Shown piece by piece: positions 1 through 50,671 of a stretch of DNA of 50,671 nt. The notes under the pieces are model-generated. The model did no database searches, was not told the origin of the DNA, and was given only the letters and a program-made list of their open reading frames with translations. The translations under genes were made by a program, and so were the position numbers. The number at the start of each line of letters is the position of its first letter. Within the stretch, counting starts at the first letter, position 1. Origin of the DNA: a bacterium (lineage in GTDB: Bacteria > SZUA-79 > Acidulodesulfobacterales > Acidulodesulfobacteraceae); assembly GCA_021845685.1 (NCBI GenBank), contig JAJZVN010000014.1, forward strand, positions 1-50,671, written 5' to 3'.

Positions 1-1388
1 GCGCATATCAATGCAAGAAAATTAACGCCTTTATTGTCCATTACCTCTTTGATGACCTGCATTTTAGGCATAGAACCTGCAATCCTTACATTCATTACTT
101 CGTCCGTAAGTATTCCGCCGCCGGCACCGCAACAGTAGGTCTGCGCCTTGTTAGCCCCATCCCTTAATTCAAAAAAATGATTGGCGCACGCTTTTATCAG
201 TTCTCTCGGTATAGTAAGTTGACCGTCCTGCGTCTCACCCATTCTTGATGCACGCGCAACATTACATGAATCATGATAGGTAACTATCTTGTCGTCGTTT
301 GCCGATGGATCCATCTTAATAACCCCGTCTTTGATAAGACCAAGCGTAAAATCACATATATGCGTAGGCTGCCTGTATTTGCCGTCAAGAAAATCAAACG
401 GTCCGTTCATTGTATTACTGAAATTATACAAAGCTCTCCATGCATGACCGCATTCACCTACGATAACCCTCTTAACCTTAAGTCTTCTTGCTTCATCCCA
501 TACTCGTTTATTTATTTCTTTTGTATTCTTGTAACTGCCGATAAACATACCAAAATTACCGGCTTCCGATGCATAAGAAGAAACCGTCCAGCTTATGCCG
601 GCTTTATAAAATACCTTTGCATAACCGATTAGAGATTCCATGTGCGGCATAGCAAAAAAATCAGCGGATGGCGGAACAAGAAGAATTTCGGCGCCTTCCA
701 CATCCATAGGAATTTTAATATCCTTTCCTGTAGCATCTTTTATTTCTTCTTCAAGATCATCTAACGTATTTCTGAGCGCAGCAGGGGGGATGCCAAGATT
801 ATTTCCTATTTTGAAAACTTTATGTATTATTTCGGTAGCATATTTTTGTCCTATACCTATACCATCCATAATCTCCCTTGCAGCCATTGTTATTACAGCC
901 GTATCTATTCCGTACGGACAGAAATAAGAACATCGCCTGCATTCCGAACACTGATAGTAATACGTAAACCATTTTTTAATCATTTGTTCGCTAAAAGGCT
1001 CGGCATCTGCCAGACCTTTAAAAAGACTGCCTGCGGGTGTAAAATAGTATCTATAAACTCTTCTCATTAATTCAGCCCTGCCTACAGGCATGTTATTTGA
1101 ATCACCGGTACCCAAAAAAAATTGACATTTATCGGTACAGGCACCGCATCTAACGCAAATGTCCATGTAGGTTTTAAGCGCTTTATTGTGAGTTAAAAGT
1201 TGTTTAAAAATTCCTACCGCTTTAGTTTCCCATCCATCTTCCAGCGACGCTGGGAAGCCGATTGCCAGCATATCTTCCTTTACACCCGGATACATCTTTT
1301 CGTAAGCGCTTGCACCGGGAACAACCTTAGGAATCTTAATCTCTCCTGTTAATATCGGAATTTTATAAGACGCTTTTATTTTAGCCAT
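1..1388 (-). CDS. dsrK: DsrK, heterodisulfide-reductase-like subunit (3' end outside window)
   Basis: Read on the minus strand from ATG at 1388, with a GGAG Shine-Dalgarno a few bases upstream; it stays open through about 462 codons to the window edge, so the C-terminus is missing. The translation shows two ferredoxin-type Cys motifs (CVRCGACTDKC and CSECRRCSYFC) followed by HdrD/CCG-domain signatures (YHDSCNVARAS and YCCGAGGGI). This is the DsrK arrangement: an iron-sulfur protein on the cytoplasmic face of DsrMK(JOP) that carries the catalytic [4Fe-4S] cluster acting on oxidised DsrC. It follows dsrM by 35 bases and is the last visible gene of the dsr operon. Whether dsrJOP follow cannot be seen. 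Family assignment is firm. Confidence 0.95.
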   Translation of the reverse strand, partial: MAKIKASYKIPILTGEIKIPKVVPGASAYEKMYPGVKEDMLAIGFPASLEDGWETKAVGIFKQLLTHNKALKTYMDICVRCGACTDKCQFFLGTGDSNNMPVGRAELMRRVYRYYFTPAGSLFKGLADAEPFSEQMIKKWFTYYYQCSECRRCSYFCPYGIDTAVITMAAREIMDGIGIGQKYATEIIHKVFKIGNNLGIPPAALRNTLDDLEEEIKDATGKDIKIPMDVEGAEILLVPPSADFFAMPHMESLIGYAKVFYKAGISWTVSSYASEAGNFGMFIGSYKNTKEINKRVWDEARRLKVKRVIVGECGHAWRALYNFSNTMNGPFDFLDGKYRQPTHICDFTLGLIKDGVIKMDPSANDDKIVTYHDSCNVARASRMGETQDGQLTIPRELIKACANHFFELRDGANKAQTYCCGAGGGILTDEVMNVRIAGSMPKMQVIKEVMDNKGVNFLALIC

Positions 1389-1423
1389 TACTTTATCTCC
1401 TGTTTATCTTTATTGTTTTCCCT

Positions 1424-2200
1424 TTAAAGACTCAAATCTTTTGCACCTGGCTTATAATATCTTTCTTCCTCCGGATTATCCGTCATATAACGGGTAGGAC
1501 TAAAAAATACGCCTACAAAATGCATAACTTTGCTAAAGGGTATATATGCGACAAGTATAAGAATTAATGAATAATGAACAAGAAAATACGGATTGCTCGG
1601 TATATTTATTGGATGAAATGTGGCAATACCGTTAATAAACGGATCTAATCTGTTATCTATTTTCGTAAGATCAGAAGCAGAAATTAAAAAATTCATAGAC
1701 AATCCTGCAATAGCTATCATCATTAAAATAATAAGTATTAAATAATCCGATAAAAGAGAGATAATTCTCACTCTGTCAACGATCATCCTGCGAAAAAGCA
1801 GATAAAATAGCGAAAGAAACATTAAAATACCGAAAACTATGCCTGCGTTCACAAAGAGCGGATACCATGAAGGCAGCGAAACAACACCGTTATGATAATG
1901 ATAAATAAAATGCCGGGCAAAATGCAGCAATATAAGAATAATAAATGAAACATGGAAGATATATCCTGCAACCCATGTAGGCTTATTTGCTCTAAATAAA
2001 CTCTTAAATAATAAAATTTCGCTTGCAACCCTGCCGACTGAACCTGTTTTTGTCTGGGGTGCAGGCGTAAGTGCAATCTTTACCGGCATTGGCGTCTTGG
2101 CATACACGATTATTTTAATCAAAACACCGATTATAAAAATAGCGGCTGCAAAATATGTTAATAAAACATACACGCCGCTCAAGAAGTTTAAATCTATCAT
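1424..2200 (-). CDS. dsrM: DsrM, membrane cytochrome b subunit
   Basis: A 258-residue, mostly hydrophobic protein with about six membrane segments. It resembles the NarI-type cytochrome b family to which DsrM belongs. Histidines in helices (HVSFII, LLHFARHFIYHYH, HYSLIL) are candidates for haem b ligands. In the family, DsrM oxidises menaquinol and passes electrons to DsrK. AGGAG precedes the ATG at 2200. It is somewhat shorter than many DsrM proteins (often above 300 residues), but no truncation is evident. It directly precedes dsrK, which supports a minimal DsrMK module. It is separated from dsrC by about 200 bases containing a strong hairpin. Confidence 0.92.
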   Translation of the reverse strand: MIDLNFLSGVYVLLTYFAAAIFIIGVLIKIIVYAKTPMPVKIALTPAPQTKTGSVGRVASEILLFKSLFRANKPTWVAGYIFHVSFIILILLHFARHFIYHYHNGVVSLPSWYPLFVNAGIVFGILMFLSLFYLLFRRMIVDRVRIISLLSDYLILIILMMIAIAGLSMNFLISASDLTKIDNRLDPFINGIATFHPINIPSNPYFLVHYSLILILVAYIPFSKVMHFVGVFFSPTRYMTDNPEEERYYKPGAKDLSL

Positions 2201-2275
2201 AATTGAATCTCCTTTAATACTCGTTATGCCTTTTTAAAATAAAAAACACTCTATTATATATAATATATTGCAGCT

Positions 2276-2303
2276 GCAAGGCATGCCGTAAGGCAAGCCT
2301 TGC
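2276..2303 (-). other. Intercistronic hairpin between dsrC and dsrM
   Basis: A near-perfect palindrome: 2276-2282 (GCAAGGC) pairs with 2297-2303 (GCCTTGC). Inside, after a single A/A mismatch, TGCC (2284-2287) pairs with GGCA (2292-2295) around a four-base GTAA loop (in the + orientation). No T-run follows in the direction of transcription, so it does not look like an intrinsic terminator. A 3'-stabilising or processing hairpin after dsrC is more likely, which would fit the high DsrC:DsrMK ratio known in sulfate reducers. The pairing is seen directly; the function is inferred. Confidence 0.6.
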
Positions 2304-2396
2304 AAAAAAGACATATTTTATTTATACGCAATTTTAACTAAGCTGCTACATAATACATAATATATGTTTAATATTATACTAAAGACATTTTTTTAT

Positions 2397-2738
2397 TTAT
2401 ACACAGCCAGTAGGTTTTGGAAGACCTGCTATCATGGCAAGCTGCTTAGCCGGCCCATCCGGAAAAAGTTCGTAAATAAACTTATTTGCTTCTTTTTTGT
2501 CCTCAATATTTTCAAGCTTTTGTACCTCTTTTATTAGAGATTTAATTGCAGGAGCAACCTGAAACTTTGAAAAATAGTCCCTTATCCAATTAATTAACTC
2601 CCAATGCTTTTCTGTAAGTTCTATACCTTCTTTCTTGGCAATATATACGGCCATATCTTTATTCCAATTATCTAAATTCTGCAAGTATCCTTCATCATCA
2701 GTTTCTATTACCTTACCGTTAAATTCAAATGATGCCAT
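2397..2738 (-). CDS. dsrC: DsrC/TusE-family protein lacking CysB
   Basis: A 113-residue member of the DsrC/TusE family. It begins with the family pattern (ETDDEGYL, then W, then LTEKHWELINWIRDYF) and ends in the conserved arm AGLPKPTGCV, so the penultimate cysteine (CysA, C112) is present. Family DsrC proteins have a second cysteine (CysB) 11 residues earlier, in a GPAKxxC context. Here the arm reads GPAKQLAM, with alanine (codon GCC) at residue 101, and the protein has no other cysteine. That one-cysteine pattern is typical of TusE, yet the gene sits between dsrL and dsrM in the dsr operon. AGGAG precedes the ATG. It could be a dsrC that lost CysB, or a TusE-like protein recruited to the operon. 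Confidence 0.93.
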   Translation of the reverse strand: MASFEFNGKVIETDDEGYLQNLDNWNKDMAVYIAKKEGIELTEKHWELINWIRDYFSKFQVAPAIKSLIKEVQKLENIEDKKEANKFIYELFPDGPAKQLAMIAGLPKPTGCV

Positions 2739-2799
2739 GGCTCAAATTCTCCTATTATTATAATTAATTTAATTAATATTATAAAAAAATATTAAATTT

Positions 2800-4509
2800 T
2801 TAAATCATATCAATATAGCCGCAAGGGCAACTTTCTGCGCATTTTTTACACCCGTTGCATGTTTCTAGATGAAACTCAAAATGCTGACCTTTAGGCAATT
2901 TTTTAACCGCGCTTTGAGAACAATATTCAAAACAGCTGCCGCAATCAAAACACATACCGCAGCTCATACATCTCTTTGCCTCCAAAATTAAATCATTTAA
3001 ATCTAGATTATTTAAAATCCCATCAAAATCATTAATTCTAACAGAAGGCTCTCTTGAACTTCTTTTATGTCTCTCCGCATTTTGAAAATATGCTATATAC
3101 ATATTCTTACCTTCGCGGTTTATTGCATCGTCATACTTTATGACGGCTCTTTCATCTTTCTTGATTGACTCCCCGCTTAATTTTTTATGTATTGAATATG
3201 CCGCATATCTCCCCATTCCTATTGCATCGGTTACTAAACCAAATTTTAAAATGTCGCCTCCGGCAAATACTTTATCCTCATTAGCCACTAAATAGTCTTC
3301 ATCCACATTAAGAAATTCATTATTTGGATTTTTTGTAAGTTTTTCAAGACCCTTATAATCCGGTTTCTGACCGAAAGAATAGATAAGAGTATCCAATTTT
3401 AACATTAATTCAGGACCGTTTTCTATTAAAATAGGATGCACCCTGCCCGAAGCATCTTTTTCGGAAAGTTTCATTTTTTTAAGGCGAACAGCAACAGCTT
3501 TTCCATTTTCAACGATAATTTCGTCTAAAGCAAATAAAAATTCAAATTTGATTCCCTCGCTATTGCCTTCCTTAACCTCGGTAGAGCCTTTTTCCTCTAT
3601 TTCCGAAACATCGTTTAATGTTCCTTTATTGTAAATAAATGTTACATTAGCGCCAAGTCTTTTTGCAACCATTCCTGCGTCCATTGCACTGTCGCTTCCT
3701 ATGACCACAACCTCTTTCCCTGCATCCTTAATTTCTCTTGATGCAGCCTTTTCAAGAAATTCAATGCCTGTAAAAACATTAGGCGCATCTGCGCCTTTCA
3801 TTTTCATCTTAATAGGTTCATGTGTCCCGATTGCAACAAATACGGCATCATACTCGGATTTAAGTTTATCTATCGTTACATCGGTTCCGATATTTACACC
3901 TGTTTTTATTTCAACGCCAAGGTCTTTAATTCGGTTAACCTCTGCATCTATAATATCTAAAGGAAGTCTAAAACTCGGTATGCCGTATCTTAGATAACCC
4001 CCTGTTTCAGGAAGTTTTTCATAAATTGTAACATTATATCCCCTTATCGCAAGATGATAAGCACATGAAAGCCCTGCGGGTCCGCTGCCGATAATTGCTA
4101 TTCTTTCTTTTTTTGGAATGTCGGTCATTTTCTTAAAATGAAGATTATTTTTTATTCCATAATCACCGACAAACATCTCTATAGAATTAATAGCAACAGG
4201 TTTATCCTTAAACTTACGATTACACTCTTCTTCGCATGGATGAGGACAAACCCTCCCGGTTATGGACGGCAAAGGATTTGACTCAGTAAGCATATAAAAT
4301 GCTTCTTTAAGAGATTCATCAATCGGTCGTTCATAAGACTCACTTTGAGCAATAAATTGTATATAATCCCTAACCCTTGTTCCATTAGGACAAGTGTCCA
4401 TACATGGAGGTTTCTTCTCTACATATTTAGGTCTAAAGGGTGACTGCTGCATTCCCCCGCCTGAGCTTGACACTTTTAGCGGTTTTTTAACTTTTTTTAA
4501 TTCAAGCAT
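2800..4509 (-). CDS. dsrL: DsrL, NAD(P)H:acceptor oxidoreductase with C-terminal ferredoxin domain
   Basis: A 569-residue protein of the glutamate-synthase small-subunit (GltD) family. An N-terminal Fe-S region has CMDTCPNGTRVRDYIQ and GRVCPHPCEEEC. It is followed by an FAD Rossmann motif (IIGSGPAGLSCAYHLA, about residue 135), an NAD(P)H site (VVVIGSDSAMDAG) and a C-terminal pair of ferredoxin motifs (CMSCGMCFDCGSCFEYC and CNGCKKCAESCPCG). In the family, DsrL exchanges electrons between NAD(H) and DsrAB. The forms beside reductive DsrAB and DsrD are thought to feed NADH electrons into sulfite reduction. It lies between dsrD and dsrC. The domain order and context fit DsrL better than a generic GltD; the reductive direction is inferred. 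Confidence 0.88.
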   Translation of the reverse strand: MLELKKVKKPLKVSSSGGGMQQSPFRPKYVEKKPPCMDTCPNGTRVRDYIQFIAQSESYERPIDESLKEAFYMLTESNPLPSITGRVCPHPCEEECNRKFKDKPVAINSIEMFVGDYGIKNNLHFKKMTDIPKKERIAIIGSGPAGLSCAYHLAIRGYNVTIYEKLPETGGYLRYGIPSFRLPLDIIDAEVNRIKDLGVEIKTGVNIGTDVTIDKLKSEYDAVFVAIGTHEPIKMKMKGADAPNVFTGIEFLEKAASREIKDAGKEVVVIGSDSAMDAGMVAKRLGANVTFIYNKGTLNDVSEIEEKGSTEVKEGNSEGIKFEFLFALDEIIVENGKAVAVRLKKMKLSEKDASGRVHPILIENGPELMLKLDTLIYSFGQKPDYKGLEKLTKNPNNEFLNVDEDYLVANEDKVFAGGDILKFGLVTDAIGMGRYAAYSIHKKLSGESIKKDERAVIKYDDAINREGKNMYIAYFQNAERHKRSSREPSVRINDFDGILNNLDLNDLILEAKRCMSCGMCFDCGSCFEYCSQSAVKKLPKGQHFEFHLETCNGCKKCAESCPCGYIDMI

Positions 4510-4565
4510 GAAATCATCCTCATAATTCTATAATATAATTTAAGATTTATAATTTTACAATTTAC

Positions 4566-4802
4566 TTAATCTTTGCCAGGAAGGGTTAAGAAACTTCCTC
4601 CTGCATATCCGTAGACTAACTTCTCGTCATTCATTATTTCTTTTAGAACGCCTTTAATATCGTCTTTTGATAAGCCCTCGTCGGCAAATTCTTTTTCCAT
4701 CTCTTTCACTATATCTACAGGCTTAAATCTTTTTTTGCCGACATACTCCTTGACAAGTCCGATAATTTTATCTTCTAGCTTCTTTTTTATTTCATCGGTC
4801 AT
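4566..4802 (-). CDS. dsrD: DsrD, activator of dissimilatory sulfite reductase
   Basis: A 78-residue winged-helix-size protein (KRFKPVDIVKEMEKEF ... YGYAGGSFLTLPGKD) positioned immediately after dsrB, the usual site of dsrD. DsrD is known to stimulate sulfite reduction by DsrAB and is found with reductive-type enzymes, not with the oxidative ones of sulfur oxidisers. Its presence therefore supports a sulfite- or sulfate-reducing direction. GAGAGGG lies upstream of the ATG. The spacing to dsrB (25 bases) and to dsrL (56 bases) is consistent with one transcript. No unusual residues are seen. Confidence 0.92.
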   Translation of the reverse strand: MTDEIKKKLEDKIIGLVKEYVGKKRFKPVDIVKEMEKEFADEGLSKDDIKGVLKEIMNDEKLVYGYAGGSFLTLPGKD

Positions 4803-4827
4803 AATATTTCCCTCTCATTTTATTATA

Positions 4828-5913
4828 TTAAAATCTTACTTGAGATGAATAATTCATAGTGGTTTCGGCAAGTCTGAAATCGTCCACATGATATTTTGTA
4901 AATTCAAATCCCGTTATTTTAAAGAATCTCGTCCAGCCTATCCTTTCAATCCATTCTACAACTCTTTCTCCAGGTTCGGCTCCATTTTTATAAGCGGTTA
5001 TTATTGTCTTTACAGCCTCGACAACCTTCGGCCATCTTGGCGGATCATTCGGTATAAAAGGGATGACTAATTTGGAAAATGTAGGCTTAATCCTTGCATT
5101 TGAAACTTTTCCGCCTACCCATATGGAAATACCATCGTTTAATGAGTCTGCAATAGGCATTGCAGGGCAAACCGTATAGCAGCTTCCGCAAAAAACGCAG
5201 GTTTCATCATTTATTTTTACGGTCTGCTTACCGTCTTTAGTATCCGGTCTTATAGAATTTGTAGGACATGCTGCAATAGTGCTCGGTATTTCACAGAGAT
5301 TTAAAATTTTTTCACTGTCTATTTTCGGCACTTTCCTGTGCATTCCCATTATCGCAATATCAGATGAAGCAACAGAACCGCACATATTAAGACAGCACGC
5401 AAAAGCAATTCTAACTTTAGACGGAAGTTTATCCTCCACAAAGTACTCATATAATTCATCCATTACAGCCTTTACTACGCCGGATGCATCGCTTGCCGAT
5501 GTATGACAGTGGACCCAACCTTGCGTATGAACGATATTTGCAACGACATTTCCAATACCGCCGACATTATAGCCTAATTTTTCAAGGTCTTTTTTAAGAG
5601 GCTCTATATTATTTTTGTCATCAAGTAAAAATTCAACATTATTTCTTGTGGTAAACCTTAAATATCCTCCGCAATATTTATCAGCCATATCACACAAATC
5701 TCTCACAAAACTGCCGCTAACCAAACGGGGGGAACCCATTCTTACGGTATATATCTTGTCCCCATTCTCCGCAACATGTACCATACTGCCGGTATCCAAT
5801 ATTTCATGGTAAGCCCACTTGCCATAATTCTTTTTAATTACAGGCGGTAAATAATCATGAAAATCATGGGGACCTATATCTGTTATTCTTTTCTTTTTAA
5901 CCTCTTCAGGCAT
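4828..5913 (-). CDS. dsrB: Dissimilatory sulfite reductase subunit beta
   Basis: About 361 residues. The siroheme/[4Fe-4S] ligands are visible as [14 protein letters not shown] and ACCLNMCGS, and the inserted ferredoxin domain as [15 protein letters not shown]. These match DsrB, the subunit that carries the catalytically active siroheme in the alpha2beta2 enzyme. An in-frame TTG lies at 5925, but GGAGG stands five bases before the ATG at 5913 (MPEEVKKK), so the start is placed there. It follows dsrA by about 75 bases. The gene is intact and of normal length. Confidence 0.97.
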
Positions 5914-5988
5914 AAAAACCTCCAAATATATATATGCTATCTTTTAATTAGATTTGATTAAATTTAAAATAATTTATCTGCAGCTGAA

Positions 5989-7176
5989 TTAGTCTTCATC
6001 ATCCGTAAACTTTATAAACGGGTTGCCTCTTGGATGATTAACCATTTCAGGTATAGGTTCTAATCCTATTCCTTCAAGGAAAGTTACGACTCCTACTCTC
6101 TGCATAAGCTCTCCTATCCTTTCTCTGCTGACGCCGTATTCATCCCAGAACTCCCACATATTGCTGATTAACCCTTTCAGCCATTCATAGTCGTTTTTGC
6201 TGTCTTCTAAAACATCGTAAAACGGAACAAGCATCATACCTAATCTTGGACCTGTAACTAAAGGAGCTTTAGCGCCTAATAAAATAGAAAGACCTTTTTC
6301 ATCGCCGGATCTTAAAGCCTTCGGCATTTCATTTATGCAATGCATACACTTAACGCAATTAGAATCATCTATGACTAGATTCTCTCCTTCAAACAACATG
6401 CACTTAGTCGGACATTTATCTAAAACATATTTTTGAACATTAAATTTTTTAACATAATTTTTTACTTCATCTTGATTTATTTTTATTTTATCCTTCCATG
6501 TTCCTATAAAAGCCATATCCGACCTTGAAGCGGCCGCAACGCAATCATTTGAGCATCCGGAAAATTTAAGTTTAAACTTATAATTAAATGAAGGTCTATG
6601 CATTTCATCCTGGAATGCCTGCGTCATGTCATAGCATATCTGGAGTGTATCATAATTTGCAAACTCACATCTTGCAGGTCCGACACAGCAGGATGGCGTA
6701 CGAAGATCTGATCCGCCGCCGCCTAAATCGAATCCTAATTCTGCACATTTCTGAAAAGCTTCTTCGGCTTCCTCTTGCCATACTCCTAATATTTGAATAT
6801 CCCCCGTTGATCCATGAAGATTTAAAAGTCCGCCCGCATGTTGTTCCGCTATATCGGCAATTTTTCTAAGAATATCGGAATTATAAAAAAAACCTGAGGT
6901 TTGATTAACTCTCATAGAGTGGCATTCTTTAACGCCTGGGTATTTTTCGGGAAATTCTGTAAATCTTCCGACAAGTCCTGCGCCGTATCCCCTTACCCCG
7001 GCCATACCGCCATGCTTCCAATGGGTGATCTTGTCTCTATAGGAATTTTCCACCTGTCCTAAGAGATCTTCCGTTCTTTCGCTTTTTTCAGCTGCTCTTT
7101 CAATTTCCCTAACAAAACTTACCCACTTCCCCTTTTTTAGCTCATCAAGAAGCGGAGTTTCATGTTTCTTACCCAT
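5989..7176 (-). CDS. dsrA: Dissimilatory sulfite reductase subunit alpha
   Basis: A 395-residue DsrA. Siroheme-cluster ligands appear in the conserved contexts TPSCCVGPARCEFANYDT and FSGCSNDCVAAASRSDM. The ferredoxin domain ligands are CPTKCM and CVKCMHCINEMP. AAGGAGG directly precedes the ATG at 7176. It is the first gene of the operon, preceded by a 260-base gap with a promoter-like element. With DsrB it catalyses the six-electron reduction of sulfite, or forms the DsrC trisulfide when a two-cysteine DsrC is available. Length and motifs are normal. Confidence 0.97.
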   Translation of the reverse strand: MGKKHETPLLDELKKGKWVSFVREIERAAEKSERTEDLLGQVENSYRDKITHWKHGGMAGVRGYGAGLVGRFTEFPEKYPGVKECHSMRVNQTSGFFYNSDILRKIADIAEQHAGGLLNLHGSTGDIQILGVWQEEAEEAFQKCAELGFDLGGGGSDLRTPSCCVGPARCEFANYDTLQICYDMTQAFQDEMHRPSFNYKFKLKFSGCSNDCVAAASRSDMAFIGTWKDKIKINQDEVKNYVKKFNVQKYVLDKCPTKCMLFEGENLVIDDSNCVKCMHCINEMPKALRSGDEKGLSILLGAKAPLVTGPRLGMMLVPFYDVLEDSKNDYEWLKGLISNMWEFWDEYGVSRERIGELMQRVGVVTFLEGIGLEPIPEMVNHPRGNPFIKFTDDED

Positions 7177-7279
7177 AAAAAACCTCCTTAAAAAAATATA
7201 AATTAAAATAACATTTAAAAAACACTATGTAAATAATATAAATAAATAATATTTACTAATTAATAATCATCAATAAATT

Positions 7280-7331
7280 AACGGCACGTGAAGCATCACC
7301 CTCAATATAAATATTTTTGCTTTTTGCCGTT
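7280..7331 (-). promoter_or_regulatory. Nested hairpin in the dsrA leader
   Basis: Two nested perfect stems lie between the candidate promoter and dsrA. The outer stem pairs AACGGCA (7280-7286) with TGCCGTT (7325-7331). The inner stem pairs AAGCA (7291-7295) with TGCTT (7318-7322). The surrounding sequence is almost pure AT, so these GC-containing arms stand out. This could be a regulatory RNA structure, or a terminator of dsrN (7438 is its stop), since it lies downstream of dsrN as well as upstream of dsrA. No known riboswitch class is recognised. Confidence 0.45.
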
Positions 7332-7369
7332 TGTGTTTGATTAATAAATTAAAATAGGAGTCATATATA

Positions 7370-7399
7370 TAATAAATAATTTTATATGCATATTGTCAA
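7370..7399 (-). promoter_or_regulatory. Candidate sigma-70 promoter for the dsrA operon
   Basis: On the minus strand a perfect -35 box TTGACA occupies 7399-7394. It is followed after 17-19 bases by AT-rich -10-like hexamers (TTTATT or TATTAT around 7370-7376). No better -35 was noticed in the gap between dsrN and dsrA. It would give a transcript with an approximately 190-base leader containing the nested hairpin. A TTGACA can occur by chance, and AT-rich DNA always supplies a -10, so confidence is moderate. Confidence 0.45.
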
Positions 7400-7437
7400 G
7401 AAAAAAATTGTAACAAACTAAAAAAATTTAACATTAT

Positions 7438-8919
7438 TTATTTTATTTTTAAAAAATCTTTTTTGATTTCTTTGATAAAAGACACCCAATTTTTAAACCA
7501 TCCGGGCGAGGATGGAGAAAATATATGCGTATAACTTGCAATTATATTTTTATAGATAATGCCGTCGCTTTCTCCATTTACCCCAAATCCCTTTTCCACG
7601 TTAAAAGCAAAATTCATGTTATTTGACGACGGTGTTTCTAAATATGAATGGTGGAACTCATGTCCTTTAATAAATTTAATCTTATTAAACCATAATCGGC
7701 TATTTTTATCATAAAAGGCAGTAGTTAATTTGGTATAGCCATGCCCTTTCGGTTTTTTTGTCCATTTTACATCGGCATCTATTGCCCCCACCATTTCATA
7801 CATAATATCATCACAGGAAATACTTTTGCAAAGATACATAAGGCCGCCGCATTCCGCATATACAGGAAGACCTATTTCGATCTTTTCCCTTATATTCCTC
7901 CTTAAATTGCTGTTTGTCTCTAAATCCTGACAAAAAATCTCTGGAAAACCTCCTCCTATATAAAGAGCATCAACTTCAGGCAGGTTACCGTCTTTAAGCG
8001 GGGAAAATCTTATAATTTCGCAACCCAAATTCTCGAGCGCTTCAATATTTTCATTATAATAAAAATTAAATGCGCCGTCATAGGCTATCCCAATTTTTAC
8101 TCTTTCTCTAACCCTGCCGGATTCTATTTTTTTAGGAGGTGCGGCAGGTGCGGCAGATGCAGTAATAATATTATATTTTAAACTTACATCGACATAAGAT
8201 TTGGCTGCTATTTTTGATATATTTACGATACCTTCTAAATCAATATAATTTGAAATTTTAGAGGATATATTTGAAACAAGATTTTCAACGTCTTCTCCTC
8301 TAAGTGTCGACAGCAGACCGAGATGCCTCTGTTTTATAGATAATTCTAGGTCGTTAGGGATATTGCCTACTACCTTTAAATCGGTATAATAATTAATTGC
8401 GTTTATTAGATTTTTTTCATGTCTTTTACTATGAATCTTATTTAGTATTATCCCTTTTATATTCACCTTTTTGTCGAAATTTCTAAATCCTAAAAGCAAT
8501 GGGACAACTCCTCTGTTAAATTCTCCGACATCTATCACAAGAATGACGGGAAGCCTTAAAAGCTTTGCCATAGATGCGTTTGAAGATTTACCGTACAGAT
8601 CTATAGAGTCATACAGCCCATGGTTTCCTTCTATAATGTTAATATCTGAATTAAGCGAATGTTCTAAAAAATGTTTTTTTATTTTATCTTTGGACATAAA
8701 ATAAAAATCCAGATTATAGCAGTTTTTACCCGTAGCTATGCTTAGCCACATCGGATCTATAAAATCAGGACCTTTTTTAAAAGACTGGACTATAAACCCT
8801 TTATTTCTTAGCAGGCGCATTATAGCGATAGAAATGGTCGTCTTGCCTGAATTTCTTTTTGCTGCAGATATATAAAATCCTTGCATTTTATAATTTTTAT
8901 TCTCAGAAATATTTTCCAT
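7438..8919 (-). CDS. dsrN: DsrN, CobB-type siroheme amidase
   Basis: A 493-residue protein of the cobyrinic acid a,c-diamide synthase (CobB) family. The N-terminal P-loop ATPase domain (AAKRNSGKTTISIA) is followed by a class I glutamine amidotransferase domain with the nucleophile in YAECGGLMYL and a late histidine region (GHEFHHSYLE). Next to dsrAB this family is DsrN, which amidates siroheme to the siroamide used by DsrAB. Its start overlaps the preceding small gene by 17 bases, so it is translated with zwf and that gene instead of with dsrA. A role in cobalamin synthesis cannot be excluded, but no other cob genes are in the window. Confidence 0.88.
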   Translation of the reverse strand: MENISENKNYKMQGFYISAAKRNSGKTTISIAIMRLLRNKGFIVQSFKKGPDFIDPMWLSIATGKNCYNLDFYFMSKDKIKKHFLEHSLNSDINIIEGNHGLYDSIDLYGKSSNASMAKLLRLPVILVIDVGEFNRGVVPLLLGFRNFDKKVNIKGIILNKIHSKRHEKNLINAINYYTDLKVVGNIPNDLELSIKQRHLGLLSTLRGEDVENLVSNISSKISNYIDLEGIVNISKIAAKSYVDVSLKYNIITASAAPAAPPKKIESGRVRERVKIGIAYDGAFNFYYNENIEALENLGCEIIRFSPLKDGNLPEVDALYIGGGFPEIFCQDLETNSNLRRNIREKIEIGLPVYAECGGLMYLCKSISCDDIMYEMVGAIDADVKWTKKPKGHGYTKLTTAFYDKNSRLWFNKIKFIKGHEFHHSYLETPSSNNMNFAFNVEKGFGVNGESDGIIYKNIIASYTHIFSPSSPGWFKNWVSFIKEIKKDFLKIK

Positions 8920-9250
8920 TTTCTGAATTCCTGAGCGATTTTATCATAGAAATTTTTTTAAGTTTATATGAAGAAAGGTTTTTATTTTCGGTATCTTTAT
9001 TTTCTAATAAAAATAATCTGTTAATAGCGAGAAGGAATAAGGAAAATCCATATTCTGCCGTTTTTTGTTTGTCAAAGTAATGCTGCAAAAAAGCAAACTC
9101 ATCTTCTTCTTCTATAAGTTTGCTTATAGAAAATACCTCTAATTTTGCCATTAAAGGAAGTTCGGCAAAATATTTCAGTAATTCATTGACAATGTTTTTA
9201 TCTAATTTAGTGGTCTTTAAAATATACTCTAAATCATATTTAAATTTCAT
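8903..9250 (-). CDS. Small protein of unknown function between zwf and dsrN
   Basis: A 115-residue, mainly helical, soluble protein rich in Leu, Lys and Glu. No family is recognised. Its start overlaps the end of zwf by 11 bases and its end overlaps the start of dsrN by 17 bases. This tight coupling argues that it is real. It contains no cysteine, membrane segment or metal motif. The tail is strongly basic (NLSSYKLKKISMIKSLR). It could be a small partner of G6PDH or of DsrN; nothing in the sequence decides. Confidence 0.6.
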   Translation of the reverse strand: MKFKYDLEYILKTTKLDKNIVNELLKYFAELPLMAKLEVFSISKLIEEEDEFAFLQHYFDKQKTAEYGFSLFLLAINRLFLLENKDTENKNLSSYKLKKISMIKSLRNSENGKYF

Positions 9251-10745
9251 TATGCCACGTTCTTCCGTCTTTATTAATTAAATCATCTGCTTCTTTGGGT
9301 CCCCATGAACCTGATTCATAATTTGGAAATGACGGCGCGGGTAAACTTTTCCAACCGTTTATTATATCTGTTATGAGTTTCCAAGCCGTAAGCATGTTGT
9401 CCGTTCTATAAAATAATGTCTGATCTCCTTCCATTATATCATACAATAACCTTTCATATGCTTCAGGCGGCGTTCCTTTAAATGAAGACTTATAAAAGAA
9501 AGAAAGTTCCACCGGGTCTATTTCCATTTTAAAACCGGGTGATTTTGCTCCTATTTTTAACGATATGCCTTCATTCGGCTGAATAGTTATAGTTATAACA
9601 TTTTGTTCTATTTTTTCAATTGAATTTTTACCAAAAAGACTGTAAGGCAATTTTTTAAAATAAATTGCAATTTCAGTTTTATGTTTTTTTATTCTTTTCC
9701 CCGATCTTATATAAAAAGGTACGCCGGCCCATCTGTAATTATCAATGAAAAGTTTTAATGCAACATATGTATCGGTAATTGAATCAATAGGAATTCCCTT
9801 TTCTTCCCTGTAACTGACGGATTCTTCATCGTCGTCAACTATGCCTCTATCGTATTGACCTCGTACGACATAATTTTTAACATCGTTGATAGTAAAACGC
9901 CTTATGCTTTTTAATAGTTTAATTTTTTCATTCCTTAAATCTTCTGCGTCAAAAAAAGCCGGCGGCTCTGTAGCAACTAAAGACAAAAGCTGTATCATAT
10001 GATTCTGCATCATATCTCTTATTATACCCGCATTATTAAAATAGCCGCCCCTTAATCCTACACCTATAGATTCTAATGCAGAAATTTGAATATGGTCGAT
10101 ATATTTATTATTCCAGACAGGTTCAAATATCGCATTGGCAAATCTAAACGCAAGAATATTCTGTACGGTTTCTTTTCCAAGATAATGGTCTATTCTATAT
10201 ACCTGTTTTTCTTGAAATGCGGACAAAATTTTATCGTTTAACTTTTTTGCGCTGTCATAATCGTAACCGAAAGGTTTCTCCACGACTATTCTAGAAAACC
10301 CGTCGCCTCGATAATTATCTGAAACAAGTCCTGAATTCTCTATGCCGTCAACGATAGATTCATAAACACTTGGAGGGGTAGAAAGATAAAATATGAAATT
10401 TTTTGGCATGTTGTATTCTACTGACTTTGCTTCAATAAATGTCTTTAGCGATTTATAGCTTTTAATATCGTCATAATTAGAGGAAAGATAATCTATATGT
10501 TTAGAAAAATCTTTAAAATGTTTTGCGTCTACAGGTTTTTTTCTGCAATGAATATTTATTGAATCATAAATTGTTTTTCTAAATTGGTTATCATCCATTT
10601 TAGTTCTTGCAAAACCCGTTATAAAAAAATCCTTCGGAAAAAAACCTTCATCCCATAAACTATATAAAGCCGGAAAAATTTTAATATGGGCTAAATCTCC
10701 GCTGGCACCAAATATAACGATGCCGCATGGATTAAGTTCTGACAT
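9240..10745 (-). CDS. zwf: Glucose-6-phosphate 1-dehydrogenase
   Basis: A 501-residue protein with the N-terminal dinucleotide motif GASGDLAHIKIFPALYSL and the active-site signature RIDHYLGKETVQN. It also has the C-terminal substrate-domain features typical of Zwf. It oxidises glucose-6-phosphate to 6-phosphogluconolactone with NAD(P)+, the first step of the oxidative pentose phosphate pathway. AGGAG lies upstream of the ATG. It sits 26 bases downstream of a cyclase-family gene, which itself follows gnd, so the two pathway dehydrogenases are clustered. Confidence 0.96.
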   Translation of the reverse strand: MSELNPCGIVIFGASGDLAHIKIFPALYSLWDEGFFPKDFFITGFARTKMDDNQFRKTIYDSINIHCRKKPVDAKHFKDFSKHIDYLSSNYDDIKSYKSLKTFIEAKSVEYNMPKNFIFYLSTPPSVYESIVDGIENSGLVSDNYRGDGFSRIVVEKPFGYDYDSAKKLNDKILSAFQEKQVYRIDHYLGKETVQNILAFRFANAIFEPVWNNKYIDHIQISALESIGVGLRGGYFNNAGIIRDMMQNHMIQLLSLVATEPPAFFDAEDLRNEKIKLLKSIRRFTINDVKNYVVRGQYDRGIVDDDEESVSYREEKGIPIDSITDTYVALKLFIDNYRWAGVPFYIRSGKRIKKHKTEIAIYFKKLPYSLFGKNSIEKIEQNVITITIQPNEGISLKIGAKSPGFKMEIDPVELSFFYKSSFKGTPPEAYERLLYDIMEGDQTLFYRTDNMLTAWKLITDIINGWKSLPAPSFPNYESGSWGPKEADDLINKDGRTWHNEI

Positions 10746-10771
10746 TTATATACTCCTAATTTATATATTTT

Positions 10772-11413
10772 TTATAAACATTTTTTATTCATTTTTTCTA
10801 AAATAACTCTCGCCGGCGCTCCATCCGAATCTTTGATTTTAATAGGAAATGCTATAAGTTTATAATTGCCGGGTTCAACTTGCTCTAAATATAAGCTTTC
10901 GATAATAACAACGCCTGCGCCTAAAAGTGTTCTGTGAGTTTCATGTCCTTTGCCGTAACCTTCTACCGAAAGATAATCTACTCCGACAAGAATAATGCCC
11001 TTTTCAACCATATACTTTGCAGCATCGCTTGCTACGTACACATAATCTTCATGAAAACTTTTATCTCTTGATATAATTTTGGAATTTTTTGTTTTAAATA
11101 ATATTCTGCCGCCATTATTAATATTTTGCATTTTAAGAAAATCTTCCGTTATAGCTTCATATTTTTCGGGAACTTCGATAACGGAGCATTCTCCTGTAAG
11201 GGCTTCTAATTTTATTTTGTCTATTCCTATCCCGTCTTCGTAAAAATGATGCGGGGCATCTATATGCGTTCCGGTATGCGTTCCAAAAGAAAGATGTGTA
11301 TTATTTGCAGTATCGCCGTTTTTAATACTTGAAAATTGTTTTATGATAACTTCAGGATCTTTCGGCCAATGAACCATCCCGTCTTCAACCGTTAAACTGA
11401 TGTCTATATACAT
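10772..11413 (-). CDS. Cyclase-family metal hydrolase (kynurenine formamidase-like)
   Basis: A 213-residue protein with the metal-binding signature of the cyclase/kynurenine formamidase superfamily, GTHTGTHIDAPHHF, plus later GHETHRTLLG and the typical N-terminus DISLTVEDGMVHWPKDP. Members hydrolyse amides, esters or lactone-like substrates using Zn or Mn. The gene lies between gnd and zwf, where a 6-phosphogluconolactonase would be expected, and no pgl is visible. A lactonase role is only a hypothesis; a formamidase or other amidohydrolase activity is equally possible. Confidence 0.8.
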   Translation of the reverse strand: MYIDISLTVEDGMVHWPKDPEVIIKQFSSIKNGDTANNTHLSFGTHTGTHIDAPHHFYEDGIGIDKIKLEALTGECSVIEVPEKYEAITEDFLKMQNINNGGRILFKTKNSKIISRDKSFHEDYVYVASDAAKYMVEKGIILVGVDYLSVEGYGKGHETHRTLLGAGVVIIESLYLEQVEPGNYKLIAFPIKIKDSDGAPARVILEKMNKKCL

Positions 11414-11471
11414 TCTCTACCCTTCATATTTTAATTTTAATCTTTTCATATAAATTTATTTTCTGGGTTTC

Positions 11472-11518
11472 TTTTATTTTATTTTATTTTATTTTATTTT
11501 ATTTTATTTTATTTTATT
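11472..11518. repeat. TTTTA pentanucleotide microsatellite
   Basis: About nine uninterrupted copies of TTTTA run from 11472 to 11518. They lie between gnd (ends 11616) and the cyclase gene (starts 11413), about 60 bases upstream of the latter. It has no coding content. Changes in copy number would alter spacing in the upstream region of the cyclase-zwf-dsrN transcript. Confidence 0.9.
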
Positions 11519-11615
11519 TATTAATTTATTATTTTTATTATTCAAATCAACAAATAAACTCATAATAACATTAAAATTATTGAAACAATATAATATATAA
11601 TAAGCATTATTTATT

Positions 11616-12506
11616 TTAATGAACGGAATGACCGCCAAATTGATGTCTTAAAGCTGCAAGAACTCTGTCTGCAAAAGAATTTTCTTGTCTTGACCTGAAT
11701 CTTGCAAATACCGATTCTGCAAGCACAGGGGCTGGAACTGCCATATCAATAGCTTCTTTCAATGTCCATCTTCCTTCTCCTGAGTCGTCAACTATAGGTT
11801 TAAGGTTTTCAAGCTCAGGGTCTAATCTAAAAGCATTATGGGCAAGATCTAAAAGCCATGATCTGACAACTGATCCGTGGCTCCATAATCCTGTTATATC
11901 CGTCAAATTTACATTAAAATCGCTTGTTTTTAAAATTTCAAAACCTTCGGCATAAGCCTCCATCATGCCATATTCTATTGCATTGTGGACCATCTTAACA
12001 AAATGTCCTGCCCCTGATTTTCCAACATATAAATATCCATTTTCCGGAGCCAAAGTTTTAAATATAGGTTCGCAATGGTTGAAAATTTCCTTTTCGCCCC
12101 CTATCATAGCACAGTAGCCTTCTTTTAATCCCCAAATACCGCCGCTTGTGCCGCAATCAAGAAAATTTATTCCTTTTTCTTTAAGCATATTATATCTTCT
12201 TATTGAATCTTTATAGTAGGAATTTCCGCCGTCAATTACAATATCAGTTTTTTCAACATATTTCAATACTTCTTCAAGCATTAAATCGGTAGTTTCTCCT
12301 GAAGGTACCATAAGCCATACTATTCTTGGACTTGATAGTTTTAAAACTAATTCCTTAATTGAGTCAGAGCCGATAGCGCCTTTATTTTTAACCGGTTCTT
12401 CTTTAGATAAGGTTCTATTAAAAACAACTACCTTATGTCCGCCTTCTAAAAGTCTGAACACCATATTGATACCCATTTTTCCTAAACCGACCATACCGAG
12501 TTCCAT
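11616..12506 (-). CDS. gnd: 6-phosphogluconate dehydrogenase, short (GndA/YqeC-like) form
   Basis: A 296-residue protein with the N-terminal Rossmann motif MVGLGKMGINM, the catalytic-region DCGTSGGIWGLKEGYC and KMVHNAIEYGMM. These are hallmarks of decarboxylating 6-phosphogluconate dehydrogenase. At about 300 residues it belongs to the short form, often NAD-dependent, and not to the 470-residue form. It converts 6-phosphogluconate to ribulose-5-phosphate and CO2. It clusters with zwf and the cyclase-family gene. A GGAGG-like site lies upstream of the ATG at 12506. Confidence 0.93.
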   Translation of the reverse strand: MELGMVGLGKMGINMVFRLLEGGHKVVVFNRTLSKEEPVKNKGAIGSDSIKELVLKLSSPRIVWLMVPSGETTDLMLEEVLKYVEKTDIVIDGGNSYYKDSIRRYNMLKEKGINFLDCGTSGGIWGLKEGYCAMIGGEKEIFNHCEPIFKTLAPENGYLYVGKSGAGHFVKMVHNAIEYGMMEAYAEGFEILKTSDFNVNLTDITGLWSHGSVVRSWLLDLAHNAFRLDPELENLKPIVDDSGEGRWTLKEAIDMAVPAPVLAESVFARFRSRQENSFADRVLAALRHQFGGHSVH

Positions 12507-12681
12507 AATTAATACCTCCTTAAATTATTTATTTTAGGTAATCTATCTAAAACTGCAGGCAGAGATTAAGAAATTATTGGATATACCGCAATACCGCAAT
12601 ACGTTAAGGAACATTATATTACTGCTGATTAATTACATTGCCGCCGCTAATAAAAAATTATAATTTTGAAAATTACGATTA

Positions 12682-13485
12682 TTATGGCTGGCTCGGTTGA
12701 GAAATATTATTATTACCCGCATTGCCGCCGCTAAAGCCTTTACCTATCTCTCTGATAATATCCAAAGGAATAGGCATTATCATTGTTGTATTGTTGGTTG
12801 AAGATATTTCGTTCAGCGTTTGAAGATACCTTAGCTGAAGCGCCATCGGATTTTCCGCTATAATCTTAGCTGCGTCGCTTAATCTTTGAGCCGCTTGAAA
12901 TTCTCCGTCGGCGTTGATTATTTTTGCCCTTCTGTCTCTTTCGGCTTCGGCCTGTCTTGCCATAGCTCTTTGCATATCCTGCGGCATATCAATCTGTTTT
13001 AACTCTACTATAGTAATTTTTATACCCCATGGACCTGTATGTTTATCTAATATTTCCTGTATCTCTGAATTTATTTTTTCCCGTTCCGCCAAAAGCTTAT
13101 CTAGTTCGGCTTCGCCGCAAATGCTTCTCAAACTAGTTTGGGCAAGCTGAGAAATTGCATTGTAATAATCTGATACCTGAACTACGGCATTAAGCGGATC
13201 TACTATTTTAAAATAAACCACCGCGGATATCTTTAAGGTAACATTATCTTTTGTTATTACATCCTGGGAAGGAACTTCAAAGGTTATTATTCTTAAACTT
13301 ACTCTAACCATTCTGTCAATAATAGGCCATAGCAATATTAACCCCGGGCCTTTAACTGCAATTGCCCTGCCGAGCCTAAATATAACCGCTCTGTCATATT
13401 CTGTTATAATTCTTACCGCATACAGAATAATCATAATCGCAACGATTATAATTACCGCTATAAATAAAACTCCAAAACCTTGCAT
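12682..13485 (-). CDS. Slipin / SPFH-domain membrane protein
   Basis: A 267-residue stomatin-like protein. A single N-terminal membrane segment ([18 protein letters not shown]) is followed by an SPFH/band 7 domain ([27 protein letters not shown]) and a helical region ([21 protein letters not shown]). It ends in a Gly/Asn-rich tail. Such proteins form oligomers in membrane microdomains. It is encoded with an NfeD-like protein 170 bases upstream, the usual slipin-NfeD pairing. The specific physiological role is not known. Confidence 0.9.
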
Positions 13486-13654
13486 ATAGCCTCCAAATTA
13501 ATTTTTTAATTTTTTAAAATTACAATTACAGGAATAACGACTATAATTACCAGAAGAAAGATTAATACAACATTAAGATATCATAAATATATTAATTCAA
13601 CATTATTCCTTACAATATATTATAAAAACAGAAATTGAATTTCAAATAGGCTGT

Positions 13655-14125
13655 TTAACTGCTTAGCTTTACTTTTACTTTTAAAGAATCTTTGTCGGAA
13701 ACGGATAAAGAATGCGGTCCTTCTACTATAATAACTTTTTTGCCTTTTTCAATCGGACCGTCTGCATAAGCCGTCCACACCTCGCCGTTTAAATCTATTT
13801 GCCCAAAACCGTTATCGGGTATATCTTTTGTTACAAAAGCGATAGAGTTCGTTATACTGTCAATCGATGATTTCACTTTTGTTTTATTGGCTTTGTACCC
13901 CAAAACTATAAATATGATTATAAATATTAACAATGTTACATAAGAAGGTAGAATTATATCAATAAAAAAACCTGGAACAACTGGAGAAAACATAAATATA
14001 ACAATTGTTGCTGCAACAAATAAAATAGCGCTGATTGACGTTAAAGCTCCATATGAAAACACAAAAAACTCAGTCACGATTAACGCAAAAGCAAAAATTA
14101 CTAAAATGTATGCCATAATTTCCAT
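13655..14125 (-). CDS. Short NfeD-like membrane protein
   Basis: A 156-residue protein with about three to four N-terminal membrane segments and a C-terminal soluble OB-fold-like domain (GQIDLNGEVWTAYADGPIEKGKKV), the NfeD C-terminal pattern. It lacks the N-terminal ClpP-like protease domain of long NfeD proteins, so it is the short form. It is transcribed ahead of the slipin gene. The pairing suggests membrane-domain organisation; catalytic function is not expected. Confidence 0.85.
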   Translation of the reverse strand: MEIMAYILVIFAFALIVTEFFVFSYGALTSISAILFVAATIVIFMFSPVVPGFFIDIILPSYVTLLIFIIIFIVLGYKANKTKVKSSIDSITNSIAFVTKDIPDNGFGQIDLNGEVWTAYADGPIEKGKKVIIVEGPHSLSVSDKDSLKVKVKLSS

Positions 14126-14353
14126 AATATTTATTAATATTTATTTAAATAACATTAAATTTTGTAGTAACTTTGATGATATAGTTATTAATTTTTTAAT
14201 GATTAACATTATATCTCTCATAAGTATATAGCAAATCCAACTTTGCAAAAAAACAGCTAACTATCTATTTTAACTCTTTATTCTATATATAATATATATA
14301 TTTTTATTATTATAAATTATTAGTATATCTCATATTTAGGAAATTAATATAAA
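14126..14353. other. AT-rich gap between udg and nfeD
   Basis: No gene or RNA is visible in these roughly 230 bases. The sequence is almost entirely A/T and could hold promoters for nfeD on neither clear consensus nor position. It is noted only to state that nothing supportable was found. Confidence 0.5.
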
Positions 14354-15115
14354 TTAATTTAACAGCAAGCTTTTTATTAATTTCATATCTTCCCAGACAT
14401 CTTTTTTTGCCGACGGGTTTCTAAGCAAATAAGACGGATGATAAGTAGGTATAATTTTTATATCTTTGTAATCAAAAATTTTACCTCTGTGGCTGCCGAT
14501 TTTTTCAAATTCAAAATTTTTTTCGCTGCCGATATTATTAATTTCATTAAAAATAAACATTGTTGAAAATTTTCCGAGAGTGCATATGATTTTAGGTTTT
14601 ATTATATCAATCTGTTCCTGTAAAAATGGACTGCAGCTTAAAATTTCGTCAGGCTCCGGATTTCTATTTTCAGGGGGTCTGCATTTTACAATGTTTGCTA
14701 TATACACATTTTCGCGCTTAAGATTAATAGATTCAATAATTTTGGTTAATAATTGGCCTGCTCTTCCTACAAAAGGCTGCCCCGTCTTGTCTTCGTCTGC
14801 ACCAGGTGCTTCTCCTATAAACATTAACTCTGAGTCCGGGCTGCCCTCGCCGAATACTATCAGATTTCTTCTTTCGCTAAGTTTGCATTTTATACAATTA
14901 TTTATTTTTTTATTTTTAAGATATATAAGCGCTTCGTTTTTTTTCAAATTTTCGGCGCTTTTAAGTGACGAAAACAAAACATCTTTCACGGCAATTTTTT
15001 GTTCTATGTCTTTTTCGCAGCTTTTTTTATTATCATGATAAAGTTCGTTAACTGCTAAATTAAAAGCAAAACTATCTTTATATTGCAAAACAGATTCTTT
15101 AATTTTTTCATCCAT
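14354..15115 (-). CDS. Type 4 uracil-DNA glycosylase (Fe-S)
   Basis: A 253-residue protein. An N-terminal extension of about 75 residues is followed by the family-4 UDG core: cluster cysteines in CIKCKLSERRN, the uracil-binding GEAPGADEDKTGQPFVGRAG, further cysteines in IVKCRPP and CTLGKFS, and the C-terminal motif IIPTYHPSYLLRNP. It removes uracil from DNA in base-excision repair. It stands alone between iorB and the nfeD/slipin pair. An older annotation for this family is phage SPO1 DNA polymerase-related protein. Confidence 0.93.
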   Translation of the reverse strand: MDEKIKESVLQYKDSFAFNLAVNELYHDNKKSCEKDIEQKIAVKDVLFSSLKSAENLKKNEALIYLKNKKINNCIKCKLSERRNLIVFGEGSPDSELMFIGEAPGADEDKTGQPFVGRAGQLLTKIIESINLKRENVYIANIVKCRPPENRNPEPDEILSCSPFLQEQIDIIKPKIICTLGKFSTMFIFNEINNIGSEKNFEFEKIGSHRGKIFDYKDIKIIPTYHPSYLLRNPSAKKDVWEDMKLIKSLLLN

Positions 15116-15185
15116 ATTTTAGATTATACCACAAGATTTATAATTTTAAATGGGATTAGTATAAATGCTTTAGTGGAATTGCATT

Positions 15186-15803
15186 TTATAAATTTAGTCC
15201 AATATTAAAAGCTCTCAGGTTATCCTGAGCTTTTGGACCTTTTAAAAGAATATTTTCTATTACATTTTTAGATATAGGTATATTTGTTTTTGCAAATACA
15301 ACGCCGAGTGAAATAACATTGACCGAGATTATAGAACCGAAATTTTCTATTGATAACTTATTAAAATCATAATAAAAAACTTTATCCGTTATATTATAAA
15401 GACTATTTAAAATATCGTATAATTCAGGATATTTACTTTTCCCCATTCGCACGCTTATAGGAATATGCGTGTTTGTATTAAAAATAATGACGGAATTTTT
15501 GTTTACATAAGAAATTGCCCTTAATGTTTCTATCGGCTCCAACGAAATAAGGACATCAGCGTCACCCGATGCTATCATAGGAGAATGCATATTTTTTCTC
15601 TGATTTTGCATTTCTGAAACTGAATCATAAAAAATATATTTAACAAATGCTTCTACATAGCCTTCTCTTTGAGCCCCTCCTCTCCTTTCCGAGCCTGATA
15701 CATCCTGCAGATCGGAATTAAGAGCAGCATTTTTCAGTATAGTACCTGCGGTTATTATTCCTTGTCCGCCAAGACCGGTAATGGCTATATTGAATTGTTG
15801 CAT
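15186..15803 (-). CDS. iorB: Indolepyruvate:ferredoxin oxidoreductase beta subunit
   Basis: A 205-residue protein of the pyruvate:ferredoxin oxidoreductase gamma-domain family. The N-terminus NIAITGLGGQGIITAG and GSERRGGAQREGYVEAF are typical of IorB. With IorA it oxidatively decarboxylates aryl-pyruvates to aryl-acetyl-CoA and reduces ferredoxin in amino acid fermentation; in the opposite direction it can serve in amino acid synthesis. It follows iorA by about 50 bases. Confidence 0.93.
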   Translation of the reverse strand: MQQFNIAITGLGGQGIITAGTILKNAALNSDLQDVSGSERRGGAQREGYVEAFVKYIFYDSVSEMQNQRKNMHSPMIASGDADVLISLEPIETLRAISYVNKNSVIIFNTNTHIPISVRMGKSKYPELYDILNSLYNITDKVFYYDFNKLSIENFGSIISVNVISLGVVFAKTNIPISKNVIENILLKGPKAQDNLRAFNIGLNL

Positions 15804-15855
15804 TGTTGTATTATTGTATTATATTATTATATTGTTATATTATTTTAATTTTGTC

Positions 15856-17907
15856 TTATGCAATAATTTTTAGTTCAGTTTTGTTTTCTTTATTGTTAAG
15901 CAAATTTACCTGCGGTTCAGAATTTATTAATGAATGTAAATTAAATTCTACTTTTCTTATTGCACCGTTAGGACATACTTCGTAACAGACTCCGCATTTA
16001 ACGCATGCAACAGTATCTATAAAATAAAATTCTTTATTATCATCTTCTTTTTTTAACTGGATTGCAGGACACGCTAATTCAACAAAACATTCATTGCATT
16101 TAACGCAGCGCTCTTTTTGCAATTCATATATAATTTCCGGCTTATTATTTAATTTGACATTTTTTATTTTATTTCTCCTTTCTTCCTGAAGAATACATTC
16201 TCTTTTGGCAATTATTACTTTTAAACCTTTTTCTTTTAAAGCTTCTTTTATTAAGACGCTGAATCTTTTTACATTATTAGGGTCAATAGTTTTAATATAA
16301 GAAATTCCTAATGATTTAAGCAAATCTTTTAAATTAATAGCATTAGGAATAGGTATTCCGTCAATATCTATTTTAGTTGAAGGAGTTTTTTGATGTCCGG
16401 TCATTGCAGTCCAGCTATTATCAAGAATAATATATAAAATATTGGAATTATTCTGCACCGCATTCATTAAAACCGGTATACCGGAATGATAAAAAGTGGA
16501 GTCTCCAACTAAAGCTATTATTTTTTTGCTCTTATCGGCAATACTGATGGCCTGTCCTATACTTAACCCTGAATTCATACATGTTAGCCAATCCATAGCA
16601 TTATAGGGCGGCAATAGTCCAAGGGTATAGCATCCGATATCGCCGGCTATAATAACGTCCCTGTCTTTAGAATCCGTATTGGAATATCCTGATGCTTTTA
16701 AAATTGAATAAATTGAACCGCGATGAGGACAACCTACGCAGAAAGTTCCCATTCTTTGTGGAATTTTATCTGAAATCATTTCTAAATTCTTAACTGCAGT
16801 ATCGAAATATTCAGGAGGAGGTTTTTTTAAAAAATTGGCTGCGCCTTTAATAACGTCGTCTACGGTTAATTCTCCATAAGCATTAAATATATTTTTGCCG
16901 TGAATTTTTCCTTGATAGCCTATTTCAAAAGCTATTTTTTTGATTTGAAATTCTAAGAAGCCTTCAGCTTCTTCAACAATAACAACTTCATCTAAATCAT
17001 TTAAGAATCTTTTTATAAGTTCTTCGGATAAAGGAAAAGTAATCCCTAATTTTAAAATTTTATAATTATCCGCATTAATAAAATTCAACGCTTCTATTAA
17101 ATGGGCATATATAACTCCGGATGAAATAAAACCTATTCTATTGTTGTTTCTTCTTCTATTGTGATTTCTTGAGCCTGTTTCAGCATCTATAATTATATTT
17201 AGTTCAGAAGTATTCGCGTACTTTTTAAGAAGTTCATTCCGTTCAAGATATTTTTTATGATTCTTAACGGCAAGATTAAAAAGATTGAGATAATTTTCGG
17301 GATCTCTTTTAAAATTTCCGGATATCAAATCTCTGTCTAAACAATCGCCAAAATGCAAAATACCTGCATTATGACACAATCTTGACGGTGCCATAAGTAT
17401 GATTCCAAAAGAAAATTGCTCTGAAATCTCAAAAGCTTTTTTTGTAAAGTCTTTAGCTTCCTGTATATTTGAAGGCTCTAAGATGGGCATATACGTATGT
17501 AAACTATACCATCTGTCATCTTGTTCATTTGAACTGCTTGGAGCTCCGGGGTCTGATCCTATCGCAAGAACAAGACCTGCCTTAACTCCTGTATATGCCA
17601 AAAAATGGGCGGGCTCGCTAGCCACATTTAAACCTACATTCTTCATAGCGCATAAAGACCTGATGCCCGACCAAGAAGCGCCTATTGCTCCGTGCAAGGA
17701 AATATGCTCATTTAAACTAAATTCGGTATAAATATTTTTTATATATTTTTTATTTTTGTCTAAAGTAATAATAATTTCGGAAGCCGGAGTTCCAGGATAC
17801 ATAGATGCATAGCCTACTCCCGCTTCCAGCGCCCCTCTTGCTATTGCCTCATTTCCAAGGATTATCCCTTTATCGCCATATTTTCCTTCAACAAACAAAT
17901 TTGCCAT
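15856..17907 (-). CDS. iorA: Indolepyruvate:ferredoxin oxidoreductase alpha subunit
   Basis: A 683-residue protein with the PFOR-type N-terminal domain (ARGALEAGVGYASMYPGTPASEI), a thiamine-diphosphate-binding region (GDIGCYTLGLLPP and GDSTFYHSGIPVLMNA) and two C-terminal [4Fe-4S] motifs (CVKCNECFVELACP, CVKCGVCYEVCPNG). In the first cluster motif the usual third cysteine spacing is altered (CxxCxxCxxxxxC), as is common in IorA. It pairs with iorB. The MetF-like gene ends 8 bases upstream, so it may share that transcript. Confidence 0.95.
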   Translation of the reverse strand: MANLFVEGKYGDKGIILGNEAIARGALEAGVGYASMYPGTPASEIIITLDKNKKYIKNIYTEFSLNEHISLHGAIGASWSGIRSLCAMKNVGLNVASEPAHFLAYTGVKAGLVLAIGSDPGAPSSSNEQDDRWYSLHTYMPILEPSNIQEAKDFTKKAFEISEQFSFGIILMAPSRLCHNAGILHFGDCLDRDLISGNFKRDPENYLNLFNLAVKNHKKYLERNELLKKYANTSELNIIIDAETGSRNHNRRRNNNRIGFISSGVIYAHLIEALNFINADNYKILKLGITFPLSEELIKRFLNDLDEVVIVEEAEGFLEFQIKKIAFEIGYQGKIHGKNIFNAYGELTVDDVIKGAANFLKKPPPEYFDTAVKNLEMISDKIPQRMGTFCVGCPHRGSIYSILKASGYSNTDSKDRDVIIAGDIGCYTLGLLPPYNAMDWLTCMNSGLSIGQAISIADKSKKIIALVGDSTFYHSGIPVLMNAVQNNSNILYIILDNSWTAMTGHQKTPSTKIDIDGIPIPNAINLKDLLKSLGISYIKTIDPNNVKRFSVLIKEALKEKGLKVIIAKRECILQEERRNKIKNVKLNNKPEIIYELQKERCVKCNECFVELACPAIQLKKEDDNKEFYFIDTVACVKCGVCYEVCPNGAIRKVEFNLHSLINSEPQVNLLNNKENKTELKIIA

Positions 17908-17915
17908 ATATTGAT

Positions 17916-18689
17916 TTAAAACTTTTTTAATATATTTGTTTTTGCGCTTATAATCTTTATGATTAATCCGTCTACTTCCAAGCGCAAGGCTTTATCATAA
18001 GCTTCCTTCATAGAATTAAAAGTTTTTCCTATTTCTAATTCATTGATATGTATAAAAACCTTTCTGCCTTCTTTTTTAATATATTTAACTGCGCCGATAT
18101 CATCGGTAAAAGAATTAATTATAAAACTGTCTGCGCCTATAGACACGAGTTTTTTTATTTTTGCCATATCAATCGGAGCGGAGGCGGTAACTTTCACGCC
18201 AAGGTTAAAGTCACCGACATTATATGTATTATCGTTAGGATAAGTGCCGTTATTTTTAGATAAATCATTAATTGAACTATTTTCAATTAAATTGTTAATT
18301 GATTTAGATTTAATAATTGAACTAAATGTAACCACATCTATATCGTAAACAGGCTTTGCCGAATAAAATACCGTCTTCATAGGATGTAAACCTTCGGATA
18401 TTATAATATTTTTCAACCCGATCTGATTTAGAGTAATGAGATCGGAAAACAGCGAAATTCTGTTTTTGTCTCTCATATTAAATGAATAAGTTATTGCAGT
18501 ATTAAAATTTTCATCCGATAAGGTTTTACAAAGCAAAATTGCATTAAACCCAAAATTTTGTTCAATAATTATATTATCTGATTTAATAGATTTATTTTTG
18601 CCAAGCTCATCCGATAATACTTTTAATTCATGTAAGAAATTTTTATAATTTTCACTTAAAGGAGATTCTATTTCCGGTATAATATTCAT
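17916..18689 (-). CDS. Divergent MetF-like (methylenetetrahydrofolate reductase family) protein
   Basis: A 257-residue protein resembling MetF in the mid region: NMRDKNRISLFSDLI followed by GLKNIIISEGLHP, comparable to the MetF pattern CRDRNRxxLxSDLxG...LxxSGDHP, and a later IGADSFIINSF comparable to GADFIQTQ. The N-terminus is divergent and an Asn/Ser-rich segment (about residues 130-150) interrupts it. MetV lies upstream in the same direction, which supports an MetFV-type reductase of the methyl branch of C1 metabolism. The substrate is not certain given the divergence. Confidence 0.65.
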   Translation of the reverse strand: MNIIPEIESPLSENYKNFLHELKVLSDELGKNKSIKSDNIIIEQNFGFNAILLCKTLSDENFNTAITYSFNMRDKNRISLFSDLITLNQIGLKNIIISEGLHPMKTVFYSAKPVYDIDVVTFSSIIKSKSINNLIENSSINDLSKNNGTYPNDNTYNVGDFNLGVKVTASAPIDMAKIKKLVSIGADSFIINSFTDDIGAVKYIKKEGRKVFIHINELEIGKTFNSMKEAYDKALRLEVDGLIIKIISAKTNILKKF

Positions 18690-18891
18690 AACTTTATTAT
18701 ATTATATGTGCTAAATTTATATGAATTAAATAATTATTTTTTATATTTTATTAATCAATTAGTAGTTAATATAATTATAAATACTATACTAATTCATTAT
18801 CATTGCCCGCTGTCGGCTGATGCGACCGCAAACCGTATCTTTCTAACATTATTATATAAGACGTTCTATGGCTATAATAGTCGGCAAGTGT

Positions 18892-19527
18892 TTAAATATT
18901 TTTTTTAATACTCTTTATGCTGTAATCTCTAGGAGAAAAGATACGGTTTATATTTTCTTCTTCCCCAAAATTTTTCATATTCATATAAGATGTCATAAAT
19001 ATGCAATCCGATGTCTCGTAAACTTCGCATTTAATGCCGTTATGTCCTTCGCATGGTCCGTTTAGCAATCCTTTAGGGCAAAGAGTAATTGTGCATACTC
19101 CGCCGGTAAAATTAAGTCTGCATTCATCACATCCGCGGCACAAAGGGCTATACTCGCCAATATGTTCCGTCTTAGCTATATATTTGCTGTCTGTTCCTGC
19201 TATTACTTTTTTCCCTGTAAATTCGCCTATCGTTTGAACACCGGTTCCGCATGACAGCACAACGACAGCATCTGTATTTTTAAGCTCGTCTTCTACAAAA
19301 CGGATATCTTCTTTTAATATCCTCATATCGCAGGGTTCGTCAATAGAAATAGTAAATGTTATATTCTTGCCTGCTTCTTTTAAGGATTGTTCCATTTCCT
19401 TAACCTGCATAGAACCGCCGGTTAAGCATATGGAGGCGCATGATGCGCAGCCTACAATGCCGATATTTTGATATTTTTCAGCGGCATTTTTTATTTCTTT
19501 CATAGCTTTTTTTGTTGTTAAAAACAT
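18892..19527 (-). CDS. metV: MetV, zinc/Fe-S partner of methylenetetrahydrofolate reductase
   Basis: A 211-residue Cys-rich protein of the MTHFR C-terminal-like family (MetV). Visible motifs are GCASCASICLTGG, VVLSCGTGVQTIGE, CRGCDECRLNFTGGVC and CPKGLLNGPCEG. MetV binds zinc and/or an iron-sulfur cluster and forms the MetFV reductase of acetogens and related anaerobes. Here it is followed, after a 200-base AT-rich gap without a gene, by the MetF-like gene. It lies 15 bases downstream of the HtrA gene. Confidence 0.85.
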   Translation of the reverse strand: MFLTTKKAMKEIKNAAEKYQNIGIVGCASCASICLTGGSMQVKEMEQSLKEAGKNITFTISIDEPCDMRILKEDIRFVEDELKNTDAVVVLSCGTGVQTIGEFTGKKVIAGTDSKYIAKTEHIGEYSPLCRGCDECRLNFTGGVCTITLCPKGLLNGPCEGHNGIKCEVYETSDCIFMTSYMNMKNFGEEENINRIFSPRDYSIKSIKKNI

Positions 19528-19542
19528 TTCTATTATTTCCCA

Positions 19543-20766
19543 TTAAGAAGTAAGGCTAGGCGGCAGCGCACCGAGTCTTACTTTAATAAATTTAACTTTA
19601 TTGTTTATATGTATTTTTAGAACAATAAGCTGTCCTGGGACAAATGAATTAATCATTCTTTCAAGACTGGAAAACGAATCAACTTTTTTATTGTTTATTC
19701 TTGTAATAATATCTCCGCCCAAAACATAAGTCATTGCTTTCATCTGTATTATTCTTTTCCCTGCTTTTATACCTGCTTTATATGCAGGACTTCCCGAAAA
19801 AACTTTCTCAACTAATAGACCTTTGTTTACGTTTTTAATTCCGAAAAGTCTGGTAAAACTTTTGGTTACTTTTATAGCTTCTATTCCTAACCATGGTTTT
19901 ATTATTCTTCCGTATTTTATTAATTCAGGAATATTTCTTTTTGCAAGGTTAATGGGTATTGCGAAACCTATATTTTGGGCTTCTCCTGCTAGCTTTGCTG
20001 TATTGATGCCTATTACATGACCTCTGTAATTCACTAAAGGTCCGCCTGAATTTCCAAAATTAATAGCCGCATCCGTTTGTATTATGTTTCCGTAAAATCT
20101 TGCGGTAGGAAAAACCAATGACCTTTTAAGCCCGCTTATTATACCTGTCGTAACGGTTTGATATAAATTATAAGGATTTCCTATAGCCATAACCCTTTCG
20201 CCGACTTTTAAATTATTAGAGTCGCCGAAAACAACGGGCGTTATTTTTCTGCCTTTAGGATTAATATGAATAATTGCAATATCTGAAGAAGGGTCAGTAC
20301 CGACTATACTAGCTTTAACATTTTTATATTTTAAAAAACTAATTTCGACTTTATTTGCATTTCCTATAACATGAAAATTAGTCAATATATCGCCGTTCTT
20401 ATTTATAAAAAAACCTGTCCCTATGTCTTCTTCAGGCATTATTGCTCCATTTTTTAATCTGGCTAACCCTAACACCTGTATATGCACAATACTCGGCTGC
20501 ATTTCATGAAACAGCTTCTCAACAATTGAACTGCTTTTATTACTTCTATAATTTGAAGCATAGGCTTTTGCATTAGATCCGAAAGACTCTAAATAAAAAG
20601 AACCTGCAAACATTAAAAAAATAGATAAAAAAGTTAATAAAAAAAACGATAAAAATGATGTCGCAATTTTTGTCCTAATTTTAGATTTAATTTTATAACC
20701 AAATCTATATTCATATTTACTATTCTTAATATTGCCTATACTATGCTGCCTCTTCTGAAAAAACAT
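19543..20766 (-). CDS. HtrA/DegP-type periplasmic serine protease
   Basis: A 407-residue protein. A basic N-terminal tail of about 35 residues is followed by one membrane segment (SFLSFFLLTFLSIFLMFAGS), a trypsin-like domain and one PDZ domain. The catalytic triad is visible as His in NFHVIGNANK, Asp in PSSDIAIIHI and Ser in NFGNSGGPLV. It is probably anchored in the inner membrane with the protease outside, like DegS. The start overlaps the upstream gene by 26 bases, but AAGGAGG six bases before the ATG supports it. It degrades misfolded envelope proteins or acts in envelope stress signalling. Confidence 0.92.
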   Translation of the reverse strand: MFFQKRQHSIGNIKNSKYEYRFGYKIKSKIRTKIATSFLSFFLLTFLSIFLMFAGSFYLESFGSNAKAYASNYRSNKSSSIVEKLFHEMQPSIVHIQVLGLARLKNGAIMPEEDIGTGFFINKNGDILTNFHVIGNANKVEISFLKYKNVKASIVGTDPSSDIAIIHINPKGRKITPVVFGDSNNLKVGERVMAIGNPYNLYQTVTTGIISGLKRSLVFPTARFYGNIIQTDAAINFGNSGGPLVNYRGHVIGINTAKLAGEAQNIGFAIPINLAKRNIPELIKYGRIIKPWLGIEAIKVTKSFTRLFGIKNVNKGLLVEKVFSGSPAYKAGIKAGKRIIQMKAMTYVLGGDIITRINNKKVDSFSSLERMINSFVPGQLIVLKIHINNKVKFIKVRLGALPPSLTS

Positions 20767-21979
20767 TAGAGCCTCCTTGCCATTGTTTTGCCTGATGGAT
20801 AAAAGCTTCCAATCTAAGCATTAAATTTGTACTTTCTTGTCCATCAAACCACAAATTTATCCATGGAAAATTGTTTAAATCTTCTCTGAATTTTTTTGAA
20901 ATAGCCTGCACTATTGATCCCGGCATACAATGAAAAGGATGGATAGAAACAACCCCCGAATACCCTCTTTTTGCAAAATCTATAGACTCGCCTACCGTTA
21001 AAATAGCTTCTCCGCCTATTGCTATGTCAATATATTTTTTGGCATATTCCAAAACTTCTTTAATGTTTGTTTCTTTTTGATTTCTCAATAATTTACTAAA
21101 GGGTTTAAACATATTTGATTCATCTTTCTTTTGATAATAATTTACAAGAAAACTCAAAAACATATCTTTAAATTTTTTGTTTTTATAGGCGTCGGCAGTG
21201 TACTGGTAGGTTGTAAAAGTTATCCATTTATATGTAGGAACTACAGCAACTTCAGCCCCCAGCGATTCAATTTTTTCTATCGTAAAATTATTAGTAAATT
21301 TATTAAGTCTTAAAAATATTTCTCCAACAATACCTATTATAGGTCTTTTCTCATCTTTTATAGGAATTGATTCAAATTTTTTAGCGCATACTTCCATTGC
21401 GTCATAAATTTCTTTTCCTTTTTCAATTGTATCTACTATAATATCTCTGCATTGTCTGTAAACAATTTCGGTTTCGCCTTTATTTATTTCATACGGTCTT
21501 ACTCTATACAGTGCTTTTTCTAAAGTATCAACGGCTAAACAACCTTGCCATGCCGTTCTTCTGAATAAAGTTGCTTTATCGCCGACAAAATCAGTATATG
21601 ATTTCCCTGCGCTTGGAACTAAAAATTCAACTTCATTGTAGCCCATATTATCTAGCACAAGTTCATGCAATCTGTTATATTGTCCAAACTTACACGGACC
21701 AGGGGATGTCGGCATAAAAAAAGCCGAACTTTTAGGGTCAAATCCCGGTTTTTCAATAACTTTTATTATATCGCCGGTAGTAACAAAACATGGCATACAT
21801 TCATTGCCGTTTGTATATTTTAAACCATAGCCGATAGTGGAATTGTCCGGCGCTTCCATAACTTCCGAATCTATGCCGCATCTCTTAAAAGCGGCGCTTA
21901 ATGCATATGCAGCGTCTGACATATATGGAATATAAACTTTTTTATCAAATGCCGAAGTATTAGTATGATGCATATTCAA
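20741..21979 (-). CDS. CoA-dehydratase-activase-related protein (DUF2229-like), stand-alone
   Basis: A 412-residue protein that resembles the C-terminal part of large CoA-enzyme-activase/2-hydroxyacyl-CoA dehydratase-related proteins: ECMPCFVTTGD, PTSPGPCKFGQYNRL, and late HPFHCMPGSIV with potential Fe-S cysteines. The ATPase (activase) domain normally fused or adjacent is absent here. It may be an Fe-S reductase-like or activase-related scaffold; the substrate is unknown. It opens the leftward HtrA-MetV-MetF-Ior run and diverges from the lipid kinase gene. Confidence 0.75.
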   Translation of the reverse strand: MNMHHTNTSAFDKKVYIPYMSDAAYALSAAFKRCGIDSEVMEAPDNSTIGYGLKYTNGNECMPCFVTTGDIIKVIEKPGFDPKSSAFFMPTSPGPCKFGQYNRLHELVLDNMGYNEVEFLVPSAGKSYTDFVGDKATLFRRTAWQGCLAVDTLEKALYRVRPYEINKGETEIVYRQCRDIIVDTIEKGKEIYDAMEVCAKKFESIPIKDEKRPIIGIVGEIFLRLNKFTNNFTIEKIESLGAEVAVVPTYKWITFTTYQYTADAYKNKKFKDMFLSFLVNYYQKKDESNMFKPFSKLLRNQKETNIKEVLEYAKKYIDIAIGGEAILTVGESIDFAKRGYSGVVSIHPFHCMPGSIVQAISKKFREDLNNFPWINLWFDGQESTNLMLRLEAFIHQAKQWQGGSNVFSEEAA

Positions 21980-22418
21980 AAACCTCTATAAAATTATATT
22001 ATTCTGATTATTTTATTTTATTAAATTGTTATTAATTAATTTAGAATAATAAATTAAATAACAATCTATAAACTTTATAAACTATAAATTTAACAAATTG
22101 GGTACTTTATCTATATATACTATATCTTATCTATAATGTCAAATTTAAAATAATAATAATTATCTTGTAATATTTATTACTAATATTGCCGGCATATGTA
22201 TCCTATTTTACTATGTATAATTAAAAATTGTATAATTAAAAATTTTAAAATTATTTTTTTAATATATAATAAATATAATAGGGTAAAAACGTCATACGCA
22301 ATTTTATTTTTTTATTAATTATGTAATTATTGTTTAAGTTTTTTTCTAATTATTTAGTTTAATTCTTTTATTTAATATGCATTTATTTAATATGCATTTT
22401 ATATTTAATTATATATAA
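21980..22418. other. Divergent AT-rich intergenic region
   Basis: About 440 bases between divergent genes. No ORF or RNA gene is supportable. Short direct repeats are visible, for example two copies of TTTATTTAATATGCA at about 22371-22397, directly upstream of the lipid kinase start, and AATTAAAAATT repeats around 22220-22245. It must contain promoters for both sides, but AT content prevents picking them. Confidence 0.6.
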
Positions 22419-23522
22419 ATGAAATTTAAAAATATTATTATATTATACAATCCGCTTTCAGGGAGATTTTCATTAAAAAAACTAAATTTTATTCAATATT
22501 ATTTAAATAATTTGAATATAACAACAACAACATTTAATCTTATTAATAATGATTTTTATGATAAATTAAATAATTCCAGCAATGATTTTTTATCTTCATA
22601 CGATGCCGTATTTGTCGCCGGAGGAGACGGCAGTCTCAATCATGTAATCAATAAATTAGTTTTTACCGATATTCCTATTGCGCATTTGCCTATGGGAACA
22701 GTTAATCTGTTCGCCATAGAAAATAAAACGCCGTTTAATATTAAAAAAGCTTTATATGACATTATAAATAAATATCAGCCTGTGAAAATTAATATAGGGA
22801 AAATAAACAATAAATTTTTTTTAATTATGGCAGGAATAGGTTTTGACGCTTACGTAGTAAAAAATTTTGAAGAAGAGCTACAGCTATTTCATAATAAATT
22901 TCATAAATTTCATAAAATAAACAATATGTTAAAATATTTAAAATATGCTCGGAACGTTATAAATATTTTAAAAAAATATAAATTTATTGATATTTCTGTT
23001 GATATTTTTAATGAAAAAAATAAAATTATAGAAAATACTCCGTTTTATAAAAATATTTCTTCTTTAGATGCTGTAAATAAAACTGACTATGGAAATCGGC
23101 ATCTGGAAAAATCTCTTACCAATAATAATGGCAATGAACCGTCTTTATATAACAGAAATATAATTGCAAGACAGGTTATAGTTTCTAATCTTAAATATTA
23201 CGGCGGACCGTTTAAATTATTTCCCGACAGCTCTTGCTTTGATGATAATCTTAACATTAGAGTTATTAAAAACGTAAATAATCGCTTTAATGCATTATTG
23301 TGTATAATTAAATCTATATTGTTTCACAAACAATATATAAAAAATACCGATTATTATATTAAAGCTAAAAAAATTACCGTAAGCGCTTCTGACGAAAACA
23401 ATAACAGCAAAATATATTGCCAGTGCGACGGTGAATTTATCGGAACTTTGCCTGTTGAAATTGAAAAAGTTAAGAATGCAATCACATTGCTTGTATCCCC
23501 AGATAGCGAAATTATGATATAA
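22419..23522 (+). CDS. Diacylglycerol-kinase-family lipid kinase
   Basis: A 367-residue protein with the DAGK catalytic pattern: NPLSGR near the N-terminus, the nucleotide-binding VAGGDGSLNHVINKL, and PMGTVNLFA. The C-terminal domain carries KYYGGPFKLFPDSS and the conserved end CQCDGEFIGTLPVEIEK. It phosphorylates a lipid (diacylglycerol, sphingoid base or undecaprenol-like). A low-complexity segment lies in the middle (residues about 200-245). A second, truncated copy of its C-terminus is found at 47972-48082. It stands alone and diverges from the activase-related gene. Confidence 0.85.
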   Translation: MKFKNIIILYNPLSGRFSLKKLNFIQYYLNNLNITTTTFNLINNDFYDKLNNSSNDFLSSYDAVFVAGGDGSLNHVINKLVFTDIPIAHLPMGTVNLFAIENKTPFNIKKALYDIINKYQPVKINIGKINNKFFLIMAGIGFDAYVVKNFEEELQLFHNKFHKFHKINNMLKYLKYARNVINILKKYKFIDISVDIFNEKNKIIENTPFYKNISSLDAVNKTDYGNRHLEKSLTNNNGNEPSLYNRNIIARQVIVSNLKYYGGPFKLFPDSSCFDDNLNIRVIKNVNNRFNALLCIIKSILFHKQYIKNTDYYIKAKKITVSASDENNNSKIYCQCDGEFIGTLPVEIEKVKNAITLLVSPDSEIMI

Positions 23523-23647
23523 TTAATTATACATGCGCTAAAATGCGTCAGAATTAGCAGACAGGTATCTGCCAACGAAATACGCTATGGCAATTAAGCT
23601 TATACTTATTATTATTATTTTATTATATTTCAAATGGTCTTTTTTAT

Positions 23648-23707
23648 CTACCTGCACCGCAAGACCTCTTCCTTTAGTAGGTAGAGGATGTAAGGGGCGT
23701 ATCTTGC
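23648..23707. other. Structured intergenic element, IS200/IS605-end-like
   Basis: Nested inverted repeats occur in otherwise AT-rich DNA: GCAAGA (23659-23664) with TCTTGC (23702-23707), enclosing CCTCT (23665-23669) with AGAGG (23683-23687). An alternative pairing is CTACCT (23648-23653) with AGGTAG (23679-23684). The apical CTTTAG and trailing GAGG resemble the hairpin at the left end of the tnpB element at 48092-48135. It may be a solo remnant of an IS200/IS605-type end or a small RNA; both are inferences. Confidence 0.35.
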
Positions 23708-23789
23708 TGTTCTATATACTGTTTAATCTGTTAAAAAATCAATATAATATAAATAATTAATTCAAATATAAAAATTAAATTAAGCAAAA

Positions 23790-25169
23790 ATGGGAAAAAA
23801 TATTGTATACACCGAACTTAAAAATCTGCTCGGAAAGGATCGCGTACTCTCCGACAAAGAAGAACTTTTATGCTATTCGTATGATGCTGCAATAAAAGAA
23901 TCAATGCCTGATTTTGTTGTATTTCCGCTAAATGCAATAGAGATATCCGCTATTGTAAAAATATGCAAAAAACATAATATTCCTATAACAGGAAGAGGAG
24001 CCGGCAGCGGATTTTCAGGCGGAAGCGTCCCGATAAAAGGCGGAACGGTTGTTTCATTTGCAAAAATGAACAATGTTTTAGAATTAGATGAAGAAAATAT
24101 GTTTGTAACAGTTGAGCCTGGCATTATTAACGGCGATTTAAAAAATTACCTTGATGAAAAAGGATATTTTTATCCTCCGGATCCTGCGAGCTACGAATTT
24201 TGCACTATAGGCGGCAATGTCGCCGAGTGCGCCGGCGGACCTAAAGCCGTTAAATATGGGGTAACCAAAAATTATGTATATGCGCTTGAAGTTGTTACAG
24301 GCGACGGAGAAATTATTCATACAGGTTCTAAAACAATAAAAGATGTTGCCGGATATAATTTAACACAGCTTTTAGTCGGTTCGGAAGGCACTTTAGGACT
24401 TTTTTCAAAGATAACTCTAAAATTTTTATCTAAACCGGCTGATTCTAATCTTCTAATTGTATCTTTTGACGATGTAAATAATGGTTTTACCGCTGCGTTA
24501 ACTCTGCTAAAACTTAACAATAGACCGTCAATGCTTGAATTTATGGATAATTCATCAATTAACGCGGTTAAAAATTATTTTAAAAGCAGCCTGCTGGATA
24601 TTAAGGGCGATTTTTTATTTATTATTGAAGCCGACGGAACTTTAGAAGAAGTTAATTCTTCTATTAATTTATATAAAGATATACTTAATGGATTCTCTCC
24701 TATTTTCCTTTTTGTTGCAGGTAATGACGCCGAAAGATCTGAAATAATAAATGCAAGAAAAGCTATCTCCCCTTCGTTAAGAACATTTGGAGATTTAAAA
24801 ATAAATAATGACATTGCAGTACCTGTAAATAGGATAATTGAAATATTAACGACCATTAAAAATATATCGGATAAATATAAAGTTCCTATTATCAATTTTG
24901 GACATTTTGGAGACGGCAATATTCATGTTAATATAATGTTAAATAAAAGTGATTCGGCGATGGTCAGCCGCGGCGAAGAAGCTAAATATGAAATTATCAA
25001 AAAAGCGATTGAATTTGGCGGAACTATATCGGGCGAACATGGCATAGGCATTATAAAAAAAGAATTTATGAAATTAAAATTTGACGATTATTATATAAAT
25101 TTAATGCGAAATATTAAAAAATCATTTGATCCTGATAACATTTTGAATCCCGGCAAAATATTCGATTAA
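23790..25169 (+). CDS. FAD-linked oxidase, GlcD/lactate dehydrogenase-like
   Basis: A 459-residue FAD-binding oxidase of the GlcD family. The PCMH-type FAD domain shows PITGRGAGSGFSGGSVP and EPGIINGDLKNYL and DPASYEFCTIGGNVAECAGG. The C-terminal domain ends with NFGHFGDGNIHVN and SGEHGIGIIKKEF. It oxidises a 2-hydroxyacid such as glycolate or lactate. It precedes a GlcF-like iron-sulfur protein by 150 bases, forming a two-gene GlcDF-type unit. No GlcE is seen. The substrate cannot be fixed from sequence. Confidence 0.92.
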   Translation: MGKNIVYTELKNLLGKDRVLSDKEELLCYSYDAAIKESMPDFVVFPLNAIEISAIVKICKKHNIPITGRGAGSGFSGGSVPIKGGTVVSFAKMNNVLELDEENMFVTVEPGIINGDLKNYLDEKGYFYPPDPASYEFCTIGGNVAECAGGPKAVKYGVTKNYVYALEVVTGDGEIIHTGSKTIKDVAGYNLTQLLVGSEGTLGLFSKITLKFLSKPADSNLLIVSFDDVNNGFTAALTLLKLNNRPSMLEFMDNSSINAVKNYFKSSLLDIKGDFLFIIEADGTLEEVNSSINLYKDILNGFSPIFLFVAGNDAERSEIINARKAISPSLRTFGDLKINNDIAVPVNRIIEILTTIKNISDKYKVPIINFGHFGDGNIHVNIMLNKSDSAMVSRGEEAKYEIIKKAIEFGGTISGEHGIGIIKKEFMKLKFDDYYINLMRNIKKSFDPDNILNPGKIFD

Positions 25170-25318
25170 AAATTATTGGCATTAATAAATAAATATACGT
25201 ATTGTTTAAATAATATTGCCTAATTTGTTTTATACATTTTTATACATTATTGAATTAACATTTATAAAAATAATGAATATTAATATAATAAAAAAATTTA
25301 CTAAATAATAAATTTAAA

Positions 25319-26824
25319 TTGGAAAATATTTTAAGTACTTCATTAAAAAGTTATGAAAATTGTGTAAAATGCGGCAAATGTCTCCCTGTTTGCCCTTCCT
25401 ATAATTTTAATTTTAATGAATTTTTCAGTCCGAGAGGGAGGGTTCGTTTAATTGCATCTGAAATAAAAGACGAATTGCCTCTAAAAATATCTAAATTTGA
25501 AAATTCTATGTCTACCTGCCTTCTTTGCGGCAGATGCACAGATATTTGTCCTAACGGCGTAAAAACCGTATCTTTAATAATTGAAGAAAAATTTAAATTA
25601 AATAAATTAAAAACTGATAAATTTTCTATTGATAATTTTGCCCTTAAAGTTCTTAAAAGAAACAGTAAATTTTTATTTTCGGCAGGATTAAGATTTTCAA
25701 ATATTTTAAAATTTAATAATTTAAATATTCCAAAACCTTCTGGAAAACCTTTTATTTTACATAATGATCTAATTTTTTCCGTAAAAAATAATATTACTGA
25801 AAACAATTTAGAAGATTATTACGAAAATATAAGCATCAAAAAAAAAAGTTATAATATTAATGAAGAAAAGATAAATGAAAATACGAATATTAATAATCAA
25901 ATTGCATCTACTAAATCACAAATTAGAGAAGAAAAAGAATTTAATTTTTCATGTAATAACATAAATAATTTAATAAATGTAGGATATTTTAGCGGATGCG
26001 TGTTTAATAATATTTACCCTGAGATATCCAGAAGCACCGTTAGCGCATTAAATAAAAACAATATATCCGTTTTTATTCCTTCTTCTCAATCATGCTGCGG
26101 TTTACCTCATATTTCAAGCGGAGATATAAATTCGTTTAAAAAGCTTGCAATAAATAATGCTTTAAGTTTTAAAAACAAAAAATTAGACTATATAATTACG
26201 TCATGCGCTTCATGCTCATTTTCAATTAATAAATTATATCCTCAGTATTTTAGCACTGAAGAAAAAAATGAAGCTAAAGAAAAAGATAGACTGGAAGTTC
26301 TTAATTTTTCAAAAAAATTAATTGATATATGGAATTTTTTTAATATTCTTAAGAAAAAAGGCATAAAGATTAAACAGGGGGATTTAGACAAAAAATTGGA
26401 TGTTGTTTTTCATATACCGTGCCATCTAAAAAACTCGGCGGATTTTCTTCCGTTTTCTAAAAACGAACAATTAATCGGCGAAGCCGGCAGTATTATAGAT
26501 AATATAAACGGGTTAAATTTAAAGCCTCTAAAACATAATTACTGCTGCGGAAACGGCGGTATGTTTAATATCAGGCATTATTCAATGTCGAAAGAAATTA
26601 CCAAAAAAAAATTCAGCGAAATTAAAGAGGCTATTAAAGAGGCTATTAAAGAAACTACTGAAGAAACTATTAAAGAAACTGCCGAAGAAACTGCTGCTCA
26701 AATTATATTAACTTCCTGCTCGGGATGCATATTATCTTTAAAAGACCAAAAAAATATTTTAGAAAATGATAAAAAAATACCCGTCAAACATTTGATTGAA
26801 ATATATGATAAAAGTATAAAGTAG
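25319..26824 (+). CDS. GlcF-like iron-sulfur protein with two CCG domains
   Basis: A 501-residue protein starting with TTG, with no evident Shine-Dalgarno. Two ferredoxin motifs (CVKCGKCLPVCP and CLLCGRCTDICP) are followed by two HdrD/GlcF CCG domains (FSGCVFN...SCCGLPHISSG; HIPCHLKN...YCCGNGGMFN, then SCSGCIL). It transfers electrons from the GlcD-like flavoprotein to the membrane pool. Two low-complexity inserts are odd: an Asn/Lys-rich linker at about residues 170-215, and a Glu/Lys/Thr repeat inside the second CCG domain. Confidence 0.88.
   Translation: MENILSTSLKSYENCVKCGKCLPVCPSYNFNFNEFFSPRGRVRLIASEIKDELPLKISKFENSMSTCLLCGRCTDICPNGVKTVSLIIEEKFKLNKLKTDKFSIDNFALKVLKRNSKFLFSAGLRFSNILKFNNLNIPKPSGKPFILHNDLIFSVKNNITENNLEDYYENISIKKKSYNINEEKINENTNINNQIASTKSQIREEKEFNFSCNNINNLINVGYFSGCVFNNIYPEISRSTVSALNKNNISVFIPSSQSCCGLPHISSGDINSFKKLAINNALSFKNKKLDYIITSCASCSFSINKLYPQYFSTEEKNEAKEKDRLEVLNFSKKLIDIWNFFNILKKKGIKIKQGDLDKKLDVVFHIPCHLKNSADFLPFSKNEQLIGEAGSIIDNINGLNLKPLKHNYCCGNGGMFNIRHYSMSKEITKKKFSEIKEAIKEAIKETTEETIKETAEETAAQIILTSCSGCILSLKDQKNILENDKKIPVKHLIEIYDKSIK
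26626..26697 (+). repeat. In-frame tandem repeat inside the glcF-like gene
   Basis: Degenerate 12-15-base units (consensus GAAACTATTAAA / GAGGCTATTAAA) are repeated about five to six times in frame, encoding runs of KEAIKEAIKE and TTEETIKETAEET. They lie between YCCGNGGMFN and the final SCSGC motif. The pattern indicates slippage growth of a surface helix, with the reading frame kept. Confidence 0.75.
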
Positions 26825-27033
26825 TCAATATAGCGCCTAATTCGAAACTTTCTATTATGCACGGGGTTGATATGGTTAAAAGCATTAAGCGGTTGTTGAT
26901 ATATATACTGCTAATAAGAATATAAATAAAGCAATAACTTTTCTTGCAGGCATACACCCGAAGCGGGAATTGTATGCGGATTATGCGGATAATAAAATAA
27001 AGATTAATTATTTATATAATATATAATATTATT
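26825..27033. other. Convergent intergenic region glcF-glyA
   Basis: About 210 bases between convergent genes. No ORF with family resemblance and no clear GC-rich terminator hairpin followed by a T-run were seen. A slightly more GC-rich patch lies around 26945-26985, without recognisable identity. Confidence 0.4.
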
Positions 27034-28287
27034 TTATTTATAAAATCCTTCGTAAAGCGGAAACCTTTCACATAAATTTCTTACTTCATTTTTTATATTT
27101 TGTTTAATAGCATTATCGCAGGGATTTGATAGTATTTCAGAAATAAGTTCTCCTATTTTTACCATTTCCCTTTCTTTCATACCTCTTGTAGTAACTGCAG
27201 GAGTGCCTATTCTAATGCCGCTCGTAACGAAAGGAGTTCTTTCGTCAAAAGGAATTTTATTTTTATTAACCGTTATACCTACTTCATCTAATAAAGTTTC
27301 TGCCTCTTTCCCCGTCATTTCAGACTTTCTGAAATCAACTAACATCAAATGATTATCCGTTCCGCCGGAAATTAAATTAAATCCGCTATTTTTAAGGGTA
27401 TCGGCAAGAGCCGCCGCATTAAATACAATTTGCCTTTGATATTCTTTAAATTCATCCGAAAGAGCTTCTTTAAAGCAAACGGCTTTAGCTGCTATAACAT
27501 GCTCAAGCGGACCGCCTTGAATTCCGGGAAATATTGCTGAATTAAGCTGCTTTCCGTATTTTTCCTTTGCAAGTATTATGCCGCCTCTCGGTCCTCTTAA
27601 AGTTTTATGGGTCGTTGAGGTTACAAAATCGGCATAAGGTGCAGGATTTGGATGGAGTTCAGCTGCGACAAGACCCGCAATGTGAGCCATGTCAACCATA
27701 AGATATGCGCCGGTTTCATCTGCAATTTCTCTAAATTTTTCAAAATCTATTATCCTTGGATAAGCGCTTGCGCCAGCAATTATCATCTTAGGCGAGCATG
27801 ATTTTGCAATTTTTCTTAGTTCATCATAGTCTATTGTTTCAGTTTCTTTATTTACTCCATAAGAAACGACTTTATAATATTTACCTGAAAAATTAACGTG
27901 GCTTCCATGAGTTAAATGTCCTCCCTGAGATAAATCCATACCGATAACCGTATCTCCGGGGTTTAAAAATGCATAAAAAATTGCCATATTTGCCTGAGAG
28001 CCTGAATGAGGCTGCACATTTGCATATTCGGCATTAAATATTTTTTTTAATCTGTCTATAGCTAACTGTTCTATACTGTCAACATTGGCACAGCCGCCGT
28101 AATATCTTTTGCCCGGATATCCTTCCGCATATTTGTTTGTTAAAATAGAACCTTGTGCATCCATAACGGCTTTTGACACAAAATTTTCCGATGCAATAAG
28201 CTCAATTGAATTTTGCTGCCTTTTTAGTTCGCTCTGTAAAAAGCCGTAAACTTCCGCATCGTAATTCTTTAAATTTTGTTCATTCAA
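27034..28287 (-). CDS. glyA: Serine hydroxymethyltransferase
   Basis: A 417-residue PLP enzyme of full length. Visible are the N-terminal [30 protein letters not shown], and the PLP-lysine motif [15 protein letters not shown]. It interconverts serine and glycine and supplies methylene-tetrahydrofolate, the substrate of the MetFV-type reductase. It is the last gene of the fab/rpiB transcript, 33 bases after rpiB. Confidence 0.97.
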
Positions 28288-28320
28288 TTTTATTCACCTG
28301 TAATTTATATTAATTAATAT

Positions 28321-28758
28321 TTACTCTATATTATGAATTTTATCTATTCTATTTTGATGCCTGCCGTCCTCAAATTCGGCATTTAAAAATTTAGTCAAAT
28401 ATCTATCTACTTCAAGGGGGGTCATCGTTCTTCCGCCAAATGTTATTACATTTGCGTTATTATGCTTTTTTGCAACTTCTGCGGTATATTCATCATAAAT
28501 CAGCGCAGCCCTGACACCTTTAACTTTATTGGCAGCAATTGACATCCCTATTCCTGTTCCGCACACCAAAATACCGATAGAATTATTGTCCTTAACGGTT
28601 TCTTTTGCAACTTCTAATGCATAATCCGGATAATCAACACTCTTAGAAGCCGAATCTGTGCCCAAGTCAATGAACTCTAATTTTTTTTCCGTAAGATAAT
28701 TTTTTATTGCTTCTTTTAAATCAAAACCGGCATGATCTGAACCTATATAAACTTTCAT
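28321..28758 (-). CDS. rpiB: Ribose-5-phosphate isomerase B
   Basis: About 145 residues from the ATG at 28758 (MKVYIGSDHAGFDLKEAI). A longer in-frame start exists at 28794 but would overlap fabF by 16 bases and adds an unconserved basic tail; AAGGA before 28758 supports the shorter form. Conserved GTGIGMSIAANKVKG (with the catalytic Cys in VCGTGIG) and HNNANVITFGGR are present. It interconverts ribose- and ribulose-5-phosphate, linking to gnd. Confidence 0.94.
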   Translation of the reverse strand: MKVYIGSDHAGFDLKEAIKNYLTEKKLEFIDLGTDSASKSVDYPDYALEVAKETVKDNNSIGILVCGTGIGMSIAANKVKGVRAALIYDEYTAEVAKKHNNANVITFGGRTMTPLEVDRYLTKFLNAEFEDGRHQNRIDKIHNIE

Positions 28759-28778
28759 TATAATTTTCCTTTTATTTA

Positions 28779-30038
28779 TTATTTGCCTTCCCACTTTTTT
28801 AAAACCAATGTCGCATTAGTTCCGCCAAACCCAAAAGAATTAGATATTGCATATCTTACATCAGCTTTTCTCATAATATTCGGCACATAATCCAAATCGC
28901 ATTCTTCGTCAGCTTCTTCGAAATTAATAGTAGGCGGTATTATACCCGTATATAAAGTCATTGCCGTTGCAACGGCTTCTATACCTCCTGCTGCCCCTAA
29001 CGCATGTCCTATCATAGACTTTATTGAACTGACCATAATCTTTTTGCTATGTTCTTTAAAAAGATGCTTAATAGCCTTAGTTTCATTTAAATCGTTATAA
29101 TATGTGGATGTACCGTGAGCATTAATATAATCTATATCTTCCGGATTAATACCTGCATCCTCTATTGCATTTTTCATGCAATAAAACGCTCCTTGCGCAT
29201 CCGGATCTGGAGTAGACAAATGATAAGCATCGGAAGAAAATCCGTAACCCGCAACTTCCGCATAAATCTTAGCGCCTCTGTTTATAGCACTGCTTAATTC
29301 TTCTAATATGACTATACCTGAACCTTCACTGACCACAAATCCATCCCTATTTTTATCAAAAGGCCTGGATGCCTTTTCCGGTTCGTCATTTCTGGTAGAT
29401 AACGCTTTCATAGCATTAAATCCTGATATACAAAGAGGAGTTATAGTTGATTCCGCTCCTCCTGCTATCATAACATCGGCGTCTCCTCTTGCAATTATCC
29501 TATATGCATCTCCTATAGAGTTAGTACCCGTAGAACATGCCGAAACAGTACTTGCATTAGGTCCTTTTGCGCCGGTCATAATAGAAACCTGCCCTGGCGC
29601 CAAATTTATTAACAGCATAGGAATAAAAAACGGAGAAATTTTTTTAGGTCCATTTTCTAATAAAAGTGTATGATATTTTTCAATGGTCATTAAACCGCCT
29701 ATCCCTGCGCCAATCCATACCCCTACTTTGTGAGCATTAGAATCTTTAATCTTAAATTGAGATTCTTCGAATGCCATTTTTGAGCATGCAACCGCATAAT
29801 GAATAAACCTGTCCATTTTCTTAACTTCTTTTTTATCCATAAAGTTCTCAGGGTTAAAACCTTTTACTTCTCCCGCAATTTTAGTTGTGTATTCAGCGGC
29901 GTCAAAAGCCGTAATTAATCCTATACCGCTTTTGCCGTTAATCATTCCTTCCCATGAAGCATTAAGGTCATTGCCTAAAGGAGAAATCATAGACAAACCG
30001 GTAATTACTACTCTTCTATTGCAACTAATTTTCCCCAT
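28779..30038 (-). CDS. fabF: Beta-ketoacyl-ACP synthase II
   Basis: A 419-residue condensing enzyme. The nucleophile is in TVSACSTGTNSIG, the two histidines are in NAHGTSTYYND and SSIKSMIGHALGAAGG, and it ends with NSFGFGGTNATLVL. It elongates acyl-ACP chains. It follows acpP in the fab cluster after about 180 AT-rich bases. The length is normal. Confidence 0.97.
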   Translation of the reverse strand: MGKISCNRRVVITGLSMISPLGNDLNASWEGMINGKSGIGLITAFDAAEYTTKIAGEVKGFNPENFMDKKEVKKMDRFIHYAVACSKMAFEESQFKIKDSNAHKVGVWIGAGIGGLMTIEKYHTLLLENGPKKISPFFIPMLLINLAPGQVSIMTGAKGPNASTVSACSTGTNSIGDAYRIIARGDADVMIAGGAESTITPLCISGFNAMKALSTRNDEPEKASRPFDKNRDGFVVSEGSGIVILEELSSAINRGAKIYAEVAGYGFSSDAYHLSTPDPDAQGAFYCMKNAIEDAGINPEDIDYINAHGTSTYYNDLNETKAIKHLFKEHSKKIMVSSIKSMIGHALGAAGGIEAVATAMTLYTGIIPPTINFEEADEECDLDYVPNIMRKADVRYAISNSFGFGGTNATLVLKKWEGK

Positions 30039-30194
30039 TGAAAAACACCTTTATAAATATTAAAAAAACAATTAAGATAATTATCAGCTTAAAATATTAA
30101 ATACATTATTTTTAAGCTATTAATATAATTTAATATATTATTTAATTATTTAATCTATACCTTAAAAAACTATCTTATTGTTCTAATAAATTAA

Positions 30195-30217
30195 AATTAA
30201 ATTAAATTAAATTAAAT
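30195..30217. repeat. AATTA pentanucleotide run
   Basis: Four to five tandem copies of a five-base unit (AATTA) end a few bases beyond the acpP stop codon. It is a second short pentanucleotide microsatellite besides the TTTTA run at 11472, and is probably a product of slippage in AT-rich DNA. Confidence 0.7.
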
Positions 30218-30221
30218 AATT

Positions 30222-30455
30222 TTATTTTGTATGTTCTTCTATATAAGATACCGCATCTTTTACAGTCTTAATATTTTCCGCATCCTCATCAGAAATCTCT
30301 ATACCGAACTCTTCTTCAAATGCCATGACTAATTCAACGGTATCCAAAGAATCTGCGCCTAAATCCTCAACGAAAGAAGCATCATCGGTTACATCGTCAG
30401 GAGTAACCCCGAGCTGCTCAACTATTATTTCTTTAACTTTTTCTTCAACTGACAT
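30222..30455 (-). CDS. acpP: Acyl carrier protein
   Basis: A 77-residue acidic protein with the 4'-phosphopantetheine attachment site [21 protein letters not shown] (serine of GADSLD). It carries acyl chains in fatty acid synthesis. The ribosome-binding site is unusually strong: GGGAGGTGAT stands about seven bases before the ATG and matches the 16S 3' end over nine bases, consistent with the high expression needed for ACP. It is flanked by fabG and fabF. Confidence 0.98.
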
Positions 30456-30664
30456 TATATAATCACCTCCCTTATTTATTTTTTGTTAAAATATATCGTG
30501 TTATTTGATATATTCATTTAATGTTAATAAATTATTTTATTTATTATTAGATTGTGCCAAAATTTTATAATTACCTTATATTATTGTATCAATTTCATAT
30601 ATGTAAAAGAATTGATTTTAACTGTTTCACAATTTAAATCTATATAATTAAAGATAATTTAAAT

Positions 30665-31426
30665 CTATCTCATATACATTCCGCCGTTTACATCAATTGT
30701 GGCGCCAGTTATATAATCTGAAAGATTAGATGCCAAAAAAAGAACGGCATTGCTCACATCTTCCGGAGCACCGAATCTATTCAACGGTATTTCTTTTTTA
30801 ATGTTATCTTTAACAGTTTCATTTAATTTATCAGTCATATTAGTGCCGATAAATCCGGGCGCTATTGCATTTACATAAATATTTCTTGAAGCATATTCCT
30901 TTGCGATAGATTTGGTAAATGCGATTATCCCTGCTTTAGCAGATGCATAATTCGCTTGACCTGCGTTTCCGGATTCGCCTATAACCGATGAAATATTTAT
31001 AATTTTTCCTGCTTTTGCCTTAATCATATATTTTATAACATTTTTTACGATATAAAACAAACCGTTTAAATTTACATTAATAACTTCATTCCAATCATCG
31101 TCGCTCATTTTAATTAAAATTGCATCTTTTGTTATTCCTGCATTATTAACTAAAATATCAATTTTACCGTCTTGCAAAATAATATTTTCGATTGTCTTTG
31201 ATATGTTGCCGCTATTAGATATATCCGATTCATAAAAAGAAAATCCTGCATTTTCCTTTACTTTTTCAAGCTCGCTTACAATAGAAGAAAATTTATCATA
31301 ATTTTTACCTATTATAGCAACTTTCGCTCCCGCCGCAAGTAAAGTTTTGGCTACAGATAATCCTATCCCGCTGTAACCGCCTGTAACAACAGCATTTTTC
31401 CCTTTTAAGTCAATACAAAACGACAT
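30665..31426 (-). CDS. fabG: 3-oxoacyl-ACP reductase
   Basis: A 253-residue short-chain dehydrogenase. The cofactor motif is TGGYSGIGLSVA, NNAGITKD is present, the catalytic Ser is in INISSVIGESGN and Tyr-Lys in YASAKAGI. The C-terminus GATIDVNGGMYM is the FabG ending. It uses NADPH to reduce 3-ketoacyl-ACP. It follows fabD by 16 bases. About 210 bases of AT-rich sequence without a gene separate it from acpP. Confidence 0.95.
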   Translation of the reverse strand: MSFCIDLKGKNAVVTGGYSGIGLSVAKTLLAAGAKVAIIGKNYDKFSSIVSELEKVKENAGFSFYESDISNSGNISKTIENIILQDGKIDILVNNAGITKDAILIKMSDDDWNEVINVNLNGLFYIVKNVIKYMIKAKAGKIINISSVIGESGNAGQANYASAKAGIIAFTKSIAKEYASRNIYVNAIAPGFIGTNMTDKLNETVKDNIKKEIPLNRFGAPEDVSNAVLFLASNLSDYITGATIDVNGGMYMR

Positions 31427-31442
31427 AATGATTATTTTTTAA

Positions 31443-32507
31443 TTATATATTATTTAAACTTTGATTTTGTGTAAACTTAGATATTATTTTAGCTAATTCT
31501 TTAAAAGATTCTACGGAATTTACCGAATATGATACGGCTTCTTTATCAATTCTTTTTATAAGTCCGGTTAAAACATTTGAAGGTCCTATTTCTATGAAAA
31601 CTTTAATATTTTTAATTTTTTTCATATTAATAACGCAATCAACCCATCTAACGGGAGACGTGATTTGACGCAAAAGATAATTTATAGCGTCATTTTTTTT
31701 TGAATAATTTAATCCGTCAACGTTTGAAAAAATAACTGCGCCGGTACTTGAATCATTAAACCAACCTTTATTGATAAAATCTTCTAGACCTTTTGCCGCA
31801 TCTTGCATATAAGGCGTATGGAAAGGAGCGCTTACAGGCAAATAAACAATTTTTTTCGCTCCTTTTTCCTTTAATAAATCACAAGTATTTTCAACATCTT
31901 CAACTTTTCCGGAAATTACCGATTGATTTGGAGAATTATAATTTGCAACAAAAACAGTCCCTTTTGAAATTTTATCCGTATCAATATTATTATTATTTAT
32001 AGTATCAGAATTATCATTATATGTACCGCTATATTTATAATTTATTTGATTAACGGTTTCTTCAATAATTTCAGGGGGCAGTCCTATAATTGCAGCCATT
32101 TTGCCAAAACCTACAGGGCATGCGCTCTGCATTAACTCTCCTCTTTTTTTTGTTATAAGAAGAGCATTTTTAAATTTTATAATTCCTGCAAAAACATTAG
32201 CGCTATACTCTCCGAGACTATGTCCCGAAGCAGTAGAAACATTTATTTCAAATTCCTTTTGAATTATATTTAAAATAGCTATGCTTACCGTTAATATTGC
32301 AGGCTGTGTATTCTCGGTTAGATTAAGCATATTTTCATCATCGCCTAATATCAGCTTTTTCATATCTATTTTTAGCGTATCCGAAGCTTCTTCTAAGATA
32401 ATTTTATATTCCGAAAAATTATCAAAAAAATCTTTCCCCATTTTTATATACTGAGAACCCTGCCCGGGAAAAACAAATGCTATTTCTTTATTATCTATTT
32501 GATCCAT
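31443..32507 (-). CDS. fabD: Malonyl-CoA:ACP transacylase with an Asn-rich insert
   Basis: A 354-residue protein. The N-terminus is AFVFPGQGSQYIKMG, the nucleophile elbow is SGHSLGEYSANV, and the conserved region SAPFHTPYMQ carries the catalytic His. It loads malonyl groups onto ACP. It is longer than usual (about 310 residues) because of an insert around residues 158-185, GTYNDNSDTINNNNIDTDK, before the NYNSPNQSVISG motif. The insert is low complexity, and the catalytic residues are intact. Confidence 0.95.
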   Translation of the reverse strand: MDQIDNKEIAFVFPGQGSQYIKMGKDFFDNFSEYKIILEEASDTLKIDMKKLILGDDENMLNLTENTQPAILTVSIAILNIIQKEFEINVSTASGHSLGEYSANVFAGIIKFKNALLITKKRGELMQSACPVGFGKMAAIIGLPPEIIEETVNQINYKYSGTYNDNSDTINNNNIDTDKISKGTVFVANYNSPNQSVISGKVEDVENTCDLLKEKGAKKIVYLPVSAPFHTPYMQDAAKGLEDFINKGWFNDSSTGAVIFSNVDGLNYSKKNDAINYLLRQITSPVRWVDCVINMKKIKNIKVFIEIGPSNVLTGLIKRIDKEAVSYSVNSVESFKELAKIISKFTQNQSLNNI

Positions 32508-32694
32508 ATATTATTTTTTATATATTTTATAAATAGCACAAATTAAATCTATATAAATAAATGAAAATAAATATAAATGAAAATTTCTTATCACTCTGAT
32601 GAAAACAAAAAATCGGCGTTATCGCATATTTTTGCTTAGTATAATTATATAATTATTATAATAATCTTATAATTTAATTCTATATTATCATGGC

Positions 32695-33660
32695 TTAATG
32701 TTTGATAAATTTTGAGAAATTTTTAATAAATTCTTCTGTTTGCTGCATAATTTCTTCTATAACTTCCTTTGCTGTTTTTTCTTCTTTAATCATTCCTGCT
32801 ATTTGACCGCTCATCATTGAACCGAATTCTAAATCTCCGTCAATTGCTGCAGCTTTAAGTTTTCCTATGCCAAGTTCTTCATATTCTTTAACATCGGCGC
32901 ATTTTTCTTCTAATTCTAAAAACATTTTTGACAATTTATTTTTAAGAACTCTTACAGGATGACCGGTGGGTCTTCCTGTAATTACCGTATCCCTGTCCGA
33001 CGCTTTTATTATCATATTTTTCCAATTTTGATGAACGGAACATTCTTTTGTAGCTATAAATCTTGTTCCCATTTGAATTCCTGAAGCTCCGAGACATAAA
33101 GCCGCTGCAAAACCTCTATAATCGGCGATACCTCCTGCCGCTATTACAGGAATATTTACGCTTTCCGCAACCTGAGGAACTAAAGTCATAGTGGTAGATT
33201 CGCCAATATGTCCTCCTGATTCCATACCTTCGGCAATTAAAGCATCTGCCCCTGCTTTTTCCATCCTTTTAGCTAAAGCAACTGCAGGAATAACAGGTAT
33301 GACTTTTATGCCTGCATTATGAAATTTTTTGATAAACGGACCTGCATTTCCTGCGCCGGTTGTAACAACTGAAACGCCTTCATTTATAACGGCATCTACA
33401 AGCTCATCTATATATGAAAGATATAATATGAGATTAACTCCAAACGGTTTATCGGTGTTATCTTTGGCAAATTTTATCTGTGCAACAAGCAATTCCGGCG
33501 GCATCTGCCCAGCGCCTATTATACCTAACCCCCCTGCGTTTGACACAGCGCAAGCAAGTTTATAGTCAGAAGCCCACGCCATTCCGCCTTGAAATATAGG
33601 ATATTTTATACCGACCAATTCACATATGGGAGATTTCAACATTTTATTATCATTTTCCAT
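32695..33660 (-). CDS. fabK: Enoyl-ACP reductase II, FabK type
   Basis: A 321-residue FMN-dependent TIM-barrel protein. YPIFQGGMAWASDYKLA, VTTGAGNAGPFIKKFH, EGMESGGHIGESTTM and IPVIAAGGIADYRG match FabK closely. The superfamily also holds nitronate monooxygenases, but the position between fabH and fabD and the absence of fabI in the cluster favour FabK. It performs the last reduction of the elongation cycle. Confidence 0.9.
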   Translation of the reverse strand: MENDNKMLKSPICELVGIKYPIFQGGMAWASDYKLACAVSNAGGLGIIGAGQMPPELLVAQIKFAKDNTDKPFGVNLILYLSYIDELVDAVINEGVSVVTTGAGNAGPFIKKFHNAGIKVIPVIPAVALAKRMEKAGADALIAEGMESGGHIGESTTMTLVPQVAESVNIPVIAAGGIADYRGFAAALCLGASGIQMGTRFIATKECSVHQNWKNMIIKASDRDTVITGRPTGHPVRVLKNKLSKMFLELEEKCADVKEYEELGIGKLKAAAIDGDLEFGSMMSGQIAGMIKEEKTAKEVIEEIMQQTEEFIKNFSKFIKH

Positions 33661-33814
33661 TTATAAAACATAAAGTATATTTAAATTAACCAAAAACAAT
33701 AATTTTTATAAAATATACAATATAATAATTAGAATAATTAGAACAATTAGAATACAAAAAAGTATGAAAATATTTATATTTTTAATTCAATTTTAATTAA
33801 AAATAATTTATAAT

Positions 33815-34798
33815 TTACCATCTTATTAAAGAAGATGCCCAAGTCAAACCTGCCCCTATTGCATCAATAAGCACAAGGTCTCTTTCTTTAATCCTGCCGC
33901 TCCTATATGCTTCATCTAAAGCAATAGGAATAGAGCCGCTTGAAGTATTGCCATATTTATTAACATTAACGAAAACCTTTTCCATAGGAAAACCTAATTT
34001 TTTAGCGGTTGCTTCTATTATTCTTATATTTGCCTGATGAGGAACAAATAAATCAATATCCTCAGGATTTAAATTATTATATTCTATAGCTTCTTTAGCC
34101 ACATTGTTAAGATAATTAACAGCATATTTAAAAAGTTCAGCACCTTTCATTTTAATATAATGCTCATGATTTTCTATTGACCCTATAGAAGCAGGCATAT
34201 TTGAACCTCCCGCAGGAAGTTTTAATATATCGTCATGTCCGCCTTCAGAATGTATATGCGTTGATAATATACCTCTGTCTGATTCATTATTAGCTGATAA
34301 AACAACGGCTCCGCCCCCATCGCCGAATAAAACACAGGTTGACCTGTCGGTATAATCTGTAATTCTTGAAAGAACATCTACTCCAACAACAAGAGCGTTT
34401 TTAAACTGCCCTGATTTAATTAAAGAGTCCGCAACGGATAGAGAGTATATAAATCCCGCGCATCCGGCGCTAATATCAAATGCTGCAGCTTTTTTGATAC
34501 CGAGATTATTTTGCACCATACATGAAGTTGAAGGAAAAATCATATCAGGAGTAACGGTTCCTACAATCAGCAAATCAATATCGGATGGTTTCAAGTTTGC
34601 CATTTCAAGAGCTTTTTTAGAAGCTTCAGCGGCAATATCTGAAGTTTTAATGTTTTTATCGGCTATTCTGCGTTCTTTTATACCTGTCCGCGACACTATC
34701 CAATCATCGGAGGTATCAACCATTTTTAGCAAATCTTCGTTTGAAAGAATTTTATCCGGCACGTAAGAACCAATGCCTTTTATGCTTGAACGTATCAA
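33815..34798 (-). CDS. fabH: Beta-ketoacyl-ACP synthase III
   Basis: A 327-residue initiating condensing enzyme. The N-terminal IKGIGSYVPDKILSNEDL, the catalytic Cys in DISAGCAGFIYSL, His in VPHQANIRI and Asn in NKYGNTSSGSIP are all present. It condenses acetyl-CoA (or another short acyl-CoA) with malonyl-ACP. It lies between plsX and fabK, with a 247-base AT-rich gap upstream that holds no convincing gene. Confidence 0.97.
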   Translation of the reverse strand: MIRSSIKGIGSYVPDKILSNEDLLKMVDTSDDWIVSRTGIKERRIADKNIKTSDIAAEASKKALEMANLKPSDIDLLIVGTVTPDMIFPSTSCMVQNNLGIKKAAAFDISAGCAGFIYSLSVADSLIKSGQFKNALVVGVDVLSRITDYTDRSTCVLFGDGGGAVVLSANNESDRGILSTHIHSEGGHDDILKLPAGGSNMPASIGSIENHEHYIKMKGAELFKYAVNYLNNVAKEAIEYNNLNPEDIDLFVPHQANIRIIEATAKKLGFPMEKVFVNVNKYGNTSSGSIPIALDEAYRSGRIKERDLVLIDAIGAGLTWASSLIRW

Positions 34799-35045
34799 TT
34801 TGCAACCCGCATTAAATAATTTTTAAGATAAAGATATTCAATCTTAAGATAAAGCTTTTTAATTTTTGTTTTAAAGTAAATTAAACTTACGGATAAAGTT
34901 GCAAAGCCAAAGTATGTGCTTTGGTTTAGCAAATTACAAAAATGTTTAACTTTTATTTTTAATTTAGTCTTGTATTTAATTATTTTATTTATAATATAAA
35001 CTAACTTATTTAACAAATAATAAAAATAATTAACTAATCGAGTAA

Positions 35046-36089
35046 TTATGCAATATTTATTTCTCTATTATTATTAACAGTTTCAACATTCGATTCAATT
35101 TTTTGACTTATTTTTGAATTTATTTCTTGTTCGGCAAAATTTTTTGCCATTCTTATCCCGCTTGCAATTGCTTTAGGCGATGCTCCGCCGTGTGCAATAA
35201 ATCCTACGCCGTTAATTCCAAGCAAAGGAGCGCCTCCATATTCATTATGGTCAACTAACTTCTTAAAATTTTTTAATGCTTTTGATGCAAACAATACGCC
35301 TAATTTAGCCATTGAACTTTTGTCTACTTCTTTTCTTAATAGTTTAAATATGGTTTCCGCAAGAGTTTCAGAAGATTTTAATATAACATTTCCCGTAAAT
35401 CCGTCACAAACAACAACATCTACTTTACCGTTAAAAATTTCCCTACCCTCTACGTAACCCAAAAAATTTATATCTATATTTTTAATAATTTTAAATGCTT
35501 CCCTTGTCAATTCGTTACCTTTGGATTCTTCCTCGCCGTTGCTCAAAAGTCCGACAATAGGACTATCTATGTGTTTAATAAATGAAGCATATTCGGATCC
35601 CATAATTGCAAATTGTGCAAGATGATATGGCTTGACATCAACATTAGCTCCTGCATCCAACAATACCGTATGCCCGCCGACAGACGGCATAACGGTAGCA
35701 ATGGCAGGTCTATCTATTCCTTTAAGTCTTTTAAGCACAAACATAGCTATAGCTAATGAAGCCCCCGTATTGCCTGCGCTTATAACGGCATCTGCTTCTT
35801 TATTATGAACAAGCTCATAAGCAACTCTTAATGAAGAATCTCTCTTGTTCCTTACAATAGAGGAAGGGGAATCCTTCATTGTTATTTGCTCGGAAGCATG
35901 TTTAATTTTTAATCTATTTAATATTGCGCTGGAACAGTTTAATTTTATTATCGCTTCCGAAAGCCTTTTTTCATCGCCTACCAGCACTATTTCTATATTA
36001 TTATCGAATTTAAGCGCTTCTATAGCCCCTAAAATCTCAGGATTTGGAGCATTATCCGAACCAAAAGCATCCAGAGCTATTTTAATCAT
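35046..36089 (-). CDS. plsX: Phosphate acyltransferase PlsX
   Basis: A 347-residue PlsX. The N-terminus is IKIALDAFGSDNAPNPEILGA, followed by AVISAGNTGASLA and VDVVVCDGFTGNVILKSSE. It makes acyl-phosphate from acyl-ACP for phospholipid synthesis. It sits between rpmF and fabH, the classic rpmF-plsX-fab order of many bacteria. The C-terminal 25 residues are Asn/Glu-rich and not conserved. Confidence 0.96.
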   Translation of the reverse strand: MIKIALDAFGSDNAPNPEILGAIEALKFDNNIEIVLVGDEKRLSEAIIKLNCSSAILNRLKIKHASEQITMKDSPSSIVRNKRDSSLRVAYELVHNKEADAVISAGNTGASLAIAMFVLKRLKGIDRPAIATVMPSVGGHTVLLDAGANVDVKPYHLAQFAIMGSEYASFIKHIDSPIVGLLSNGEEESKGNELTREAFKIIKNIDINFLGYVEGREIFNGKVDVVVCDGFTGNVILKSSETLAETIFKLLRKEVDKSSMAKLGVLFASKALKNFKKLVDHNEYGGAPLLGINGVGFIAHGGASPKAIASGIRMAKNFAEQEINSKISQKIESNVETVNNNREINIA

Positions 36090-36128
36090 AATAAGTTTAG
36101 ATTCACCGAAAATTAATTAAAAAAACTA

Positions 36129-36323
36129 TTAGCTTGCCGATTGTTCAATTTTTTCTGCAATTATTTTCCTGCCTTTATAAGTATTGCAATTTGAACACAT
36201 TCTGTGGGGCAATGCAGGTTCGCCGCAAGTTGGACATTTTACATAATTTACAGGTGTCAGACTGTCATGGGTTCTTCTTTTATCTCTCCTACATTTACTA
36301 TGTCTTTTTTTAGGATTTGCCAT
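36129..36323 (-). CDS. rpmF: 50S ribosomal protein bL32
   Basis: A 64-residue basic protein with the L32 N-terminus MANPKKRHSKCRRDKRRTHD and an intact zinc ribbon, CPTCGEP followed by CSNCNTY, so it is the zinc-binding (C+) form. It begins the plsX-fab transcript. GGAGATATT lies upstream of the ATG. It is a reliable anchor for the housekeeping block. Confidence 0.97.
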   Translation of the reverse strand: MANPKKRHSKCRRDKRRTHDSLTPVNYVKCPTCGEPALPHRMCSNCNTYKGRKIIAEKIEQSAS

Positions 36324-36621
36324 AATTAATATCTCCTGATTGTTTGTATTTTATTTATTTATTTATAATATATAATTTAGATGATACAGCTGCAAAATAT
36401 TTATTTGAATTATTATCTAATTTTTTTAAATTAATAAACATAATTAATAAATTAAAATAATAAACAAATAAAAAATGACAATATATTATTAAATTAAATT
36501 AAAAAATTGTCAACATTCAATTTTAAAATCCGTTATTTTGTGCGTTTTTCATCTAAAAATTTATAGCTCTTAATACTAAATATTAACCTCTATTTTTATA
36601 AAAATGAAAAAAGGCTGCCTT

Positions 36622-36681
36622 CAGCGGTTTAAATTATTTTATCAGTCAATTTTAAACTGCTGTATTTAACGAAAGCGTTAA
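36622..36681. terminator. Hairpins in the valS-rpmF intergenic region
   Basis: The 446-base gap 36324-36769 contains two palindromes. CAGCGGTTTAAA (36622-36633) pairs with TTTAAACTGCTG (36651-36662) with one wobble. TTAACG and CGTTAA (36666-36681) close a four-base loop. Read on the minus strand the first is followed by GGCAGCC and TTTTTT, as expected of a terminator downstream of valS. The rest of the gap is AT-rich without a gene. Confidence 0.5.
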
Positions 36682-36769
36682 TTCTTTCTCATTTTAGAAT
36701 ATTATAACCACATTATTAAATTAATTATTGTTTTAATTTCAAGCGGTTTAATTTTCAGGTGGTTTAATT

Positions 36770-39718
36770 TTAATTTTCAAAAGATATATAAATATCAGCA
36801 TCGCCGGCTCTGAAATCAGCTTTGTTAGATACTACTAATTCTTCCGCTCTGCAAGCCGACATAATATCGGCAGATAAATTCTGTATAGTTTCTATTATTT
36901 GCTCATCTGCAGAATAAGCAAATAATCTTTTTACTTTATGGTTTTGATGAAGATTTAAATTAGTTCTCAATTTGCGCGATGATTCTAAAATAGCTAAAAT
37001 AACATTTACTTGTTTAATAGAACTTTCATTGATCAATTCGTGTCTGTATTCGGGCCAAACCGATAAATGAATGCTTTTCCCCGTTTCAAAATGTTTATAA
37101 AAAGACAAATATAATTCTTCGGAAATGAAAGGCAAAAATGGAGCAAAAAGCTTTAATGTATTAAATGAAACATAATACATCACGTTTAAAGACTGAATTT
37201 TTCTATTGTTAAATAATGGACTTTCTTCCCAGAAAATATTTTTAATTATTTCAAGATAATTATCGCAATATATATTATAAAAAAAATCGCCTACAGTTCT
37301 TATAGCTGAAGAATATTCATAAGACTCAAAATATTCTCCGCATAATTTTAAAGTTTTTTCAAATTCCGTTAAAAGCCAGCTGTCAACCGCAGGCAGATTT
37401 AACTTGCTTATATCTTCTTTGTACGGATTAAAGCGGCTGTATTTATTATTATCGTCGTCATTATTATAATTGTAATTATTATAACCGTCTTTATTATTTG
37501 CATCTGCTAAATTCGCATTTAATAATTCTGAATCGGCATTATCTACATTATCGGCACTAAATGATTTAAGGCTGTCAATATTTGTTGCAAGAAATCTTAC
37601 GGCATTCCATATCTTTATCAAAAGCCTCCTGCCGTTAGCAACATCTTCTTCGCTAAATCTTAAATCCTGACCTAAATTTGCCTTTGCAGCCCAATATCTT
37701 AAAGCATCTGCCGAATATTTTTCTATTATTTCTTCAGGTGCAACAAAATTGCCAAGACTTTTTGACATTTTTTTTCCGCTTTTATCAAGACCCCATCCGC
37801 TTATCATAACATTTTCAAAAGGAATATTCCCCGTATGATAAATTGATTTAACAACGGTATAAAAAAGCCATGTTCTAATTATCTCCTGCGCTTGAGGTCT
37901 TAAAGTCATAGGAAATATTTTTTTATTTTTTGCCTCGTTTAAATTAGTGTCGCTTAAATTATAATTATCAATATTTTTATTTTTAACAATTATATCATTA
38001 TTTATATTTTTATTTATAGCATCATTAGCAATATTGTCCGCTCTGCCTTTGATATTATCGCTATTGCTAATATTATCATTATTATTAATTTTGGAAATAT
38101 TATGACCGCTATTATTATCGTCTGAAACAAAATTAGCCCAATTTGAATTTATAAACGGGGTCATTGAAGACGTCATCCAAGTATCCATCACATCTTTTTC
38201 AGGAATAAATTCATTATTTCCGCAAATCGGACATATATCTGTATGCTTAGGTCTTGAAACGACAGGATCTACAGGAAGTTCGTCTTCTTTTGCAATAATA
38301 GGCTGATTGCATCTGGAACAATACCAGACAGGAAACGGTACTCCATAAAATCTTTGTCTTGAAATATTCCAATCCCACTTAATATTTTGAACCCATTCGT
38401 CATATCTTGTTTTCATAAAAGCAGGATACCAATTAAGTTTATTTCCTGCTTCAATAAATTTATCTTTATAGTCTAATATTGGAATAAACCATTGGGGAGT
38501 TTGAATAAATTCAACAGCAGTACCACATCTGTCATGGATGCCGACATTATGTTTTAATTTTTTTTCGTTTTTAATCAATGATAATTTTTTTAAATCTTCG
38601 ACTATAACTTTCTTAGCATCCTTGACGCTGATTCCTTTATAATCGCCCGCCTTTTCGTTTAATTTGCCTGAAGGTTCAATGATAATCGCCGTTTCTAATT
38701 TATGCTCTTTCCATTTTTTTACATCTTCGGCATCACCCCATGTGCAAACCATCATGAGACCTGTTCCGTATTCTGTTTCTACCGATTCGTCAAACTTGAC
38801 GGGAACGGTATGATTATAAATAGGTATTTTAATTAACTCATCTTTTAAATGAAGATATCTTGAGTCTGAAGGATTAGCATAAATTGCAACACATGCGCCG
38901 AGAAGTTCCGGTCTTGTAGTAGATATAATAAGTTTTTCTTCGGAAGATGAAATAAATTCGATATCATATAAAACTCCGTCAAATTCTTCAATTGTAATAT
39001 CAGCCTGCGCAAGTGAAGTTCTGCATAAAGGACACCATATGATAGGCTCATTCCGTCTTTCTACTAATTTTTTATCATAAAGTTCAATAAAAGATTTTTG
39101 CGATGTTTTTCTGCACTTGCCGTCAATAGTTGAATAAGTCAAATCCCAATCTACGCTTATCCCTAAAGCCTGCCATAATTCTTTGTAAGTGTTTATACCT
39201 ATTTTTGTTTCTTTCAGACATAAATCAATAAACTCGTCTCTTGTAATCTTAGACTTGTTTATTTTATACTTTTTTTCAACATATCGTTCGGTAGGAAGAC
39301 CGTTATCGTCAAATCCCATAGGATAAAAAATGTTAAAACCTTTCATGCGCTTGTATCTGATAATAAACTCGGCTTGCGAATAGCTCATCGCATGACCGAC
39401 ATGAAGATGAGCGGAAGATACATAAGGAGGAGGCGTGTCTATCGAAAAAGTAGGTGAAAAGACGGGCGCATCCGCGTTTTCTGCGTTTAAAGAGCAAGAA
39501 TTTGAATTGGAATCACAAAAAAATGGCGTCGTCATAGGCGCATTTTGCCGCTCTCCCATAATTTCTTTAATATCTCCGTTCAGACTGTCTTTATCTTTGT
39601 CTATAGATTTGTCTTTAAATTTGTATATATTATTGCTTTCCCAATACTCGGCAATTCTTTTTTCTGCCGATTTATAATCATAATTTTTAGGAAAGTCTTT
39701 AAAATTAGTATTTTGCAT
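36770..39718 (-). CDS. valS: Valyl-tRNA synthetase with Asn-rich inserts
   Basis: A 982-residue class I synthetase of the archaeal/rickettsial-like ValRS type. It has the HIGH-equivalent AHLHVGHAMSYSQAEF preceded by TPPPYVS, the DDNGLPTERYVEKKY motif, a zinc site CPLCRTSLAQADI, and KMSKS in SGKKMSKSLGN. Three low-complexity inserts are unusual: residues about 24-80 near the N-terminus, about 535-610 (Asn/Asp/Ile-rich) before the KMSKS half, and about 740-775 (Asn/Tyr/Asp-rich) before the anticodon domain. All catalytic motifs are intact. It ends without the C-terminal coiled coil of the long bacterial form. Confidence 0.94.
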   Translation of the reverse strand: MQNTNFKDFPKNYDYKSAEKRIAEYWESNNIYKFKDKSIDKDKDSLNGDIKEIMGERQNAPMTTPFFCDSNSNSCSLNAENADAPVFSPTFSIDTPPPYVSSAHLHVGHAMSYSQAEFIIRYKRMKGFNIFYPMGFDDNGLPTERYVEKKYKINKSKITRDEFIDLCLKETKIGINTYKELWQALGISVDWDLTYSTIDGKCRKTSQKSFIELYDKKLVERRNEPIIWCPLCRTSLAQADITIEEFDGVLYDIEFISSSEEKLIISTTRPELLGACVAIYANPSDSRYLHLKDELIKIPIYNHTVPVKFDESVETEYGTGLMMVCTWGDAEDVKKWKEHKLETAIIIEPSGKLNEKAGDYKGISVKDAKKVIVEDLKKLSLIKNEKKLKHNVGIHDRCGTAVEFIQTPQWFIPILDYKDKFIEAGNKLNWYPAFMKTRYDEWVQNIKWDWNISRQRFYGVPFPVWYCSRCNQPIIAKEDELPVDPVVSRPKHTDICPICGNNEFIPEKDVMDTWMTSSMTPFINSNWANFVSDDNNSGHNISKINNNDNISNSDNIKGRADNIANDAINKNINNDIIVKNKNIDNYNLSDTNLNEAKNKKIFPMTLRPQAQEIIRTWLFYTVVKSIYHTGNIPFENVMISGWGLDKSGKKMSKSLGNFVAPEEIIEKYSADALRYWAAKANLGQDLRFSEEDVANGRRLLIKIWNAVRFLATNIDSLKSFSADNVDNADSELLNANLADANNKDGYNNYNYNNDDDNNKYSRFNPYKEDISKLNLPAVDSWLLTEFEKTLKLCGEYFESYEYSSAIRTVGDFFYNIYCDNYLEIIKNIFWEESPLFNNRKIQSLNVMYYVSFNTLKLFAPFLPFISEELYLSFYKHFETGKSIHLSVWPEYRHELINESSIKQVNVILAILESSRKLRTNLNLHQNHKVKRLFAYSADEQIIETIQNLSADIMSACRAEELVVSNKADFRAGDADIYISFEN

Positions 39719-39768
39719 AGTTTTACAAGTTTATCAATTTTTTAGATAAAAATCAAACTATCTTTAGT

Positions 39769-39937
39769 TACCCAAAATTGCCGATAGAAATTATTTAAAA
39801 TACCGCAATATTTCAACAATAATGGATGCCTGTCTTCGCAGGAATGACACCCAACAGGTGAATTTTTAAAATCCATCAAAATCATTTCCGCGTGGGCGGA
39901 AATCCAGTCTATAAATTTCTATCGGCAATTTTGGGTA
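39769..39937. mobile_element. MITE-like element with 24-bp terminal inverted repeats
   Basis: A perfect 24-base inverted repeat bounds 169 bases: TACCCAAAATTGCCGATAGA... at 39769-39792, and its complement at 39914-39937. The interior holds a small REP-like hairpin (CCTG/CAGG around 39829-39842) and no credible gene. The size, long perfect termini and intergenic position between valS and the tusA-like gene match a miniature inverted-repeat element. It is also compatible with a large terminator-like structure. Target duplications are not clear. Confidence 0.65.
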
Positions 39938-39953
39938 GTTAAGGATGCATTTA

Positions 39954-40211
39954 TTATCTCTTTTTAATATAAAATGTAAGAGTGTCTTCTTGTTCCGAGG
40001 TTTCCCAGCTAAGAAGTTCATCTCCTGACTGCCTGCAAAAAGCAGAAACATTGTATTTCATAGAAACTTTATCTACATTAGAAATTTCATCCGAAAAGAC
40101 TAATAAAACATCCCCGCTTTGCATATCTTTAAGCTCTTTAGATATCTTTGCTATCGAAAGACCACAGGTAGCGCATAAGTCCGTAATATCGACTCTACGA
40201 TTGTAATTCAT
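39954..40211 (-). CDS. TusA/SirA-fold sulfur-carrier-like protein with altered active site
   Basis: An 85-residue protein with the TusA layout: VDITDL, then a cysteine loop, then a helix SIAKISKELKDMQSGDVLLVFSDE and a final strand. The family motif CPxP is replaced by CATCG, giving two cysteines three apart (C13 and C16) and no prolines. A very strong GGGGGG-containing ribosome-binding site precedes the ATG. TusA proteins pass persulfide sulfur, in sulfur metabolism often to DsrE/DsrC-type partners. With CATC a redox or metal role is possible instead. The fold assignment is moderate. Confidence 0.65.
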   Translation of the reverse strand: MNYNRRVDITDLCATCGLSIAKISKELKDMQSGDVLLVFSDEISNVDKVSMKYNVSAFCRQSGDELLSWETSEQEDTLTFYIKKR

Positions 40212-40250
40212 GACTTTCCCCCCTTAATTAACATATTTTTACAACCTCTC

Positions 40251-40406
40251 TTATTTTACGCCCTGCTTAACGCGTTTGCCGAAAAATTGCAGATATAAAT
40301 AAAAGTTATCCAAGAAATCTCCGGCGGTAAAATCAAAAGATTCTCCTATTAAATGTCTTTCCGATACTTCTTTAATTGTTTTCCGGTCTTTTAAATAAAT
40401 CCTTTG
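40251..40406 (-). pseudogene. Possible truncated coding remnant upstream of the tusA-like gene
   Basis: A 51-codon open stretch between stops on the minus strand reads like protein (KEVSERHLIGESFDFTAGDF, then LYLQFFGKRVKQGVK) in otherwise AT-rich sequence, but has no ATG, GTG or TTG start. It ends 40 bases upstream of the tusA-like start. It may be the 3' remnant of a gene or a protein with a nonstandard start. No family is recognised. The remainder of the gap 40407-40586 is AT-rich. Confidence 0.3.
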
Positions 40407-40586
40407 TCATAATAAGCTCTTGTGGTTTTTTTATGGTTATTAAGATGATTATTTTTATATTATACTATACCTATTCTTATTTTATATAATTTAAAAAATA
40501 TGATTTACAAAATATAAAAAATATGGTTTAATCCTATATATATTATTTTACACATTAATCTGCCGAAAAAAAATACCGTACATATC

Positions 40587-41120
40587 ATGAATACTAATAC
40601 CGAAATTATCTATTTTTACGTAGAACATATGGCAACGCCTATCGGCGAAATAATAGCGGTCGCGGACTATCAAAAACGGCTGCGCGCTCTGGATTGGGCG
40701 GATTGCGAGACGCGCATGCACCGGCTTTTGCGCCTGCACTACGCACATTCAGATGTTAGATTGATTGCAGGAACAATTCCAAAAGATATTAAACAACAAC
40801 TTAATGCTTACTGGCAAGGCGATCTTGCAGCCATAGGCGATATCCCTGTAAAAACGGGAGGCACGCCGTTTCAACAAGAGGTTTGGTCAGCTCTGCGTTC
40901 TATTCCCGCGGGAAAAACAATGAGTTATAAAATGCAGGCTGCAGAAATAGGCAAGCCGTCGGCTATAAGAGCAGTCGCCCTCGCTAACGGATCCAATCCG
41001 ATAGGGATTGTAATACCGTGTCACCGCATTATCGGTTCAGACGGCTCCCTTACGGGATATGCCGGCGGATTAAAACGCAAACGCCGGCTATTGGAACACG
41101 AGGGTATATATCTCAAATAA
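40587..41120 (+). CDS. ogt: O6-methylguanine-DNA methyltransferase (Ogt/MGMT)
   Basis: A 177-residue protein with the alkyl-acceptor site GIVIPCHRIIG (Cys145) and the flanking TPFQQEVWSALRSIPAGKTMSY and GYAGGLKRKRRLLEHEG of the family. It transfers alkyl groups from O6-guanine or O4-thymine to itself. The 5' third is clearly richer in G+C than the surrounding DNA (around 40670-40740), consistent with acquisition. It opens the accessory-looking region and has no obvious operon partner. Confidence 0.93.
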   Translation: MNTNTEIIYFYVEHMATPIGEIIAVADYQKRLRALDWADCETRMHRLLRLHYAHSDVRLIAGTIPKDIKQQLNAYWQGDLAAIGDIPVKTGGTPFQQEVWSALRSIPAGKTMSYKMQAAEIGKPSAIRAVALANGSNPIGIVIPCHRIIGSDGSLTGYAGGLKRKRRLLEHEGIYLK

Positions 41121-41125
41121 TCAAC

Positions 41126-41178
41126 TGTTAAAGTCAACTAAAATTTCCACCTAATGACGGATTAAATTCCCCACTTTC
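41126..41178. mobile_element. IS21-end-like remnant
   Basis: The sequence directly after ogt contains AAAATTTCCACC and AAATTCCCCACTTT separated by GACGG. This resembles the repeated terminal segments of IS21-family elements. No istA or istB gene is nearby, so at most a scrap remains. The rest of the gap to 41438 is AT-rich with no gene. Confidence 0.3.
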
Positions 41179-41438
41179 AAAATAAGTTAAACTACTATTT
41201 TAATTATTATCAATAGGATTTTTTTAACTTAAATAAATAACTTGAACATATTTTATTTGTCATTCCAGCATAGACAAAAACTCATTTATTAAATGGCAAA
41301 ATAATGTTAATTCTATTTTACGATTTACGATTTTACAATTTTATACTTTACATTATATAGACCATACTATATACTGGTCTATATAAGCTAAAAATATAAT
41401 AAAGATACCTAAAATAATAATATAATTTAATAAGATGA

Positions 41439-41696
41439 ATGGGGATCATTACCGTGAAGATTAAAATCGGGGCATATGAAGCCAAAACTAAACTTCCCGA
41501 GATATTGCGCAATGTTAAGGCCGGACAGTCCTATACTATTACTAACCGTGGAGAAGATGTGGCAGAGCTTATACCCAGTTTGAATATAAGTAAAAAAAAT
41601 AAAGACCTGGCCATCGAAAAAATTAAAGCCCTTATGCTAAATAATCCGGTAAGCGGTGTAAATATAAAAGATATAATTTCCGAGGGCAGACCGTGA
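41439..41696 (+). CDS. vapB: VapB/Phd-type antitoxin
   Basis: An 85-residue protein with the Phd/YefM-type DNA-binding start (IGAYEAKTKLPEILRNVKAGQSYTI, TNRGEDVAEL) and a basic/variable C-terminal half that would bind the toxin. Its last four bases overlap the start of the PIN-domain gene (GTGA), typical of a toxin-antitoxin operon. It should neutralise VapC and repress the promoter. GTG at 41454 is an alternative start. Confidence 0.88.
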   Translation: MGIITVKIKIGAYEAKTKLPEILRNVKAGQSYTITNRGEDVAELIPSLNISKKNKDLAIEKIKALMLNNPVSGVNIKDIISEGRP

Positions 41697-42109
41697 AATT
41701 CGTACTTGATAATTCCGTAACAATGCGATGGTTTTTTGGAGACGGAAAACCTGAAGAATTGAATTACGCAAAAGACGTGCTTGAGGCTATGAAATATAAT
41801 ACGGCATTAGTGCCGGCGATATGGGGGCTTGAGGTATCTAACGTCATTGCCAGGGCGGAAGCTAAAGGATTAGTGACAGAGGATAGAAGCACGGTATTTC
41901 TTGAAATGTTAAAAGAGTTCGATATTGAAGCCGATATTCAAACTTACGCTCGCTCGCTGGATGACATTCTCTATTTAGCCAGGCGATACGGATTGTCGGC
42001 TTACGATGCTTCTTATCTTGAATTAGCATTAAGGGAAAACCTTCCGTTAGCCACCTTAGATGAGGATTTGACTAAAGCTGCCAAAAAAGCGGGAACAAAA
42101 ATTTATTGA
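41693..42109 (+). CDS. vapC: VapC-type PIN-domain toxin
   Basis: A 138-residue PIN protein. The four acidic positions are visible: D6 in VLDNSVT, E in WGLEVSN, D in SAYDASYLELA and D in ATLDEDL. VapC toxins are Mg-dependent ribonucleases, often cleaving tRNA or rRNA. It starts with GTG overlapping the antitoxin stop. No damage is visible, so the pair appears functional. The next gene pair is convergent. Confidence 0.9.
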   Translation: MKFVLDNSVTMRWFFGDGKPEELNYAKDVLEAMKYNTALVPAIWGLEVSNVIARAEAKGLVTEDRSTVFLEMLKEFDIEADIQTYARSLDDILYLARRYGLSAYDASYLELALRENLPLATLDEDLTKAAKKAGTKIY

Positions 42110-42154
42110 TTTTAAGGCTAATACAAAATCCGAGGGACCGTTCAAAATTCTGTG

Positions 42155-42559
42155 TCAATCCTGTATAATTAAATTATAATTATTTAAAAGATATTTTTTA
42201 ATCTCATTTACAAAATGTTTAGCTTTAGGAAGTATTTCATCAATATTGTCTTTTGTTATTAAGGAAGACTTTTCGTAATCTCCTTTCTGCCTTAAATCAA
42301 AAGCTTTATGAAATGTTTCTGATAGTTCTTTATTAAATATGCCTGCTTTTACAAACTCTTTATCAAAAAGCGATATCGCATGACTATGTTTTGATGTTCC
42401 AAGTCCTCTTTCCTCTAATAACCCTAATACTGCATAAAACATAGCATAATATAATCTATTCATAACAGATTCTAAACTCATATTGCCATTAAGCAAAAAC
42501 TCGGCTTCTTTTATAGAGTTATCAGCTCTTTCTATACGATATTTTATTAAATCTTTCAT
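42155..42559 (-). CDS. HEPN-domain toxin (HepT-like)
   Basis: A 134-residue helical HEPN protein: RADNSIKEAEFLLNG, NRLYYAMFYAVLGLL and TSKHSHAISLFDKEFV follow the HEPN (UPF0332) pattern. It is translated from an ATGA overlap with the nucleotidyltransferase gene. HEPN/MNT pairs are toxin-antitoxin modules in which the HEPN RNase is inactivated by the MNT partner. The RxxxxH RNase motif is not unambiguous in this copy. Confidence 0.82.
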   Translation of the reverse strand: MKDLIKYRIERADNSIKEAEFLLNGNMSLESVMNRLYYAMFYAVLGLLEERGLGTSKHSHAISLFDKEFVKAGIFNKELSETFHKAFDLRQKGDYEKSSLITKDNIDEILPKAKHFVNEIKKYLLNNYNLIIQD

Positions 42560-42876
42560 ATAAAAAGACCTTCTTTTTCTATATTTTTTAAAAAATTTGA
42601 ACCATCTTTTTTCATCTCAATAAGCCCTTTTTTATCTACAATAAAAACGGACACAAGAATATCATTGTTAAATCCTGCCTCCCATGCGCAATGATATATA
42701 TAATTTTCAATTTCAGGCGTTAACATATTTACGACTACAAACACGTCCAAATCAGAATATTCATCTTTGGCATCCCCCCTTGCGCGGGAACCGTATGCTT
42801 TAATTTCAAATGATTTTAGATTACGGCTTAATAGCAATTTAAATTGTCGTAAAACGGCAATTTCTTTCTGAGTCAT
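42556..42876 (-). CDS. Minimal nucleotidyltransferase antitoxin (MntA-like)
   Basis: A 106-residue polymerase-beta-fold nucleotidyltransferase with the signature YGSRARGDAKDEYSDLDVFVV. The Asp pair in DLDVF are metal ligands. In HEPN/MNT modules it AMPylates the HEPN toxin. It precedes and overlaps the HEPN gene by four bases. No other nucleotidyltransferase features are present. Confidence 0.85.
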   Translation of the reverse strand: MTQKEIAVLRQFKLLLSRNLKSFEIKAYGSRARGDAKDEYSDLDVFVVVNMLTPEIENYIYHCAWEAGFNNDILVSVFIVDKKGLIEMKKDGSNFLKNIEKEGLFI

Positions 42877-43217
42877 TTAGGTTTCCATTTATTCTTTTAT
42901 TTATTTGTTTTTTCAAAGTAGACACTTTTTATAAACTTTTTGATTTGCATTATAACATTATAACTGCATTATAACTTAAATATAATATATATTTTTATTA
43001 TACATCAAAATATCTTTATTTTCACATAATAAATATATTTATGATATGATATATATATCAGTAAAAATTATATTTTAAATATATATTATAGAATTAAGTT
43101 AATAATAATTTATACTATATGCTCAGCTCCGAAAAACTTATTTATTTTATTTATATAGATATACTGCTTTAATTAATAATAAAATAATTAAATTAAATTA
43201 ATGAATGAAGATAAAAA
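42877..43217. other. AT-rich divergent intergenic region
   Basis: About 340 bases between the MNT gene and the hydrolase gene. No ORF, RNA gene or clear hairpin is supportable. The sequence contains long A/T runs, so promoters for both sides cannot be picked reliably. Confidence 0.5.
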
Positions 43218-43862
43218 ATGAAAATAAGCAAAGAGATTAAAATCTCTATAAACAATAAAGATATAAACGGAAGCATGGAAATTCCGGCTGCCGCCAAAGG
43301 AATTGTTTTATTTGCGCATGGAAGCGGAAGCAGCAGATTCAGTTCAAGGAATAGATATGTAGCAAAAATTCTGAATGAAAATAATCTCGGCACTCTTCTT
43401 TTTGACCTGCTTACAGAAGAAGAAGAAAAGCTTGATATATATACTTCCGAGTATCGTTTTAATATAAAACTTCTCGCCGAAAGGTTAATTACCGTCACAG
43501 ATTGGCTCCTTAAGGAACAGTTTATAAATGGCTTAAAGGTCGGCTATTTTGGGGCAAGCACCGGAGCTGCGGCAGCTTTAATAGCGGCAGCTAAAAAATC
43601 AGATATTATTTTTGCGGTAGTTTCAAGAGGCGGTCGTCCGGATCTCGCTATGGAGAGTTTACCTGAAGTTAAAGCGCCGACTTTGTTAATAGTCGGAGGG
43701 GAAGATTTTCAGGTTATTGAATTAAATAAAACTGCTTTAAGTATGATTAATGTAAAAAAGAAACTTGAAATTATACCCGGGGCAACTCATCTGTTTGAGG
43801 AACAGGGGGCATTGGAAAAAGTTGCGGCGCTTTCTGCAAAGTGGTTTATAGAAAACTTATAA
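43218..43862 (+). CDS. Alpha/beta hydrolase, dienelactone-hydrolase-like
   Basis: A 214-residue alpha/beta hydrolase. VLFAHGSGSSRFSSRNRYVA is the oxyanion-hole region; the nucleophile elbow is FGASTGAAAALIAA (Ser), Asp is in VGGEDFQVI and His is in GATHLFEE. The family is often fused to a phosphoribosyltransferase domain; here the PRT gene follows 160 bases downstream on the same strand. The substrate is unknown. Confidence 0.88.
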   Translation: MKISKEIKISINNKDINGSMEIPAAAKGIVLFAHGSGSSRFSSRNRYVAKILNENNLGTLLFDLLTEEEEKLDIYTSEYRFNIKLLAERLITVTDWLLKEQFINGLKVGYFGASTGAAAALIAAAKKSDIIFAVVSRGGRPDLAMESLPEVKAPTLLIVGGEDFQVIELNKTALSMINVKKKLEIIPGATHLFEEQGALEKVAALSAKWFIENL

Positions 43863-44020
43863 TTACTGATTTTTAAACATTTTTTAAACTATTTTTATCT
43901 AAATTAAACTATTTACTATTTCTATTTATTTAAACTAAACTATTTTATTTAAACTATTTCTTTTTATGATTAATTTATTATTTATTTAATTAATTAATAT
44001 TTACGGGATGATTTTTTATT

Positions 44021-44662
44021 ATGTTTTACGACAGAAAAGATGCAGGGAATAAATTAGCGGCAGCTCTTAAAGAATACAAAGACAAAAATGTTTTAATTCT
44101 TGCTATACCAAAAGGAGGTATAGAAGTTGCATTAGAAGTCGCAAAATATCTTAACGCCGATTTTTCATTGGCTATTGTAAGAAAACTTCCCTTTCCTGAT
44201 GAACCAGAAGGCGGCTTCGGAGCAATTGCGGAAGACGGAAGTATATATATAAATCATAAAGCATCACTGTATTTAGATAATGAAACAATCAAAAGAATAG
44301 TAGATGAGCAAAAAAATGAAATTAAAAGAAGAATAAGCGTTCTTAGAAATGGAAAACCTCTGCCCGAGCTTAAAGATAGAACGGTTATTTTGATTGATGA
44401 CGGAATTGCGGCTGGTTCTTCTATGCGGGCGGCAATTATGCTTCTTAGAAATAATAAAGTGAAAAGGATAGTCGTGGCTTCCCCTGTTGCAGGGGAAGAA
44501 ATTGTCCTTAAGTTAAAAAAATTGGCGGATAAGATTGTAGTACTTGAAATACCGCAGTTCTTCAGAGCCGTTGCCCAAGTTTATCAAAATTGGTATGATG
44601 TTTCCGATAAGGAAGCTTTAGAATTGATTGAAAGATTTAAAAATAATGACAAAATAAAATAA
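44021..44662 (+). CDS. Phosphoribosyltransferase-family protein
   Basis: A 213-residue type I PRTase: FYDRKDAGNKLAAALKEY, IPKGGIEVALEVAKYL, and the PRPP loop TVILIDDGIAAGSSMRAAI. In several bacteria this domain is fused to the dienelactone-hydrolase-like domain encoded just upstream, so the two probably act together. The physiological reaction is not established. The sigma factor gene follows 45 bases downstream. Confidence 0.88.
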   Translation: MFYDRKDAGNKLAAALKEYKDKNVLILAIPKGGIEVALEVAKYLNADFSLAIVRKLPFPDEPEGGFGAIAEDGSIYINHKASLYLDNETIKRIVDEQKNEIKRRISVLRNGKPLPELKDRTVILIDDGIAAGSSMRAAIMLLRNNKVKRIVVASPVAGEEIVLKLKKLADKIVVLEIPQFFRAVAQVYQNWYDVSDKEALELIERFKNNDKIK

Positions 44663-44706
44663 AAAATAAAATTACAAAAAATAAGTTTAAAATTAGGAGA
44701 ATTTAA

Positions 44707-45654
44707 ATGTCCGGCAATATTAACGAATATGCCCCCCCCCACGATTATGATATAAACGATATAGAAAACAATAAAGACAGTCTAACTTTAACATATAACG
44801 CTATTCCTTATTTATATAAAACTTACCTGCGCAAATATCCTCCTTTAACTAAAGAAATTGAATATGGACTAATTGGCAGATGCAATAAGGGGGATAAAGA
44901 AGCCAGAGATTTGATGATTAAATCAAATATAAGCCTCGTTATAAGCGTAGCAAAAAAATTTACCGGCAGAGGCGTTCCTCTGGAAGATTTAATTGAAGAA
45001 GGCAATATAGGACTTATAAAAGCAATCGGTAAATTTAATCCTGAAAGAGGATACAGATTTTCTACCTGCGCAGTATGGTGGATAAGACAATCAATACAAA
45101 AAGGAATTTTAAATTTACATAATTTAATAAAAATCCCGCTGCATAAATATGAAATATACTGCGATATATTAAAAACTAAAGCTGCATTTGAGGCAAACAA
45201 TGAAAAAGAAGCGGATACGGAAGAAATAGCCAATCAATCAGGTATAAACAGAATAAAGGTTGAAAAAATAATAAATCTAATGCCCAGTATATCTTCAATA
45301 GATTATTTTATCTCCGATAATAATGAAAATGATAATCTGAAGCTGTCTGAAATAATAGGAGATGATGAAGAAAAAACTTCGCCCTTATTTATTATCTGCA
45401 ATAATGAAAATTTAGAACTGTTGGATAAATGGCTGTCGTCTTTGGAAAAAAAAGAAAGATTTGTCGTAATTCTCAGATACGGACTGTATGAAAACGACAA
45501 ATCGCTGACCTTGAAAAAAATAGCCGCAATATTTAAGCTGACGCCGGAAAGTATCAGGCAGATGGAAATGAAAGCAATGATAAAATTAAAAAAAATGGCG
45601 GAAGGCTATTATATCCCCCCCCCCCCAAGAAACATCAGGCAAGCCGAGTGCTGA
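44707..45654 (+). CDS. RpoD/RpoS-group sigma factor with poly-C tracts
   Basis: A 315-residue sigma-70-family factor: region 1.2 (YLRKYPPLTKEIEYGLI), region 2 (VAKKFTGRGVPLEDLIEEGNIGL, YRFSTCAVWWIRQSI), region 3 and region 4 (LTLKKIAAIFKLTPESIRQME). It is of RpoS/SigA-like size without region 1.1. C9 lies at codons 9-12 and C12 after region 4. Slippage in C9 would kill the reading frame; slippage in C12 would change only the last about 10-20 residues. AGGAG precedes the ATG. It follows the PRTase gene closely. The regulon is unknown. Confidence 0.9.
   Translation: MSGNINEYAPPHDYDINDIENNKDSLTLTYNAIPYLYKTYLRKYPPLTKEIEYGLIGRCNKGDKEARDLMIKSNISLVISVAKKFTGRGVPLEDLIEEGNIGLIKAIGKFNPERGYRFSTCAVWWIRQSIQKGILNLHNLIKIPLHKYEIYCDILKTKAAFEANNEKEADTEEIANQSGINRIKVEKIINLMPSISSIDYFISDNNENDNLKLSEIIGDDEEKTSPLFIICNNENLELLDKWLSSLEKKERFVVILRYGLYENDKSLTLKKIAAIFKLTPESIRQMEMKAMIKLKKMAEGYYIPPPPRNIRQAEC
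44732..44740 (+). repeat. Poly-C tract (C9) near the sigma factor start
   Basis: Nine consecutive C residues at codons 9-12 of the sigma factor, encoding Ala-Pro-Pro. A homopolymer of C this long is exceptional in DNA this AT-rich. A change of one base would frameshift before any conserved region. Confidence 0.95.
45615..45626 (+). repeat. Poly-C tract (C12) near the sigma factor end
   Basis: Twelve consecutive C residues encoding the Pro-rich tail after region 4. With one more C the frame runs about ten residues further to a TAG near 45673, giving a basic tail; with one fewer it ends at a TAA near 45661. Confidence 0.95.
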
Positions 45655-45677
45655 CCGCTAATTATGCCTTTTAGAAC

Positions 45678-45788
45678 TCTACTCAAGCCGTCATTTCAAG
45701 GATAGAAAACGGAAACGTCAATGTAGGAATAGATACGATGCAAAAAATCGCCGGAGTTTTCAACAGGACGGCGACGGTAAATTTGTGA
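45678..45788 (+). pseudogene. XRE-type HTH fragment
   Basis: In one frame the sequence encodes TQAVISRIENGNVNVGIDTM, then QKIAGVFNRTATVNL and a stop. That is the recognition helix and C-terminal helices of a HigA/XRE-type helix-turn-helix regulator. A stop codon lies just upstream and no N-terminal part is found, so it is a 3' remnant. It follows the sigma factor gene by 23 bases. Confidence 0.75.
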
Positions 45789-45896
45789 ACAATTCAGTTA
45801 TAGACAAAAAAGAATCGATACAAAAACAATAAAAAGAAAATTTAAAAGATGATAATTTCCTTAGATGGCAATGGAAGAAACTAATCGTCCATCCTT

Positions 45897-46832
45897 TTAA
45901 GGGTTGCTTTCTGTTTCCATTTCTGCTTTCTCTTCTGCTTTTTCCAGCGTGGGTCGGCGAGATTCAGGCCGATTAACAAGAATTATACCTGCAAAAATAA
46001 AAAGGCCGCCTATAATTATTTCCAAAGTAACTGGTTCGCGTAATAAAATTAATCCTGACAAAACTCCGAACAGCGGAGCTAAAAATAAAAAAGAGCTAAC
46101 CTTTGCCGGGTCGTTTTTCTGAATTAAATAAAACCAGATTCCAAATTGCACGATAGAACTCATAATAGCAAGCCAAAGAACAATTAGAACAAATGAAACA
46201 TTGAAAACAACATACGGATGTCCAAAAATTTCACTGATAAAGAGTAATAATATTCCTCCAATCAGCATTTGATAAGCAGTAAGCACCCAAATGTTTATAA
46301 AACTGCTCACCCGCTTAACCAATAATGTGGTTATTGCCCAAAATGCTGCTCCAGATAGCGCTATCCACACGCCTACTTGATAATAAGGATGAAATCCAAT
46401 TAGTATTACGACGCCGATAAAACCGACAATCACTCCAATCCATTGCAGCCAGCGATACTGTATGCCGATAAATGCACTAAATAAAACAACTAATATAGGG
46501 TTTATAAATATTAAAATAGACGATTCTCCTGCGGTGATGGTGCGCAAACTCAAAAAAATAGCTCCAAAAACCCCTGTGGTTTGAAAAAACCCGATTACCG
46601 CAACGTAAAACCACTCGCGCAAATGCTTCGGGTGAGGCATTCGCATAATTACGACAATGAAAGCTAAAAGCAGTCCAGCCAGAATGAATCGTATCGCTGC
46701 AAACAATAACGGCGACGCATACATATCACCCATTTTAATTACTGAAAAAGCTGACCCCATCAGCGCCGTGGATAATATAATCAATATAATAAACTTTAAA
46801 CGATTTATCAAAGCCATCCCCACAACCCCCAC
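45897..46832 (-). CDS. EamA/DMT-family transporter
   Basis: A 311-residue protein with about ten membrane helices in two EamA repeats. ALMGSAFSVIKMGDMYASPLLFAAIRF and GESSILIFINPILVVLFSAFIG are typical. It probably exports a metabolite or amino acid. It is divergent from the LysR-type regulator gene, the usual arrangement of a transporter with its own regulator. The substrate is unknown. Confidence 0.9.
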   Translation of the reverse strand: MGVVGMALINRLKFIILIILSTALMGSAFSVIKMGDMYASPLLFAAIRFILAGLLLAFIVVIMRMPHPKHLREWFYVAVIGFFQTTGVFGAIFLSLRTITAGESSILIFINPILVVLFSAFIGIQYRWLQWIGVIVGFIGVVILIGFHPYYQVGVWIALSGAAFWAITTLLVKRVSSFINIWVLTAYQMLIGGILLLFISEIFGHPYVVFNVSFVLIVLWLAIMSSIVQFGIWFYLIQKNDPAKVSSFLFLAPLFGVLSGLILLREPVTLEIIIGGLFIFAGIILVNRPESRRPTLEKAEEKAEMETESNP

Positions 46833-47002
46833 ATAGTTTAGTTTGAATTAATAATTTTTATTAATTAGGCTTGCCAAAAAATTACAATTAAAATTGCAAA
46901 AAGCGTAACAATCTATAATAAATAATAATACTTAAAATAATATCTCCATTTTTTTTCATTTAATTTAAAATTATGTTAATATGTAAATAGCATATAAGTC
47001 AA

Positions 47003-47953
47003 ATGAATTATATTCATAAATATGAGAAAAAACTCATGACATTAAATCAATTAATAATTTTAATCAAAGTTATTGAATTAAAAAAATTTTCTATAGCGGC
47101 AGAAGAACTTTATGTTACGCAATCTGCGGTAAGTCACTCAATAGCGGATCTAGAGGCTGAATTAAGTATAAAACTCATTCAGCGGGAAAAAGATGGGGTT
47201 TACCCCACGGAAACAGGTGTTAAAGTACTCAAATACGCACGTGCGATTGTAGCAAATATGGAGTATATAAAACAGGAAGTTAGCGCTTCGTTGAGACTAC
47301 AAAGAGGACAGGTGAAAATTGGAAGTTTCGGAGGTGTTTCCATTAATTTTCTTCCAGGAATAATGCGTTTATTTAAATTAAAATACCCTAAAATTAATTT
47401 AAAAATATTTGAAGGAACGGAAGGAGAGATAAGGGACTGGATTGTATCCCGCACGATAGATATAGGATTTATTACATTTCCATGCGATATGCTTGAAACA
47501 ATTCCTATAATCTCCGACGATATGGTGGTGGTTTTACCTGAAACCCATGCTTTGGCAGTTCAAAATTCAATCAGCATTGAGGAATTAACCAAATATCCCA
47601 TGATGATAACATGGAATAGCAACTGCCAGATTTTAGTAAAAAAAGCTTTCAAATCGGTAACAGGAAAACTTCCGCCGTGGAAATACAAAGTAAGCAATAT
47701 CGAAACACTGCTGGCTATGATTAAAGAAGGGTTGGGAATAGCTATAATGCCAAAATTTGCATTACCTGAATATATACCAAATGTGAAAATTTTGCCGCTT
47801 GAACCGATATTAAAACGCAGAATAGGTCTTGCGTCTATAATACCGTTTTCAGACCTCTCTCCTGCTACTTCAGTTTTTGTTGAACTTACCTTGAAGTGGA
47901 TAGAAAATAATATACTGCCAGATAATCAATTTATAGAAAGTAGAATAACATAG
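47003..47953 (+). CDS. LysR-family transcriptional regulator
   Basis: A 316-residue LysR regulator with the N-terminal HTH (FSIAAEELYVTQSAVSHSIADLEAEL) and a C-terminal effector domain (GQVKIGSFGGVSINFLPGIM, GLGIAIMPKFALPEY). A start at 47036 (MTLNQLI) is equally plausible; neither has a strong Shine-Dalgarno. It likely controls the divergent EamA transporter gene from the 170-base gap between them. Confidence 0.93.
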   Translation: MNYIHKYEKKLMTLNQLIILIKVIELKKFSIAAEELYVTQSAVSHSIADLEAELSIKLIQREKDGVYPTETGVKVLKYARAIVANMEYIKQEVSASLRLQRGQVKIGSFGGVSINFLPGIMRLFKLKYPKINLKIFEGTEGEIRDWIVSRTIDIGFITFPCDMLETIPIISDDMVVVLPETHALAVQNSISIEELTKYPMMITWNSNCQILVKKAFKSVTGKLPPWKYKVSNIETLLAMIKEGLGIAIMPKFALPEYIPNVKILPLEPILKRRIGLASIIPFSDLSPATSVFVELTLKWIENNILPDNQFIESRIT

Positions 47954-47971
47954 TTGCTCGTAGCAATACTC

Positions 47972-48082
47972 CTAAAAGGCGGCTGGATTTACAAACATGG
48001 TTATCGCATTATCCACCTTTTCTATTTCTTCTGCAGGAAGCGTTCCTGCAAATTCTCCGTCGCATTGGTAATATATTTTTTC
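47972..48082 (-). pseudogene. 3' fragment of a second lipid kinase (DAGK family) gene
   Basis: On the minus strand this stretch reads KIYYQCDGEFAGTLPAEEIE followed by KVDNAITMFVNPAAF and a stop. It is nearly the same as the C-terminus of the intact lipid kinase at 22419-23522 (KIYCQCDGEFIGTLPVEIEK). Upstream the frame is cut by the left end of the tnpB element near 48085. The 5' part is not on the other side of that element, so it has been deleted. It is convergent with the LysR gene. Confidence 0.85.
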
Positions 48083-48091
48083 ATAAAAAAC

Positions 48092-48135
48092 ATGGCGTGG
48101 AGACCGTCCGCTTTAGCTGACGGAGGAAACGCCAT
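48092..48135. repeat. Left-end hairpin of the tnpB element
   Basis: ATGGCGT (48092-48098) pairs with ACGCCAT (48129-48135), and inside CCGTC pairs with GACGG around CGCTTTAGCT. Imperfect subterminal palindromes like this are recognised by the Y1 transposase in IS200/IS605 elements. The pairing is seen directly. Confidence 0.85.
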
Positions 48136-48184
48136 CCTCGTTTAAGATTTTTAAAATTAAAGATATATTGACAAAAGCAAAAAT

Positions 48185-49341
48185 ATGTCCTATAATATAA
48201 TTATGAAACTTACTATAAAAGCAAAACTTTTGACGGATAAACAACAACATGAATCTTTGCTTGAAACTATGGCATCGTTTAACGATGCTTGCAACTATAT
48301 ATCCGATATTGCTTATAAAAATAAAATATTTTCTCAGGTTCCACTGCACCATCTCGCCTATAAGGATACAAGAATAAAATTCCCCCAACTTGCGTCTCAG
48401 TTTATCGTAAGAGCTATCGCCGTGGTATCCGACAGCTACGTTAAAGAAAAAAAGACGCTCCATAAGTTTAAAAAACATTCTGCCGTAGTTTACGACCAGA
48501 GGATTCTTAGTTTTAAAAGACTTTCTATTGCAAGTATAAACTCTGTTTCCGGCAGGCTTAAAATACCCTTTATTATAGGCAGATATAACACTCTTGCCGG
48601 TAGAACCATAAAGGGACAAGCAGACCTTACTCTTGAAAATAACAAATTCTTTTTGAATATCGTAATAGAATTGCCGGGCGATATTCCTTATACTCCAAAA
48701 GGCGTTCTTGGAATAGATAAAGGCATCGTCAACATAGCAACCACATCCGACAGGATTAAGTTTTCCGGCAAGCAAATAGATACTATAAGAATAAAAACGG
48801 CAAAACTTAAGTCGTCTCTCCAAAAATGCGGAACTAAATCTGCTAAACGCAAACTTAAGAAAATAGGCAAAAAACAATGCAGATTTCAAAAAGACTATAA
48901 CCATATAATATCCAAGCAAATCGTATCTGCCGCCAAAGGCACTCAAAGGGCTGTCGCTCTCGAAGATATCAGCGGCATCCGTGCGAGACAAACGGTTAGA
49001 AAGACGGACAGAGGACGGTTTGGCAACTGGGATTCAGACAACTCGATAGCTTTATCGAATATAAGGCAAAACTGTCCGGCGTTCCCGTAATCTATGTCGA
49101 CCCGAGGAATACGAGTAGGGAATGTCCATCCTGCCATTATATTTCTAAATCCAACCGTAAGTCTCAATCCGATTTCTCCTGTTGCAATTGCAATTTTACG
49201 GATAATGCCGATTTCGTCGGCGCCGTCAATGTTATGAATAAAGGGCTGAATGTTCTCGTCAACCAGCCTATTGTAGCCTGTTCCCATACGACATCTCCGA
49301 TACAGAGTTACAAGCCGACTGCTTTAGCTGTCAGTAGTTGA
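48185..49341 (+). pseudogene. tnpB: TnpB (RNA-guided nuclease family) with a frameshift
   Basis: The likely start is MKLTIKAKLL at 48203. RuvC residues are visible: Asp in LGIDKGIVNIATTSD and Glu in VALEDISGIR. After FGNW at 49030 the frame breaks. The C-terminus continues in another frame, from QLDSFIEYKAKLSGVP at about 49039 through the zinc ribbon CPSCHYIS...CCNCNF and the last Asp in NADFVGAVNV to a stop at 49341. A single missing base near 49031-49032 explains this. It could be a true pseudogene or an assembly error. TnpB uses an RNA transcribed from its right end as guide. Confidence 0.88.
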
Positions 49342-50426
49342 CTAAGGATAACCCCTGTAATATAAGCAACACCCATGTTCCACATAGCTATTGCGGCCAC
49401 TAATATCATTAGATAAAAATCCTTTTTTTCCGAACCGATATCTCTGGCTGTTATAGACAATTCTATTCCTGCGAAGAAAAGAATTATACCGATTATAGCC
49501 GAAGGGAACGCTTTAAGTAAAAGCAATGTAGATGCGCCTCCGAACAGTCCAAGAAGTACCACTAAAGAACCTATAATTACTATTGAACCGCCGGTCCTCG
49601 CACCAAACCTGACATGACCAGCCATACCGCCTGCGCCGTGGCACATAGGTACCCCTCCCATAAAAGGTGCAATAATATTCATGATACCGGTTGATATGGA
49701 AATTTTACGCTCCGTTACAGGTCTGTCAGGGAAAAGCTGGTTATTTTCATGCGTAATAGCAATAATTGCATTCCCCAGGGTAAGCGGCAGTTGGGCTAAA
49801 ACCAACAGAAAAAAGCCTTTACTTAGTGCCGTCCACGACAAAAAACCAAGCGAAACGGTTGGCAACTTAAATGCCAAACCCTTTGAAAGCATTTCCGGAA
49901 GTTGCGGATTTTTAATTATTGCCGCTGCAATGCCTAAAAGAAGAATGGCAAACATAGCCGGAAAACGAGTACCAAAAAGAAGCAATGCAACACCTACCCC
50001 TAATATTGCAAGAGGAATATCTGAACTCATTCTGGACAAACCCATTTCCGCAAAGGTAAGTCCTAATCCCAGCATTATACCCCTCACCACAGGTTTTGCC
50101 GCTAATTTACTTAAGATTTCCACAGCGCGGGAAGCGCCGAGTGTAAACCATGTAATGCCTATGATCAGCCCGCTTGCCCATACCATACGGCGATCAACCA
50201 AATTGGGGTGACCTATTGCAAATCCGCCAAGGGCTTTCATAGGTTGAATAGGAATAGGCGTGCGATAGTATAAACCGCTTATAATCTTGCTTAATCCGAA
50301 AGCCAATAAGATTCCGACGGGGTTCATATGCAGGATAATAACATATCCCACAACGAAAGGTATTAAGGTTCCAATATCCCCGAAAGCTCCAGCCAATTCA
50401 TTAATATCATAACGGTTAGAAGACAT
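49308..50426 (-). CDS. MOT1/SulP-like molybdate or sulfate transporter
   Basis: A 372-residue protein with about ten membrane helices: ELAGAFGDIGTLIPFVVGY, PIPIQPMKALGGFAIG and GGVPMCHGAGGMAGHVRFGA are hallmarks of the MOT1-type molybdate/sulfate transporter family. The last about ten residues (LTAKAVGL) and the stop codon are encoded by the right end of the tnpB element, so the original C-terminus was replaced. It is probably still functional, as the helices are complete. A structured leader precedes it. Confidence 0.88.
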   Translation of the reverse strand: MSSNRYDINELAGAFGDIGTLIPFVVGYVIILHMNPVGILLAFGLSKIISGLYYRTPIPIQPMKALGGFAIGHPNLVDRRMVWASGLIIGITWFTLGASRAVEILSKLAAKPVVRGIMLGLGLTFAEMGLSRMSSDIPLAILGVGVALLLFGTRFPAMFAILLLGIAAAIIKNPQLPEMLSKGLAFKLPTVSLGFLSWTALSKGFFLLVLAQLPLTLGNAIIAITHENNQLFPDRPVTERKISISTGIMNIIAPFMGGVPMCHGAGGMAGHVRFGARTGGSIVIIGSLVVLLGLFGGASTLLLLKAFPSAIIGIILFFAGIELSITARDIGSEKKDFYLMILVAAIAMWNMGVAYITGVILSQLLTAKAVGL

Positions 50427-50553
50427 AAATCACCCTCCTTTTATTGGAATAATCCTCTTTCCAATATAGGAGGCACAGCGATTTCCCGCTATACCCGAGC
50501 CGTTGATTATGGCTGGCTTTACCGTCGTAGTACATAAAACTTTAGACGGTAAA
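50427..50553 (-). promoter_or_regulatory. Structured 5' leader that sequesters the transporter's Shine-Dalgarno
   Basis: Reading the minus strand, TTTACCGTC (50545-50553 complement) pairs with GACGGTAAA (50518-50526), AGCC with GGCT (50498-50514), and AGCG with CGCT (50477-50490) around GGAAAT. Finally CCTCC (50469-50473) pairs with the Shine-Dalgarno GGAGG (50434-50438), enclosing an 8-bp hairpin (50442-50449 with 50459-50466). This is riboswitch-like translational control. A molybdenum-cofactor riboswitch is a possibility given the transporter, but the consensus was not confirmed. Confidence 0.65.
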
Positions 50554-50621
50554 ACTCGAGGAAATTAATTTTTTATTTTCTTTTAAAAAAATTATCGAAA
50601 TTCCGAAAGCCTTATGTAATA

Positions 50622-50671
50622 TGGTGGGCGCAGACGGTCTCGAACCGCCGACTTCTACCGTGTGAAGGTAG
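50622..50671 (-). tRNA. tRNA-Val(CAC), 3' part
   Basis: On the minus strand the window edge cuts a tRNA. An anticodon arm with stem CTACC/GGTAG and loop TTCACAC (anticodon CAC) is followed by a T arm with loop TTCGAGA and acceptor ending in encoded CCA (50622-50624). The D arm and 5' acceptor lie outside. The anticodon reads GTG, so valine. It is next to the accessory region. Confidence 0.88.

Follow-up and report, generated by a model that had tools for sequence, protein, structure and literature searches.

The window, a stretch of 50,671 nucleotides that forms the entire contig C9 of its genome, carries a dsr operon on the reverse strand in the order dsrN-A-B-D-L-C-M-K. Two of the genes, dsrN (7438–8919) and dsrD (4566–4802; 78 residues), were assigned from their open reading frames and by operon comparison. 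The dsrA product (5989–7176; 395 residues; TIGR02064, E = 7.8e-146) has intact siroheme and ferredoxin cysteines, and dsrB (4828–5925) encodes 365 residues from a TTG start, with an in-frame ATG four codons downstream. These are followed by dsrL (2800–4509; 569 residues), of the group named DsrL-2 in PMC7596348, by dsrC (2397–2738; 113 residues), by dsrM (1424–2200; 258 residues), which is syntenic in Ca. Acididesulfobacter diazotrophicus AP1 and at other loci, and by an SOB-type dsrK (3–1388), whose C-terminus is cut by the contig end and whose iron-sulfur and CCG cysteines are intact in relatives. The dsrE, F and H genes are located on a separate contig, C165. Throughout the family, every locus long enough to display gene order reads N-A-B-D-L-C-M-K-E-F-H, and dsrL is present in every operon long enough to include it.

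An inverted repeat lies in the gap between dsrC and dsrM (2276–2303, reverse strand). As RNA, the surrounding stretch (2255–2330) folds at −25.6 kcal/mol (z = −3.5). The repeat possibly protects the dsrC transcript, and it was not found in the same form in AP1.

A DsrC without CysB

The dsrC product belongs to the DsrC family, as indicated by its match to PF04358 (E = 1.1e-39) and by a profile match of 1.9e-35 with the solved DsrC 1yx3. With canonical DsrC (PDB 1yx3, 1sau, 2v4j) it has in common the PF04358 domain, the operon context, a penultimate CysA and the C-terminal GLPKPTGCV. However, canonical DsrC has a second cysteine, CysB, where the window protein has alanine. Its C-terminus reads FPDGPAKQLAMIAGLPKPTGCV, in which Cys112 of 113 (codon 2403–2405) is CysA and the sole cysteine of the protein, and Ala101, 11 residues earlier, occupies the CysB position. 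The initial annotation had described both the alanine and the lack of a second cysteine, and had placed the gene between dsrL and dsrM; translation and reading-frame coordinates agree on each point. Its placement of the alanine codon at 2433–2435 needs correction, since those letters encode Met102 and the Ala101 codon, GCC, lies at 2436–2438. With one cysteine, an intramolecular trisulfide or disulfide is impossible in this protein.

A PF04358 search of the 3.04-Mb genome (96.3% complete, 199 contigs) found no second DsrC-family protein, so that the complete two-cysteine copy suggested earlier as one explanation did not appear. The closest relative of the gene, in AP1 (dS 0.19), also has alanine at this position. 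Among the best 22 loci of a contig scan, the alanine is encoded by GCC in 8, GCT in 8 and GCA in 6, indicating that the residue is maintained. Three synonymous codons, together with the alanine of AP1, exclude a sequencing error for practical purposes. The dsrC gene is under purifying selection (median dN/dS 0.055 over 44 pairs).

Distribution of the one-cysteine form

The survey of related genomes that had been proposed for this substitution found it family-wide: the CysB position is alanine in 24 of 24 aligned DsrC proteins from 6 genera of Ca. Acidulodesulfobacteriota. The same best 22 loci of the contig scan, AP1 included, all lack CysB, whereas it is present in each of the next 58 (Nitrospirota and others, ~50–60% identical). 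Nearly all family members have a single DsrC, and no CysB-bearing copy was found in the 23 dsrC-bearing family genomes, several of which are 97–100% complete. Judged from these sequences, the one-cysteine dsrC is a family-wide trait and neither an error nor a stray paralogue.

Across the family, dsrAB and dsrC are present and absent together, with one exception. Both dsrA and dsrC are missing from G001, G003, G004, G005, G006 and G027, while G025 has dsrA and no DsrC match; its dsrB looks truncated, probably by a contig end. The first five of these genomes are species of one genus that retain aprA and mnmA.

To place the trait against its background, DsrC was searched for in other dsrA-bearing genomes, and was found in 25 of 26; all 25 have a CysB-bearing copy except G262. 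We also applied two motif patterns, which separated known sets perfectly (non-Cys, 22/22 and 4/4; Cys, 58/58), to the 297 genomes of the sulfate-reducer phylum of G051. The CysB motif occurred in 147. The non-Cys pattern, which is limited to codons with A or G in first place and so would overlook some residues, matched once, in G641; this genome has the CysB form as well, and the match looks like chance.

The exception, G262, led to a second order. Some genomes of this order have a dsr operon with dsrC between dsrL and dsrM; four of them, three from a single genus and one from a sister family, have valine at the CysB position of the operon DsrC (L141, L147, L153 and L151). CysA is invariant in the alignments of both the family and this order. 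The valine proteins are 54–55% identical to the window DsrC and, unlike it, are accompanied in the three genus genomes by a second CysB-less DsrC, with alanine at the position. In a tree that has few columns, a single TusE and long branches elsewhere, the operon DsrCs of both orders group as a single clade (99/95) that includes neither E. coli TusE nor the second copies. The copies outside the operons, namely the second copies of the genus and those of the sister family (L136, L146, L152 and L148–L150), all lack CysB and are grouped apart from the operon copies.

This second order is very probably Desulfurellales, and the genus of G386, G387 and G262 very probably Desulfurella, because D. amilsii is described as having two dsrC genes and dsrA, B, C, M and K in matching order and spacing, and because dsrAB is reported to be missing from Hippea (PMC5317093). 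Thiosulfate use, probably via DsrAB, has been reported for D. amilsii. Neukirchen et al. placed the DsrC of Desulfurellales and Ca. Acidulodesulfobacterales together, basal to the oxidative type; the main text of that paper does not mention the cysteines (PMC10504309). Two features differ within the genus. In G262 (L141, L154), but not in G386 or G387, the reading frames of dsrL and dsrK are broken into several pieces; if G262 is D. acetivorans, this could account for a reported absence of thiosulfate respiration. G387 has a fragment matching the first 115 aprA positions (G387:C9:35055–35396), either a remnant or contamination; its two genus-mates have no aprA.

A putative one-cysteine cycle and its alternatives

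The two-cysteine trisulfide described by Santos et al. is generally accepted as what couples sulfite reduction to energy conservation. In the canonical cycle, DsrAB uses two donor electrons and two more from the CysA and CysB thiols, yielding a CysA-S-CysB trisulfide that DsrMK reduces with four electrons. With a single cysteine and a CysA persulfide as product, DsrAB would need four electrons and DsrMK two. On balance we lean slightly toward this reading, in which the window protein is a true DsrC of the Dsr pathway and functions through a persulfide on CysA alone. DsrAB, given four electrons that would probably come from NAD(P)H through DsrL, would take sulfite to the level of a CysA persulfide (DsrC-S-SH), and DsrMK would reduce the persulfide with two menaquinol electrons to H2S and free DsrC. 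In the oxidative direction, DsrE would load sulfur onto CysA through its conserved cysteine, and DsrC would pass the sulfur to DsrAB.

We infer this chemistry and electron split from an anatomy that is itself plain. CysB is absent throughout the lineage. CysA has been retained, as have the catalytic cysteines in DsrA, B, K, L and E. In the family, almost no variation occurs at the cysteines that bind siroheme and iron-sulfur clusters in DsrA and DsrB, at those of the iron-sulfur and CCG motifs in DsrK or at those that serve iron-sulfur binding in DsrL, and DsrE Cys77 is conserved in 20 of 20. The operon is conserved, dsrC is under selection and is absent where dsrAB is absent, and the operons of a second order have the same CysB-less trait. 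Of the three readings offered by the initial annotation (a second DsrC, a TusE-like or regulatory role and a one-cysteine cycle), the last is the best supported, with its chemistry still conjectural; the sharing of the trait by the whole family and by a second order had escaped it.

Published work bears on the proposed cycle in both directions. In A. vinosum, CysA by itself suffices to bind sulfane sulfur and sulfite and to take sulfur from DsrE; CysB was dispensable for these steps, in experiments confined to binding and transfer, short of turnover with DsrAB or DsrMK (PMC3397948). With DsrC as co-substrate, proteins of the DsrL family deliver electrons from NAD(P)H to rDsrAB (PMC7596348). 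Against the cycle, the A. vinosum authors gave CysB the task of releasing sulfite from CysA-sulfonate (PMC3397948), for which a one-cysteine DsrC would need another route. A further weak point is that DsrL alone does not make CysB dispensable, since dsrL operons with a CysB-bearing DsrC exist; the chimeric operons L171, L165 and L169 have dsrL and an SOB-type dsrK, yet their DsrC retains CysB. A putative loss of DsrJOP was also considered as a cause. Archaea such as Pyrobaculum are known to have DsrMK only, and Pyrobaculum DsrC (1ji8) retains CysB, which makes that explanation unconvincing.

Extended to all members, the one-cysteine reading describes a trisulfide-free, sulfite-reducing and possibly reversible Dsr pathway with a one-cysteine carrier, four electrons entering via DsrL and DsrAB and two at DsrMK, fixed throughout a phylum and shared by a second order, to which the cultured genus Desulfurella probably belongs. 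We put this wider proposal forward tentatively, as somewhat short of an even case. In the open literature, with some key papers outside its scope, we found no published statement of a one-cysteine exception among DsrC proteins of dsr operons. A lineage with complete dsr operons breaks the two-cysteine rule, so the need for CysB can be tested in nature. Sequence filters that require both cysteines will drop real Dsr organisms, among them acid-mine-drainage bacteria proposed to run the Dsr pathway both ways. If the one-cysteine cycle operates, the predicted energy yield changes, each sulfite then drawing on two menaquinol electrons where the canonical cycle uses four, and the sulfur cycle would be closed differently in acid-mine bacteria and very probably in Desulfurella.

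The strongest alternative, although an unlikely one, is that DsrC serves oxidation only: DsrEFH would load CysA, DsrC would deliver to DsrAB, and any sulfite reduction would be a six-electron reaction of DsrAB and DsrL without DsrC. In its favour, DsrC is not needed for DsrAB to reduce sulfite directly to sulfide (PMC6470260). The DsrE cysteine never varies, DsrK is of the SOB type, and DsrC branches basal to the oxidative-type proteins (PMC10504309). Moreover, the C-M-K-E-F-H block differs in relatedness from A-B-D-L, as if exchanged as a unit. However, dsrD, whose product activates sulfite reduction (PMC10591310), is always present, and the Desulfurella-like genomes retain a like DsrC beside dsrL and dsrM. 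No close DsrE was found in G386 and no aprA in G262 or G386, so oxidation to sulfate by the DsrEFH-DsrC route is not expected there. As a separate observation on the DsrEFH proteins, DsrH position 20, a cysteine needed in A. vinosum, is occupied by alanine, serine or phenylalanine in 14 of 18 members of the family, in contrast to the invariant cysteine of DsrE.

Rather improbable is a trisulfide closed in trans, in which the partner of CysA would be the CysA of another DsrC molecule (giving a DsrC-S-S-S-DsrC homodimer), one of the DsrK cysteines Cys345 and Cys465, or a small thiol. The DsrK of all members does have these two additional cysteines, which are absent from reductive-type DsrK. Both are also found in SOB-type DsrK proteins that are paired with a CysB-bearing DsrC (L098, L105, L107–L110, L165 and L169), and are therefore not specific to the loss of CysB; we rejected them as a compensation for it and regard them as a general SOB-type trait. 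A search for DsrK among solved structures gave no match.

Very little probability attaches to the idea that DsrC chiefly regulates DsrAB, or acts on it allosterically, and takes no part in covalent sulfur cycling. The DsrC family does include members without a two-cysteine role, and one cysteine is left here, but that cysteine, CysA, is invariant in all members, and a purely structural role would not require it. RspA is a cysteine-free DsrC-like regulator; judged by that definition, the window protein differs in its invariant CysA.

Even less can be said for a TusE-type carrier of tRNA thiolation that sits in the operon by chance. Like E. coli TusE (b0969), the window DsrC has only CysA in its C-terminal arm and a small, non-Cys residue at the CysB position, and its C-terminal GPAKQ..KIAGLPKP resembles TusE (GPAKQATKIAGLPKPVKCI). 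The two also share the long form with an insertion, which is found in oxidative-type DsrC as well. In contrast to TusE, the window DsrC is encoded in a dsr operon, as is dsrC at every family locus seen, and it groups in a separate clade of the tree. It is absent with dsrAB instead of being retained with mnmA: five sister species without dsrAB have no DsrC-family protein, yet mnmA was found in all five, so tRNA thiolation seems not to need DsrC. On these grounds we reject the TusE role, which the initial annotation had entertained. Phage-encoded dsrC/tusE-like genes, of which 112 sequences retain CysA alone, are auxiliary genes without a dsr operon and have been read as TusE-like (PMC8190135).

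The least credible explanation, a two-cysteine DsrC hidden in the unassembled part of a genome that is 96.3% complete in 199 contigs, or an alanine created by assembly, fails because no CysB-bearing copy was found among the 23 dsrC-bearing family genomes, some 99–100% complete, and because independent assemblies have three synonymous alanine codons at the site, which for practical purposes rules out assembly error.

Relatedness of the operon segments

The operon (window 1–8919) was compared with loci L032, L035, L037 and L039–L052. Its A-B-D-L segment is nearest to L039–L052, with DsrA 82–88% and DsrL 84–86% identical, and its C-M-K-E-F segment is nearest to L032, L035 and L037, with DsrK at 86–90% versus 76–78%. 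The operon thus looks mosaic, as if a crossover had occurred between dsrL and dsrC. One family genome, G019, contains two different dsr operons on contigs C168 and C108, one of each operon type, reflecting either a real duplication or contamination of the bin.
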